A DNA stretch of 64,000 bases from Botryococcus braunii (taxonomy: Eukaryota > Chlorophyta > Trebouxiophyceae). The stretch is from contig KV908534.1 in the NCBI GenBank assembly GCA_002005505.1, positions 231,934 to 295,933 on the forward strand, given 5' to 3'. The position numbers and the translations under genes were made by a program. Shown here in pieces: positions 1 through 64,000 of this stretch (positions are counted from its first letter, which is position 1; each line of letters opens with the position of its first letter). A model generated the notes under the pieces. It was not told the origin of the DNA. It made no database searches and was given only the letters and a program-made list of their open reading frames with translations.

Positions 1-133
1 ACCCTTTCGAGGTCTAGCATGTAACCTTGTGTAGCTTAATATGCGAAATATTCTTCAGCAATTCAATCGCCTGACCACCCAGACCTACTGACGGTCTCAC
101 GATAACGACGACGGGTGATAATCTCAGGTCACT

Positions 134-274
134 TCACGATAAAAAACTTCCCAAGAGATTGAAGACTCTGTAGGTAGGCCTTCTGAGTGAATATCTAGTT
201 GTTCCTTTTTTACTTTTTCTTGCCGTCAGGCGAGTCCGTGAAAAACCCAGTACAGATGCATCCGATGATGCCAT
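134..274 (-). CDS. Small basic leader ORF of copia M
   Basis: A 46-codon frame starts at the ATG ending at 274, between the primer-binding site and gag. It is rich in Arg and Lys (a core R-T-R-L-T-A-R-K-S-K-K). The same frame is present in copia H at 22702-22863 with few substitutions, which argues against chance, but those copies are close relatives. It occupies the position of the longer upstream ORF seen in copia A, J and D. No known domain is recognised. Confidence 0.3.
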   Translation of the reverse strand: MASSDASVLGFSRTRLTARKSKKGTTRYSLRRPTYRVFNLLGSFLS

Positions 275-309
275 GCACTCCTGTCTGCCCTTGGCTCAGC
301 TGGAAGGGC

Positions 310-323
310 GTGGGCCCATAACC
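310..323 (-). other. Primer-binding site of copia M
   Basis: Directly after the LTR end the minus strand reads GGTTATGGGCCCAC. This is complementary to the anticodon stem-loop of plant-type initiator tRNA-Met, the priming mode known for Drosophila copia, where a cleaved tRNA half is used. Confidence 0.8.
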
Positions 324-1023
324 TATAAGAGGTTGTGGGCAGTGGCGTATCCTGTAAGCAAGCAGATAGGTCGTAAGTTCGTGCCTCTCTAGCTACAGTC
401 CTCGACGACTGTCTGCTCTTTAGACACATGCAATTGCATGAACAAGACTGGCATCCTTATGTGCCCAATATCTTTCCAAACCAGTTCCGTTACACGTTGA
501 TCTGTCAATGAGCATCTACACACGGATATGTTCCTGACGGCTGAAAGCAAGTACCTTCCTATACTCAATCAAGACTCCGTCCCTTAGCTGTTTGGGAGAC
601 TTGATTGTACACTAAGATGGTTCACTTACAAACAAGCAATCAAACATGAACACATTACCAATACACACCCTGCGTCACCGCACCTGTAAGCAAGCAGACA
701 GGTCGTAAGTTCGTGTCTCTCCAGCTACAGTCCTCGACGACTGTCTGCTCTTTAGACACATGCAACTGCATGAACAAGACTGGCATCCTTATGTGCCCAG
801 TATCTTTCCAAACCAGTTGCTCGACTATGCGGTGATCGCAGCTTTAATAGTCCTTTCACACTAACGCGTAATCTAGATCAGATTGTACCTTATGTTCGAA
901 ATCGGCCACAACCTAACGTGTCTTAAGGTACCTTATGTTCTGAATGGACCCATATCCTAATAGTGCACACCTGAAGATCACTTAAAGCACAAGGCATTCA
1001 ATAATAATGTTCAGAACTCAACA
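324..1023 (-). repeat. 5' LTR of copia M (about 700 bp)
   Basis: It matches the I-element LTR (54605-55307) throughout. It starts TGTTGAG on the minus strand at 1023. Its 3' terminus at 324 is decayed: TATAAGAGG where other copies have TGTAAAAGG. A 136 bp direct repeat occurs twice inside it, at 351-486 and 683-818. Confidence 0.9.
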
Positions 1024-1745
1024 AGTCCCTTCCAATTCCTGTGCACAATCACTTGGGCAAGAGAGCACAGTCAATCTGGTACCTGGTAACAATTGTGACA
1101 CAAGATGGCTGACAGTACACTCCCTGTCACTACTACTACAAAACAGAACAACATGAGAAGTACTTGCAGGGAGGTGAGGAGCTGCATCTCTCTTATACAT
1201 GCAATCAGCACTGATCAGGTCACAAGCAGAGGGGGATGTCTGAAACTCTCTACACACACCATGCCCATCCACAATATGGGACATGAAAGAATGGCAATAG
1301 CTAGAGAAAAAGTCGTGCAGATGCCCAACTTCATGCAATACAGGAATCCCATACTGGATGGCTGAACAATTGGAAAACATCTGAAAACAGGGCTCACACT
1401 GCTGAAAACCAAAAAGGAAAGCCAAATCAAGTTGTATTTGACTTGGTACATTGTTTCCTTAACTCAAAATGCAGCTGGAAGCAACGCTCAATGCTGTGCA
1501 CAGGTTTGCCACAATGTGCACAAGCTTGCGCAACAGTTTTAGTCGTATGGGTGCCCTTGGTGTCAGGTTGGCCTTTTGGAGTGGGGTCGGCGTCCTGGAA
1601 TGTCCTGGGATATCAGAAATTGTCACAGCATGTTTGAAATAGTCTGCCAGGCTCTTTGGATACTGGAGTGAGATGCTCTTTTGCAAATCTGCCCTGCAGC
1701 CCTGCAAAAACAAGTGAAACAACGTATCCTCAGCAAATGCCTGGG
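1024..1745 (-). pseudogene. Gypsy B: gag C-terminus and gag-pol linker
   Basis: This is the continuation of the gypsy B gag found at 9170-9891, displaced by copia A. The start reads on from V-P-Q through the gag motif FLQGCRADLQKSISLQYP. A frameshift then precedes the zinc knuckle (C-A-H-C-x4-H-x4-C). Gag ends with TGA shortly before a conserved Cys/His-rich linker (about 1020-1425) that is +1 relative to gag. The linker aligns with those of gypsy F and C through motifs such as MSHIVDGHG and CREFQTSP. It is broken at 1024 by the insertion of copia M; the protease and the rest of pol lie outside the window. Confidence 0.85.
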
Positions 1746-2437
1746 TGTTAGGTTATGGGCTTGGCGTATTCCTGTGCAGTGGCGGCACGGAGGGTGTGAG
1801 TCAAAGTTCGCTCTACTGTGTGACGAAGAGTAGAGTCTAGAACATGAACAATCAAGGACTGATTGGGCAACTTTAAGGAAACACCCGGAGTGCTTGTGAA
1901 GTCCCAAACAAGTCTATTACAATTGCTCACTTGCTCTCTCTTAACAACGGAATTCAAACTATCCTAACTGGTACGTACTCAGAAAGGATCAATCTCATTG
2001 TCCGATGATAAGATAGCCAAGCACATACACATAACACGAAATATTGAGGTCAACAAAGCCTCAAATCTCCTAATCTATTCACCATCACGTTACCTGTGCA
2101 GTGGCGGCACGGAGGGTGTGAGTCAAAGTTCGCTCTACTGTGTGACGAAGAGTAGAGTCTAGAACATGAACAATCAAGGACTGATTGGGCAACTTTAAGG
2201 AAACACCCGGAGTGCTTGTGAAGTCCCAAACAAGTGCCTTGCCTCTCCGTGCTAGCACCACTACCTTCCTGCACTAAACGTGTCTGTAACTTGCGTTATC
2301 TTTATCTTCATTCAAATTGTTCCTAACCGCTAAGTCTTTGTAGTTTCGCCCATATTAGTCATTTATTATTGTCACTGACGGAATAGCCACTATTACTCCA
2401 CTGAGGGAAAGGCATATATAACTCATCCAATATAACA
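1746..2437 (-). repeat. 3' LTR of copia A
   Basis: It is 692 bp with TG...CA ends. It contains a 143 bp direct repeat twice, at 1771-1913 and 2093-2235, with no difference seen between the copies. The polypurine tract GGCAAGGGGAAG (minus strand) abuts its start at 2438. Confidence 0.97.
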
Positions 2438-2455
2438 CTTCCCCTTGCCTTTTCC

Positions 2456-5400
2456 TCACCAGAACTTGGCAAGACCCAGTGAGTTTCTATGACCCTGAAA
2501 CACTAGTCTTACTAGAGGTTTAGTGAAGATGTCAGCCACATTTCTGGCAGACTGAATGTATTTGAAGTCAACCTGCCCCTTTGCAATAGCTTCACGTGCA
2601 AAGTGACAGCTGATTGCAATGTGCTTGGTATGTTTAGAATACACTGGATTCCTGAGGTGATTGATGCACCCTTGGTTATCACAATGTATCTTCACTATCC
2701 AGGGAAACACACCAATTTCCTCTAGGAATCCCCTCAGCCAATTAGCTTCCTTCACAACAGCACTTGCTGCCATGAATTCTGCTTCTACTGTGGAAGTAGC
2801 CACAGCAGATTGCTTTTTACTTCCCCACACAACTGCTCCTCCAAACACAGTGAGAACGAAGCCGGTGGTGGAGAAACGGTGGTCTTGATCCCCACCGTAA
2901 TCAGCATCAACATATCCCTCCAACTCTGTTTCTTTTCCACCAAGGATCAGAACAAGGTCTCGGGTTCCCTTAAGATATTTCAACACACGGATTGCTTCAT
3001 TCCAGTGTGCTGTTGTGGGTGACATCCTGTACCTCGACAGAACTCCTACAGCCTGGGATATATCAGGACGAGTGGTGTTAGCTATGTAGAGTAGTGACCC
3101 TACTAACTCACAGTATCGATGACCAGGAGGCAGAACACTCCCAGCACCAATACTATCATTCCCATCCTTTGGTGCAGGCATCTGAGACATTACAAAATCT
3201 TTTGTCATTGGGGTATCGGGCCCAACTGACTCAAGATCAAGACCAAACTTCTCCACAAGTGCATCTATCTTAGGAATGCAACTCAGGGAGATTAACCCCT
3301 TCTCTCTATCTCTCATGACTTGACAACCTAAGAAATCCTTCACTTCCCCTAGATCGTGGATGGTGAATTCTTTCTTGAGAAGCTCTTTCACTCTCTCCAC
3401 CTCTGACATGCCCTTGGATACAATCAAGAGATCATCTACATAAATTAGCACGTAGGATTTACCCCCATCTTCAGAGCATCTCACATAAACTCCAGCATCA
3501 CTCTTGCACACCTCATACCCCATGACTTCAAGTTTGTCATTAAGGGTTTTGTGCCAGGCACGTGGGGCCTGCTTTAGGCCATACAGTGCCTTTTTGAGTC
3601 GACACACGGTATTGCGATCACCATTCTCAAATCCAGGAGGTTGCGTTACATACACTTCTTCCTCCAGCTCACCATTGAGAAAGGCTGTCTTAACATCTAC
3701 CTGGTGAATCTCATAACCTTCCCTAGCAGCCACAGCTAACAAGGTTCTCCTAGCTCCATAGCCGCTGGTTGGTGCAAAGACCTCCATGACATCTACTCCA
3801 GGAATTTGTCGACAACCCTGAGCAACCAATCTTGCCTTGAATCTCAACACATTGCCATGTGCATCCATTTTCACTGAGAAAATCCAGTGAACTGGTATTA
3901 CCTTATGCCCATGAGGTCTAGGAACATATTCCATAACCTCATGGGTGTCTAATGAATTCTGCTCTTCTTGCATAGCAGCCTTCCAGTATTCCCACTGAGG
4001 AGACATCTGAGCTTCTCTTAAATTAGAGGGAACATGGATTTTACCAAATCTAACACCAGTGTGCTTCCCCTCCTCTCCCTTACCCTTGGGAGAATCGTTG
4101 GTTGCACCCTCAGAACCCACTACTCTTCCACTGACACTCGCCGCACTACAGCTAGCTTTTCTCTCAGTGGTATCAGAGCTTTCTCTCATGCTTCTCTCTC
4201 TCTTGGATTCGCACCTCGCACTGCTCAACTTGTTGCCTCGCACGCTCACATCTTCCTCCCAAACACAGGTACCTCCCGGGAAGCATCCATAGTCCGGAGG
4301 TTTCTCACATTGTCTGAGCTTCCGGTTCACCTCCACATCCACACTCTTACACATCCTCTCAAGCTCAGGCTCTAGAGGGCTCTCACAGGCAGAGGGAGAT
4401 GGGCTCTGGTCGCCCCTTTGCTTCCCCTCCCTTTCTTGACTTGTATGTCTCTGACTTCCACGTTGTGTCACAAGAGACTGTGACCTCTCATCCCTGACAT
4501 CCTTCTCCCATACACAGGTACCTCTCAGGCTGCACTTGTAATTTGGTGGTACCACACATTGTCCGTGCACCTGATTCACCTCCTCTTCTCGGCTCTCACA
4601 CAAGTACTGGGATGCTGACCCAGTACTGCTCGCACAGACATTTCTGGCTGTTTCCGAGAGAGTGGAATGACTCTTCTCAGGACTGTGGCTGTCACCACCT
4701 TCCCCTACCAGTCCACGCCACTGATGGGGAGAGCCAGATGTTTCCACACAAGTCTCACCACTGACATGAAGCTCATTCACTGGACAGGACCCACCCGTGC
4801 AACTCAGCTCCCTGGGACCATTTGCAGTCATGATTGTGGCTGCCCCCCTCTCATCACTAACATGAAAATCAGGGCTCTCAGACTGGCACCCATCTATCTG
4901 CACTTCCCCTGGTCCCTGTGACTGTGTGTCACTTTCTGTTAGCCCCACTTTGTCTCTGCTCTCTCCCACCTCCTGTGACAGCAGGAGTTCTCTTGCAAGT
5001 GTTCGTTGCTCATGCCTCTGGGCTCTTGTTAGCCCATCAGCAGCCAAATTGGAATTTTCCAGGCTGGTCGGTCTGAGAGACTCTTGAGCTCGCATCATTT
5101 GTTGCTGTAGTCCAGAGTCCGAATGAGTGCCGCGGGCCAGGTCCAGAGCTGCTTCGATGGTCCTTCGGATCTCCGCGGGAGCAGTGGATCTCTGGGGGTC
5201 AGGCTCGGGCTCAGCCTTCCCAGAGGGTCCTGGACATTCTGAGTCTGTGTCTTCCTGGGAAACGTGTGGATGCACTGTCTCAACTGATGAGTCCTGGATC
5301 TCTGCCTCACTGTCGTCTCCACAGGATACCTTAACTGGCTCTGGGTGCTGTTTGGTAGTGCTGGTTTCAGAGGGAACAGGGGACAGAAATTCCTCAGACT

Positions 5401-7855
5401 GAGCAGGAGTCACACTAAGACCAACACGAGAGGCCCCTCTGAGATGCTCCACAAAGATGACATCTCTGCTCTCTCGCCATATACCCCCACCCATGTATAT
5501 CCGATAGGCTTTGGAGGAGGCTGAATAACCGGTGAGCATTCCTGGCACAGTTTTTGGTGCAAAGACTGGCCTCTGGACATCTGGGATATGCACATATACA
5601 AGGCAACCCCATGTGCGCAGGAGTGAGACATCAGGCTTATATCCCCAGAACAATTCAAAGGGGGTAAGGTCCCTGCCTGTGCTTGGGCCCATGTTAAGCA
5701 GGGTGCATGCTGTCTCCAGGGCTTCTTTCCAGAGGGTGGGACTGGCAGCAGCAAAGCTCAGGATAGTCCGGGTTCTTTCCTTCAGGGTTCGGTTGGCTCG
5801 TTCAGCTGCTCCATTCTGCTGTGGGGTGTACGGGGCAGAGGTCTCCAGTTTAGTCCCCTGGGAGGCACAGAACTCCTTGAACCGGGCATTAACAAATTCA
5901 GTTCCTCTGTCACATCTGACACACTTCACAGTGGTTTTTCGTTGCGTCTGCCAGTAAACAAGTAAGTCCCTGACAGCTGCACTGATGGTGTCTTTGGACT
6001 TTACTGGAATAACTGCTTTCCACTGAGAGGCTTCATCCAGTACAGTAACCCACAAACGTTCACCAGTAATGGCTGCAGGTGTAATAGGACCCACAGTATC
6101 TATGTGTACTCGATCCAGAGGTTCCAAGGCAGGTCTGGTACTGATTCCGAAAGAGGGTCTGGCAGTCTTTCCTTCAATACACGCTTCACAGTGTACCGGG
6201 CAATCAGTGCAGGGAGAGAGGGAGGTGTCAATCCCAGTCACCAGGTTCTCCTTAGCAAGACGCTGCATCCACGTTTCTCCAGGGTGTCCCATTCTGCTAT
6301 GCCACAAGTAACGTTTGGCACAGCTGTGTGATAAGGTACTGGATTTTAGCTGTTTGGTTGCACTGGCTGCATGCTTTGATGTGCTGGTTCCTCTCACTGC
6401 AACTACACTATGAATGTAGTACAGTCCCATCTCTGCAGTGACCTGAGCTCTCCAGTGGTTTGGTCCACTGACATACGAAAAGGCACCCACATTGTCTGTT
6501 TGGAATACTGCACCATCCCTAAGGGCAGCAGATACTGACAGGATGTTGGTGGTAGCTGAAGGGACACACTGCACATGATGGATCCAGAGGGGAATGCGTT
6601 GCGGGCTCAAAATGTAGACTGACCCAGATGCAATAATACACCCAGTGGCATCAGAGGTGGCCAAGTGCAGGGGAATTGGTTTGGCATGGATGATAGGGTT
6701 ATGCAGCAATGCCACGTCATTTACTAGGTGGACCGAGGCCCCACTGTCAACCAGCCAGGAGTGCTGCAGGGGTTTACGGATCGTACTGTCCAGGACATTG
6801 TGAGATATTGTGTACAGCATACCTTCAGGAGGAGGTGGAGGTGGAGCAGGAGGCTGAAACCAAGCAGGGAAGGCATCTGCACCATGATGGGCCAGTTGGG
6901 CTACTGGGGGATGGTGTCCACCCATAGATGGCTGGCCCTGAGGCCACATGCCTTGCAGCTGTTGGACAGCTGCCACCACGTTCCTCTGTGTCTCCTCGTC
7001 CCTGCGCCTCTTTCTGCAGTCTCTCCAATAATGGCCCTTTTTATTGCAGTAGTTGCAAACTCCCTTGGAATCAGACTGTCCGGTTGAAGGCGAAGGACTG
7101 GCTCCACTGAATGCTCCAGGGGTGCTGACTCTGTTGCTGCCCTGAGGAACAGCCAAAACTCGTGGCTGACGTGGGGCAGTCTCATCAAACCCCAGAGCAA
7201 CGGCTGTGGTCCTCAGCAGGTCTGCCAGCTTGTTGAGTGGAGTCCCTGCTGCTGGTTACAGGCTGCCTGTCTCCTTGGCTGCTTCAGGTAGACCCTGCAC
7301 AATTTGGGTAGCTACAAAGCTATCCAGAAGAGGATGATTATTCCTCTGAAGACATGCCTTCAGATTCAGCATGCGACTCACATATTGGGAAATGGTCTCG
7401 TCGTGCTTCATCCCCTGACTCATCTCCAACAGCCAGTCCATGTTGGCTTGGAGATTATAACCCCCAATGAACTTCCTACAGATATATTCATATGCAACAT
7501 ATGCAGAGGATAAATCAGATAATTCCCCGTGCCACTCTTCGGGTACAGATTCATACAGCAACAGCAGTGCTGCAGCATCATGCGTGGTCCCAGGCATGTC
7601 CTCAAGTACTGCAGGCAGTGATCCCTTGGCCTCATTTGCTGCAAGGTACGCATTCTTCCAAATCATAATGTTGTGTCCCTTTTCTTTTAGCTTGATATGT
7701 ACCTTCACAAGTGTAGGAATCACCTTTGGCAACTCATCACCTTCTCCCCTGGATGTGCTGGGAGTGCAAGGCTCTCTCACAGGTGTTGAGGTAGTGGTCT
7801 CACTCACAGACGCAGAGGTTCCACTAGATGACTGACTCTTCTTCTTAGAAGTCAT
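2456..7855 (-). pseudogene. Copia A gag-pol polyprotein, one in-frame stop
   Basis: Ty1/copia polyprotein of about 1800 codons. The start chosen is the ATG at 7855 (M-T-S-K-K-K). Order on the minus strand: gag of UBN2/copia type; in-frame TAA at 7256-7258, where sister J has a Ser/Thr pair; zinc knuckle CNYCNKKGHYWRDC near 7040; protease VDSGAS near 6745; integrase HHCC near 6180-6300 followed by the catalytic D, D, E (HIDTVGP, CDRGTEF, PQQNGAAE); a long variable linker carrying two copies of a Cys motif (QC-x3-P-x-Y-x-C ... GTCVWE); RT with YVDDLL near 3430; RNase H with DADYGGD and CDNQGC. The stop truncates gag to 199 residues. Apart from it the frame is open for 5.4 kb, so this copy has been disabled only recently. 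Confidence 0.93.
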
Positions 7856-7906
7856 AGTGTGCACACTGAATGTCAGTTTCTAGCGTCAGAGGTACACTTA
7901 AACCAC

Positions 7907-8404
7907 TTACTCCACAATGCCTTCAAGGTCTGAATCAGTTTCCCACTCCGACTCGTCACGAATGTTAGGAATCAGCACATCCTGAAAGGCCTTCACTGGA
8001 ATAGTTGCCAGTGCAGACTCAACCGCCAAATATGCAGTGTGCTCAGCAAATTCTTGCTCTCTGTTGAGCCACTTCGTTACACTACAATACCTCCGAAATT
8101 TCTCTTTGGTGATGAAACCTGGTTCCAAATTAACGAATGATTGTTCCCAAGGAGTGAACTTGTATGCTGGATACGTGGGAAATCTTGAACCAAACCACGC
8201 TGGCAGGGGGAGAGGTCGTCCAACGTACAGATGAAACACGTAGTCTTTTACAATGGCAACCCGTTCGTCAGGAGTCCGATCTCCTTGCTGTCCTCCGTTT
8301 CTGATTCTATCGTTGTACGAAAGTGGACCGGTTCTTAACCGAGCAGGAACGTCGACGTTGGTAGTCTTGCGAGCAGTCTGCTTCGATCTGCGGCGCTTGG
8401 CCAT
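7907..8404 (-). CDS. Upstream ORF (ORF0) of copia A, 165 aa, unknown function
   Basis: It lies between the primer-binding site and gag, with the start ATG at 8404 and the stop 52 nt before the gag ATG. The N-terminus is strongly basic (MAKRRRSKQTARKT); the C-terminus is acidic (EWETDSDLEG). The central part has a conserved aromatic stretch (YPAYKFTPWEQSFVN, then PGFITKEKFRRY). Copia J encodes a near-identical 165-residue protein. Copia D, a different family, encodes a clearly related but diverged one. Ty1/copia elements usually start with gag, so the frame is an addition. I recognise no domain; a nucleic-acid-binding or capsid-accessory role is only a guess from the charge pattern. Confidence 0.75.
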   Translation of the reverse strand: MAKRRRSKQTARKTTNVDVPARLRTGPLSYNDRIRNGGQQGDRTPDERVAIVKDYVFHLYVGRPLPLPAWFGSRFPTYPAYKFTPWEQSFVNLEPGFITKEKFRRYCSVTKWLNREQEFAEHTAYLAVESALATIPVKAFQDVLIPNIRDESEWETDSDLEGIVE

Positions 8405-8455
8405 ACAGCTTCTCGTCTCCGATTCTTGAGCCAGCCACACACACTCAACGGGAGA

Positions 8456-8472
8456 GTGGTGGGCCCATAACC
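8456..8472 (-). other. Primer-binding site of copia A
   Basis: The minus strand reads GGTTATGGGCCCACCAC directly after the LTR. All 17 bases fit the anticodon arm (GUGGUGGGCCCAUAACC) of plant initiator tRNA-Met as I recall it, rather than a tRNA 3' end. Together with the LTR tail it forms an 11 bp inverted repeat (8463-8473 with 8477-8487). Confidence 0.85.
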
Positions 8473-9164
8473 TGTTAGGTTATGGGCTTGGCGTATTCCT
8501 GTGCAGTGGCGGCACGGAGGGTGTGAGTCAAAGTTCGCTCTACTGTGTGACGAAGAGTAGAGTCTAGAACATGAACAATCAAGGACTGATTGGGCAACTT
8601 TAAGGAAACACCCGGAGTGCTTGTGAAGTCCCAAACAAGTCTATTACAATTGCTCACTTGCTCTCTCTTAACAACGGAATTCAAACTATCCTAACTGGTA
8701 CGTACTCAGAAAGGATCAATCTCATTGTCCGATGATAAGATAGCCAAGCACATACACATAACACGAAATATTGAGGTCAACAAAGCCTCAAATCTCCTAA
8801 TCTATTCACCATCACGTTACCTGTGCAGTGGCGGCACGGAGGGTGTGAGTCAAAGTTCGCTCTACTGTGTGACGAAGAGTAGAGTCTAGAACATGAACAA
8901 TCAAGGACTGATTGGGCAACTTTAAGGAAACACCCGGAGTGCTTGTGAAGTCCCAAACAAGTGCCTTGCCTCTCCGTGCTAGCACCACTACCTTCCTGCA
9001 CTAAACGTGTCTGTAACTTGCGTTATCTTTATCTTCATTCAAATTGTTCCTAACCGCTAAGTCTTTGTAGTTTCGCCCATATTAGTCATTTATTATTGTC
9101 ACTGACGGAATAGCCACTATTACTCCACTGAGGGAAAGGCATATATAACTCATCCAATATAACA
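8473..9164 (-). repeat. 5' LTR of copia A
   Basis: It is 692 bp, matching 1746-2437. The internal 143 bp repeats are at 8498-8640 and 8820-8962. The first copy met in the transcription direction (8820-8962) is followed by a donor-like GTAACG. Confidence 0.97.
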
Positions 9165-9169
9165 CTGGG

Positions 9170-9891
9170 GGACCTTCGCTCTCAAAGCATTGAAAGTGGC
9201 AATATATGTCCTCATATCATTCTTGCCCTGTGTAATGCTCAGCAACTGCTCCAGGTGCCTCCTATGTAGTTCCACAGGCCTGAAAGCAGCTGTCAGAGCA
9301 GCCACAAAAGCACTCCACGTCTCAAAAGCAGGTAAAACTCCCTGAGGCAATCAGGTTAAACTGCCCAGTCCACCAAACAAGAGCTTTCCCACGTATAAAC
9401 ATCGTTGCAACCTCGACAGACCGAGTAGATGCTAGATCTACATCGTAAGCTCTCAGGTACATTTCCGTCTGCATCACCTAGGGATCCAATTTCATCGCAT
9501 CACCCTCAATGGCAGGTGGGTCAGGAAACTTGAGTGTGGGCTTCCCTGAACCGGACGGAGCTGTAGCCGGTGCCGGAGTGACCGTTGGCACGGGCTGAGT
9601 CACGACGACAGGTGCAGGTTGCGCTAAAGCACGCTGATCCACCCTCTCAAGTCCATCAATAATGTTCTGAGTAGTGTTATCTGGAGGAGCAAGCGAAGGA
9701 ACACTAGATCCGAGTGCAACGGCTCCCTCGGGAAGAGCACCGATATCCACCAAATGCCTAAGCATACGACGAGGATCTACCCCTGAGAGATCTACACTTT
9801 CATCATCAGGAGGATCTAGGGATGGATCTGGCTCTGCGTTGCCAGGACTGGGGGCACGTGCCCTCGAACCCGAACGAGGATGCCGAGACAC
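9170..9891 (-). pseudogene. Gypsy B: gag N-terminal part
   Basis: Ty3/gypsy gag (retrotransposon gag family), homologous to gypsy F 13865-14904. The Arg-rich start (S-R-H-P-R-S-G-S-R-A-R-A) is preserved, but its ATG has become GTG at 9891. A TAG at about 9478 replaces the Trp of the K-L-D-P-W motif. A 1-nt shift follows near 9340, and copia A splits the frame after A-K-V-P. The gene is therefore dead independently of the insertion. Confidence 0.88.
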
Positions 9892-9963
9892 CACCAACAC
9901 GAGAGAAAAGAAACGCACCACGAACGAACGATAAAGGAACTAGCCTTTATCGCCGATACCACG

Positions 9964-10221
9964 TGTAGGAATAGCTTAGCGGAAGAGGTTTTAGAGACAA
10001 TGAGGCCGTTCGTGGTGAGCACGGAAAGAGTGCTACATGATTGATTCGCAAGCGTACTCTTAAACCCAGGGTGGATTGAATTATATTGTACTGCCACTGA
10101 CGCGTAGTCTGGCAACCGTGCGAACTACCTGAGCGAGGTTGTACTGCGAATCTAGATCACAAGGCAAGTCATAGAGCAATGCCAAGGACCACTAGAGCAT
10201 TGTACCCTAGGAACTGCTACA
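9964..10221 (-). repeat. 5' LTR of gypsy B (258 bp)
   Basis: TG...CA ends and full-length similarity to the LTRs of gypsy F (13536-13792) and gypsy C (42198-42458). The adjacent minus-strand primer-binding site reads TGGTATCGGCGA (just left of 9964). The 3' LTR is outside the window. Confidence 0.92.
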
Positions 10222-10333
10222 AAGGGACCCATGGTCACCCCTACCGGGTAAGGCACCTTTACCCTAGCCTATTCAAAGTCCATATGGCCATACAGAGAGA
10301 CCCCTCCAAGGAGGGCCAACCGGTCGACGGGAC
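10222..10333. other. Unassigned spacer
   Basis: 112 bp between the gypsy B LTR and the worn LTR of copia N. I see no coding frame or repeat in it. Confidence 0.5.
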
Positions 10334-11021
10334 TGAAAGGTTACGGGCATTCGGCATCACCTGTACACAAGCAGACAGGTCGTAAGTGTCTCTACAGCTA
10401 GAGTCCTTGACGACTATCTGCTATTAGACACAGCACTAAATGAACAAGACTAGCATCATTACGTGCCCAGCATCTTTAAATTCTAGTTCGTTACATGAAG
10501 GTCTGTCAATGAGCTAACCCTCCTCGGATAAGACTCTTAACGGCTACGAGCAAGTACCTTCCTATACTCAATCCAACCTCTTTCTCTTAGATGATCTGAG
10601 AGGTTGGATTGTACACTCAGAAGGTTCACTTAAACTGCAGCAACCACACATGAACACAATAACACTAAATACCATGCGTCATCGCACCTGTACGCAAGCA
10701 GACAGGTCGTAAGTGTCTCTCCAGCTACAATCCTTGACGACTGTCTGCTATTAGACACATGCACTAAATGAACAAGACGAGTATCCTTACGTGCCCAGCA
10801 TCTTTCCATTCCAGATGCTCGCATGTGCGATAATCGCTGCTTTAATAGTCCTCTTCACACAAACGTGTGATCTCAACCTGATTGTACCTTATGTTCGAAA
10901 ACGTCCACACTCTACCGTGTCTGAAGGTACTTTATGTCTCAATGGACCCATATTGTAATAGTGTACATGTGAAGATCACCTAAAGCACAAGACATTCATT
11001 AATAATGTTCACAACTCAACA
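10334..11021 (-). repeat. 3' LTR of copia N (worn copy of the H family)
   Basis: It is similar along its length to the 703 bp LTR of H/I but clearly more diverged and about 688 bp long. Both internal direct-repeat copies and the CAG|GTGCG edge are recognisable. It starts TGTTGAG (minus strand) at 11021. Confidence 0.85.
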
Positions 11022-11075
11022 CTTCCCATTGCCTGCATGCTTTATGTGTATCTTCTTAAATCTAGTGATCAACGA
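11022..11075 (-). pseudogene. Copia N: polypurine tract and last codons of pol
   Basis: The minus strand aligns with the end of the I element (54545-54604): the terminal L-G-L-R-R-Y-T codons and stop, the spacer GCATGCAGGCAA, then a purine tract GGGAAG against the LTR. The match stops at about 11075, where a JmjC exon begins. The rest of N is missing. Confidence 0.7.
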
Positions 11076-11935
11076 TGATTTCATTTTGACATTTCCAAGA
11101 GCCTACCATGGAGGTTTTGGCACTGGTTTCAATGTCGGGGAAGCTGTTAATTTTGCTCTGCGGGACTGGTTCCCTTTTGGCATCGATTGTGCATTAAGAT
11201 ATAATTGGCTTCGCTTGGCCAATATCATCTCCGTGCAGGAACTGCTGGTTACGGAAGTTGTGAGCATGGGAAGTAAGTCCCCTGTTATGGCATGCTTGTG
11301 TCGGTCGCAGGCCCCAAACTCTTTGTCTTGTTGGTGGAGGCGTTTGGCCAGGGTTTTGAGGCCGTGATCGGCTTTTTTCCTGCAGATTCCGGCTGTTTCC
11401 AGCCCTGGCCCAGCAGGCACACACGCATCTTTAAGGCCTTTCAGTTTTGAATTCTTGTTTGTCAGGAGTGTCTGTGCACCGTGCATTGCTGAGGACACCA
11501 GCGGGAGCCTGGCATGGCTGGCTGGCGTGTTTGAAGATTGTCCTCTGTGATCTCTGGGTGCAGGTTTAATGCAGCAAGGACATGCAAAACATCCTAAACC
11601 TGCAGATTTAAAACTCTTGTACGCCTTTGTAAAGCAGATGAGACTAACCAACGCCCAAGTTGGAAGGCTGAGGCAGCGGTGGTCCAATTCATGACATTGT
11701 TCTTCTGCCAAATGGCACTGGCCGGACCCTTGATTGCTCATACTGCCAAAGAGGCTGTTTTCTGTTGACGGTAAGTTCCTCACATCAATGGTTTTTCCGT
11801 ACTGAGACAATTTGCACATTTATTTTTGGTGTGCAGAGTGGAGTTACAGTAATTGTTGTTGCACAAGCGTTGGAAATGCAAGATTCAAATCACTGTGGGT
11901 TGTGCTCTGTAAGTGCAAGGAGTAAACGGCCTTTC
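11073..11935 (+). pseudogene. Remnant of a JmjC/C5HC2 histone demethylase gene
   Basis: Exon 1 (11073-11272) encodes the C-terminal half of a JmjC domain: FILTFPRAYH with the third iron-binding His, then GFN-x2-EAVNF and DW-FPFG. It ends at a good donor (A|GTAAGT, 11273). Exon 2 (11564-11770) starts after ...TGCAG and runs on in phase (HPKPADLK, FVKQMRL). It then has a TGA and a +1 shift before C-S-Y-C-Q-R-G-C-F, which resembles the start of the C5HC2 zinc finger that follows JmjC in KDM5-type and plant KDM4/5-like enzymes. It ends at ACG|GTAAGT. A Cys-rich third exon begins at 11837 or 11839. Such enzymes remove methyl groups from histone H3 lysines. Introns are kept, so this is a piece of genomic gene rather than a retrocopy. 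The 5' end is lost at copia N and the frame is broken, hence pseudogene; an assembly error at the shift is possible. Confidence 0.72.
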
Positions 11936-11989
11936 AATGTGTATTCACTGTGCAATGTCAAGGTTACTGGATTTCGAAAACTTTAAAGT

Positions 11990-13535
11990 GGTAGTCAGTT
12001 ATTTTGGGGAAAGATTTTCTACGGGCTCCGGGGGTAATTTTAAACTATGGGAATAACATGTGTTACCTCCGAGCAAAACACAACTATGTCAGTCTGTCCA
12101 ACACACCTACTCACTACTGGGGAAAGCAGCGGAGAGGACCGCCAAATGTGGTAGGTGCGGTGACATCTTGCCGGTACTTGTGTAAGGGTGCGCAACCATT
12201 CTGGGGACTTGTGCGAACAAGCGCCGGGGATTCAAAAGAAGGTACTACTACTTTTACATTGGATGAAATGACCCCAGAGGTCCAAAAGATCTTTTCTGCA
12301 GCCGCAATGACTTCAGAACAGTTGAACCCTTGGGAAGAGGACTTGTTGGGTGCCGAAGGCCAATTAAATGAAAACTCCCGTCGTGTTAGAATTGCTGGAG
12401 AAACCCGATGCTCTAAAAGATTTATTGACGGAGTATGTGGATAGGTTTCCCACTAAATTGCCGAGCTTGCCGCCCGTGCGGCAAGTCTCGCACACTATTC
12501 CAATGGATCCGGGACACAGACCCCCCTGTAGGCCAACGTATCGTCTTTCTCATCTTGAATTAGAAGAATGTAAAAAGCAGGTGGAAGAATTGCTTCAGCA
12601 AGGTTTGATAAGGCCAAGTGCTTCACCTTATGGCAGTCCCATCCTGTTTGTACGAAAGAAAGAAGGTACATTCCGGATGGTTATAGACTGTAGGGCCATC
12701 AACAACTTGACTGTCAAAGATAAATATCCTTTGCCTAGGATAGACGACCTGCTTGACAAATTACAAGGTGCAAAACATTTCTCTTCTTTCGATCTCTTGT
12801 CTGGATACCACCAAGTTAGACTTTTGGATTCCGATATACCAAAGACATCATTCCGGACTCCTTTTGGTTCTTATGAATTTTAGTTTTACCATTTGGGCTC
12901 ACCAATGCCCCAGCAACATTCCAGCGTTTAATGAACACTATCTTCCATGACTTAGTCCGAGAAGGTTTTGTCGTAGTAAATCTTGATGACTTGTTAGTAT
13001 ACAGTAACACTGCAGAGGACCATATGCACCACCTCAAGCGGGTGTTAGACCGCTTAAGGGAACATCAGTTGTATGCTAAGTTGTCTAAACGTAATTTTCT
13101 CACACACGAACTCAAATACTTAGGACATTTAGTAGGGAAGGATTGGCTTAAATCTGATCCAGAGAAGATCGAGGTAATTAATAAATGGCCCCCGCCTTCT
13201 AGTGTACAACACGTAAGGCAGTTTCGCGGATTGGCCAATTATTTCCGTAAGTTTATCGCGCGTTACAGTATCATTGCAGCACCTTTGACATCCTTGACTA
13301 GTACCAAACGTCCTTGGGCATGGGGGGAGGTAGAACAACAGGCATTTCAAAGAATTAAGGACGCTCTAACCTCCGCACCTGTGTTAGTGTTGCCGGATAT
13401 GACCAAGGCCTTTGAGCTCAAGGTCATTTCCGATGCCAGTGATGTAGGGGTAGGGGCAATCTTACTGCAGAATGATAGGCCGGTAGCCTATTTCAGCAAA
13501 AAATTAAATGACGCGGAGAGAAATTACTCTACAAC
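11990..13535 (+). pseudogene. Gypsy G: protease end, RT and RNase H start
   Basis: Fragment of a Ty3/gypsy pol closely related to gypsy K (47251-50043). It begins at the end of protease (LGKDFLRA), then RT ([26 protein letters not shown]), then the start of RNase H (KVISDASDVGVGAILLQ). Lesions: a frameshift near 12380-12440; a stop near 12881 with a shift where K has G-S-F-E-F-L-V-L-P; and the catalytic Y-L-D-D changed to N-L-D-D near 12980. Gypsy F interrupts it at N-Y-S-T-T. No LTR is left. Confidence 0.88.
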
Positions 13536-13792
13536 TGTAGCATTTCCTAGGGTATAATGCTCTAGTGGTCCTTGGCATTGCTCTGTGACTTACCTTGTGA
13601 TCTTGGTTCGCAGTACAACCTCGCTCAGGTAGTTCGCTCGGTTGCTCGACTACGCGTCAGTGGCAGTACAATATTATTCAATCCACCCTGGGTTAAAGAG
13701 TGGGCTTGCAAATCATTCATGTAACACTCTTTCCGTGCTCACCACGAACGGCCTCATTGTCTCTAAAACCTCTTCCGCTCAGTTATCCTACA
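13536..13792 (+). repeat. 5' LTR of gypsy F (257 bp)
   Basis: Starts TGTAGCATTTCC and ends CCTACA. It is the reverse-orientation equivalent of the B and C LTRs. The primer-binding site TGGTATCGGTGACAA follows after two bases. Confidence 0.93.
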
Positions 13793-13864
13793 CGTGGTAT
13801 CGGTGACAAAGGCTAGGTTCTTTGTCGTTTGTTCGTGGTGCGTTTCTTTTCTCTCGTTGTCGTG

Positions 13865-14904
13865 ATGTCTCGGCATCCTCGTTCGGGTTCGAGGGCTCGT
13901 GCCCACTGTCCTGGCCTCGCAGGGCCTGATCCACCCTTAGATCTTCCTGATGATGAAGATGTAGATCTTTCAGGGTAGATCCCCAGCGGTTGCTTAGGCA
14001 TCTTGTGGACATCGGTGCACTCGCTGAAGACGCCGTTGCATCAGGATCTGGTGTTCCATCGAATCCTCCTCCAGATACAACCGCGCAGAACATTTTAGAT
14101 GGTCTTGAAGTCTTGATTCAGCGAACCTTAGCGCAGCCTGCACCTGTGGCCGTGCCTCAGCCCTTACCAACGGCTACTACGGCACCGGCTTCGGTTCCGA
14201 CTGGTTCAGGGACGCCCTATCTGAAGTTTCCAGACCCACTTGTGTTTGAGGGTGATCCAATGAAGTTGGATCCTTGGCTTACGCAGACTGAAATGATTCT
14301 GATGGCGTATGATGTAGATCTAGCATCCACTCGGTCGGTGGAGGTGGCGACGATGTTTTTGCGTGGAAATGCCAGTGATTGGTGGACTGGGCAATTTCAT
14401 CTTATTGTCTCGGGTTCTTTCCCTGCTTTTGGGACGTGGGGCGCTTTTGTAACTGCTTTGACAGCTACATTCAGACATGTTGAGTTAAATAGAAAGCATT
14501 TAGAGCAGTTGCTGGGCATATCACAGGGCAAAAGTCATATGAGATCTTATATTGCCACTTTTAATGCAATGAGGGCGAAGGTTCCCACGGCATTTCCTGA
14601 AAACACTCTGTGCCACTTCTTTTTGCAGGGCTGCAGAGCTGATTTGCAGAAAAACGTCTCCTTGCAGTATCCTCAGAGCCTGGGAGACTACTTCAAGCAT
14701 GCAGTGACTATATCTGATATCCCAGGCCATTGCAGGACGCCGCACCCCGCTCCAAAAGGCCACCCTGACACTAAGGGCTCTGGTCCAACAAAAACTGCTG
14801 CGCAAGTGTGCACGCATTGTGGCATGACTGGGCACAGTGTAGAACGTTGCTTCCAGCTGCACGCTGAGTTGAAGAAGCAGCGACCCAAGTTCAATAACAC
14901 TTGA
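13865..14904 (+). pseudogene. Gypsy F gag, one frameshift
   Basis: Ty3/gypsy gag. It starts at the ATG of M-S-R-H-P-R-S (Arg-rich N-terminus). A 1-nt loss in a G run near 13974, where gypsy B has GGGG, shifts the frame; the long remaining frame is 13990-14904 (304 codons). Matrix/capsid-type motifs KFPDPLVFEGDPMKLDPWL and FLQGCRADLQ are followed by a CCHC zinc knuckle (C-T-H-C-G-M-T-G-H-S-V-E-R-C) near 14809-14850. It ends with TGA at 14904. Gag packages the element RNA into virus-like particles. Confidence 0.88.
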
Positions 14905-14905
14905 T

Positions 14906-15335
14906 TTGGACTTGTGGATTGGTTTTCAGCAGTGTAGGCCCTGGTTTTTGATGTTTTCCAACTGTTCTGCATTCCAGTATGGCATACCTGTATTGTATGA
15001 TGTTGGGCATCTCCAGGATTACCTCTCTAGCTGTTGCCATTATTTTATGTCCCATATTGTGGATGGGCATAGTGTGTGTAGAGAGTTTAAGACATCCCCC
15101 TCTGCCAGTGACCTAGCTTGTCCTGCTTGCATGTGTAAAGAGATGCAGCTCCTCACCTTCCCGCAAGTGACTCTCATGTTGTCTTGTTTTGTAGTGGTAG
15201 TGACAGGGAGTGTACTGTCAGCAATGTTGTGTCACAATTGTTACCTGGTACCAGATTGACTGTGCTCTCTTGCCCAAGCCACTGTGTACAGGCATTGCAA
15301 GGGACTACCAACCAACACTTTCATGGAGAATTATT
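14906..15335 (+). pseudogene. Gypsy F: conserved Cys/His linker after gag
   Basis: Frame +1 relative to gag, beginning just after the gag stop. It aligns with gypsy B (1020-1425) and gypsy C (41189-41545) through S-N-C-S-A-x-Q-Y-G-I-P-V-L, MSHIVDGH, CREF and ASDL. It joins the start of the protease domain. No known domain is recognised; it may be part of the pol N-terminus. A 265 bp insertion splits it at 15336. Confidence 0.65.
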
Positions 15336-15600
15336 AGAGGAAAAGTGAAATATATCAGTCTCAGGCCCCCGATGCCCGAATAGTCACGTTTCGACATCGA
15401 TGGATATCCGAATGGCCGTAAGTGCAGAAATGGTATATGCCCGGGTAGAAGTCACACGATAAGAACATCAATACAATAATAATACGGCACGGAAGAACAG
15501 AAACGTCAATAATAATAAACGTGGCAATATAAATAATAACAACAGAAACGATAATGGGAATATTTGGAAAAATGTGAAAAATGTGAATAATAATAATAAT
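15336..15600 (+). mobile_element. SINE-like insertion with 13 bp target duplication
   Basis: 265 bp flanked by the perfect 13 bp direct repeat ATGGAGAATTATT (15323-15335 and 15601-15613). It ends in an A/T-rich tail of AAT repeats. Excising it rejoins the gypsy F linker to its C homologue (L-A-A-V-L-A-S-L-D against L-S-A-S-V-L-D-A-L). Long target duplications and a simple-repeat tail are typical of LINE-mobilised short elements. I find no convincing RNA polymerase III box, so it could also be a 5'-truncated LINE. Confidence 0.75.
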
Positions 15601-15690
15601 ATGGAGAATTATTGTTTAGCAGCTGTTTTGGCTTCATTAGACATTCCTCCAACCTTTTAGAGCTCGACCCAATGTAGTTCTATCACAGGC

Positions 15691-16335
15691 TTGCCCTTGT
15701 TTTGTTTGTCTGTGCAGACTTGTATTCTTTGTGTGGGGGAGAAACCCCTGCCTGCAACGTCTTTGGATTCCTTTGTCCAGCTTAACAGTAGTCAGATTGT
15801 GGATGGTCTTGACTTGTCTTCTACCTTTTTTTTTTTTTCTTTTTTTTTTCTTTTTTTTTTTTTTGAGGGAATTGTTGCTGGTAGGTCTGTCAGGATTTTG
15901 TTAGATGGTGGAGCCTCTGCCAATTTTATTGATGATAAACTTGTGCAGGAGTTGTCCCTTCCCACTAGGTCTATGAGTTCACCTGTTACTGTACGTGTAG
16001 CTGATGGCAGAACCTCTGTGGTAGGAGGGAATGTGTCAACTGACCTAACTTTTGGAACCTTGAGTTGTGGAATCACTTGCCTTCCTACAGAGTTGTCGTA
16101 TTATGACCTTGTCTTAGATAAACCATGGTTAATTAGATTTGATCCTGTGGTCAATTGGAAGTTAAATGTTATTTCATTGGTGCATAACAGCAAAACCCAT
16201 GTACTCCTGGGCCGGTCAGGCATCCCTGGGTACGTGATTTCTTCTATGGAAGTAGAGGAGATAGTTAAGCTGGGAGAACCTTTGTACATTGTTCAACTGA
16301 ACGCAGTTTCCACGACCTCAGATACTTGTGGCATC
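15691..16335 (+). pseudogene. Gypsy F protease domain
   Basis: Retropepsin-like aspartic protease homologous to gypsy C near 40600-40900 ([14 protein letters not shown], then SSPVTVRVADGRT, then LGKPW-like LDKPW). The catalytic D-S-G is D-G-G here (15904-15912). A run of T with two C interruptions (about 15827-15863) replaces the codons C-I-E-F of gypsy C, adding a stretch of Phe. Homology ends at L-N-A-V-S-T-T. A stop follows at 16387-16389. Confidence 0.8.
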
Positions 16336-18257
16336 CTTTACAGGGTTCCGTGTCCAACGGTACCCCTACAAAATTTTTCGGTTAGTTAGCGAGATTCAGT
16401 CGGGCTGCGGGGTTATAAATGTAGGTTCGAATCGATTGGTCGGATCGCCACCCGGGTTTGTGAGGCCCCGGGACCTAGCACTTGGGAGGGACTTACTGGA
16501 CTGCTCCCGGTCTTGCGACCGGTCTTTCGGACGATAACCGGAGGCTGGCTCCGATCGCGGTTAGGCTAGCACGGCTCTGACTGGTGGGGCTGGACTCGTG
16601 CTGGGCCTTGTGGTTAAAGAGTTATTAGATTACTATCGGTTTTCTTAAAAGGCTTTTGTTTTCTAGGTTGTGTGTTTTCTTCCCAACGTGTTTTCCTGGA
16701 GTTCTTCGTGGGTGTGGGATCGGTGGTCGGGCGGCTGGTGCTGGCCCCTAAATTGTGGTTCAGATCTTCCTGGAATTTTGTCGCTACCTAGCTTATGGGT
16801 GTTTTGAAACTCCGGTGAGGTTGTTAAGGTGGTGGCTGTATGTTTTAGGGGTGTAAATGGTACTTCCGCGGACGGGGTCTGTATAACGTCTTACTATCAA
16901 GGGTATTGTTCTACTCACGTTTATCTTTCAACTTGACAAGTTCATTATGAGAATATTATTTCATATTCAGTAGGAATTCGGGTGTTACCAAACAAATTAA
17001 CGGTTACCACCGGGACGATCAATGGCCAAACTCGGCAAGTCAGTGGTGTCACAAAAAGTACTATATTACTGCAAGTGATGTGTTTCAGAAACAATCCAAA
17101 TAACTGGTCAAACAATCAACATCCCTATATCGCCGGGGGCCGCGGACAGACACGGAGTTGGGGCGCTATGCTTTACACGCAACTTTCCGAATTATACTGT
17201 TACTTGTGGGCCGGAGGCTGAGCCCCTAATATACACTCCCCTCTAGTAATACGTACAGCTTCCCAAGCCGTATTAACACATGCCCTCACATGATCAAGGG
17301 CGGCTAAAACACTGCCAACACATCGATCAGCGGACGGCTAAAAGTCAAAGTTCCTCGTGCCGAACTGCATGGCACCTACCGAGTACCAAAGTCTCCGCGA
17401 ACATTCAATTCCAACCGTTGCTTCGAATGAAATCACCGGAATACACAATTTTGCCCTCAGGACCTAAATCAGGGACAAATACCCCAGTCCAGGTACGAAA
17501 GGGTAAAGACAAGCGCCATTTTTCCACGACTTTATGAAACGTCAAATAAGAGCCATAATAAAAGCTGTACAAGTCCGATTGAGGGTCGTTTACTAATCAC
17601 CTTTGTGGCTACGCCAAATACACACATTGTCAGTTTAAATCAATCGGATGGCCACCAATGTACACGGTCACACTCCAGTTCACGACATATGTGGCATCCT
17701 TTCCCCCCCCCCCCCTTAAAGGAGGGAAAGTCTGGAACGACTTTCGAGAGTGTTTGTCGAGAGGGCTTAAGAGCATAAAGTACAATGCCTATGACATAAT
17801 GTACAAATAGTACGGGTATTCAATTCTGTCTTGTACTCACGCATGTAGGAATTCTTTCCTCCTCTAAGGGTTGGTCTTACTAATATCTTCGTGATATCAT
17901 AATGTATTGAACTTAATATAATTTACTGAATAAGGTACAACATGTACTGCATCAAGTGTACTGCCTATGGTCATCAAGGGATGCCCATTTTACACCACCA
18001 GAGTTCGAATGCATCAGATTGCTTCCACCTTGAAGGTGTACATGTCTGATAAAAGCAAGTTTCTCGGGACAAGAGCCGGTGTGACATCCTTCCCCATCTT
18101 TGGGCTTCCAAACCCTCCAAATTCAATTGGTCCAGCCAGATTATTGCTCGGATGCGCCGAGGTATTGCATGTTCCTTGTTAAGATATCCATGATAGTAGA
18201 ACGACTCCAATTGTGTCGGCTGCATGCGGCGCGCTTGGTCTTTGCTCATTGTTCCTT
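16336..18257. other. Unassigned intergenic or degraded sequence
   Basis: It lies between truncated gypsy F and truncated copia H, and no gene is recognised in it. It holds a GC-rich first part, a 13-base C run (about 17704-17716), and a minus-strand frame at 17974-18249 (91 codons, no domain seen). It probably includes the breakpoint material of the rearrangement that removed the 3' end of H and the 5' end of I. Confidence 0.5.
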
Positions 18258-19101
18258 GAACAGGTTGCCATCAGGGGCCCTCCTGATGTATACACCCGCA
18301 TCACTCTTGCACACACTATACCCCATCACGCTCAACTTGTCGGTCAAGGTCTTGTGCCAAGCCCGTGGGGCTTGTTTTAGACCGTATAGTGCCTTCCTGA
18401 GCTTGCACACAACCCTCGTGTTGCCATTCTCAAATCCTGGTGGTTGGGTCACATAGACCTCTTCCTCCAACTCTCCATTGAGAAAAGCCGTCTTGATATC
18501 CACTTGGTGGATCTCAAGATTCTGTGTGGCAGCCACTGCCAGCACAGCCCTCCTTGCCCCATAGCTGCTGGTGGGTGCAAATACCTCCCCAACATCTATC
18601 CCAGGGATCTGTCTACACCCTTGGGCAACTAACCTCGCTTTAAAGCGAGTAACATTCCCATGTGCATCAATTTTAGTGGAGAATATCCAATGGACAGGAA
18701 TAACTTTTTGTCCATGTGGTCTGTCCACATACTCTAGAACCTCATGGGTATCAAGGGAATCCATCTCTTCCCTCATTGCTTGTTGCCAAAAATCCCACGG
18801 AGGGGAGCATTGGGCTTCCCTCAGGTTAGATGGCACGTGAACCTTTCCCAGCTTGACATAAGGTACATTTTGTACCTTATGCTGAGACTCTGCAGTACTG
18901 TCAGCACTCCTGGGACTGTTGTCTTTTATATTCCTCTGATCCTGGTTCCCAGAATAAGGTACATTTTGTACCTTATGTTGAGATCCTGCAGTACAGCCAG
19001 AACTGCCAGAGCCCTCCCCAACTCTCGCTCTTGAACTGCCAGACTCATGCGCTCCACCATTACAATCTCTCACCTTTCTCAATGCAGGTGGAAGCAGCAG
19101 C
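18258..19101 (-). pseudogene. Copia H RT, N-terminal half
   Basis: Copia RT from before S-Q-H-K-V-Q-N-V-P-Y (present twice) through HWIFSTKIDAHGNVTRFKAR and QVDIKTAFLNGELEEEVYVTQPPGF to K-S-D-A-G-V-Y-I-R-R, ending at the breakpoint. It is in a different frame from the gag-integrase part because of the (AG)7 tract at 19101-19114. With six repeat units the two parts would be in one frame. Confidence 0.9.
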
Positions 19102-22100
19102 TCTCTCTCTCTCTCCTGAACTCACACCTAGGTACACTACTCTGACTTTCCCGAGCTGCGCCTACTGTGTCAGGCTGCACCCCATAAGCATGACTGGTTC
19201 CCAGCTCAACTTGGCTACGTGCTTCCCCTGCTGCTGGCACTTCTAGCCCACTACTCTTCTCGCTAACATCTTCTCCAAGCATAGCCTCCCATGTCTCAAC
19301 CTGCCTCTGCAAATCAGGGAGACCTACCGAGGGTGGCTCACTCACAAGTACCTGGCCTGAGCCAGGGTCATGCATGGGGACCCCTACTGAGTCCCTCCTA
19401 GCCTGGCGCTGTTCATAACGCTGATCCCTTGAGAGGGTGGTTCCTGGGGGAAGTCTATGTTGAGACTTCCCCTGGAACCTGACCCCCTCCTGCATCTTCT
19501 GCAGTTTGTCCAGCTGCGAGTGCGCTTCAGCACCCCCCCGAGCTAAATTTTGAAGATGGCCCAGCACTGACCATGATTGCTGTGAGGTCTCTGAAGTGGC
19601 AGGGGAACCATCCTGGCTGCTGGGGGCTCCAGCCACAGGTCCGACTGAGCTCCTCAGCCTGCTGTGATCCTCTGGAGAGCTGGCAGTGGTAGCAGGAGAT
19701 CCAGTGGGCTTGCACTCCACCACTGGGTCATCCTCTGCTTCCCAAAAATTCACGGGAATGGCTGTTGGTGAGCTGGGGACATTGGAATTGCCTCCCCTGC
19801 CCTGCAAGGACGCTCCTGAGAGCCATTGAGAGGATCCAGGTTGCACCTTAGACATACCCACTCTCTCCCCTCCTCTCAAATGCTCAAGGAATGTAACATC
19901 CCTGCTCTCTTTCCATACACCATTGCCTACGTACACTCTATAGGCCTTGGACTGTGGGCAATACCCAGTGAACATGCCTGGAATGGTCTTTGGTCCAAAT
20001 ACAGACCGCTGACCTGGGGGAATGTGAACATGTGCCACACAGCCCCATGTGCGCAAGGAAGCAACATCAGGCTTTACCCCATAGAACATCCCAGTAGGGG
20101 TCAGAGGCCTGCCTGTGGTGGGGCCCACGTTGTACAGCAGGGTGGCAGACTCCAGTGCCTCCTTCCACAAGGAAGGGTCTGCTGCAGCGTGCACCAACAG
20201 GGTCCTTGTGCGCTCCTTCAGAGTCCGATTCATGCGCTCAGCAAGTCCATTTTGCTGAGGCGTGGATGGAGCTGAGGTCTCCATTTTAGTGCCCTGCTGA
20301 GCACAAAATTCTTTGAACTGCTGATTCAGAAATTCTGTCCCTCTATCAGATCTCACACACTTCACCACTTTCTCATGAAATGTCTGCCAGTACTTCAAGA
20401 GCTCAATGAGGGCCTTGGGAATGGCTTCTTTCGACTTCACTGCCAATGAGGCTATCAGATGGGATTTTTCATCAACAACAGTAACCCAAAAACGCTCTCC
20501 CGTGATTGCAGCTGGTGAAATGGGACCCACAGTGTCCAGATGCACTCTATCTAACACACTCTCTGCAGGCCTAGAGGAAGCTGGAAAGGGGGGGCGAGAA
20601 TGTTTCCCTTGTATACATGACTCACACTGGGGAGAACACTCTGAGCATGGAGCAAGGGACACATTGATCCCAGTGACCAGGTCTTCGTTGTCCAACCTTG
20701 TCATACTCTTAACCCCAGGATGCCCCAACCTTGCATGCCACAGTAGTCGATCTGTACACACGTGCCCTTTCCTGGCATGATACGAGGCCACATGAGGACT
20801 GGACTGTGGCTGCGCATCATGCTGGCTCTTGACGGGACACACCCATTCTAAAAAAAACAGCCCTCGCTCTCTGGCTATCTTACCAGACCAGCCTGCTGGG
20901 CCTTTCATGGTCGTGTACCCACCTGCACTGTCAGTGAGGAATGATGCTCCATCCTGAATGGCTCCTGTGACAGAAATCAGATTAGTGTGTGCAGTGGGCA
21001 CACACTGCACATTATGCAGCCAAAACACCTCTTGTCTGGCATTGACCAGACACACAGACCCAGTTGCAACTATCCCTCCTTTGGCATCACAAGTGACCAA
21101 ATGAAGAGGGAGGGGTTGAGCATGCATGACTGGGTTGTGTAGTAAAGACAGGTCATTTACAAGGTTCACCGATGCACCACTATCTATCAGCCACGAGGTA
21201 CTGCAAGCCCCATGAGATGTAGGGGTAAGCACATTCAACGAAACGAACATAGGCTCACCAGCACCTGGAGGAGGTGGTGGTGGGAGATGCCAGCCTGGGA
21301 AGAAGGGGAAGATAGTGGACACAGATCCAGGAGGATGTGAGGTTGACACGGGAGGGCCTCCTCTGGACTGGCCAGCATCCCACCAGCTGGCTTGTTGCTG
21401 AGGAGCTCCAGTGCCCCACCACGCAGCTGGGCCCGCACTTGCAGCTTGCATTGTGCCACGTAGAGCTTGCAGCCTCTTCAGTTCCAGGCAATCCCTCCAG
21501 AAATGTCCCGTCCCGTTGCAGAAGCGACACGCCAGTTCCTCCTTTGGCCTCCTGCCACGTCCAGACCCTCGCCCCCTGCCTCCAGCGTTGTGAGCAGAAG
21601 GGCCATAGGGGGCCTGACCATCAGCAGGTGCTCCAGCTCCCACTCTTGGTGCTGCTCCAGCGCCCGGTGCAGCTCCAGCGCCTTGGGGAGGCCCAGGGAT
21701 TCCACCCTGAGCTGGCACGGCTGCTGCTGCTGCTGCCATAACTGCTGCAGCTGATGCTGTGACTTGCACTGACTCTGCCAGCGGGATATCCTGGTACTCC
21801 AAGTTCTCAATGGCGGTGAGGATCGTCTCCAGCATGTTGTAGGGGTCTGACTTGGCGAAGGTAATTGCCCAAGCGTCGTTCTGCAAGACTGCAGGTAGTC
21901 CCTTATACATATACCTGCAGATCTGGCGGTCGCTCAGCTGATGGTTATTGGCCTTCAGGGAGGCGGCAATACTGATGACTCGGTGGCACCATTCTTGCAC
22001 TGTCTCTCCCTTTACCATGCCTTGTTTGAGCCCCTTGATCCACTTCTCGTTGATTTCCCTGTCCTTCCCTCCAGTGCAGCGGTCTGCCATCCACTGAATG

Positions 22101-22423
22101 AAGTCAAAAGCGCTCCCCCGCTGTTTGACTTCGTCGTGCCACATGGACGGGACAGACTGCAAAATGAAATGTTTTACTGCTGCGTTCTCTGCGGTCTTAG
22201 GCATAGCTGTCTCCAACGCTCCCATTGCTCCTTTTTGCATTGCGCAAGACTCCAGCTCTTCACGCCAGGCACTGAAATTAGTGCGATCAGCCTTCAGCTG
22301 TGTAGACATCTTGGGATTGGAGGAGTTCGTGTATGCATACGAGCTGGCTGCAGTGCCTCCAGTGGTCTGTCCTGACTGTCCAGCTCCTGAGGAGGCCGTG
22401 CTGCCTCCTGCTGGTGTTGCCAT
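19079..22423 (-). pseudogene. Copia H gag, protease and integrase
   Basis: The start chosen is M-A-T-P-A-G-G-S at 22423; an upstream in-frame Met exists at 22498 without conserved context. Order: copia gag (UBN2 type), Ala/Gly/Pro-rich hinge, zinc knuckle CRFCNGTGHFWRDC, protease IDSGAS, integrase HHCC (H-x3-H, C-x2-C) and the D, D, E motifs (HLDTVGP, SDRGTEF, PQQNGLAE), then a low-complexity linker. The frame closes early at 19079 because of the (AG)n tract. Confidence 0.9.
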
Positions 22424-22898
22424 AGTCTCTGTACTGCTGGGATTACTTTCAGAAACCTTGATTTGGAAACGAGTTTGAGGTCTGGTCAGACACTTCACTT
22501 GCTCTCACAGCGTTCAGCCTGACACAGCTGGTTTAAGTATACCCTTCCGGCGTGCACCACAGCACTTTCAAGTATTCCACCCTTTCGAGGTCTAGCATGT
22601 ACCCTTAATATGCAAGATATGCAAAATATTCTTCAGCAATTCAATTGCTTAACCACCCGGACCTACTGACGGTCTCACGACAACGACGACGGGTGATAAT
22701 CTCAGGTCACTTCACGAAAAAAAAAAAAAAAAAAACTTCCCAAGATATTGAAGACTCTGTCCGTAGGCCTTCTGAGTGAATATCCAGTTGTTCCTTTTTT
22801 ACTTCTTCTTGCCGTCAGGCGAGTCCGTGGAAAACCCAGTGCAGATGCATCCGATGATGCCATGCACTCCTGTCTGCCCTTGGCTCAGCTGGAAGGGC
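22424..22898 (-). other. Copia H leader with small ORF
   Basis: Untranslated leader matching 1-309. A 53-codon basic frame (22702-22863) corresponds to that in M (134-274). It is altered by a run of 19 T on the minus strand (22717-22735) where M has six. Confidence 0.6.
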
Positions 22899-22912
22899 GT
22901 GGGCCCATAACC
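22899..22912 (-). other. Primer-binding site of copia H
   Basis: The minus strand reads GGTTATGGGCCCAC after the LTR. The LTR tail contains the complementary GCCCATAACC, giving a 10 bp inverted repeat (22903-22912 with 22920-22929). Confidence 0.85.
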
Positions 22913-24109
22913 TGTAAAAGGTTATGGGCAGTGGCGTATCCTGTAAGCAAGCAGACAGGTCGTAAGTTCGTGCCTCTCCAGCTACAGTCCTTGACGACTG
23001 TCTGCTCTTTTAGACACATGCAACTGCATGAACAAGACTGGCATCCTTATGTGCCCAGTATGAAACAAAGGGAGACGTGTATGCAAGTTTAATAATAAGA
23101 GATACTAGGGTTTAAGGAAGGGGTGACACCGCGAGACAGTAAACGTGACGCCGATTCCGCTTACAATACGCAGCTCCTCCTCACGCAGGCGATTCCGAGT
23201 CTCCAATAAACAATATGGCCAACGCCAATACAATATAATATGCAACAGATATATCCAGGCCCCAAAGATAAGTGTGTCTCTCGAAGTGTGTGTCCAACTT
23301 GTGGTGAACCCGGCTACATCGCCCTTCTATGTGATGCTCTCGCGAGCACCACGAGAAGGATGACGAGAGGGCATCCTTTTGGACATTTCATGAACATCCT
23401 ATATTGTGAAGCTTCTCGTAGTACGACGTGCGTGAAGACACATGCGCACACATGCAGGCGTGCACGTAATTCGAAAGACCTGCACATAATTCGAAAGGCG
23501 AGCCGCATGAGGTACGCAGACGCGGCACCGCACGCGTCACCTCACTACACAGTATCTTTCCAAACCAGTTCCGTTACATGTTGATCTGTCAATGAGCATC
23601 TACACACGGATAAGCTCCTGACGGCTGAAAGCAAGTACCTTCCTATACTCAATCAAGACTCCGTCCCTTAGCTGTTTGGGAGACTTGATTGTCCACTAAG
23701 ATGGTTCACTTACAAACAAGCAATCAAACATGAATACATTACCAATACACATCCTGCGTCACCGCACCTGTAAGCAAGCAGACAGGTCGTAAGTTCGTGC
23801 CTCTCCAGCTACAGTCCTTGACGACTGTCTGCTCTTTTAGACACATGCACCTGCATGAACAAGACTGGCATCCTTATGTGCCCAGTATCTTTCCAAACCA
23901 GTTGCTAGACTATGCGGTGATCGCAGCTTTAATAGTCCTTTCACGCTAACGCGTAATCTAAATCAGATTGTACCTTATGTTCGAAATAGACCTCATCCGA
24001 ACGTGTCTTGAGGTACCTTATGTGGATAGTGGACCCGTATACTAATAATGTACATTTGAAGATCACCTAAAGCACAAGGCATTCTATAATGTATGTTCAC
24101 AACTCAACA
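22913..24109 (-). repeat. 5' LTR of copia H, split by a solo LTR
   Basis: Without the 494 bp extra sequence at 23061-23554 it is 703 bp, the same length as the I LTR. TG...CA ends. It carries both copies of the internal direct repeat; the inserted sequence lies inside one of them. Confidence 0.92.
23061..23549. repeat. Solo LTR of an unidentified element (489 bp)
   Basis: The insertion starts TGAAAC and ends CTACA and is flanked by the 5 bp duplication CAGTA (23056-23060 and 23550-23554). This is what remains when an LTR retrotransposon is lost by recombination between its LTRs. On the minus strand it would start TGTAGTG, like the gypsy LTRs here. No other copy is present in the window. Confidence 0.7.
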
Positions 24110-27106
24110 GAAATCAACGAGAAGTGGATCAAGGGGCTCAAACAAGGCATGGTAAAGGGAGAGACAGTGCAAGAATGGTGCCACCGAGTCATCAGTATTG
24201 CCGCCTCCCTGGAGGCCAATAACCATCAGCTGAGCGACCGCCAGATCTGCAGGTATATGTATAAGGGACTACCTGCAGTCTTGCAGAACGACGCTTGGGC
24301 AATTACCTCCGCCAAGTCAGACCCCTACAACATGCTGGAGACGATCCTCACTGCCATTGAGAACTTGGAGTACCAGGATATCCCGCTGGCAGAGTCAGTG
24401 CAAGTCACAGCATCAGCTGCAGCAGTTATGGCAGCAGCAGCAGCAGCCGTGCCAGCTCAGGGTGGAATCCCTGGGCCTCCCCAACGCGCTGGAGCTGCAC
24501 CGGGCGATGGAGCAGCACCAGGAGTGGGAGTTGGAGCACCTGCTGATGGTCAGGCCCCCTATGGCCCTTCTGCTCACAACGCTGGAGGCAGGGGGCGAGG
24601 GTCTGGACGTGGCAGGAGGCCAAAGGAGGAACTGGCGTGTCGCTTCTGCAACGGGACGGGACATTTCTGGAGGGATTGCCTGGAACTGAAGAGGCTGCAA
24701 GCTCTACGTGGCACAATGCAAGCTGCAAGTGCGGGCCCAGCTGCGTGGTGGGGCACTGGAGCTCCTCAGCAACAAGCCAGCTGGTGGGATGCTGGCCAGT
24801 CCAGAGGAGGCCCTCCCGTGTCAACCTCACATCCTCCTGGATCTGTGTCCACTATCTTCCCCTTCTTCCCAGGCTGGCATCTCCCACCACCACCTCCTCC
24901 AGGTGCTGGTGAGCCTATGTTCGTTTCGTTGAATGTGCTTACCCCTACATCTCATGGGGCTTGCAGTACCTCGTGGCTGATAGATAGTGGTGCATCGGTG
25001 CACCTTGTAAATGATCTGTCTTTATTACACAACCCAGTCATGCATGCTCAACCCCTCCCTCTTCATTTGGCCACTTGTGATGCCAAAGGAGGGATAGTTG
25101 CAACTGGGTCTGTGTGTCTGGTCAATGCCAGACAAGAGGTGTTTTGGCTGCATAATGTGCAGTGTGTGCCCACTGCACACACTAATCTGATTTCTGTCAC
25201 AGGAGCCATTCAGGATGGAGCATCATTCCTCACTGACAGTGCAGGTGGGTACACGACCATGAAAGGCCCAGCAGGCTGGTCTGGTAAGATAGCCAGAGAG
25301 CGAGGGCTGTTTTTTTTAGAATGGGTGTGTCCCGTCAAGAGCCAGCATGATGCGCAGCCACAGTCCAGTCCTCATGTGGCCTCGTATCATGCCAGGAAAG
25401 GGCACGTGTGTACAGATCGACTACTGTGGCATGCAAGGTTGGGGCATCCTGGGGTCAAGAGTATGACAAGGTTGGACAACGAAGACCTGGTCACTGGGAT
25501 CAATGTGTCCCTTGCTCCATGCTCAGAGTGTTCTCCCCAGTGTGAGTCATGTATACAAGGGAAACATTCTCGCCCCCCCTTTCCAGCTTCCTCTAGGCCT
25601 GCAGAGAGTGTGTTAGATGTGCATGTGGACACTGTGGGTCCCATTTCACCAGCTGCAATCACGGGAGAGCGTTTCTGGGTTACTGTTGTTGATGGAAAAT
25701 CCCATCTGATAGCCTCATTGGCAGTGAAGTCGAAAGAAGCCATTCCCAAGGCCCTCATTGAGCTCTTGAAGTACTGGCAGACATTTCATGAGAAAGTGGT
25801 GAAGTGTGTGAGATCTGATAGAGGGACAGAATTTCTGAATCAGCAGTTCAAAGAATTTTGTGCTCAGCAGGGCACTAAAATGGAGACCTCAGCTCCATCC
25901 ACGCCTCAGCAAAATGGACTTGCTGAGCGCATGAATCGGACTCTGAAGGAGCGCACAAGGACCCTGTTGGTGCACGCTGCAGCAGACCCTTCCTTGTGGA
26001 AGGAGGCACTGGAGTCTGCCACCCTGCTGTACAACGTGGGCCCCACCACAGGCAGGCCTCTGACCCCTACTGAGATGTTCTATGGGGTAAAGCCTGATGT
26101 TGCTTCCTTGCGCACATGGGGCTGTGTGGCACATGTTCACATTCCCCCAGGTCAGCGGTCTGTATTTGGACCAAAGACCATTCCAGGCATGTTCACTGGG
26201 TATTGCCCACAGTCCAAGGCCTATGGAGTGTACGTAGGCAATGGTGTATGGAAAGAGAGCAGGGATGTTACATTCCTTGAGCATTTGAGAGGAGGGGAGA
26301 GAGTGGGTATGTCTAAGGTGCAACCTGGATCCTCTCAATGGCTCTCAGGAGCGTCCTTGCAGGGCAGGGGAGGCAATTCCAATGTCCCCAGCTCACCAAC
26401 AGCCATTCCCGTGAATTTTTGGGAAGCAGAGGATGACCCAGTGGTGGAGTGCAAGCCCACTGGATCTCCTGCTACCACTGCCAGCTCTCCAGAGGATCAC
26501 AGCAGGCTGAGGAGCTCAGTCGGACCTGTGGCTGGAGCCCCCAGCAGCCCAGCAGCAGATGGTTCCCCTGCCACTTCAGAGACCTCACAGCAGTCATGGT
26601 CAGTGCTGGGCCATCTTCAAAACTTAGCTTGGGGGGGTGCTGAAGCGCACTCGCAGCTGGACAAACGGCAGAAGATGCAGGAGGGGGTCAGGTTCCAGGG
26701 GAAGTCTCAACATAGACTTCCCCCAGGAACCACCCTCACAAGGGATAAGCGTTATGAACAGCGCCAGGCTAGGAGGGACTCAGTAGGGGTCCCCATGCAT
26801 GACCCTGGCTCAGGCCAGGTACTTGTGAGTGAGCCACCCTCGGTAGGTCTCCCTGATTTGCAGAGGCAGGTTGAGACAGGGGAGGCTATGCTTGGAGAAG
26901 ATGTTAGCGAGAAGAGTAGTGGGCTAGAAGTGCCAGCAGCAGGGGAAGCACGTAGCCAAGTTGAGCTGGGAACCAGTCATGCTTATGGGGTGCAGCCTGA
27001 CACAGTAGGCGCAGCTCAGGAAAGTCAGAGTATTGTACCTAGGTGTGAGTCCAGGAGAGAGAGAGCTGCTGCTTCCACCTGCATTGAGAAAGGTGAGAGA
27101 TTGTAA
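24110..27106 (+). pseudogene. Copia I gag (5' truncated), protease and integrase
   Basis: It starts abruptly inside gag at E-I-N-E-K-W, where copia H is inserted; the 5' LTR and gag start are not in the window. It then matches H: zinc knuckle C-R-F-C-x4-H-x4-C near 24640, protease IDSGAS near 24980, integrase near 25400-25980. One codon is lost near 25617 (L-D-V-H-V-D for L-D-R-V-H-L-D). The frame runs out after the (AG)5 tract at 27056-27065. Confidence 0.92.
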
Positions 27107-28382
27107 TGGTGGAGCGCATGAGTCTGGCAGTTCAAGAGAGAGAGTTGGGGAGGGCTCTGGCAGTTCTGTCTGTACTGCAGGATCTCAACATAAGGTACAA
27201 AATGTACCTTATTCTGGGAACCAGGATCAGAGGAATATAAAAGACAACAGTCCCAGGAGTGCTGACAGTACTGCAGAGTCTCAGCATAAGGTACAAAATG
27301 TACCTTATGTCAAGCTGGGAAAGGTTCACGTGCCATCTAACCTGAGGGAAGCCCAATGCTCCCCTCAGTGGGATTTTTGGCAACAAGCAATGAGGGAAGA
27401 GATGGATTCCCTTGATACCCATGAGGTTCTAGAGTATGTGGACAGACCACATGGACAAAAAGTTATTCTTGTCCATTGGATATTCTCCACTAAAATTGAT
27501 GCACATGGGAATGTTACTCGCTTTAAAGCGAGGTTAGTTGCCCAAGGGTGTAGACAGATCCCTGGGATAGATGTTGGGGAGGTATTTGCACCCACCAGCA
27601 GCTATGGGGCAAGGAGGGCTGTGCTGGCAGTGGCTGCCACACAGAATCTTGAGATCCACCAAGTGGATATCAAGACGGCTTTTCTCAATGGAGAGTTGGA
27701 GGAAGAGGTCTATGTGACCCAACCACCAGGATTTGAGAATGGCAACACGAGGGTTGTGTGCAAGCTCAGGAAGGCACTATACGGTCTAAAACAAGCCCCA
27801 CGGGCTTGGCACAAGACCTTGACCGACAAGTTGAGCGTGATGGGGTATAGTGTGTGCAAGAGTGATGCGGGTGTATACATCAGGAGGGCCCCTGATGGCA
27901 ACCTGTCCTTTATTCTTGTTTATGTTGATGATCTTCTCATAGTTGCCAGATTGGTTGCAGAGATTGAGTGGGGGAAAGAGTTGTTGAAGAAGGACTTCAC
28001 CATCCATGATTTGGGAGAGGTGAATGATTTCCTGGGGTGTCAGGTCCTACGCAATAGAGTTCAGAGCACTATTTCCATGAGTTGCACTCCCAAGATTGAT
28101 GCTCTTGTGGAAAAGTTTGGGGTTGCTGATGATGGGCGTGTGGTTGATACCCCCATGTCCAAGGACTTCGTGGCTAGCAGCAGACCCGAGTCCTCAGATG
28201 GTTTGTCACATGGGGCAGGTACCCCACTGCCACCTGGTCATCGGTACTGTGAGTTGATTGGATCGTTGCTATATATTGCCAATACGACCCGGCCTGACAT
28301 TTCTCAGGCGGTTGGAGTGTTGTCAAGGTATAGAATGACACCCACTACCTCACACTGGAATGAGGCCATTCGAGTGCTGAAG
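27033..28382 (+). pseudogene. Copia I RT, N-terminal and central part
   Basis: RT in the +1 frame relative to the integrase part. It contains HWIFSTKIDAHGNV, KTAFLNGELEEEV and the catalytic Y-V-D-D near 27920, through RYRMTPTTSHWNEAI. Copia D interrupts it after V-L-K (28383). It contains the doubled S-Q-H-K-V-Q-N-V-P-Y motif, whose DNA forms two hairpins. Confidence 0.92.
27190..27308. repeat. Pair of ATAAGGTACA hairpins in copia I
   Basis: Two perfect 10 bp inverted repeats with an AAA spacer lie at 27190-27212 and 27286-27308. Copia H has the same pair at 18858-18880 and 18954-18976. The core ATAAGGTAC also occurs twice in the family LTR (near 54690-54750). Confidence 0.85.
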
Positions 28383-29111
28383 TGTTATAATAGTGACTGA
28401 ACATTTTGGTGCCTTTCCCTCAGAAGAGTAATAGTGGCCAGATTAGCTCCAATTACCAGTGAGACCACTTATTAAAATGAGTAATAGGTGGCAGAACCTA
28501 GGAGTTCTGCCAGAACCAATCTAGACCAATTGCACGTTAATAAGGGAGGATGAGGTAATCAGACACGGTTTGCTCGAAAGGATATATGCTCCTGGCTCAA
28601 AGGGTTGAGGCACTTGATTGGGACATCAAAAGCACTTCGGGTGTTTGCTACTTCACTGTTGCCAGTCAAGTCATCTCATTCACAGTCGACACTGCTTGTT
28701 ACTCGACACACAACAAGAGTGTCGCCGGGCTAAACACCCTCGTGCCGGGTCATACAGGTAAACTGCTGTTAGGACATCAAATGCACAAGAACAATGGATT
28801 AGGAAAGGGTCTAGATAATGTGTAATAGAAAGGTGCTACTGCTTAGCTCATCGGACATCGGTAATGCAGACTATCAGTAACTTCGTAGATAGAGTAGTTT
28901 GAATTGCTGAGTGATAAGAGAGAGCAATAAGCATTGTAAGACTTGATTGGGACATCAAAAGCACTTCGGGTGTTTGCTACTTCACTGTTGCCAGTCAAGT
29001 CATCTCATTCACAGTCGACACTGCTTGTTACTCGACACACAACAAGAGTGTCGCCGGGCTAAACACCCTCGTGCCGGGTCATACAGGGAACGCCGAACTC
29101 AGAAGTTTACA
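28383..29111 (+). repeat. 5' LTR of copia D (729 bp)
   Basis: Starts TGTTATAATAG and ends AGTTTACA. A 147 bp direct repeat occurs twice, at 28612-28758 and 28941-29087. The first copy is followed by GTAAAC, the second by GAACGCC. Confidence 0.97.
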
Positions 29112-29125
29112 GGTTATGGGCCCAC
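29112..29125 (+). other. Primer-binding site of copia D
   Basis: GGTTATGGGCCCAC directly after the LTR, as in the A/J and H families. Unlike theirs, the LTR tail has no complementary GCCCATAACC. Confidence 0.85.
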
Positions 29126-29177
29126 AACTTTTCTGCTGAGGCATGAAAAATGTATGACTTGGGCAAAGTAGTCTGCT

Positions 29178-29701
29178 ATGGCGCGAAAGAGACCAACCGG
29201 ACGTATGAGCACGGGCGGAAGTAGACCTCCTCCACCTCCACCTCCTCCTCCAACATATAACGAGCGAAGAAAGGCAGGAGGAGAGAAAGGACCACGTACG
29301 ATAGAAGAACGAGCATTCCTGGTGAAGGACTTCGTCCACGAAGCTCACGGACGAGGAGCACTCACGCCCCCTCAGTGGTTCCGAGAGTGTTTCCGATATA
29401 TCCACCTTATAAATTCACTGTTTGGGAAATTTCATTCATCAACGGAGAGCCAGGATATCTGACACGAGCAATTTTTGAGAGGTGCTTACAGCAAACGGGA
29501 GGTCCATCGCACGAAGCTTATTGGACAGAGAAAGCTGCCTACGCAGCGATTGAGTTAGCTTTGAGCAGCCTGGGAGACGACTTCATTGATCGCCTAATTC
29601 TCTACGGCGAGGGCGAATTTCACGTGGACGAGTGGGTCACAGAGGACGACAGTGAGGACGAGGACGGAGACTCCAGACTGTCAGAAAGGAGTGACGACTG
29701 A
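29178..29701 (+). pseudogene. Upstream ORF (ORF0) of copia D, frameshifted
   Basis: Diverged homologue of the A/J upstream ORF. It has a basic N-terminus (M-A-R-K-R-P) with a run of nine prolines, then ERAFLVKDFV, then after a 1-nt shift near 29390 YPPYKFTVWEISFINGEPGY. It ends in a strongly acidic tail (E-D-D-S-E-D-E-D-G-D). The conserved order basic - aromatic core - acidic matches copia A/J. The stop lies 15 nt before gag. Confidence 0.7.
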
Positions 29702-29716
29702 CAGGGTCTAAACAGC

Positions 29717-30977
29717 ATGAAGAAGAAGGGTACCAGCACCAGCTCAGAATCTAAGTCAGCAGGAGAGGAGTCCACATCAACTCCTACCAGGGAGCCTTGC
29801 ACTCCCAGCACCTCCAGAGGGGAAGGAGACACCCCTCACGTCAAGGTACATATAAAACTGCAACGTAAGGGCCAGAACTTTGTGGTGTGGGACAATGCTT
29901 TCACTGCAGCAAATGATGCCAAGGGTTCATTGCCAGCCATTCAACAAGCTATGCCTGGGACTACCCACAATGCCGCAGCATTGTTGTTGCTGTATGAATC
30001 AGTACCAGAAGACTGGTTGGGGGAGCTGTCAAGTAAGCCATCGGCATATGACGCATATGTGTATATTTGTAGGAAGTTTGTGGGAGGGTACAATACTCAG
30101 GCCAATGCTGACTGGTTAAAGGAGATGTCCCGTGGCATGAAACAAGGTGAAACCATCGCCCAGTATGTTAATAGGATTATCAATCTGAAAGGTTGCTTGA
30201 AACGAAATGGGCATGATCTTCTAGATGGGCACGTGGCCACACAGATTGTGCAGGGCCTGCCAGCAGCTGCCAACCCCCCTGGACTACTGCCTACAGCCGT
30301 GGCGTATCCCTTGGACCAACTAGCAGACCTCATCTCCACCACAGCAGAAGCAACGGGCTACGATGATGACCCAGATCTGCCTGCAGTGGTCATGACTGTA
30401 CAACCTGTGCAGGCTGCAGCAGCCCCTGCCCCGACTGCATGTGCTTTGACTCAGACCAGACAGCCTGCAGACACAGAGACCAAGGTGGAAGTACGTGGTA
30501 CGTGCAACTACTGCCACAAAAGGGGACATTTCTGGAGAGACTGCCGCAAGAGACAGAGGGACACCGAAACCCAGAGGAATGTGGTAGCAGCAGTGCAGCA
30601 ACTGGCAGGCATGTGGCCCAAAGGTCAGTTTCCTGGAGGACCCCAGCCCCCACCAGCAGTCCAGCATGTATTCCCTGCAGCGGGAGCGTTCCCACTGCTG
30701 CACCCACCACCTGGTCCACCTTCTCCCCCACCTGAAGGTATGCCACACGTGGTATCCTATAATGTTCTCAAACCATGCAAGTGGAGAATTTCCAAACAGT
30801 CCTGGTTGGTAGACAGTGGAGCGTCAGTCCATCTTGTCAATGATCTGTCACTGCTACATGCTCCCACAGTCCATGCTGCTCCTATCCCTCTGCAGCTGGC
30901 CACGTCTGATGCAACAGGAGGAATCACTGCCACTGGATCAATCTGCCTATTGAACCAGCAATCTATCCCACTGTGGC
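29717..30977 (+). CDS. Copia D gag and protease start (5' part of split gag-pol)
   Basis: Copia gag starting M-K-K-K-G-T, with the UBN2-like core (PGTTHNAAALLLLYESVPEDW, ICRKFVGGYN), zinc knuckle C-N-Y-C-H-K-R-G-H-F-W-R-D-C near 30508, a Pro-rich hinge, and protease VDSGASVHLVND near 30815. The frame is open until gypsy C interrupts it after I-P-L-W; the same codons resume at 42464. Confidence 0.92.
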
Positions 30978-31238
30978 TGTAGCGTTAACTAAGCGGAAGA
31001 GGTTTTTATGAGACAGTGAGACGTTCGTGGTGTGCAACGAAAGAGTGTTACATGATTGATTCGCAAGCGTACTCTTAAACCCAGGGTGGATTGAATTATA
31101 CTGTACTGCCACAGACGCGTAGTCGGGCAACCGAGCGAACTACTTGAGCGAGGTTGTACTGCGAATCCAGATCACATGGCAAGTCAAAGAGCAATGCCAA
31201 GGACCATACTAGAGCATTATACCCTAGGAAATGCTACA
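30978..31238 (-). repeat. 3' LTR of gypsy C
   Basis: 261 bp with TG...CA ends. The polypurine tract (minus strand AAGGGGGAGGGCA) abuts it at 31239. Confidence 0.96.
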
Positions 31239-31995
31239 TGCCCTCCCCCTTGGCATAAGCTATGAGATGTTGTTTATGGCAATGGGGCCACAAACGTAAG
31301 ACAGGGGCATCACGAACCCTGCTTACTGTAACTATAGACAATCACACCTCCTATAGTTACGAAACAACGCAAGTCAGGGGATGAAGTCCACAAAGCAAGT
31401 TAGCACGACACAGACGAGGGACTCATCTGCTCAATGCTCGAATACCTTAACATTCTAAGGACTATCGTCTGCAAGGCGGATCCTCTAACTTAGGGGACGA
31501 ACTCCCTAGACAGCACTCACACCAGTGATGAAACAATTAGGTTGAGTCATTAGACTAGCACTTGTCCAAACCTTAGGTCCAGTTACCCTGCACTGCAGTG
31601 TAACCTTCGCTTGAGGTGGCTTTCCAACTAAAGGCATAAGGCATATCGTCTAGAGCAGCAAGCTATACACAACTAACTGCCACATAGTGTATCTCATGGG
31701 TAAGATACCAAAGCAAGTTATTCATGCACGGAACTACAATTTGCAGCTACACTGCCACAGCAAGTGCATCACAAAATGGAGCCGTGGATAAGGAAACATA
31801 ACCCATGCAAAACAATTAACCAAGAGACATGCATGCAAGTCCCAATTCACGAATCCCCCTCCCAGACCCTTCCACCCTCCCTCCCTCCCAGATCCAAGCT
31901 GGCTGGTGTTGAAGCTCCAAGGGTCATCAGCCGCAAGTGGCTGGAAAAGTCTCAAGCCGCAAATGGCTTAATCAAGGGATGCCCGCAAGTGGGAC
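31239..31995 (-). other. Gypsy C 3' untranslated region
   Basis: About 750 bp between the chromodomain stop and the 3' LTR. Apart from the polypurine tract next to the LTR I see no conserved coding sequence. Confidence 0.7.
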
Positions 31996-32479
31996 TTAAG
32001 AAAGGACTGGGGCAGCTGCCACGTCATCAGCCAGATGGCGAACATGGGCAAGAGGCTCCCAAGTATTCTCAGTCTCATCGTAGCCTTTCCATTTGACTAA
32101 GTAGCGCCAAGACTTTCCAACTTTCTTCTCAGCTATGATGGCCTCCACTTCATAAACGCCGCCACGCTTGTCTCCATACAAAGGAGGTGGTGAAGTAACA
32201 GTAACTGGTACAGATGAAGACACATAAGGCTTCAGCTGGGAAACATGAAACACAGGATGAATATTTACAGTCTCAGGCAAGACGAGTCTAAAAGCTCAAG
32301 AACCAACTGCTGCAGCAATAGTAAAGGGCCCAAAACACTTAGCTGATAACTTTGACGAGAGCCCAGGTGAAAGCTGGTTTTTCCTTGCAGCCAACAACAC
32401 CTGGTCCCCCACCTTAAAAGGGTGGTCTCGTCTCTTTCTATCTGCATAAGACTTCTGCCGTTGCTGTGCAGAGGCAAGG
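31996..32479 (-). pseudogene. Gypsy C integrase C-terminus and chromodomain
   Basis: Minus-strand continuation of the integrase at 38105-38650, displaced by gypsy E. It has the GPY/F-like part (F-K-V-G-D-Q-V-L-L, then C-F-G-P-F-T-I) and H-P-V-F-H-V-S-Q-L-K, then a chromodomain (Y-E-V-E-A-I then WRYLVKWKGYDETENTWEP). A frame change lies near 32290. Chromodomains of chromoviruses bind histone marks and direct integration to heterochromatin. Confidence 0.9.
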
Positions 32480-32645
32480 TGTAATATTCTTGCAAAGGAT
32501 GGCCCTGCACCGACGAAAAGTGCTAGTATGGTCCGAGCACCATACCATATATAGTGCGAGCCTATGAGGCTACACCCAGTACCAATGTACCGCCCGGCAC
32601 GTGCGGGGCCGATCCCCGGCACCGTCTGCCTACCGGCGCGCTACA
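32480..32645 (-). repeat. 3' LTR of gypsy E (166 bp)
   Basis: TG...CA ends. The polypurine tract AGGAGGGGGAGAA (minus strand) lies against its start. Confidence 0.96.
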
Positions 32646-33087
32646 TTCTCCCCCTCCTAGGTGACCGAGCTCCCGGGAGGCCTGCCGAAGCAAGCCACAG
32701 TCACAGGCAGAGGCATATAGAAGGTCACTGCTACACTTCTATATCTTATACATTGAGCCGGTGAGTCTCCTCCAGACACCAAACCGCAGCCGCAACTGCC
32801 AGCCTGGGTGTACACTTGCCTGAGGTATCTCTATGGTACGCCTAGACCAAAATCCCGCAGTGACGGGGCCCAAAGGGCAGTCGTCGGCGTGAACAGATGT
32901 ACACTCCACGTGTACACATTCCCACGAAGAAGCAGTGAAGTTGCTAACTTCAGGGCGGATAGTAGGGGCAGGGGCTGGACGACACTTAGCCACCAAGTCA
33001 GGGGACGTTCTGTGATCACGCGAACGTATGGGTAAACCACGACCCCCCGGTGACGCAGCTTGACAGGCTCGTGCTGCTGTGTTTCCC
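32646..33087 (-). other. Gypsy E 3' untranslated region
   Basis: About 440 bp between the chromodomain end and the 3' LTR. No coding is recognised. Confidence 0.6.
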
Positions 33088-34530
33088 CTAGTCAACCTTC
33101 CCACGACGACGTGCCCCGCCTCTTGGTGCCCGTGCGTTGACTTTGTCCCAGTATCCCTTTACAACATTGGGAGCATTTGCCAAATTCCGTTCCTCTTCCC
33201 AGGTGTCATGCTCTGACGAGGAACCCGTCCAGCGGACAAGGTACTCATACTTGGGACGGCCACGTGAATTGACACGACGGTGGTCCATTAAGGCTTCCAC
33301 CTCCTACTCATCCTCCCCCTCCAGCACCTCTGCCGGTGGTGGGGGTTGCATCGAACCATCCCGACGGTAGCGTTCCAGGTTGGAGACATGAAAGACATCA
33401 TGAATCCGCCATCGTGCTGGGAGGTCAAGCTCATAAGCTTGGGTACCCACACGTTTCACCACTTGGAACGGCCCTACCCAACGCGGGAGGAGCTTGGGCG
33501 TGCCCACCTTGAAACGAAGGTTCTTTGAGGAGAGGCGGACCCAGTCCCCCACACCAAATTGAACTTTCCTTCGTTTGGTGTTGGCATACTGCGCTTGTCT
33601 CGCAGTGGCCACCCGATGGGTCATCCTGGCCTCATTGATGAGGCGTTGCATGCCCTGGACAAAGTCAGACGCACCAGGTACCCGTCTGTTGGGGAGAATC
33701 GTGACTGGCAGGTGGGGTTGAAACCCGTAGTTCAGCAAGAACGGGCGAGGACCCCATGGATTCGTGATCGCAATTATTGATCGCGAATTCTGCACAGACC
33801 AACTTCTCATCCTAATCATCCTGGGACTTGGCCACATACATGCGTAGCATGTCCTCGAGCACTCGATTCACTCGCTCAGTCTGCCCATCCGTTTGCGGAT
33901 GGTAGGCTGTCGACATGGCTTGTCGAGTCCCAATGGATTGACACAAGGCTCTAGAAAAGTGGCTGGTGAAGAGCTTATCTCTATCAGATACCACCACTTG
34001 GGGAACACCATGCAACTTCCACACATTGTCAACGTACAGCTTAGCCGTATACTAAGCCGTAGCTTTGGTGGTTGTTGGCATAAGATGCACCATCTTGGTC
34101 AGCTTATCCACTACGACGAAAATGGCATCATGACCCTTGCCTGTTCTAGGCAGTTGGGTAATGAGATCCATAGTCACCGTGTGCCAAGGATTCAGCGGCA
34201 ACTCTATAGGTTGCAGCAACCCCGCAGGCAAAGTGTTCCGAGCCTTGTTCTTCTGACACAAGTGGCACGTTAGCACGTAACGTTCGATGTCAGCAAGCAT
34301 GGTAGGCCACCAATAATGGCGCCTTACCAAGGCCAAGGTTCTCTTCACTCCTTGATGGCCAGCATACGGGCTATCATGCAGTTCCTTAAGGATGTGAGCT
34401 CGCAGCCCAAAAGCATCCGGAACCACGGCCTTCCCTTCCCTCAGAAGGAAGCCGTTAAAGTCTAGCAGACCTTCAACATTCTGCTTATCTTGGAACCATG
34501 GGTCTTGAGAAGACCCTGGACAAATTTGTC
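33088..34530 (-). pseudogene. Gypsy E integrase and chromodomain
   Basis: HHCC zinc domain (H-D-S-P-Y-A-G-H, then C-H-L-C-Q-K), catalytic core (MDLITQLPRTGKGHDAIF, VVSDRDKLFTSHF, HPQTDGQTERVN), GPY-like region (WVGPFQVVKRVGTQAYELDLP) and a chromodomain (YEYLVRWTGSSSEHDTWEEE). Lesions on the minus strand, in order: a shift into this frame near 34520, TAG near 34052, a shift near 33830 and TAG near 33303. Confidence 0.9.
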
Positions 34531-36627
34531 CTTCCAAGATAGAGCAACCCCGGCGGCGGCACTCCCCTCCCCCGCAGAGCGGATAGTACCAACCAAGGCA
34601 CAAAGAGAGAGCGTTGGCAGACAACGGTGCGCCGGGTGCGAACACCCACCAATCACCACGCCATTGATGATTGGACAAGGAGCCTCGTAGTCGGACGGAT
34701 GCCGACTCAAAGCGTCAGCCACCACATTGGACGTCCCTGGGGCATAGTCCATGCGAAAATTGAACCGCGAAAGGAACTCGGCCCACCTGGTTTGCCGTCT
34801 ACTTAAAGTAGGCAAAGTGTCCAAGTAAGGGATAGCCTTGTGGTCCGTGACCACACGAAACTCAGGGGCCCCCTCCAGGTAGCACCTCCAGACTGTCAAT
34901 GCATGCACCACAGCGAGAAGTTCTTGCTCCCTAGTAGGATAGTTAACCTCAGCGGGAGTCAAACGACGACTCTCGTAGGCAACTGGGCGACCCTCCTGGT
35001 ACAACACGGCCCCCAACCCTGCCAAAGACGCATCGCAATGGACCTCAAACGGCTTTGAGAAGTCAGGATACGCTAAGCAAGGTGCATGTGTCAAGGCATG
35101 TTTAATCTCGGTAAACGCCCGAACACACCCAGCACTCCATACCCAGGTCACACCTTGGCGTAGGAGTCTGTACAGTGGCGATGCAAGTGCTGCAAAATTG
35201 CGAACAAACTTGCGAAAGTAAGTTGCCAGCCCCAGGAAAGACCGCAACTCGCCAACATTCTTCGGTGTGCTCCAATTAGCAACTGAAGCCACCTTACGTG
35301 GGTCCACTTTAATCCCATCTGCTGAGACTAAATGGCCCAAGTACTCCAGCTCATCCTTGGCGAAAGAGCACTTCTTTAGGTTAGCATACAACTTATGCTG
35401 CCGCAACAGTTCAAGGACTTTGCGGAGATGCTCCCTATGCTCTTCAATGGACTTGCTGTAGATGAGGATGTCATCAAGGTACACGAGCACAAACTTGTGC
35501 AGGTAAGGAGCAAAGATAGCAATCATGGCAGTTTGAAACGTGGCCGGGGCATTAGTCAGCCCAAATGGCAAAACCCGCCACTCGAACAACCCCGCGGGTG
35601 TTCTGAAAGCTGTCTTTGGCATATCCTCATCTGTGATCCGGATCTGGTGATAGCCAGACGTGAGGTCAAGACTAGAGAACACTGTAGAACCCTGCAGTTG
35701 ATCAAGAGTTTCATCGATACGAGGCATCGGATACCTGTTCTTGACCGTCTGTCGATTCAAAGCTCGGTAATCAATGACCATCCGGAGGATTCCATCCTTC
35801 TTTTGCACAAAAAGAATGGGCGCACCATAGGGTGATGTAGACGGCTGTATATACCCTTTGTCCAACAATAGCTTTGTCTGGCGTAACGCCTCATCATACT
35901 CTCAGCGTGAAAGCCGGTACAACGGACGAGACGGTGGACGAGCATGTGGATCGCTCAAGGGTATAGTGTGTCTAACCCCTTGCCTCTCAGGCGGAAGGTG
36001 CGGGACATCTTCAGGGAAAACATCTTGGAATTCACTGAGTATGTCAACAACAGGAGAGTTGGGAGAAGGAATGGAGACATTCGGATCGGTAGATAGATCG
36101 GTTACAATTGCCAGAAAGGACTGGCAGCCCTTCCTGCTTAACCTTCTAGCCTGCACTGCAGACAAAACCAATCTAGGCACATCCTCCACTTCTGAACCCT
36201 TCAAAGGCCTCTCCTCCTTAGGCGGGCAACGCAAAACGAACGGCTTGTTCTTTCTTGTATACCCCCTAACGGTGTCCTCTTCAAACATGAGATTTGCACG
36301 GAATGTCTTTAACCAGGGAGTCCCCAACAGCACATTCCAATCCATGGCAAAGTCTAGCACAAGACACGACACCTTAGCAAACTGTACCCCCTGGATGACA
36401 ATGTCTAAGACAGCACATCCGATGTGGTTTACAGTTCTCCCGTCAGCCAACTTAATGCTTAAAGAATCCCCCTTCGGCGGCACAATCTCCAAGTGAAGGG
36501 CTTTAGCAAAGTCTGCACTGACCACATTGCAAGAAGCTCCCGAGTCCAGCATCGCCGTGGCCTTGCTCCCCTGCACCTCGGCAGGAAACACCAAGCTGTG
36601 ACACGGCTTCTTGACAAGCAAATGCAT
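34462..36627 (-). pseudogene. Gypsy E protease, RT and RNase H
   Basis: Protease MLDSGASCNVVSADF near 36550; RT from S-T-S-P-Y-G-A-P-I-L-F through [11 protein letters not shown] near 35470; RNase H (EVHCDASLAGLGAVLYQ, then R-E-Q-E-L-L-A-V-V-H). A single in-frame TGA near 35900 separates protease from RT. The frame then runs to 34462, where it is out of register with integrase. Confidence 0.92.
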
Positions 36628-36651
36628 GAATAGACGTCAAACATGCAAGGC

Positions 36652-36864
36652 TTACATCGCCAAGCGAAGGCCCACACCTTCAAGCATAAGAAGGTCCCGT
36701 GCCCGGGCTTGTCTTCTTGCCAGAAGACCCCTTCTTGGCCTCTTGCCGGGGCAGTCGAATACAAAGTGGTCTGGGTTGCATCTGAAGCAAACTCCCCGAG
36801 CCAGCTTGCATGTTGCCTCCCGCATGTCCAGGCTTAGGCCATGCTTCTTTTGAAGCTTGGCCAA
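36652..36864 (-). pseudogene. Gypsy E gag zinc-knuckle remnant
   Basis: C-F-R-C-N-P-D-H-F-V-F-D-C near 36740-36790: a CCHC knuckle with three rather than four residues between the second Cys and His. The matrix and capsid parts of gag are not recognisable upstream. Confidence 0.7.
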
Positions 36865-37933
36865 GTGCCGTATGCCTCCTGTAGGAGGTGGTTGCTGGCA
36901 GGATGCTTTGTCCCCCGGTCCCGAGGAATTTCCCCTTCCTCGCGTTCAGCCACCTTCTCCTTTTCCTTGGAGACACCTGAGCACATCGCCTACAAAGATT
37001 CAGCATATGTGGTAGCTTCACCACCCCCGCCACATCGCTCATTGCACGCCACACCGGCAACTTGCATAGTGAGGTGAAGCAGAGCGGGTTTCAGACTAGC
37101 CCAAGAGGACAAATCTTTCATGAGGCAATGATGGAAGCCAAACCCCCACGTAAAGCTCAACCACATTTATGGCAGCTCCCAAAGCCCCATAAATGCACAA
37201 AATCTTAATTGAAGAACCCGATTGCCGTGGAACCCCGAACCAAATCGACCATCCACGCAAAGTTTGTGTTCAATCAACAAGATGCCACAAATTCAGCCGA
37301 GCACTAAACAGCCTTTCAAAAGAGAAAGCTTTTCAGTTCCATGCTACTCGGTGTCAATCAACAAAGCAAGACCGCGTCATATCCGTGTAATATCCGTGTA
37401 GGATCGGCATCCGGAAAAGTTGACACTTTACCACCGAAATCCCAACGATATGCTCGAAACACCAAAGTTTCATCAAGGCAATGCAAGTTGATAACATTTG
37501 CAAAGGGTTAGCAACCCAAAGTACACCAAATGAGGGGAAGCGTACACTCACTATCGTGAAGTGCCATCTTCCTCCCCCACCGTCCCCACGGAGACGACGG
37601 AGCCAAACGCCATTAGAAAGATTACAGAAAAAATCCGTACTTTCTGGCTTGGATCCACACACCAAGCGCGGCGTCGACCCTCGCAGGCCACAACCATCCC
37701 CGTCATCGGAACTTATATGGGTGCGAAGAATGGATTCTCCCAACCAAAGTCCATGAACTAGATACCAAGATGTTGTTGATCCTTCGATCTAGTGGGAAAC
37801 AACCCAAATAGAACGACAGGCAACAACGAAGACACACTGAAGCATCGACACCATCCGCAAGACACACTTAAGCGTCAAACAGGATCAACAACCAACATCG
37901 CAAATCCACCGACTTGGATATGGGCCACCAAAA
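36865..37933 (-). other. Gypsy E leader and eroded gag region
   Basis: About 1.07 kb between the 5' LTR and the zinc knuckle. Frames here are short and not clearly gag-like, so gag is deleted or very diverged. The primer-binding site lies immediately left of 37934. Confidence 0.5.
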
Positions 37934-38099
37934 TGTAATATTCTTGCAAAGGATGGCCCTGCACCGACGAAAAGTGCTAGTATGGTCCGAGCACCATACC
38001 ATATATAGTGCGAGCCTATGAGGCTACACCCAGTACCAATGTACCGCCCGGCACGTGCGGGGCCGATCCCCGGCACCGTCTGCCTACCGGCGCGCTACA
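37934..38099 (-). repeat. 5' LTR of gypsy E (166 bp)
   Basis: Same length and sequence as 32480-32645 apart from differences I could not see by eye. Confidence 0.96.
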
Positions 38100-38104
38100 C
38101 AAGG

Positions 38105-38835
38105 TTAGACTTGGCACTCTTTAAGGCAGACTGCAGCCCCTCAACCCATTCAGAAACGGCAGGATTCACAGAACGTGAGGGAACAGCAGAAGACAAGGGA
38201 GTAAGGGGATGGCGCCCATGATTCAGGAAGAAGGGTGTCTGCAGTGTTGAAGCCTGAAGTGAGTTATTATATGCAAACTCCACCATACTCAAATACTTGC
38301 ACCAGTCATCCTGCCTGGGACCCACAAACCCTCTCAGCATGTCTTCCATGGTCCTGTTCATTCTCTCTGTCTGCCCATCCGTCTGAGGGTGGTAAGCAGT
38401 AGCCATAGCAATCTCAGTACCCAATATTTTCACAAAGGCCTTCCAAAAATGGCTAGTGAACCTTGGATCTCTATCACTCACAATGGAGGTAGGCATTCCA
38501 AATCTCACAAAGACCCTGTCAACAAACCGTTGTGCAAGTTGAGGTGCAGTGATGGTTTTAGTGCATGCAGCCAAGACACACAACTTAGAAAACCTATCAA
38601 CAAATACCACAATAGAGTCAAAACCACAGCAGACAGGTAAATCAGTCACTAAGTCAAGGGAAATATTCTGCCAAGGTCCATCCGGAATAGGCAGTGGCTG
38701 AAGTAGACCATAAGGTACGGCTCCAGTCCCCTTAGTGCGCTGGCAGGTGTCACAAAGACCTGCAAAAGTCCCTGACTGATGAGCTGAGACGTGGCCACCA
38801 AAATTCCCTGCACACTAATTCATACATCTTATTAA
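38105..38835 (-). pseudogene. Gypsy C integrase, N-terminal and catalytic part
   Basis: Zinc domain partly out of frame (E-C-H-A-T-P-F-G, then C-D-T-C-Q-R-T-K) and catalytic core (NISLDLVTDLPVCCGFDSIV, IVSDRDPRFTSHFW, HPQTDGQTERMN). Interrupted by gypsy E at S-N-L; it resumes at 32479. Confidence 0.9.
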
Positions 38836-41545
38836 TCCCAAGATGGCCGAAAGGGGGTGGCATGACACTCTCTCAGTACCTTCTCTCGCAATGCATCAGT
38901 GACATACACTCTACCTGACTGCACCGAATAAGGGACAGTGTCTCTCATCACCAAAACACCTTCTTCCACAAGTTCAGCAACTGTGGGATCAGAAACACAC
39001 GGCAAAGCAATTTCTGGTAGGAGGGACGAGACAGAAACAGAGGAGACATGCATTACTGCCAAATCAACACGCCTAGACAAAGCATCTGCAACAACATTAT
39101 CAGTGCCCTTCACATATTTAATATCAGGCATGAATCTCATGATTTCAGTAAGCCATCTTTCCTGCCTACTAGTCCTAACAGGAGCAGTCAGTAAGTACTT
39201 TAAAGCCTGCTGATCAGTGTGAACTGTAAATTTAGCTCCCATCAACAAATGTTTCCATTTAAGCAAAGCATGAACAAGAGCCAATAATTCTCTGTCATAT
39301 GGGGCCAACTTTCTCTCAGGGGGCTGGAGTTTCCTGGACTCGAAGGCGACGGGCTGCAGTCCCTGGCCTTGATCCTGCTGCAAAACAGCACCCACAGCAA
39401 AGCCTGAGGCATCTACATGCACAACAAAAGGTTTGTCTAAGTCTGGCATTAACAAACATGGAGGAGAGGACACAAGATCCTTCAATGCAATGAAGGCTTG
39501 GGCTTGGGGTCCCTCCCAAGTCCATGGCACATCCTTTTTGAGCAACTCAGTAAGAGGATAAGCAACATCTGCAAAATGATCTATAAATGTATCATAGTAT
39601 TGAGTCAAGCCTAAGAAACCTCTCAACTGTGACACATTCAAGGGAGTGGGCCAGTCCCGGATGGCTGCAACCTTCCTCGGATCCACCATAATCCCTTGGG
39701 GTGTCAACAAGTGTCCCAAGTATTCCACCTGCTTAGAAACAAACTCACATTTAGATCTTTTACAATAGAATTTATGTTCCCTAAGCACTGACAGGATAAT
39801 ACGTAAGTGCTCCATGTGTTCTTCAACAGACTTAGAATATATCAGGATGTCATCCAGGTAAACCAACACAAACCTATCAAGAAAGGGAGCCAGGATAGAA
39901 TCATAACAGATTGGAAAGTGGCAGGAGCATTAGTTAACCCAAAAGGCATAACAGTGAACTCATAATGACCATAACGGGTTTTAAAAGCAGTCTTTTCTAT
40001 GCTATCCTCATGCATACGAATCTGGTGGTAGCCAGAGGCAAGGTCAAGCTTAGAAAACACACAACTTCCATGCAACTGCTCAAACATTTCATCAATCCTA
40101 GATAGAGGGTGTTGATTTCTCACTGTAACCCTGTTCAAGGCTCTATAGTCAATACACAAACGCCAACCACCATCCTTCTTCGGGACAAACAGGATAGGTG
40201 CACCAAAAGGGGAAGTCGATGGGCGGATGAAGCCCCTCTCTAGGAGCTCCTGCAACTGTGCACGAAGTTCAGCAAGCTGGCCTCCGGACAGTGGATAAAT
40301 GCGGGAGGCTGGAGGAACTGCGCCCGGCTCCAATCTAATATAGTGGTCTCCAGCACGAGAGGGAGGCAGGCCCTGAGGCAGTCCTGAAAGGACATCTTTA
40401 AATTCCTGCAAAAGCTGCTCCAACTCTGGCACGTTATATGTATTAGTATCTAAGGAGGGTTCGGTCACTGCATTAAGCTGAATCAGATACATTGGTTCAC
40501 CCAACTGGACCAACTCTTCCACTTCTATGGAGGAGATCACATACTCAGGTACACCTGACCTTTGGCAGCCCACAAGTACATGTGTCCTATAAGCATGAAT
40601 CAATGACACTGCATTTTGCTTCCAATTTACAACCGGATTAAACATAGTCAACCAAGGTTTCCCTAAAACAAGGTCATAGTATGCCAACTCTGTGGGGAGA
40701 CAGGTGACTCCAAAATCCAGAGACCCCACAGTCAGGTCAATTGCCACACTACTCTCTACTATAGAGGTCCTACCATCAGCAACACGAATAGCAACATGTG
40801 AACTTAAAGAAGCAGTGGGAAGGGCAAGCTCCTGCACAAGTTTATTATCAATAAAATTTGCAGAGGCCCCACTGTCCAACAAAATCCTGACAGGTCTATC
40901 AGCAAGAATTCCCTCAAATTCAATGCACGTAGAGGAAAGATCAGGACCATTCACAGTCTGGCTAGTGTTTAACTGTACAAAAGAGTCAAAAGAAGTTGCG
41001 GGCAGGGGTTTCTTCTTCACACTAAGACAACCAGTCTGAACCAGGCAACGATATAAGGGCAAGCCTGTATGGGAACTGCAGTGGGGTGAGCTCTTAAAGG
41101 TGGAAGTAAGACCCAGTGCATCCAAAACAGAAGCCGAGAGCAATACATCATAAGATTGATGTTGTGTAGTCCCTTCCAGCACCTGTTCTCAGTGGCTCAG
41201 GCAAGAGTGCACAGTCAATCTAGTACCTGGCAGTAGCTGTGACACAAGCTGGCTAACAGTACACTCCCTGTTACTACCATCAACAAACAAGACAACATGA
41301 GCATCACTAGAAAGAAGGTGAGGAGCTGCATCTCTCTTATACATGCACACAGGATTGATCAAGTCACTGGCATGGGGGGATGTCTGAAACTCTCTACACA
41401 AACCATGCCCATCCACAATATGGGACATGAAAGAATGGCAACAACTGTGAAAGAAATCCTGCAGATTACCAAGCCCATACAAAACAGGAATCCCATACTG
41501 GGTCACTGAACAGTTGGCAGACATCTTAAACAGGCCTCACACTGC
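38832..41545 (-). pseudogene. Gypsy C linker, protease, RT and RNase H
   Basis: On the minus strand: Cys/His linker 41189-41545 (SHIVDGHGLCREFQTSPHAS) with a 1-nt loss near 41526 and an in-frame TGA near 41187; protease [15 protein letters not shown] near 40870; RT core ([31 protein letters not shown]) with a frameshift near 39870; RNase H (VVHVDASGFAVGAVLQQ, H-T-D-Q-Q-A-L). The protease active site is intact here, unlike gypsy F. Confidence 0.92.
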
Positions 41546-41570
41546 TGTAATACCAAAGAAGTCCGACAAA

Positions 41571-42127
41571 TCAAGTTTTATTTGATTTGTGAAAGTGATT
41601 CCTCAACTCAAGGTGTAATTGGAAGCACGGAAGAACGTCGCAGCCACCTCCACGGACCGAGCGGATGCCAAGCCTACACCGTAGGTTTCCAAAAACATTT
41701 CAGTCTGCATAAGCCAAGGATCCAACTTTATTGGATCTCCCTCGAATACAGATGGGTCTGGCAACTTGAGCGAGGGCTTCCCTGAACCTGACGAGGCTGT
41801 AGCCGATGCCGGAGTTGCCGTTGGTATGGGCTGCGGCACGACCACAGGTGCAGGTTGCGCGAGAGAGCACTGAATTAACATCTCAAGTCCCTCTGAAATG
41901 CTCTGAGTGGTATCAACTGGAGGGGAATGCGACGGAACACTAGATCCTAATGCAACGGCTCCTTCGAGCAGGGCACCGATATCTACCAAACGCCTAAGCA
42001 TACAACGAGGATCTACCCATGAACGATCTACATATACATAAGCAAGAAGATCTATGGATGGATCTGGCTCTGCGATGCCAGGACTAGGTGCACGAGCCCT
42101 TGAACCCGAACGAGGATGCCGAGACAT
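41571..42127 (-). pseudogene. Gypsy C gag with large internal deletion
   Basis: Starts M-S-R-H-P-R-S at 42127 and matches the F/B gag to S-V-E-V-A-A-T-F-F-R. It then jumps to the end of the zinc knuckle (C-F-Q-L-H) and the usual TGA at 41571. About 490 bp present in gypsy F (roughly 14358-14848) are missing, including most of capsid and the knuckle. The copy needs gag from elsewhere to move. Confidence 0.88.
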
Positions 42128-42197
42128 CACAATCCGAAAGGAAAAGAAACGCACCACGAACGAACGACAAGGAACTTATTCTTGTCGCCGATACCAC

Positions 42198-42458
42198 TGT
42201 AGCGTTAACTAACCGGAAGAGGTTTTTATGAGACAGTGAGACGTTCGTGGTGTGCAACGAAAGAGTGTTACATGATTGATTCGCAAGCGTACTCTTAAAC
42301 CCAGGGTGGATTGAATTATACTGTACTGCCACAGACGCGTAGTCGGGCAACCGAGCGAACTACTTGAGCGAGGTTGTACTGCGAATCCAGATCACATGGC
42401 AAGTCAAAGAGCAATGCCAAGGACCATACTAGAGCATTATACCCTAGGAAATGCTACA
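42198..42458 (-). repeat. 5' LTR of gypsy C (261 bp)
   Basis: TG...CA ends. The primer-binding site TGGTATCGGCGACAAG (minus strand) lies one base inside the element, left of 42198. Confidence 0.96.
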
Positions 42459-42463
42459 GTGGC

Positions 42464-44780
42464 TGCATCATGTCCAGTGTGTTCCCTCTGCAACGATGAA
42501 CATCTTGTCTGTTTCTGCTGCCCTTCGTGATGGAGCTTGCTTTACCACAGACAGCATGGGTGCATTTACCACAGTCTCTGGCCCGAATGGCTGGAAGATG
42601 CCCGTTAGAGCAGAAAAAGGTCTTTATTATGTACATGACTGCTTATCTGTTCCCCCAGTACAATGGTTGTTACCAGTGGCAGCTGCAGTGAAGAACAAAT
42701 CCAAGAAGAACCTGCAGCATGATTGTGCAAAACGCTTTCTGTGGCACAGCAGAATGGGACATCCGGGTGAACCATGGATGCAGCGCCTGAGCAATGAACA
42801 GCTGGTCACAGGCATTGATACCTCCCTGTCATCCTGTGAGAACTGTCCAACGTATTGTGAAGCATGCATTGAGGGGAAGCACACCCGTCCTCCCTTTGGT
42901 GAAAGTTCCAGGCCTGCAATAAATCCTCTTGACAGAATCCATATTGACACTGTGGGCCCCATTTCACCAGCAGCCATCTCTGGGGAATGTTTTTGGGTGA
43001 CTGTAGATGATGAGGCATCTGGATGGAAGGCTGTCCTACCAGTAAAGTCAAAGGATGTAATTGCCTCAGTTGTCAGGGACCTGATCCTATTTTGGCAGAC
43101 AGAAAGAGGGACAGTTGTCAAGTGCATTCGGTGTGACAGAGGCACAGAATTTATTAATTCCAGATTCAAGGAGTTCTGTGTATCTCAGGGCACTAAGCTG
43201 GAGATGTCTGCCCCCTACACTCCCCAGCAGAACGGGATAGCAGAGCGAGCCAACAGGACCTTGAAGGAGCGAACCAGAACCCTCCTCAATTTTGCTGGTG
43301 CCAGCCCAGTCATGTGGAAAGAGGCCCTAGAAACAGCCTGCATCCTCCTGAATATGGGACCCAGTACAGGCAGGCCTCTCACTCCTTGTGAATTATTCAT
43401 GGGATACAAGCCAGATGTGTCACTTCTTCGTACGTGGGGATGCCTGGCATTTGTGCATGTGCCCGATCAGCAGAGGGGGGTATTTGCACCAAAGGCTGTG
43501 CCTGGCATGTTCACTCGTTATTCCCCAGTGTCCAAGGCATATCGGATTTATCTGGGAGGGGGGGTCTGGAGAGAGAGCAGAGATGTCCAGTTTGTGGAAC
43601 ACATCCGAGGAGCCTCTCGGGTGGGAATGTCTACCCTCCCTGACCAGTCACTACAGTTCTCGTATCCTGAAGGTTTGCCAGCTCAGCAGCACATCAGCGA
43701 CCCGACAGTCTCATCACCTCAGTGCAGCACTCAGAATCAGGTTGACAGAGCTCCCTGCCCCAGCAGCAGACCTGACAGCACCCTCCCAGGACCCCCTGAC
43801 CAAGCTGCAACCGAGCCTGCATGTCAGGGGAAGTCTTCCCAAGAGGAGGGCGCTCCAGAAATTGGTCATGGACCAAGTGAGAAACCACTGCGGCTGGATC
43901 TGGACCAGTCCGGGGCACTGGATACACTTCAGCGACTTGCGCGAGGAGGCTCTGACAGTGGGCAGCATCAACGGACCTTGGAGCGAGCACAGCAGTCCCT
44001 CCGGAATCCACCTCCTGCTACTGTAACTCCGCTTTTGAATGGACCCTCTCGGGCCCAACGCTATGAGCATCGCACTGCTGCTCGCGAGCTCCTGCTGGCA
44101 CAGGAGAAGGGAGAGAGCTGTGAGCGAGTGGGGGTGACTGAATGTGACTCCGAGTCACAGGGACCAGGGGAAGTGCAGGAAAGAGGTCAGGATCCTGAGA
44201 GACCTGAACTACATGTGAGCGATGAGAGGGGGACAGTCTCTGATCAGACTGAAAATGGTCCAAGCGAGCTGAGAAGTATGGGTGGGACCTGTTCAGTGCC
44301 TGAGGGGATTGTTAGAGATGTGAGTTCTGTCTGTTATGCCCAAAGACAATGTGGTGCCAGCCACACAAGTGTGGGCCTTGCTTGTGAGGGTGCGGCTGGG
44401 CCTGCGCCCCAGCGCTCATGTTTGGTGGGGAGCAGACAGAGAGAGAGAGAGACATGGGCACAACACCAAGACAGACCAAGTGTCCAAGCTGTGCAGAGTG
44501 GTTCAATTGCCTGTGAGAGCTCTGACGTGGCTGAAACCAGTCAGACATGTAAGAGTGTGGATGAGGAGGTGAATCGGAAGCTTGGACAGTGTGAGAATTT
44601 GCCTAATTATAAGAGCTTTCCGAGAGATACCTGTGTTTGGGAGGATGATGTGAGAGTGCAAAGCAGTAAGCTCGAAAGGGCAAACTGTGAGTCGAAAAGA
44701 GAGAGAGAGAGCAGCGAGGAAAGTCAGAATCCTCACAACCTGCACCCAGGTGCAATGCGGCGACATTCAGCGAAAGAGTA
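42464..44780 (+). CDS. Copia D protease end and integrase (middle part of split gag-pol)
   Basis: Continues codon for codon from 30977. It has a protease tail, integrase HHCC (H-S-R-M-G-H-P, then C-x2-C), and catalytic D, D, E (HIDTVGP near 42945, CDRGTEF near 43135, PQQNGIAE near 43225). A long Ser/Gln/Glu-rich linker ends with one copy of the Cys motif (QC-E-N-L-P-N-Y ... TCVWEDDV). The frame ends at 44781 because the (AG)7 tract at 44698-44711 puts RT out of register. Confidence 0.9.
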
Positions 44781-45408
44781 GTGGGTGAAAGAGAGAGTGA
44801 GAGCAAGCCAGATCAGGGGAAGCACACAGGGGTACGGTTTGGGAAGATTAGTGTGCCTTCCAGCTTGAGGGAGGCACAGAAGTCCCCGCAGTGGGAATAT
44901 TGGAAGGCTGCTATGCAAGAAGAGCAGAATTCCTTGGATGCCCACGAGGTCATGGAGTATGTCCCTAGACCTCGTGGCCATAAGGTGATTCCAGTTCATT
45001 GGATCTTTTCCGTGAAAATGGATGCCCATGGCAATGTGCTGAGGTTCAAGGCTAGGCTGGTAGCTCAAGGATGCAGGCAAATTCCTGGAGTAGATGTCAT
45101 GGAAGTCTTTGCCCCAACTAGCAGCTATGGATCTAGGAGAGCCTTACTGTCAGTGGCTGCACAAGAGGGTCTTGAAATTCACCAGGTGGATGTCAAGACT
45201 GCGTTCCTGAATGGGGAATTAGAGGAGGAAGTGTATGTCACACAACCTCCTGGGTTTGAAAATGGGGATGGTAACACAGTGTGTCGCTTGAAGAAGGCAT
45301 TGTATGGCCTGAAGCAAGCTCCAAGGGCATGGCATAAGACCCTTAATGAGAAGCTGCATACCATGGGCTATGAAGTGTGCAAGAGTGATGCTGGGGTCTA
45401 TGTGAAGT
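44781..45408 (+). pseudogene. Copia D RT, N-terminal half
   Basis: G-K-H-T-G-V-R-F-G-K-I, HWIFSVKMDAHGNVLRFKAR, QVDVKTAFLNGELEEEVYVT and K-S-D-A-G-V-Y-V, then interrupted by gypsy K at 45409. It is shifted relative to the integrase part by the upstream (AG)n tract. Confidence 0.92.
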
Positions 45409-45706
45409 TGTAACAGGAATAGTCGCGTGTTATAGGAAAATGACCGGACCACGAGGATTTGGACCTCCATAAAGGTCCCTTCGTGAGTTATGTTCCTCCA
45501 CGCCAAGAAGTGGCTACTTCACGCGCCAAGGGAGTGACCCTTACTTGACAAGGCGCATTGGCGATGGAGACAGGGACACACTTAGAACAGGATAGAAGAA
45601 GGCTTTGGCAGAGGAAGGACCGGGCCGGACTGGACGGGTACTGAGGTGGAGCCCAAACAACTTGTAACCATTGTTTTCGCATCCTTTGGCCGTTTCTACT
45701 GTATCA
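45409..45706 (+). repeat. 5' LTR of gypsy K
   Basis: Starts TGTAACAGG and ends CTGTATCA. Followed after one base by the primer-binding site TGGTATCGGCGAG. It is nine bases shorter than the 3' LTR, largely through shorter G/C runs. Confidence 0.96.
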
Positions 45707-45922
45707 CTGGTATCGGCGAGAGGGGCCAAATTTTGAGCTCCTCTCGTTGAAAAAATTTCCCAAAGAAGTTTTTCAGAGAATTCTATAGATTCGGATTGGG
45801 TTAGTTGTGGTGTGTGTGGCGCTTTTAGGGGCCTACGACTCGGGTCACCGAGTTTAGGGCCCCCACCCGGACTTTCTCGATTTCCTGTGTCACCGAGCCT
45901 CGCCAGCACTGACAGCTCAGAA
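45707..45922 (+). other. Gypsy K leader
   Basis: Primer-binding site and untranslated leader. The frame is open upstream of the chosen gag ATG back to 45812, so a longer gag is possible. Confidence 0.7.
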
Positions 45923-47254
45923 ATGGCTAGACGACAAGTCGAAGAGCTGCAGGCTGCTTTGGCCGAGGCCGAGGGGCGTGAAGCGGCAATGGCTGCCGAA
46001 CTGGCTGAGTTACGACAACAGGCAGAAAACGCTGAAGTTGCGGCTCAAAACCCCGCGAACCCACAGGCAAGAATCCCGACCGTTCGAACCCACTTACCGG
46101 AAAAATTCGAGGGACGCAGGGACGATCTCGAACAATTCCTAGACGATGTGAGGTCATATTGTGAACTCACCGGTGTGCCCGCGAACCTCAGGGTTGACTA
46201 CGCAGTGCGCTGCTTAGGAAAGAGCGTGAAAAAGGTGTGGTTAACAAAAAAAGCAGCTTACGTGAGGCAAAATCCAGGTGCTGTCGTGGATTTAGCTCTC
46301 TTTGGGGATCTGTTGTCTTCTGTCTATGATAACACTGATAAGGTTGCAAAGGCAAGGGATAAACTTGATTCCGTATATCAGGGCAACGAATCAGTTGAGA
46401 AGTATGTTGAGCGCTTTACAACCTTGCTAGCAGAGGTAGAAGTCAGTGGGGACCTATCCATGGGGGAGAAAATCCATAGGTTTCGTAAAGGCCTACGTGA
46501 GGATTTAAAGAAATATTCAGCAATTAACCCTACAACAGGCAAAGGTTTTGATGATTTGGATGCCTTGATAAGTTTACTCACACGGTACGATGCCGCGGTG
46601 GGCGGGCCCTTACAGGCAAAGAGACTGAGAACCGGCCCCGGGGCCCCTAACTCAAGCATTGCAACCGCCACCGTTGGCCCAGCACCGCACGTTGCTGGCG
46701 TCGGACAGGACTGGACAATCCCCTACTACAGTCATGAATTTGGGATGATGGCAGCTGCACCGATGGTGGCAGCGCCAATCCAGATGGCCCATGGTTACCC
46801 TGCGCCGCTCGCCACGGTCGCCGCGATCCAAGGCGCGACTCCTTATCCCCGCAGGGATGGTTTACCTCCCGAGTATCGGAGGGACACTAGAGTTGCCTTT
46901 CCCCTCAACAGAAGCTGTTACGCGTGCAATACCCCTGGCCATGAATCTTGGTTTTGCCCACTCAAAAAACTTAGAGAGGACCCTAACGCCTATCTTAATC
47001 AACAACAGTGGGACATCTTGCAACACATTGTGAAGGCCAGACAGGAGGTAAACCAGCCTGCTCCACCAATTCCAGGTCTGGCTGGTGATTTGCTGCGGCG
47101 ACGGGTAGGAGGGGGCCACAACAACTTTAGGTCCCTTGGTGTGGGAGCAGCCCCTATGCAAGGGTGGACAGCACAGGGTGGGGCCGGACGGGGAAGGAGA
47201 ATCAGAGGACGGGGCCGTGGACGGGGCCGGGCAAGGGGACGCGGTAGGCCATGA
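45923..47254 (+). CDS. Gypsy K gag
   Basis: 443 codons. The start chosen is the ATG of M-A-R-R-Q-V-E, because it begins a coiled-coil-like Glu/Ala-rich helix (E-E-L-Q-A-A-L-A-E-A-E). Retrotransposon-gag core (LPEKFEGRRDDLEQFLDDVR, then W-L-T-K-K-A), Ala/Pro-rich hinge, zinc knuckle CYACNTPGHESWFC near 46917, and a Gly/Arg-rich tail (R-G-R-G-R-G-R-A-R-G-R-G). It overlaps pol by four bases (ATGA at 47251). Confidence 0.9.
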   Translation: MARRQVEELQAALAEAEGREAAMAAELAELRQQAENAEVAAQNPANPQARIPTVRTHLPEKFEGRRDDLEQFLDDVRSYCELTGVPANLRVDYAVRCLGKSVKKVWLTKKAAYVRQNPGAVVDLALFGDLLSSVYDNTDKVAKARDKLDSVYQGNESVEKYVERFTTLLAEVEVSGDLSMGEKIHRFRKGLREDLKKYSAINPTTGKGFDDLDALISLLTRYDAAVGGPLQAKRLRTGPGAPNSSIATATVGPAPHVAGVGQDWTIPYYSHEFGMMAAAPMVAAPIQMAHGYPAPLATVAAIQGATPYPRRDGLPPEYRRDTRVAFPLNRSCYACNTPGHESWFCPLKKLREDPNAYLNQQQWDILQHIVKARQEVNQPAPPIPGLAGDLLRRRVGGGHNNFRSLGVGAAPMQGWTAQGGAGRGRRIRGRGRGRGRARGRGRP

Positions 47255-50043
47255 GTGGAGTTAGAGAAGGAAACCTCCACACTTTTGTTCCTTGGGAATC
47301 TTTTCATTCTTCTATCGAGCAACGTTGTTCTGAGTTTTTGCATTGTTCTTTTTCTAGAGGCCCCTTTGGCAATACCCTACCCGATGGAACGTCTAAACCG
47401 ACATTTGTTGCAGTACCTATAGGTAAAGCGGAGGACACCTTATCCACTTTCGCTCGTGAGCAACAAGCAAATAAACATTTAAGTGCTTGTTTTCTAATGG
47501 GTAGTAAAGTGGCGAAATCCAAGGCAGTTTACCCATGGCTAAAAGGCCTGAGAGTTATCCTGCAAGGCACCAAGGGACCTGATGTCCCCTACTCCTATGT
47601 AGTTTACCATGCCGGACCCAAATTTAGCGTATCTTTTGCTCAAGCTTTTTCAATTAGGCATTTAGCAATGCTTTTTCATGTTAACTGTACTGGTGTGAAG
47701 GGCGTCGCTTTAGTCGATACCGGGGCGATGCACTCGTTCGTCAGACATGACTTCCTAGCTACTCTCGGAGTGAGGCTGTCAAAGAAGTGTGTGGATGTCC
47801 AGCTTGCAGATGGGCAGACCATGCGCTCGGCGGGGACAGCTAAGCTCAGGGTGCACTTATCTCAAACATATGTGGAACAGAGGGATTTCATTGTCTGCGA
47901 AACTCTGTTGGATGGGGTGGACTTAATCCTTGGTGAGGATTTTCTGAAAGAAAGAAAAGCGTTAATTGACTACAATCATGGCGCAGTTCATCTTAAACCG
48001 CCTCATTCCTTACACTACATTACACTCCTCAACCCGCTGCCCCCTAGTGAAAGAGGTACCTTACCGGCGCAAAAAGTAAATGTTATAAGTGAGGGTCAAG
48101 CTAGGCGGGCTATGCGAAAGGGTTGTCCAGGGTTTTGGGGGGTAGTGCGAGAGGCAAGGAGTGGACAGGACTCAGTTTGTGCAACACACTATCTCCATAG
48201 GGTTGCAGTGGCAACTACAGAGGGGGATAATCCTTGGGACGAAGACAGCGGAGCCACCGGCCTAAATTTAAACGAAAACTCCCGGCGTGTTATTGAGGGT
48301 ATGACTGACAAGCCACAAGACTTGAAGCAATTGTTGTTAGAGTTTTTGGATGTTTTTCCAGAGAAATTGCCAGAGTTACCTCCAGACAGGGGCATCTTGC
48401 ACACTATACCTATGACACCCGGCCATACGCCGCCCTGTCGCCCCACTTATAGGTTGGCTGAACCAGAAGTGGCGGAGTGTCGGAGGCAGGTTGAGGAATT
48501 ACTAGCACAGGGTTTCATCAGGCCGAGTGCATCACCGTATGGTAGCCCCATATTGTTTGTGAGAAAGAAAGACGGAACATTCCGAATGGTTATAGATTAC
48601 AGGGCAGTTAATAACTTAACAAGGAAGGACAAATATCCGTTGCCACGGATAGACGATCTTCTGGACAAGCTGCAGGGTTCAAAGTTCTTTACCTCTTTTG
48701 ATCTCTTGTCAGGTTACCATCAAGTGCGATTACATGAATCTGATGTTCCCAAAACCGCTTTAAGAACACCCTTAGGTTCATTTGAATTTTTGGTGCTTCC
48801 TTTTGGTCTCACGAATGCTCCCTCCACGTTTCAGAGACTGATGAACAGTGTGTTTCATGATTTTATTCGAGAGGGTTTTGTTGTGGTTTACCTAGATGAT
48901 TTGTTGGTATACAGCAAGTCCAGGGAACAGCACTTAGAGCACTTAACTCGCATCCTTACTCGGCTAAGAGAGGAAAAACTTTATGCAAAATTATCCAAGT
49001 GTGAGTTTTTTGCTGACGAGTTGCGGTATTTGGGACATGTCGTGGGGCGCGACGGCATCAAAGTTGACCCTGCCAAAGTTCGGACTATTGTGGACTGGCC
49101 AACACCCACGGGGAGCACGCACGTACGACAATTCTTGGGACTAGCCAACTACTTCCGCAAGTTCGTCCCGGGTTACAGTACGCTTGCGGCCCCCTTAACC
49201 CGGCTCACTGGCAAAGTTCCTTGGACGTGGGGAGAAGCTGAAGAGCACGCGTTTCAAAGTTTAAAAGAAACTTTGTCCAATGCTCCTGTACTAGCACTCC
49301 CAGACAGTAGCAAGCCTTTCAAAGTGATCTCAGATGCCAGTGACTATGGGGTGGGTGCAGTACTATTGCAAGAAGGTAGACCTGTAGCATACTTCAGTAA
49401 AAAGCTTAGTATTGCCGAACGCAATTATTCCACAACTGAGAAAGAGCTTGCAGGTGTGTTGTATGCCCTCAAGGAGTGGAGGTGTTACTTATTAGGGCAA
49501 ACTTTCACAGTTGTTACGGACCATCGCGCGAATAGTTTTTTGCAAACCCAAACCCTACTCTCACCCAGACGGGCGCGCTGGGCGGAGTTTCTACAGTTAT
49601 TCGACATCCAATGGGAATATGCGCCGGGATCCACTAACCCTGCTGACCCATTGTCTAGGAGTCCTCACTTAGCCGGGGCCCACGTCCGAGCCCTAGCTCG
49701 GGCCCAGGCTGGGGTTCAGGCGTCGGTTCAGGCTAGGGCAGGGCCCCTGGGGGAGCACTCTCCCCCTGTCGGAGTAGGAGCGATGGGGGTTGGGGAGGCT
49801 GCAGACTCCACCACCCTACCCACGCCGATGGACGGGTTGAGGGGATGGGGAAGGGTTTTAAGTGAGGCATATGAGATAGATGATTGGCTCCATCGTAAAC
49901 AAAATCGCCGCAAGTTAAGCTTCCATAGTGGCTTGTGGAAGCGCGGTGCGCGCATTTACGTTCCCTCCCACCATATGAGTTCTGACGGTGTCGAACGTAA
50001 CCTTCGTAGAGAAATCCTGGAAATTTGCATGGACCACCTATAG
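47251..50043 (+). CDS. Gypsy K protease, RT and RNase H
   Basis: 930 codons; the start overlaps the gag stop (ATGA), which would suit termination-reinitiation. Protease VDTGAMHSFV near 47715; [17 protein letters not shown] then VVYLDDLLVYSKS near 48885; RNase H I-S-D-A-S-D-Y-G-V-G-A-V, T-T-E-K-E-L-A-G and T-D-H-R-A-N, then A-D-P-L-S-R-S. The frame stops at 50041-50043; integrase continues in the -1 frame. Confidence 0.92.
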   Translation: MSGVREGNLHTFVPWESFHSSIEQRCSEFLHCSFSRGPFGNTLPDGTSKPTFVAVPIGKAEDTLSTFAREQQANKHLSACFLMGSKVAKSKAVYPWLKGLRVILQGTKGPDVPYSYVVYHAGPKFSVSFAQAFSIRHLAMLFHVNCTGVKGVALVDTGAMHSFVRHDFLATLGVRLSKKCVDVQLADGQTMRSAGTAKLRVHLSQTYVEQRDFIVCETLLDGVDLILGEDFLKERKALIDYNHGAVHLKPPHSLHYITLLNPLPPSERGTLPAQKVNVISEGQARRAMRKGCPGFWGVVREARSGQDSVCATHYLHRVAVATTEGDNPWDEDSGATGLNLNENSRRVIEGMTDKPQDLKQLLLEFLDVFPEKLPELPPDRGILHTIPMTPGHTPPCRPTYRLAEPEVAECRRQVEELLAQGFIRPSASPYGSPILFVRKKDGTFRMVIDYRAVNNLTRKDKYPLPRIDDLLDKLQGSKFFTSFDLLSGYHQVRLHESDVPKTALRTPLGSFEFLVLPFGLTNAPSTFQRLMNSVFHDFIREGFVVVYLDDLLVYSKSREQHLEHLTRILTRLREEKLYAKLSKCEFFADELRYLGHVVGRDGIKVDPAKVRTIVDWPTPTGSTHVRQFLGLANYFRKFVPGYSTLAAPLTRLTGKVPWTWGEAEEHAFQSLKETLSNAPVLALPDSSKPFKVISDASDYGVGAVLLQEGRPVAYFSKKLSIAERNYSTTEKELAGVLYALKEWRCYLLGQTFTVVTDHRANSFLQTQTLLSPRRARWAEFLQLFDIQWEYAPGSTNPADPLSRSPHLAGAHVRALARAQAGVQASVQARAGPLGEHSPPVGVGAMGVGEAADSTTLPTPMDGLRGWGRVLSEAYEIDDWLHRKQNRRKLSFHSGLWKRGARIYVPSHHMSSDGVERNLRREILEICMDHL

Positions 50044-51395
50044 TTGGTCATCCAGGCAGGGACAGGACCCTCGAATTAGTTCAACGTTCCTGGTGGTGGC
50101 CAGGGATGGCCGCAGATGTGGCTGACTTTGTGGCCCAATGTGACTCGTGTCAGCGTGTCAAAGCCCCAGCACACTTACCTGCAGGGTTACTACACCCTCT
50201 AGAAATACCTGACAGAAAGTGGCAATCAATGTCTATGGACCTAATCACTGGACTGCCAAGAACTAAGGAAGGATATGACGCTATCTGGGTTGCTGTTGAT
50301 AGGTTGTCAAAGTATGCGCACTTCGCTCCGACGACCACTGACGCAAGTGCAGAAGTGATAGCTCAACTGTTACGGACCCGGGTTTTCACCTTGCATGGGT
50401 TTCCCACTCACATTGTATCAGACAGAGATCCTAGGTGGGTGGGTCGCTTCTGTCAAGAGCTCTTTCGGTTGACCGGTTGTCGCTCTGCGCTATCTACAGC
50501 GTTTCATCCGCAGACCGACGGTCAAACGGAACGAATTAATAGGATTTTGGAGGATTATTTGCGTCATTACGTCACTGGAAGACACAACGACTGGGATAAA
50601 CATTTGTGTGAGGCTGAATTTTCTTACAACAACACTTTTCAGCAATCAATCAACACTACTCCATTTAGGTTGACTTTCGGTCAGGATCCCACGATTCCCT
50701 TCCAGGAAGTCTATGAAGGTGTGACATCTTCTGTACGTGAGTATGTACCGGCAGCAGCAGAGTTTGTACGAAGGATGAGATGGGATCTAGAAAGAGCGCG
50801 GACATGTCTCAAAGCTGCGCAGGACCGCATGAAGGCATATGCGGACGCGAGGAGAAAAGATGCTCCTATTTTAAAAATAGGCCAACCTGTCCTCCTCTCA
50901 ACAAAGAATCTGAAATTCAAGCATACTCGGACAAGAAAACTCTTACCTCGGTTTATTGGGCCTTTTCCCATCGTCCAGGAGGTATCATCGGTAGCTTTCA
51001 GAATTAGGCTTCCAAAAACTCTGAGGGTTCATGATGTCTTCCATGTTTCTATGCTTAAGCCTTATAAGGAAGGTGGGACGGTACAACCTCCTCCTCTACC
51101 TGAGATTATTGATGGAGAAGAGGAGTATGAGGTCAAGGCTGTGCTAGCTCATAGGGAACGAAAGTTACGAGGTCGAAAAACTGCGCGAGAATATCTTGTA
51201 AAGTGGACCGGGTATCAGGATATTCATAATACTTGGGAGCCAGAGGATAACTTAGAACACGCCAGGGAGGCGTTACAGCGGTACTGGGATTTAACCACGG
51301 AGCACAGGCCGGAACAAAAAGAAAAGGTGGACAAGAAACGTAAAGGACGTGGTAAAAATGCTGAGAAGCAGCGGAAGCGCGCTAGGCGCGCTTAG
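50025..51395 (+). CDS. Gypsy K integrase and chromodomain (frame -1 to pol)
   Basis: The frame begins at the integrase zinc domain (H-G-P-P-I-V-G-H, then C-D-S-C-Q-R-V-K) with no plausible ATG; 50025 is TTG. It therefore looks like the continuation of pol after a 1-nt loss or a frameshift. Catalytic core MDLITGLPRTKEGYDAIW, IVSDRDPRWVGRF and HPQTDGQTERIN; GPF region near 50955; chromodomain Y-E-V-K-A-V then REYLVKWTGYQDIHNTWEP; Lys/Arg-rich C-terminus. Confidence 0.9.
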   Translation: MHGPPIVGHPGRDRTLELVQRSWWWPGMAADVADFVAQCDSCQRVKAPAHLPAGLLHPLEIPDRKWQSMSMDLITGLPRTKEGYDAIWVAVDRLSKYAHFAPTTTDASAEVIAQLLRTRVFTLHGFPTHIVSDRDPRWVGRFCQELFRLTGCRSALSTAFHPQTDGQTERINRILEDYLRHYVTGRHNDWDKHLCEAEFSYNNTFQQSINTTPFRLTFGQDPTIPFQEVYEGVTSSVREYVPAAAEFVRRMRWDLERARTCLKAAQDRMKAYADARRKDAPILKIGQPVLLSTKNLKFKHTRTRKLLPRFIGPFPIVQEVSSVAFRIRLPKTLRVHDVFHVSMLKPYKEGGTVQPPPLPEIIDGEEEYEVKAVLAHRERKLRGRKTAREYLVKWTGYQDIHNTWEPEDNLEHAREALQRYWDLTTEHRPEQKEKVDKKRKGRGKNAEKQRKRARRA

Positions 51396-51978
51396 TGCTC
51401 TGGCAGGTCGGGTCGGCCCCTCGGTGCGTCCTTGGGCCACCTTGGAAGCTCTAAGCTTGGCCCTTAGAGTGTACCCTGGGGGTATCCCAGTACTAGAGCG
51501 CACTCGGATGAATAGGACGTAAGCGGGGTAGAATGTCTACCTCGGGTGCGTGCGGTGATGACCGCTCACCCTGGACAGGACTCGTCGAGGTAGGGTGTCG
51601 TCTACCTCGGGTGCGTGCGGTGCTGACTGCTCACCCTTGTCAGGTTTCGGACGTCAAGCATGTAATGTCGCGACATCCGTGCTAGCTCGCGCTGTAGCGT
51701 AACGCCCGACGCAGATGGGTGGCCCCACTGCCGTTGGGTAGAATTCCTATTGGACAGGACGGGCGAATTTATGTATGGACGGACAGATTTTACATTGTTA
51801 TACGGACAGGGCTGGACAAGACAGGACAGGGGTCTGGCTTGGGCTGGGGACGCCAGACTAGTACCCGCGGACAGGACGTGACAGGACCGTACCTCTGCCA
51901 AGTGTGTTAGGTGCGTAGTGTAGTTGTTTAGAGTGAGTCTCCCTCTTGGCCGTGACGTCCAAGCTAAGGGGGGGAGGG
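51396..51978 (+). other. Gypsy K 3' untranslated region with repeats and polypurine tract
   Basis: A roughly 40 bp sequence occurs twice (about 51534-51573 and 51602-51641), followed by many GGACAGG-type motifs up to about 51885. The polypurine tract AAGGGGGGGAGGG lies at 51966-51978. Confidence 0.8.
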
Positions 51979-52285
51979 TGTAACAGGAATAGTCGCGTGT
52001 TATAGGAAAATGACCGGACCACGAGGATTTGGACCTCCATAAAGGTCCCTTCGTGAGTTATGTTCCTCCACGCCAAGAAGTGGCTACTTCACGCGCCAAG
52101 GGAGTGACCCTTACTTGACAAGGCGCATTGGCGATGGAGACAGGGACACACTTAGAACAGGATAGAAGAAGGCTTTGGCAGAGGAAGGACCGGGGCCCGG
52201 ACTGGGACGGGGTACTGAGGGTGGGAGCCCCAAACAACTTGTAACCATTGTTTTCGCATCCTTTGGGCCCGTTTCTACTGTATCA
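51979..52285 (+). repeat. 3' LTR of gypsy K (307 bp)
   Basis: As the 5' LTR, but with extra G or C in several runs between 52190 and 52270. Confidence 0.96.
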
Positions 52286-52290
52286 GAAGT

Positions 52291-53312
52291 GTTCAGTAGA
52301 TGGAGGAAAGTCATTTGTGTTGATCTATGTAGATGATCTACTGATAGTTTCAAAGGGGAATGGGGAGAGATTGAGAGAGTGAAGGGGTTACTCAAGCAAG
52401 AGTTCACCATTCATGATTTAGGAGAGGTGAAAGATTTTCTGGGGCTGTCAAGTGATGAGAGATAGGGATAAAGGGCTCATTTCATTAAGTTGCATCCCTA
52501 AGATTGATGCACTGGTTGAGAAATTTGGGCTGGATCTGGAGTCTGTGGGGCCGACACCCCTATGACCAAAGATTTTGTGGCCACACAGCGACCTATGTCC
52601 AAGGACAACAGTGACAGCATTGGTGCTGGGAGCCCACTTCCACCAGGACACAGGTACTGTGAACTGGTTGGGTCACTGTTGTACATTGCAAATACCACCA
52701 GGCCTGATATTTCACAGGCTGTGGGAGTGCTTTCCAGGTACAGGATTACCCCTACTACTGCTCACTGGAATGAAGCCATCAGAGTGTTGAAATATCTGAA
52801 GGCAACCAGAGATCTCGTTTTGGTCCTTGGAGGGAAGGACACAGAGCTTGAGGGTTTTGTTGATGCACATTATGGTGGGGATCAAGATCATCGATTTTCC
52901 ACTACAGGGTATGTAATCAGAGTGTTTGGTGGAGCTGTAGTTTGGGGGAGCAAGAAGCAGTCTGCAGTTGCCACATCCATTGTAGAAGCTGAGTTCATGG
53001 CAGCAAGTGCAGCTGTCAAAGAGGCCAATTGGATGAAGGGATTCCTTGAGGAAATTGGGATTTCCCCATGGATTGTCAAGATTCACTGTGATAATCAGGG
53101 ATGCATCAATCATCTCAGAAATCCAGTGTTCTCTAAGCATACCAAGCATATCGCTATCAGCTTCCACTTTGCGCGGAAGCTATTGCATTGGGTCAAGTTG
53201 ATGTGAAATACGTTCCTTCTGCAAGGAATGTGGCAGATATATTCACAAAGCCTTTAACAAGGCAGGTATTTCAGGACATCGTGAGGCTCTGGGTTTGGCC
53301 AAGTTTTTGTGA
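52291..53312 (+). pseudogene. Copia D RT C-terminal half and RNase H, frameshifted
   Basis: Continues RT after gypsy K: F-V-L-I-Y-V-D-D-L-L-I-V near 52315, T-I-H-D-L-G-E-V-K-D-F-L, R-Y-C-E-L-V-G-S-L-L-Y-I-A-N, then RNase H (V-D-A-H-Y-G-G-D with D-to-H in the usual D-A-D, VVWGSKKQSAVATS, CDNQGCINHL). Against copia A there are 1-nt indels near 52345, 52443, 52551, 53173 and 53272, mostly in G or C runs. The polypurine tract GGCAAGGGGAAG precedes the 3' LTR. Confidence 0.9.
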
Positions 53313-53330
53313 GGAAAAGGCAAGGGGAAG

Positions 53331-54057
53331 TGTTATAATAGTGATGAACATTTTGGTGCCTTTCCCTCAGAAGAGTAATAGTGGCCAGATTAGCTCCAAT
53401 TACCAGTGAGACCACTTATTAAAATGAGTAATAGGTGGCAGAACCTAGGAGTTCTGCCAGAACCAATCTAGACCAATTGCACGTTAATAAGGGAGGATGA
53501 GGTAATCAGACACGGTTTGCTCGAAAGGATATATGCTCCTGGCTCAAAGGGTTGAGGCACTTGATTGGGACATCAAAAGCACTTCGGGTGTTTGCTACTT
53601 CACTGTTGCCAGTCAAGTCATCTCATTCACAGTCGACATTGCTTGTTACTCGACACACAACAAGAGTGTCGCCGGGCTAAACACCCTCGTGCCGGGTCAT
53701 ACAGGTAAACTGCTGTTAGGACATCAATGCACAAGAACAATGGATTAGGAAAGGGTCTAGATAATGTGTAATAGAAAGGTGCTACTGCTTAGCTCATCGG
53801 ACATCGGTAATGCAGACTATCAGTAACTTCGTAGATAGAGTAGTTTGAATTGCTGAGTGATAAGAGAGAGCAATAAGCATTGTAAGACTTGATTGGGACA
53901 TCAAAAGCACTTCGGGTGTTTGCTACTTCACTGTTGCCAGTCAAGTCATCTCATTCACAGTCGACACTGCTTGTTACTCGACACACAACAAGAGTGTCGC
54001 CGGGCTAAACACCCTCGTGCCGGGTCATACAGGGAACGCCGAACTCAGAAGTTTACA
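53331..54057 (+). repeat. 3' LTR of copia D (727 bp)
   Basis: Two bases shorter than the 5' LTR and otherwise nearly identical. The two 147 bp internal repeats are again present. Confidence 0.97.
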
Positions 54058-54062
54058 TGAAG

Positions 54063-54584
54063 TACTTGAGAGATACGAGAGAATTAGCTCTTACTCTGGG
54101 TGGAAAGGGGCCTGAGCTAGAAGGCTATGTTGATGCCGACTATGCTGGGGACCTGGACCACAGGTATTCCACCACTGGCTATGTTCTATCAGTCTATGGT
54201 AGTGCCGTGGTTTGGGGAAGCAAGAAGCAGAGCTCAGTTGCTACCTCAACTGTGCAAGCCGAGTTTATGGCAGCCGGCCATATTGTGAAGGAAGCCAACT
54301 GGCTTAAGGGCTTCTTGGAAGAGATTGGAGCTGCACCTTGGAGAGTCAAAATTTTCTGTGACAACCAAGGATGCATTTCCAATTTACGGAACCCCCTTTA
54401 TTCCAAATTCACAAAGCATGTTGCAGTAAGCTTCCACTATGCTAGGGAAGCTATGGCACTTGGGCAGGTAGATATCCTCTATGTAGAATCTGCTCGAAAT
54501 GTGGCTGACATTATGACCAAGCCACTTGCTAAGCCCGTGTTTGTTGGTCATCGTGATTCACTAGGTTTGAGAAGATACACATAA
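54063..54584 (+). CDS. Copia I RT end and RNase H (3' part of split pol)
   Basis: Resumes copia I after the copia D insertion (Y-L-R-D-T-R-E). Copia RNase H: V-D-A-D-Y-A-G-D, VVWGSKKQSSVATSTVQAEF, F-C-D-N-Q-G-C-I, K-H-V-A-V-S-F-H-Y. It ends G-L-R-R-Y-T, stop at 54582-54584. The frame is intact over its length. Confidence 0.93.
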   Translation, partial: YLRDTRELALTLGGKGPELEGYVDADYAGDLDHRYSTTGYVLSVYGSAVVWGSKKQSSVATSTVQAEFMAAGHIVKEANWLKGFLEEIGAAPWRVKIFCDNQGCISNLRNPLYSKFTKHVAVSFHYAREAMALGQVDILYVESARNVADIMTKPLAKPVFVGHRDSLGLRRYT

Positions 54585-54604
54585 AGCATGCAGGCAAGGG
54601 GAAG

Positions 54605-55307
54605 TGTTGAGTTGTGAACATACATTATAGAATGCCTTGTGCTTTAGGTGATCTTCAAATGTACATTATTAGGATACGGGTCCACTATCCACATAAGGTA
54701 CCTCAAGACACGTTCGGATGAGGTCTATTTCGAACATAAGGTACAATCTGATTTAGATTACGCGTTAGCGTGAAAGGACTATTAAAGCTGCGATCACCGC
54801 ATAGTCGAGCAACTGGTTTGGAAAGATACTGGGCACATAAGGATGCCAGTCTTGTTCATGCAGTTGCATGTGTCTAAAAGAGCAGACAGTCGTCAAGGAC
54901 TGTAGCTGGAGAGGCACGAACTTACGACCTGTCTGCTTGCTTACAGGTGCGGTGACGCAGGATGTGTATTGGTAATGTGTTCATGTTTGATTGCTTGTTT
55001 GTAAGTGAACCATCTTAGTGGACAATCAAGTCTCCCAAACAGCTAAGGGACGGAGTCTTGATTGAGTATAGGAAGGTACTTGCTTTCAGCCGTCAGGAGC
55101 TTATCCGTGTGTAGATGCTCATTGACAGATCAACATGTAACGGAACTGGTTTGGAAAGATACTGGGCACATAAGGATGCCAGTCTTGTTCATGCAGTTGC
55201 ATGTGTCTAAAAGAGCAGACAGTCGTCAAGGACTGTAGCTGGAGAGGCACGAACTTACGACCTGTCTGCTTGCTTACAGGATACGCCACTGCCCATAACC
55301 TTTTACA
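54605..55307 (+). repeat. 3' LTR of copia I (703 bp)
   Basis: Preceded by the polypurine tract GGCAAGGGGAAG; starts TGTTGAG and ends TTTTACA. 137 bp direct repeats at 54811-54947 and 55144-55280. The first copy is followed by GTGCGG, the second by GATACGCC. Confidence 0.96.
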
Positions 55308-56030
55308 ATTCTTTTTCAAGAACCACTTCCTGCACCCCAATCATTCTCCCAGCGTCATGGGTCTGAGTATGGTTTATCACAAAACGAAAATCTTGATTTA
55401 GAGCCACAGCGACCAAGTACTCCCCCAAAACTACGTCTACAGTAATATTTTGTGTATAGGAGTCGATAGGGTTGAAAACATGTGGTGGTTGAGGAAAAGC
55501 TTACTCCTAAACATTGGACCAGTACACCTGCCAAGAGAATGACGGATATCATACAAAAGAGATGCCTGCATCTCACAAAACTGCAGGATATGATTTTACT
55601 CACAATTATCTCTCTCTAGCCCAACGTACAAGCGCAGTGCTTTGTCGAAAGAGACGGATTCACCGAATATCTGACGCACGGAAAACACGCGTACCTGCCA
55701 GTTACATTATTTTCCGCGGCACGATGCCGTCCAAGAACGGCTTCTTCTTGTAGTTTGCAACGTTTGCCACTGTGTTGCGAAGTGTCCCCTCCTATTGCGG
55801 CCAGTAGGTCCGATAAACTCAACCGGTACAAAGTCGCGGACAAAATTCGTAGCGTAACATAACTGAACAGCACAGAGACTATGCCGAAACCACTCAGGTA
55901 TAACTTCAATCCCGGAATATGGTTTTTCTCCAGGTGTACCCCTCCGTAAACAGGGACTTCTCCTGGGAGAGCGTCGTTCCAAAGCGGGATTCCGACGAAG
56001 TGCTGAGCCTTAGGGTTTCTGTACTGCACG
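55308..56030 (-). pseudogene. Unrecognised exon-like coding remnant
   Basis: On the minus strand several stretches look like real protein but in changing frames. One is I-P-E-W-F-R-H-S-L-C-A-V-Q-L with R-D-F-V-P-V-E-F-I (about 55790-55910). A second, V-R-Q-I-F-G-E-S-V-S-F-D (about 55630-55680), ends at a GTGAGT donor near 55608. A third, V-D-V-V-L-G-E-Y-L-V-A-V-A-L with F-R-F-V-I-N-H (about 55310-55460), runs into the copia I LTR. I do not recognise the family. It could be a broken host gene or an unidentified element. Confidence 0.35.
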
Positions 56031-56631
56031 CGGCTGCCGAAGCGCGGCCCTTATCGGCAGTCTTAGAAAAAGTTTTAAGTGTGCATGACCCGGCACACGC
56101 GGAGACGAGATTACGTAAGCATCACCAGTACTCCCCATGGCCCCCATACCTACACGAAGGGCCTTGGCCTCCACCCAGCATAACCAAGCCCTTGAAGAAA
56201 ATCACAGACAGACCAATGTGCATACAATTAGTTCCTGGTTGGTGGCGGGCGACCCCGTCATCCGGATAGATCCACAGCATCCCCAGCAACCTGTGGATGT
56301 ACACGGAAACAGGGACGTGGTGTAGAAGTGAAGGTTTTATTACCTAACAGGGGGATGCTTACACTCGAATATGAGTGAGTACACGTTTGAAATAGTGAAA
56401 GCTGTTATTGGAACATGCCTAGGGGGTCTGCACCGTACCTGTGTCTATAGGTTTGGGTGGGAATTCTGATTGCAGATGTGATCAGTATCTGAACCAGAAA
56501 TCCCGTGTACGTGGATGCAAGTCAATAGCGTGTTTGTGTGTCTTGGCAATACCCTCTGTATGCATGCATGGGTATGTAAGTGGTCAGTCAAAGGAGCTTT
56601 TGGCAATATGTATGGGCCACAATAACTCTGA
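56031..56631. other. Unassigned sequence
   Basis: A plus-strand frame (55919-56269) shows no known domain. Otherwise I see nothing assignable. Confidence 0.4.
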
Positions 56632-56668
56632 TGTTTGACAGGATGAAAACGTCATCCTGTCAAACATG
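56632..56668. repeat. Perfect 16 bp inverted repeat with 5-base loop
   Basis: Arms 56632-56647 (ATGTTTGACAGGATGA) and 56653-56668, loop AAACG. It could be a hairpin in RNA, or abutting terminal inverted repeats left by a DNA transposon. Confidence 0.85.
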
Positions 56669-56984
56669 AAAAATAGGATGGAAAGGCGCGCTATTCGAAG
56701 GTGAACTGTTGCTTCGGTAGATAGGTTGACCACCGCCAACATCCGGGGCAGGCAGGAAAGACAGGCTTCCTCGGTACTTTAACCACTGGACATGAGCGAC
56801 AGAAAAGTTGAAGGGGTCCACACCTGCACCGGACAGAGCTCCTGGTCAGCGGTCTTCCTGATTCTATCGTAGTGCTTACAGAACACCTGAAATTGTTTCG
56901 CCGCCGATTTTGTCGCCTCCGTCGGAGACGGCTCCAAACCGGAGATGCTCGAACAACACCGACAGCCTTTAGTCCTTTCTACAA

Positions 56985-57742
56985 TGACGTCTATGTTTAC
57001 ACTTTAAGGGGAGAAGCGTGTTCGTTCGACTACACCTCCCCCTGGTGATGCCGCCATCGCCGTTGATGGTGCTCTGTCAGGCCCGATCCAGGAGGCCCTG
57101 AAGAACATTCTGCCCACCATAATTACTGAGGTAGTAACAAAAGTAGTAGAACAGCTTGTTCCGAATCTCACGGCGCAGTTCAAGCAGGTCAGTGCTGATT
57201 GGACCAGATCACATTGTCCATTGCCGACAGTCACCGTGCAACTGCAGAGCTCCGCCAGGCTCAAGAGACTATTAGAGCCCTTCAAGAGCTTCACTCCAAT
57301 GAAATCAACCGGCTTTTGTCGCGACAGGAGGGCCTGGAGCGCCAATGGAAAGCTCCCAATGCCATTCTATATAATGTCAACGAAGTCCCACGGGACTCGT
57401 TGACCGAAGTTAAGTCCCTCATTTCTGGTGGTGTGACCTCAGAAAATAATGGCATTATTGAGTGCCATCGTTTGGGGCGACCGAACCCGCAGGCCCAAAG
57501 ACCTCGTCCCATCCTCATCAAGTTCGCAACCGTGGAGCAGAAACACGCGGCGTTTAAACATGCCAAGCAGCTACGGCTTAATGGAATCACTATGGATGAT
57601 GATTTAACCCCCGCCCAGCGTGCAACACGCAAGGAGCGCACTGCTGAAGCCATAGCTTTGAGGAATGCTGGGTGGCGCGTCTTCTGGAGGGGTGACCGCC
57701 TCTTCAAGGTCAAGGAGGGTGGGGCACCTACCCTTGTTCCTC
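56985..57742 (+). pseudogene. LINE ORF1-like protein, frameshifted and truncated
   Basis: A first part in one frame (A-L-K-N-I-L-P-T-I-I-T-E-V-V, about 57040-57195) is followed, after a 1-nt shift near 57199, by a coiled coil (A-E-L-R-Q-A-Q-E-T-I-R-A-L-Q-E-L). An RRM-like core of L1 ORF1p type comes next: A-I-L-Y-N-V-N-E-V-P, C-H-R-L-G-R-P, RPRPILIKFATVEQKHAAF, G-I-T-M-D-D-D-L-T-P-A-Q-R. L1 ORF1p binds the LINE RNA. There is an in-frame stop upstream (TAA, 57004), no clear start, and copia J interrupts the C-terminus. No LINE RT is in the window. Confidence 0.7.
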
Positions 57743-58434
57743 TGTTGTATTGGATGAGTTATTTATGCCTTTCCCTCAGTGGAGTAATAGTGGCTATTCC
57801 ATCAGTGACAATAATAAATGACTAATATGGGCGAAACTACACAGACTTAGCGGTTAGGAACAATTTGAATGAAGATAAAGATAACGCAAGTTACAGACAC
57901 GTTTAGTGCAGGAAGGTAGTGGTGCTAGCACGGAGAGGCAAGGCACTTGTTTGGGACTTCACAAGCACTCCGGGTGTTTCCTTAAAGTTGCCCAATCAGT
58001 CCTTGATTGTTCATGTTCTAGACTCTACTCTTCGTCACACAGTAGAGCGAACTTTGACTCACACCCTCCGTGCCGCCACTGCACAGGTAACGTGATGGTG
58101 AATAGATTGGGAGATTTGAGGCTTTGTTGACCTTAATATTTCGTGTTATGTGTATGTGCTTGGCTATCTTATCATCGGACAATGAGATTGATCCTTTCTG
58201 AGTACGTACCAGTGAGGGTAGTTTGAATTCCGTTGTTACGAGAGAGCAAGTGAGCAATTGTAATAGACTTGTTTGGGACTTCACAAGCACTCCGGGTGTT
58301 TCCTTAAAGTTGCCCAATCAGTCCTTGATTGTTCATGTTCTAGACTCTACTCTTCGTCACACAGTAGAGCGAACTTTGACTCACACCCTCCGTGCCGCCA
58401 CTGCACAGGAATACGCCAAGCCCATAACCTAACA
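57743..58434 (+). repeat. 5' LTR of copia J (692 bp)
   Basis: Same length as the copia A LTRs with a few substitutions. 143 bp repeats at 57945-58087 and 58267-58409. Confidence 0.96.
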
Positions 58435-58451
58435 GGTTATGGGCCCACCAC
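58435..58451 (+). other. Primer-binding site of copia J
   Basis: GGTTATGGGCCCACCAC, as in copia A. Inverted repeat with the LTR tail: 58420-58430 with 58434-58444. Confidence 0.85.
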
Positions 58452-58502
58452 TCTCCCGTTGAGTGTGTGTGGCTGGCTCAAGAATCGGAGACGAGAAGCT
58501 GT

Positions 58503-59000
58503 ATGGCCAAGCGCCGTAGATCGAAGCAGACTGCTCGCAAGACTACCAACGTCGACGTTCCTGCTCGGTTAAGAACCGGTCCACCTTCGTACAACGATAG
58601 AATCAGAAACGGAGGACAGCAAGGAGATCGGACTCCTGGCGAACGGGCTGCCATTGTAAAAGACTACGTGTTTCATCTGTACGTTGGACGACCTCTCCCC
58701 CTGCCAGCGTGGTTTGGTTCAAGATTTCCCACGTATCCAGCATACAAGTTCACTCCTTGGGAACAATCATTCGTTAATTTGGAACCAGGTTTCATCACCA
58801 AAGAGAAATTTCGGAGGTATTGTAGTGTAACGAAGTGGATCAACAGAGAGCAAGAATTTGCTGAGCACACTGCATATTTGGCGGTTGAGTCTGCACTGGC
58901 AACTATTCCAGTGAAGGCCTTTCAGGATGTGCTGATCCCTAACATTCGTGACGAGTCTGAGTGGGAAACTGATTCAGACCTTGAAGGCATTGTGGAGTAA
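58503..59000 (+). CDS. Upstream ORF (ORF0) of copia J, 165 aa
   Basis: Intact counterpart of copia A 7907-8404, same length, few substitutions. Basic start (M-A-K-R-R-R-S-K), aromatic core, acidic end. It lies 51 nt before the gag ATG and 51 nt after the primer-binding site. Being intact in both sister copies while diverged but still recognisable in copia D argues that it encodes a real protein. Function unknown. Confidence 0.78.
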   Translation: MAKRRRSKQTARKTTNVDVPARLRTGPPSYNDRIRNGGQQGDRTPGERAAIVKDYVFHLYVGRPLPLPAWFGSRFPTYPAYKFTPWEQSFVNLEPGFITKEKFRRYCSVTKWINREQEFAEHTAYLAVESALATIPVKAFQDVLIPNIRDESEWETDSDLEGIVE

Positions 59001-59051
59001 GTGGTTTAAGTGTACCTCTGACGCTAGAAACTGACATTCAGTGTGCACACT

Positions 59052-62000
59052 ATGACTTCTAAGAAGAAGAGTCAGTCATCTAGTGGAACCTCTGCGTCTG
59101 TGAGTGAGACCACTACCCCAACACCTGTGAGAGAGCCTTGCACTCCCAGCACATCCAGGGGAGAAGGTGATGAGTTGCCAAAGGTGATTCCTACACTTGT
59201 GAAGGTACATATCAAGCTAAAAGAAAAGGGACACAACATTATGATTTGGAAGAATGCGTACCTTGCAGCAAATGAGGCCAAGGGATCACTGCCTGCAGTA
59301 CTTGAGGACATGCCTAGGACCACGCATGATGCTGCAGCACTGCTGTTGCTGTATGAATCTGTACCCGAAGAGTGGCACGGGGAATTATCTGATTTATCCT
59401 CTGCATATGTTGCATATGAATATATCTGTAGGAAGTTCATTGGGGGTTATAATCTCCAAGCCAACATGGACTGGCTGTTGGAGATGAGTCAGGGGATGAA
59501 GCACGACGAGACCATTTCCCAATATGTGAGTCGCATGCTGAATCTGAAGGCATGTCTTCAGAGGAATAATCATCCTCTTCTGGATAGCTTTGTAGCTACC
59601 CAAATTGTGCAGGGTCTACCTGAAGCAGCCAAGGAGACAAGCAGCCTGTCAACAGCAGCAGGGACCCCACTCAACAAGCTGGTAGACCTGCTGAGGACCA
59701 CAGCCGTTGCTCTGGGGTTTGATGAGACTGCCCCACGTCAGCCACGAGTTTTGGCTGTTCCTCAGGGCAGTAACAGAGTCAGCACCCCTGGAGCATTCAG
59801 TGGAGCCAGTCCTTCGCCCTCAACCGGACAGTCTGATTCCAAGGGAGTTTGCAACTACTGCAATAAAAAGGGCCATTATTGGAGAGACTGCAGAAAGGGG
59901 CGCAGGGACGAGGAGACACAGAGGAACGTGGTGGCAGCTGTCCAACAGCTGCAAGGCATGTGGCCTCAGGGCCAGCCATCTATGGGTGGACACCATCCCC
60001 CAGTAGCCCAACTGGCCCATCATGGTGCAGATGCCGTCCCTGCTTGGTTTCAGCCTCCTGCTCCACCTCCACCTCCTCCTGAAGGTATGCTGTACACAAT
60101 ATCTCACAATGTCCTGGACAGTACGATCAGTAAACCCTTGCAGCACTCCTGGCTGGTTGACAGTGGGGCCTCGGTCCACCTAGTAAATGACGTGGCATTG
60201 CTGCATAACCCTATCATCCATTCCAAACCAATTCCCCTGCACTTGGCCACCTCTGATGCCACTGGGTGTATTATTGCATCTGGGTCAGTCTGCATTTTGA
60301 GCCCGCAACGCATTCCCCTCTGGATCCATCATGTGCAGTGTGTCCCTTCAGCTACCACCAACATCCTGTCAGTATCTGCTGCCCTTAGGGATGGTGCAGT
60401 ATTCCAAACATACAATGTGGGTGCCTTTTCGTATGTCAGTGGACCAAACCACTGGAGAGCTCAGGTCACTGCAGAGATGGGACTGTACTACATTCATAGT
60501 GTAGTTGCAGTGAGAGGAACCAGCACACCAAAGCATGCAGCCAGTGCAACCAAACAGCTAAAATCCAGTATCTTATCACACAGCTGTGCCAAACGTTACT
60601 TGTGGCATAGCAGAATGGGACACCCTGGAGAAACGTGGATGCAGCGTCTTGCTAAGGAGAACCTGGTGACTGGGATTGACACCTCCCTCTCTCCCTGCAC
60701 TGATTGCCCGGTACACTGTGAAGCGTGTATTGAAGGAAAGACTGCCAGACCCTCTTTCGGAATCAGTACCAGACCTGCCTTGGAACCTCTGGATCGAGTA
60801 CACATAGATACTGTGGGTCCTATTACACCTGCAGCCATTACTGGTGAACGTTTGTGGGTTACTGTACTGGATGAAGCCTCTCAGTGGAAAGCAGTTATTC
60901 CAGTAAAGTCCAAAGACACCATCAGTGCAGCTGTCAGGGACTTACTTGTTTACTGGCAGACGCAACGAAAAACCACTGTGAAGTGTGTCAGATGTGACAG
61001 AGGAACTGAATTTGTTAATGCCCGGTTCAAGGAGTTCTGTGCCTCCCAGGGGACTAAGCTGGAGACCTCTGCCCCGTACACCCCACAGCAGAATGGAGCA
61101 GCTGAACGAGCCAACCGAACCCTGAAGGAAAGAACCCGGACTATCCTGAGCTTTGCTGCTGCCAGTCCCACCCTCTGGAAAGAAGCCCTGGAGACAGCAT
61201 GCACCCTGCTTAACATGGGCCCAAGCACAGGCAGGGACCTTACCCCCTTTGAATTGTTCTGGGGATATAAGCCTGATGTCTCACTCCTGCGCACATGGGG
61301 TTGCCTTGCATATGTGCATATCCCAGATGTCCAGAGGCCAGTCTTTGCACCAAAAACTGTGCCAGGAATGCTCACCGGTTATTCAGCCTCCTCCAAAGCC
61401 TATCGGATATACATGGGTGGGGGTATATGGCGAGAGAGCAGAGATGTCATCTTTGTGGAGCATCTCAGAGGGGCCTCTCGTGTTGGTCTCAGTGTGACTC
61501 CTGCTCAGTCTGAGGAATTTCTGTCCCCTGTTCCCTCTGAACCCAGCACTACCAAACAGCACCCAGAGCCAGTTAAGGTATCCTGTGGAGACGACAGTGA
61601 GGCAGAGATCCAGGACTCATCAGTTGAGACAGTGCATCCACACGTTTCCCAGGAAGACACAGACTCAGAATGTCCAGGACCCTCTGGGAAGGCTGAGCCC
61701 GAGCCTGACCCCCAGAGATCCACTGCTCCCGCGGAGATCCGAAGGACCATCGAAGCAGCTCTGGACCTGGCCCGCGGCACTCATTCGGACTCTGGACTAC
61801 AGCAACAAATGATGCGAGCTCAAGAGTCTCTCAGACCGACCAGCCTGGAAAATTCCAATTTGGCTGCTGATGGGCTAACAAGAGCCCAGAGGCATGAGCA
61901 ACGAACACTTGCAAGAGAACTCCTGCTGTCACAGGAGGTGGGAGAGAGCAGAGACAAAGTGGGGCTAACAGAAAGTGACACACAGTCACAGGGACCAGGG

Positions 62001-64000
62001 GAAGTGCAGATAGATGGGTGCCAGTCTGAGAGCCCTGATTTTCATGTTAGTGATGAGAGGGGGGCAGCCACAATCATGACTGCAAATGGTCCCAGGGAGC
62101 TGAGTTGCACGGGTGGGTCCTGTCCAGTGAATGAGCTTCATGTCAGTCGTGAGACTTGTGTGGAAACATCTGGCTCTTCCCATCAGTGGCGTGGACTGGT
62201 AGGGGAAGGTGGTGACAGCCACAGTCCTGAGAAGAGTCATTCCACTCTCTCGGAAACAGCCAGAAATGTCTGTGCGAGCAGTACTGGGTCAGCATCCCAG
62301 TACTTGTGTGAGAGCCGAGAAGAGGAGGTGAATCAGGTGCACGGACAATGTGTGGTACCACCAAATTACAAGTGCAGCCTGAGAGGTACCTGTGTATGGG
62401 AGAAGGATGTCAGGGATGAGAGGTCACAGTCTCTTGTGACACAACGTGGAAGTCAGAGACATACAAGTCAAGAAAGGGAGGGGAAGCAAAGGGGCGACCA
62501 GAGCCCACCTCCCTCTGCCTGTGAGAGCCCTCAAGAGCCTGAGCTTGAGAGGATGTGTAAGGGTGTGGATGTGGAGGTGAACCGGAAGCTCAGACAATGT
62601 GAGAAACCTCCGGACTATGGATGCTTCCCGGGAGGTACCTGTGTTTGGGAGGAAGATGTGAGCGTGCGAGGCAACAAGTTGAGCAGTGCGAGGTGCGAAT
62701 CCAAGAGAGAGAGAAGCATGAGAGAAAGCTCTGATACCACTGAGAGAAAAGCTAGCTGTAGTGCGGCGAGTGTCAGTGGAAGAGTAGTGGGTTCTGAGGG
62801 TGCAACCAACGATTCTCCCAAGGGTAAGGGAGAGGAGGGGAAGCACACTGGTGTTAGATTTGGTAAAATCCATGTTCCCTCTAATTTAAGAGAAGCTCAG
62901 ATGTCTCCTCAGTGGGAATACTGGAAGGCTGCTATGCAAGAAGAGCAGAATTCATTAGACACCCATGAGGTTATGGAATATGTTCCCAGACCTCATGGGC
63001 ATAAGGTAATACCAGTTCACTGGATTTTCTCAGTGAAAATGGATGCACATGGCAATGTGTTGAGATTCAAGGCAAGATTGGTTGCTCAGGGTTGTCGACA
63101 AATTCCTGGAGTAGATGTCATGGAGGTCTTTGCACCAACCAGCAGCTATGGAGCTAGGAGAACCTTGTTAGCTGTGGCTGCTAGGGAAGGTTATGAGATT
63201 CACCAGGTAGATGTTAAGACAGCCTTTCTCAATGGTGAGCTGGAGGAAGAAGTGTATGTAACGCAACCTCCTGGATTTGAGAATGGTGATCGCAATACCG
63301 TGTGTCGACTCAAAAAGGCACTGTATGGCCTAAAGCAGGCCCCACGTGCCTGGCACAAAACCCTTAATGACAAACTTGAAGTCATGGGGTATGAGGTGTG
63401 CAAGAGTGATGCTGGAGTTTATGTGAGATGCTCTGAAGATGGGGGTAAATCCTACGTGCTAATTTATGTAGATGATCTCTTGATTGTATCCAAGGGCATG
63501 TCAGAGGTGGAGAGAGTGAAAGAGCTTCTCAAGAAAGAATTCACCATCCACGATCTAGGGGAAGTGAAGGATTTCTTAGGTTGTCAAGTCATGAGAGATA
63601 GAGAGAAGGGGTTAATCTCCCTGAGTTGCATTCCTAAGATAGATGCACTTGTGGAGAAGTTTGGTCTTGATCTTGAGTCAGTTGGGCCCGATACCCCAAT
63701 GACAAAAGATTTTGTAATGTCTCAGATGCCTGCACCAAAGGATGGGAATGATAGTATTGGTGCTGGGAGTGTTCTGCCTCCTGGTCATCGATACTGTGAG
63801 TTAGTAGGGTCACTACTCTACATAGCTAACACCACTCGTCCTGATATATCCCAGGCTGTAGGAGTTCTGTCGAGGTACAGGATGTCACCCACAACAGCAC
63901 ACTGGAATGAAGCAATCCGTGTGTTGAAATATCTTAAGGGAACCCGAGACCTTGTTCTGATCCTTGGTGGAAAAGAAACAGAGTTGGAGGGATATGTTGA
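59052..64000 (+). CDS. Copia J gag-pol polyprotein (partial at window edge)
   Basis: The start is M-T-S-K-K-K at 59052; I find no stop in frame to 64000 (at least 1649 codons). Order: copia gag; zinc knuckle CNYCNKKGHYWRDC near 59850; protease V-D-S-G-A-S at 60156-60173; integrase HHCC near 60600-60730 and D, D, E near 60800-61100; linker with the Cys motif twice (about 62322-62412 and 62572-62665); RT with Y-V-D-D at 63465-63476; RNase H beginning L-E-G-Y-V-D at the edge. Where copia A has a stop in gag, J reads L-S-T-A. All catalytic residues seen are present. Confidence 0.93.
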   Translation, partial: MTSKKKSQSSSGTSASVSETTTPTPVREPCTPSTSRGEGDELPKVIPTLVKVHIKLKEKGHNIMIWKNAYLAANEAKGSLPAVLEDMPRTTHDAAALLLLYESVPEEWHGELSDLSSAYVAYEYICRKFIGGYNLQANMDWLLEMSQGMKHDETISQYVSRMLNLKACLQRNNHPLLDSFVATQIVQGLPEAAKETSSLSTAAGTPLNKLVDLLRTTAVALGFDETAPRQPRVLAVPQGSNRVSTPGAFSGASPSPSTGQSDSKGVCNYCNKKGHYWRDCRKGRRDEETQRNVVAAVQQLQGMWPQGQPSMGGHHPPVAQLAHHGADAVPAWFQPPAPPPPPPEGMLYTISHNVLDSTISKPLQHSWLVDSGASVHLVNDVALLHNPIIHSKPIPLHLATSDATGCIIASGSVCILSPQRIPLWIHHVQCVPSATTNILSVSAALRDGAVFQTYNVGAFSYVSGPNHWRAQVTAEMGLYYIHSVVAVRGTSTPKHAASATKQLKSSILSHSCAKRYLWHSRMGHPGETWMQRLAKENLVTGIDTSLSPCTDCPVHCEACIEGKTARPSFGISTRPALEPLDRVHIDTVGPITPAAITGERLWVTVLDEASQWKAVIPVKSKDTISAAVRDLLVYWQTQRKTTVKCVRCDRGTEFVNARFKEFCASQGTKLETSAPYTPQQNGAAERANRTLKERTRTILSFAAASPTLWKEALETACTLLNMGPSTGRDLTPFELFWGYKPDVSLLRTWGCLAYVHIPDVQRPVFAPKTVPGMLTGYSASSKAYRIYMGGGIWRESRDVIFVEHLRGASRVGLSVTPAQSEEFLSPVPSEPSTTKQHPEPVKVSCGDDSEAEIQDSSVETVHPHVSQEDTDSECPGPSGKAEPEPDPQRSTAPAEIRRTIEAALDLARGTHSDSGLQQQMMRAQESLRPTSLENSNLAADGLTRAQRHEQRTLARELLLSQEVGESRDKVGLTESDTQSQGPGEVQIDGCQSESPDFHVSDERGAATIMTANGPRELSCTGGSCPVNELHVSRETCVETSGSSHQWRGLVGEGGDSHSPEKSHSTLSETARNVCASSTGSASQYLCESREEEVNQVHGQCVVPPNYKCSLRGTCVWEKDVRDERSQSLVTQRGSQRHTSQEREGKQRGDQSPPPSACESPQEPELERMCKGVDVEVNRKLRQCEKPPDYGCFPGGTCVWEEDVSVRGNKLSSARCESKRERSMRESSDTTERKASCSAASVSGRVVGSEGATNDSPKGKGEEGKHTGVRFGKIHVPSNLREAQMSPQWEYWKAAMQEEQNSLDTHEVMEYVPRPHGHKVIPVHWIFSVKMDAHGNVLRFKARLVAQGCRQIPGVDVMEVFAPTSSYGARRTLLAVAAREGYEIHQVDVKTAFLNGELEEEVYVTQPPGFENGDRNTVCRLKKALYGLKQAPRAWHKTLNDKLEVMGYEVCKSDAGVYVRCSEDGGKSYVLIYVDDLLIVSKGMSEVERVKELLKKEFTIHDLGEVKDFLGCQVMRDREKGLISLSCIPKIDALVEKFGLDLESVGPDTPMTKDFVMSQMPAPKDGNDSIGAGSVLPPGHRYCELVGSLLYIANTTRPDISQAVGVLSRYRMSPTTAHWNEAIRVLKYLKGTRDLVLILGGKETELEGYV

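Follow-up and report, generated by a model that had tools for sequence, protein, structure and literature searches.

The question raised by this locus is why a long terminal repeat (LTR) of a copia element should carry one module twice, with copies that are almost identical inside each LTR and diverged from one family to the next. The window analysed here, i.e., the whole stretch of 64,000 nucleotides, had a G+C content of 49.7%. The initial annotation had described two copies of a 137-147 bp module in each LTR of the H, A/J and D copia families, and both the self-BLAST of the window and the exact coordinates agreed with it. In the H LTR (54605-55307, 703 bp) the two 137-bp copies (54811-54947 and 55144-55280) were 100% identical, their starts lay 333 bp apart and the second copy ended 27 bp short of the LTR end. 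The J LTR (57743-58434) contained two 143-bp copies, also 100% identical (57945-58087 and 58267-58409), with a spacing of 322 bp and an end 25 bp before that of the LTR, and both LTRs of element A had a J-like arrangement. The 147-bp modules of the D LTR (28383-29111) started at 28612 and 28941, 329 bp apart, and the second one ended 24 bp before the LTR end. The module and splice features of these and related LTRs are the following.

54605-55307, plus strand: 3' LTR of an H-type copia element, 703 bp, with the polypurine tract AGGGGAAG upstream.
54780-54786, plus strand: TATA-like box TATTAAA, 31 nt upstream of H module 1.
54811-54946, plus strand: H module 1, a predicted leader exon on whose first base (C|A) transcription would start.
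54947-55279, plus strand: predicted GT-AG intron of H (GTGCGG..TTACAG), 333 nt, comprising the spacer and module 2, by analogy with L090.
55136-55140, plus strand: TGTAA, predicted poly(A) signal, 8 nt before H module 2 (motif according to PMC1868727).
55144-55279, plus strand: H module 2, predicted copy of the spliced leader, same sequence as module 1.
55280-55307, plus strand: remainder of the H U5, 3' of the predicted splice acceptor.
57743-58434, plus strand: J LTR; module 1 57945-58086, predicted intron 58087-58408, module 2 58267-58408.
8473-9166, minus strand: 5' LTR of A; module 1 8821-8962, predicted intron 8499-8820, module 2 8499-8640.
1746-2439, minus strand: 3' LTR of A; module 1 2094-2235, predicted intron 1772-2093, module 2 1772-1913.
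28383-29111, plus strand: 5' LTR of D; module 1 28612-28757, predicted intron 28758-29086, module 2 28941-29086, followed by GGTTATGGGCCC.
53331-54057, plus strand: 3' LTR of D; module 1 53559-53704, predicted intron 53705-54032, module 2 53887-54032, with a polypurine tract upstream.
326-1029, minus strand: LTR of the H subfamily, of older date and with 96% identity between its modules (module 1 684-818, module 2 352-486, predicted intron 352-683).
10338-11027, minus strand: related LTR, old, with about 88% identity between its modules; the putative intron starts at 10687, after a donor-like ACAG|GTGCGA, and an acceptor-like ACAG has its end close to 10361.
22913-24109, minus strand: H-type 5' LTR, module 2 split by an insertion at 23062-23549.

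The two modules of one LTR were 99-100% identical in young LTRs and less so in the older LTRs of the window (326-1029 and 10338-11027). Between families the module identity was 67% (A and D), 74% (A and L026) and 76% (H and L031), and it fell to 51-57% between H-group and A/D-group LTRs, shuffled spacers giving about 49%. The description of the copies as nearly identical within an LTR and diverged between families was thus borne out. The spacing of 322-333 bp, which had also been put forward, held for H, A/J and D and failed as a general layout, given that it was 149-166 bp in other copia families of the genome and that the module starts of L090 were 526 bp apart.

The insertion that splits module 2 of the LTR at 22913-24109 is 488 bp long, has TG..CA ends and a 5-bp duplication, TACTG, seen by eye, and looks like a solo LTR of another element. 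Element D (28383-54057) is a single element with the target duplication TGAAG on both sides, inserted into the reverse-transcriptase ORF of an H-type element. Its span of 25.7 kb is due to further retroelements within it, one of them with 300-bp repeats at 45409-45706 and 51979-52285.

The edges of the modules resemble splice sites, a feature that the initial annotation had missed, as it had the identity of copy 2 as the spliced form of copy 1. Copy 1 ended at CAG|GT and copy 2 at CAG in the 14 LTRs examined at their edges. Twelve of them were tabulated (H, L031, A, D, L026, L102, L092, L094, L103, L106, L108 and L090) and, read in sense orientation, all had CAG|GT at the end of copy 1 and CAG|G at the end of copy 2, the right edge having been placed by a script at the last CAG followed by G. 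The raw BLAST edge coincided with it in 8 of the 12, whereas in D, L102, L108 and L090 it ran 2-15 bases further. By eye these LTRs fall into six groups (H/L031; A/L026; D/L102; L092/L094/L103; L106/L108; L090), a division in which A and D are still alignable (67%) and which rests on comparison of some of the group pairs. The old LTR at 10338-11027, which is outside this table, had the edges ACAG|GTGCGA and ACAG|GTGATG. Two further duplicates had no part in forming the rule: L095 (CAG|GTATGC, CAG|A, TGTAAT before copy 2, C|A) and one in the flank of L029, on the opposite strand (CAG|GTGTGT, CAG|G, TGTAAT before copy 2, C|A). The latter measures 102 bp, with copies 149 bp apart, at 2644-2894 of the reverse complement of the locus, and thus belongs to another family with the putative donor, acceptor and TGTAA layout.

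The last predicted intron, 149-333 nt long in the tabulated LTRs, started with GT and ended with AG in 14/14 LTRs, as did introns 1 and 2 of L090. The last 40 nt of this intron contained YTNAY, a weak word that is common by chance, in 11 of the 12 tabulated LTRs, D being the exception. TGTAA preceded copy 2 in all 14 LTRs, at 5-8 nt in the 12 tabulated, and was absent within 45 nt upstream of copy 1 in those 12. Copy 1 started at a C|A step in 11/12, with the exception of L108, in which the BLAST start was one base early. TATA-like words were present at −29 to −32 in 10/12, seven of them being TATAAAT, TATTTAA, TATTAAA or ATATAT, while the weaker words of L026, L031 and L102 were added post hoc, after the sequences had been seen; A and L090 had no such word at these positions. 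The suggestion of the initial annotation that transcripts may end at module edges would agree with the C|A step preceding copy 1 and with TGTAA upstream of copy 2. According to PMC1868727, the peak of UGUAA lies around position −17 relative to cleavage in all chlorophytes studied there other than Pyramimonas; the predicted RNA 3' end would then be about 10 nt inside copy 2.

The distribution of module numbers was determined in a genome of 176,136,818 bases in 989 contigs, where the H 3' LTR has at least 39 further near-identical places. For the H type there were 462 exact module|spacer junctions versus 62 one-module LTRs, both being exact-match counts and so lower bounds, with a three-module LTR counted twice among the junctions; LTRs with one module are thus not the rule in this type. 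Three-module LTRs occurred at 2 places among the 100 junctions listed. Among pairs of LTRs sharing a target duplication, both LTRs had one module in four elements (C3, AAGTC; C4, ATATC; C8, AACAC; C20, AAAAG), C63 (GAAAC) had a one-module 5' LTR and a two-module 3' LTR, and C10 (ACATC) a three-module 5' LTR and a two-module 3' LTR. By coordinates alone, five elements were two-module at the 5' end and one-module at the 3' end (C26, C28, C111, C185, C364) and two more showed the reverse (C16, C373), as did C39, read at both LTRs and with an unconfirmed target duplication; ambiguous pairs (C210, C251, C384) were excluded from this list of mixed elements. One-module LTRs lying mainly at the 5' end were considered as proof of splicing, and this argument was dropped in view of mixed elements of both kinds and of 23 one-module LTRs behind a polypurine tract.

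The families of this one genome were sampled through their reverse transcriptases, without aiming at a complete set. No duplicate was found in 5 of the 20 sampled regions (L093, L096, L098, L100, L107), among which L098 is a one-module LTR of the A type, and L093 and L096 belong to a family without the layout. In this copia family (L015, L093, L096; LTR start TGTTGGCAAAGACATC) no module-length internal duplicate was present in about 1.26 kb after the LTR start of L093 and L096. In L025, of the L015-type family, the LTR start is also the start of a direct repeat of 124 bp without mismatches (3228-3351 and 3351-3474; 3228-3474 overall), a tandem duplicate that does not fit the layout. In viral contigs, the two stretches that matched a pattern encoded no relatives.

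The variable module number is what would be expected from an ordinary tandem duplication within the LTR whose modules are kept alike by slippage of the reverse transcriptase or by DNA recombination, and the one-module LTRs at 5' as well as 3' ends, also in the A family, point in the same direction. It must be considered that one- and three-module LTRs also fit wrong landings of the cDNA or unspliced leaders, and since one-module LTRs occur at both ends they do not discriminate between the models. What does discriminate is the L090 family. Copy 1 of L090 has the structure exon-intron-exon-intron-exon with GT-AG introns, and copy 2 consists of these exons joined exactly (289/289 nt). All 23 L090-type LTRs read had the intron-free copy 2, which slippage cannot produce. 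Copy 2 of L090 is the spliced form of copy 1, with exact intron removal and exon joining visible as fossils in the DNA. Furthermore, an exon was missing from copy 2 only, in both LTRs of C232, and L125 had an apparent alternative-splice product. L090 is thus the strongest evidence for the splicing account. Copy 1 of the H, A and D families showed no extra intron, so that splicing in them would rest on the conserved edges and on analogy, by which we infer that they work like L090.

The second line of evidence is whether the two copies change together. A difference common to both LTRs of an element was most likely present at integration. The 28 elements of which both ends were read gave 33 distinct inherited variants of the module that were present in both copies, versus 4 unequal sites. 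Seventeen H-type elements had seven distinct inherited variants in both copies (6 substitutions and 1 indel), none in copy 1 only and one in copy 2 only (C15); of the differences private to one LTR, 22 affected copy 1 and 20 affected copy 2, i.e., post-insertion differences are distributed about equally on the two copies. In seven L090-type elements, 25 distinct variants, some of which are neighbouring gaps or changes that may be single events, were in both copies, with 3 unequal sites (C162, C264 and C193; the exon lacking in C232 is not counted), and four D elements had 1 variant in both copies and 0 unequal. The tandem duplication explanation is improbable against this pattern, the L090 copies, the minority status of the slippage-type products and the agreement of the copy edges with GT, AG and TGTAA in 14/14 LTRs. 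In the shorter H-type group (loci L061-L064, L067, L068, L073, L074 and L077-L080), whose LTRs are about 4.1-4.5 kb apart, the U5 end is altered and yet two near-identical modules are retained.

The initial annotation had proposed either selection or homogenisation during reverse transcription as the cause of the identity. Homogenisation is favoured by the 33 variants in both copies versus 4 unequal sites, and selection for module identity is not needed. Selection on sequence or structure, for instance on a packaging or dimerisation RNA, with no copying at each cycle, is most improbable: the modules may fold into hairpins, as predicted from single sequences, but their divergence is close to that of U3 and spacer (70% identity in U3, 74% in the module and 56% in the spacer between A and L026), and variants unique to one of the 17 H-type elements were already in both copies and both LTRs, an inherited pattern that argues against it. 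In addition, the window contained no match to an Rfam family at its gathering score, by which a known RNA family was also rejected as the identity of the module, and ARAGORN (bacterial mode) found no tRNA genes there. Finally, a duplication followed by insertion of introns into copy 1 of L090 is hardly credible, since, even though intron gain occurs in algae in general, its exons and copy 2 vary in concert (the 25 variants above) and the exon of C232 is missing only from copy 2, with the splice product of L125 adding to this.

Taken together, copy 2 of the LTR is very probably rebuilt in each cycle from the spliced leader, through splicing and first-strand transfer in Ty1/copia elements. The 5' leader of the element would begin with one or more spliceosomal exons located in the LTR, and the RNA would have the first base of copy 1 as its 5' end. 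Splicing within the 5' LTR would connect the donor of copy 1 with the acceptor that closes copy 2 and take out the spacer, the poly(A) signal and copy 2, to give a leader in which copy 1 is joined to a short U5 and the primer-binding site. This step is shown indirectly by L090, in which copy 1 has extra introns and copy 2 is its exact spliced form. The location of the poly(A) signal within the intron would make read-through of the 5' LTR possible. In the 3' LTR the TGTAA before copy 2 would end the RNA about 10 nt into copy 2; the acceptor would consequently be missing and the intron would stay. The minus-strand strong-stop DNA, a cDNA of U5 and copy 1, would land on the first few nucleotides of copy 2 and be extended through the spacer, copy 1 and U3, so that the new LTR would consist of U3, copy 1, spacer, spliced cDNA of copy 1 and U5. 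The genomic RNA would hold hardly any of copy 2, and its rebuilding in every cycle would keep the copies identical while the families diverge. The model leads one to expect a small number of unequal sites, since a new LTR would derive its copy 1 from the 3' LTR of the parent and its copy 2 from the 5' LTR; divergence between these two LTRs would be the expected origin of the 4 unequal inherited sites. A point against the model is that a landing site of about 10 nt would have to compete with the full match on copy 1.

In the textbook LTR the order is U3-R-U5, with R copied unspliced at both ends of the RNA. The elements described here probably represent a class of LTR retrotransposons in which the genomic RNA does not carry a part of the LTR as such, this part being made anew from the spliced 5' leader, via first-strand transfer, at every cycle. 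If so, splicing would be an obligatory step of LTR synthesis and each insertion would be a record of the leader splice isoform of its parent. Since introns are retained in the 3' LTR, they could persist in the element despite its passage through spliced RNA. Splicing built into LTR formation would thus explain the survival of introns, the bypass of a promoter-proximal poly(A) signal and the presence of identical intra-LTR repeats across diverged families. The DNA copies would be a natural recorder of past splicing, including exon skipping, and intra-LTR repeats of other genomes could be reread in this light.

With respect to known systems, the elements are of the Ty1/copia type. The ORF of element A (2456-7156, minus strand) encodes one polyprotein with the integrase core (rve, 346-445) upstream of RVT_2 (1073-1317), and the copia-type domains of the two proteins scanned included GAG-pre-integrase, Pol_BBD and SH3-like ones. 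The 5-bp target duplications (C6, AGCCG; C3, the element of L036/L037, C63, C10 and D of the window as given above) and the tract AGGGGAAG before 3' LTRs also agree with this type. GGTTATGGGCCC, a putative tRNA primer-binding site, follows the 5' LTRs; it resembles the complement of the anticodon region of initiator tRNA-Met and may match an internal part of this tRNA. The junction of LTR and primer site is spanned, in H- and A-type elements, by an inverted repeat whose halves are the LTR end GCCCATAACC..ACA and the adjoining GGTTATGGGCCC, read for example at 8473-8500 of the window (A, minus strand) and at H-type loci. By E-value, the nearest named protein relatives came from Micractinium, a green alga; Tetradesmus and Haematococcus also ranked high, and most of the other relatives were unnamed environmental proteins. 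Unlike the Ty1/copia elements known so far, the LTR has at least one predicted GT-AG intron and a spliced copy of its own leader. To our knowledge, no copia element has been described with these two features, and searches of an open-licence full-text library brought up no LTR that contains its leader in spliced form.

Foamy viruses use internal splice acceptors, and their LTR is not known to contain an acceptor or a second copy of the leader. According to PMC3694450, the poly(A) signal of their 5' LTR is preceded by a splice donor, and U1 binding at this donor suppresses 5' LTR polyadenylation, which is the nearest described parallel that we found. The same order is seen here, with the donor-like CAG|GT before TGTAA in 14/14 LTRs, and by analogy, a U1-type suppression of the 5' poly(A) site may apply to these elements too. 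The two proteins scanned had domains of the copia type rather than of spumavirus-type genes, and membership of that group is not claimed. PMC5542766 describes an engineered vector whose leader has an intron, which is a different case.

In retroviruses, cDNA of spliced RNA can enter DNA by strand transfer. That is a side reaction which gives defective copies, whereas here the spliced leader is apparently the normal template for a part of the LTR.
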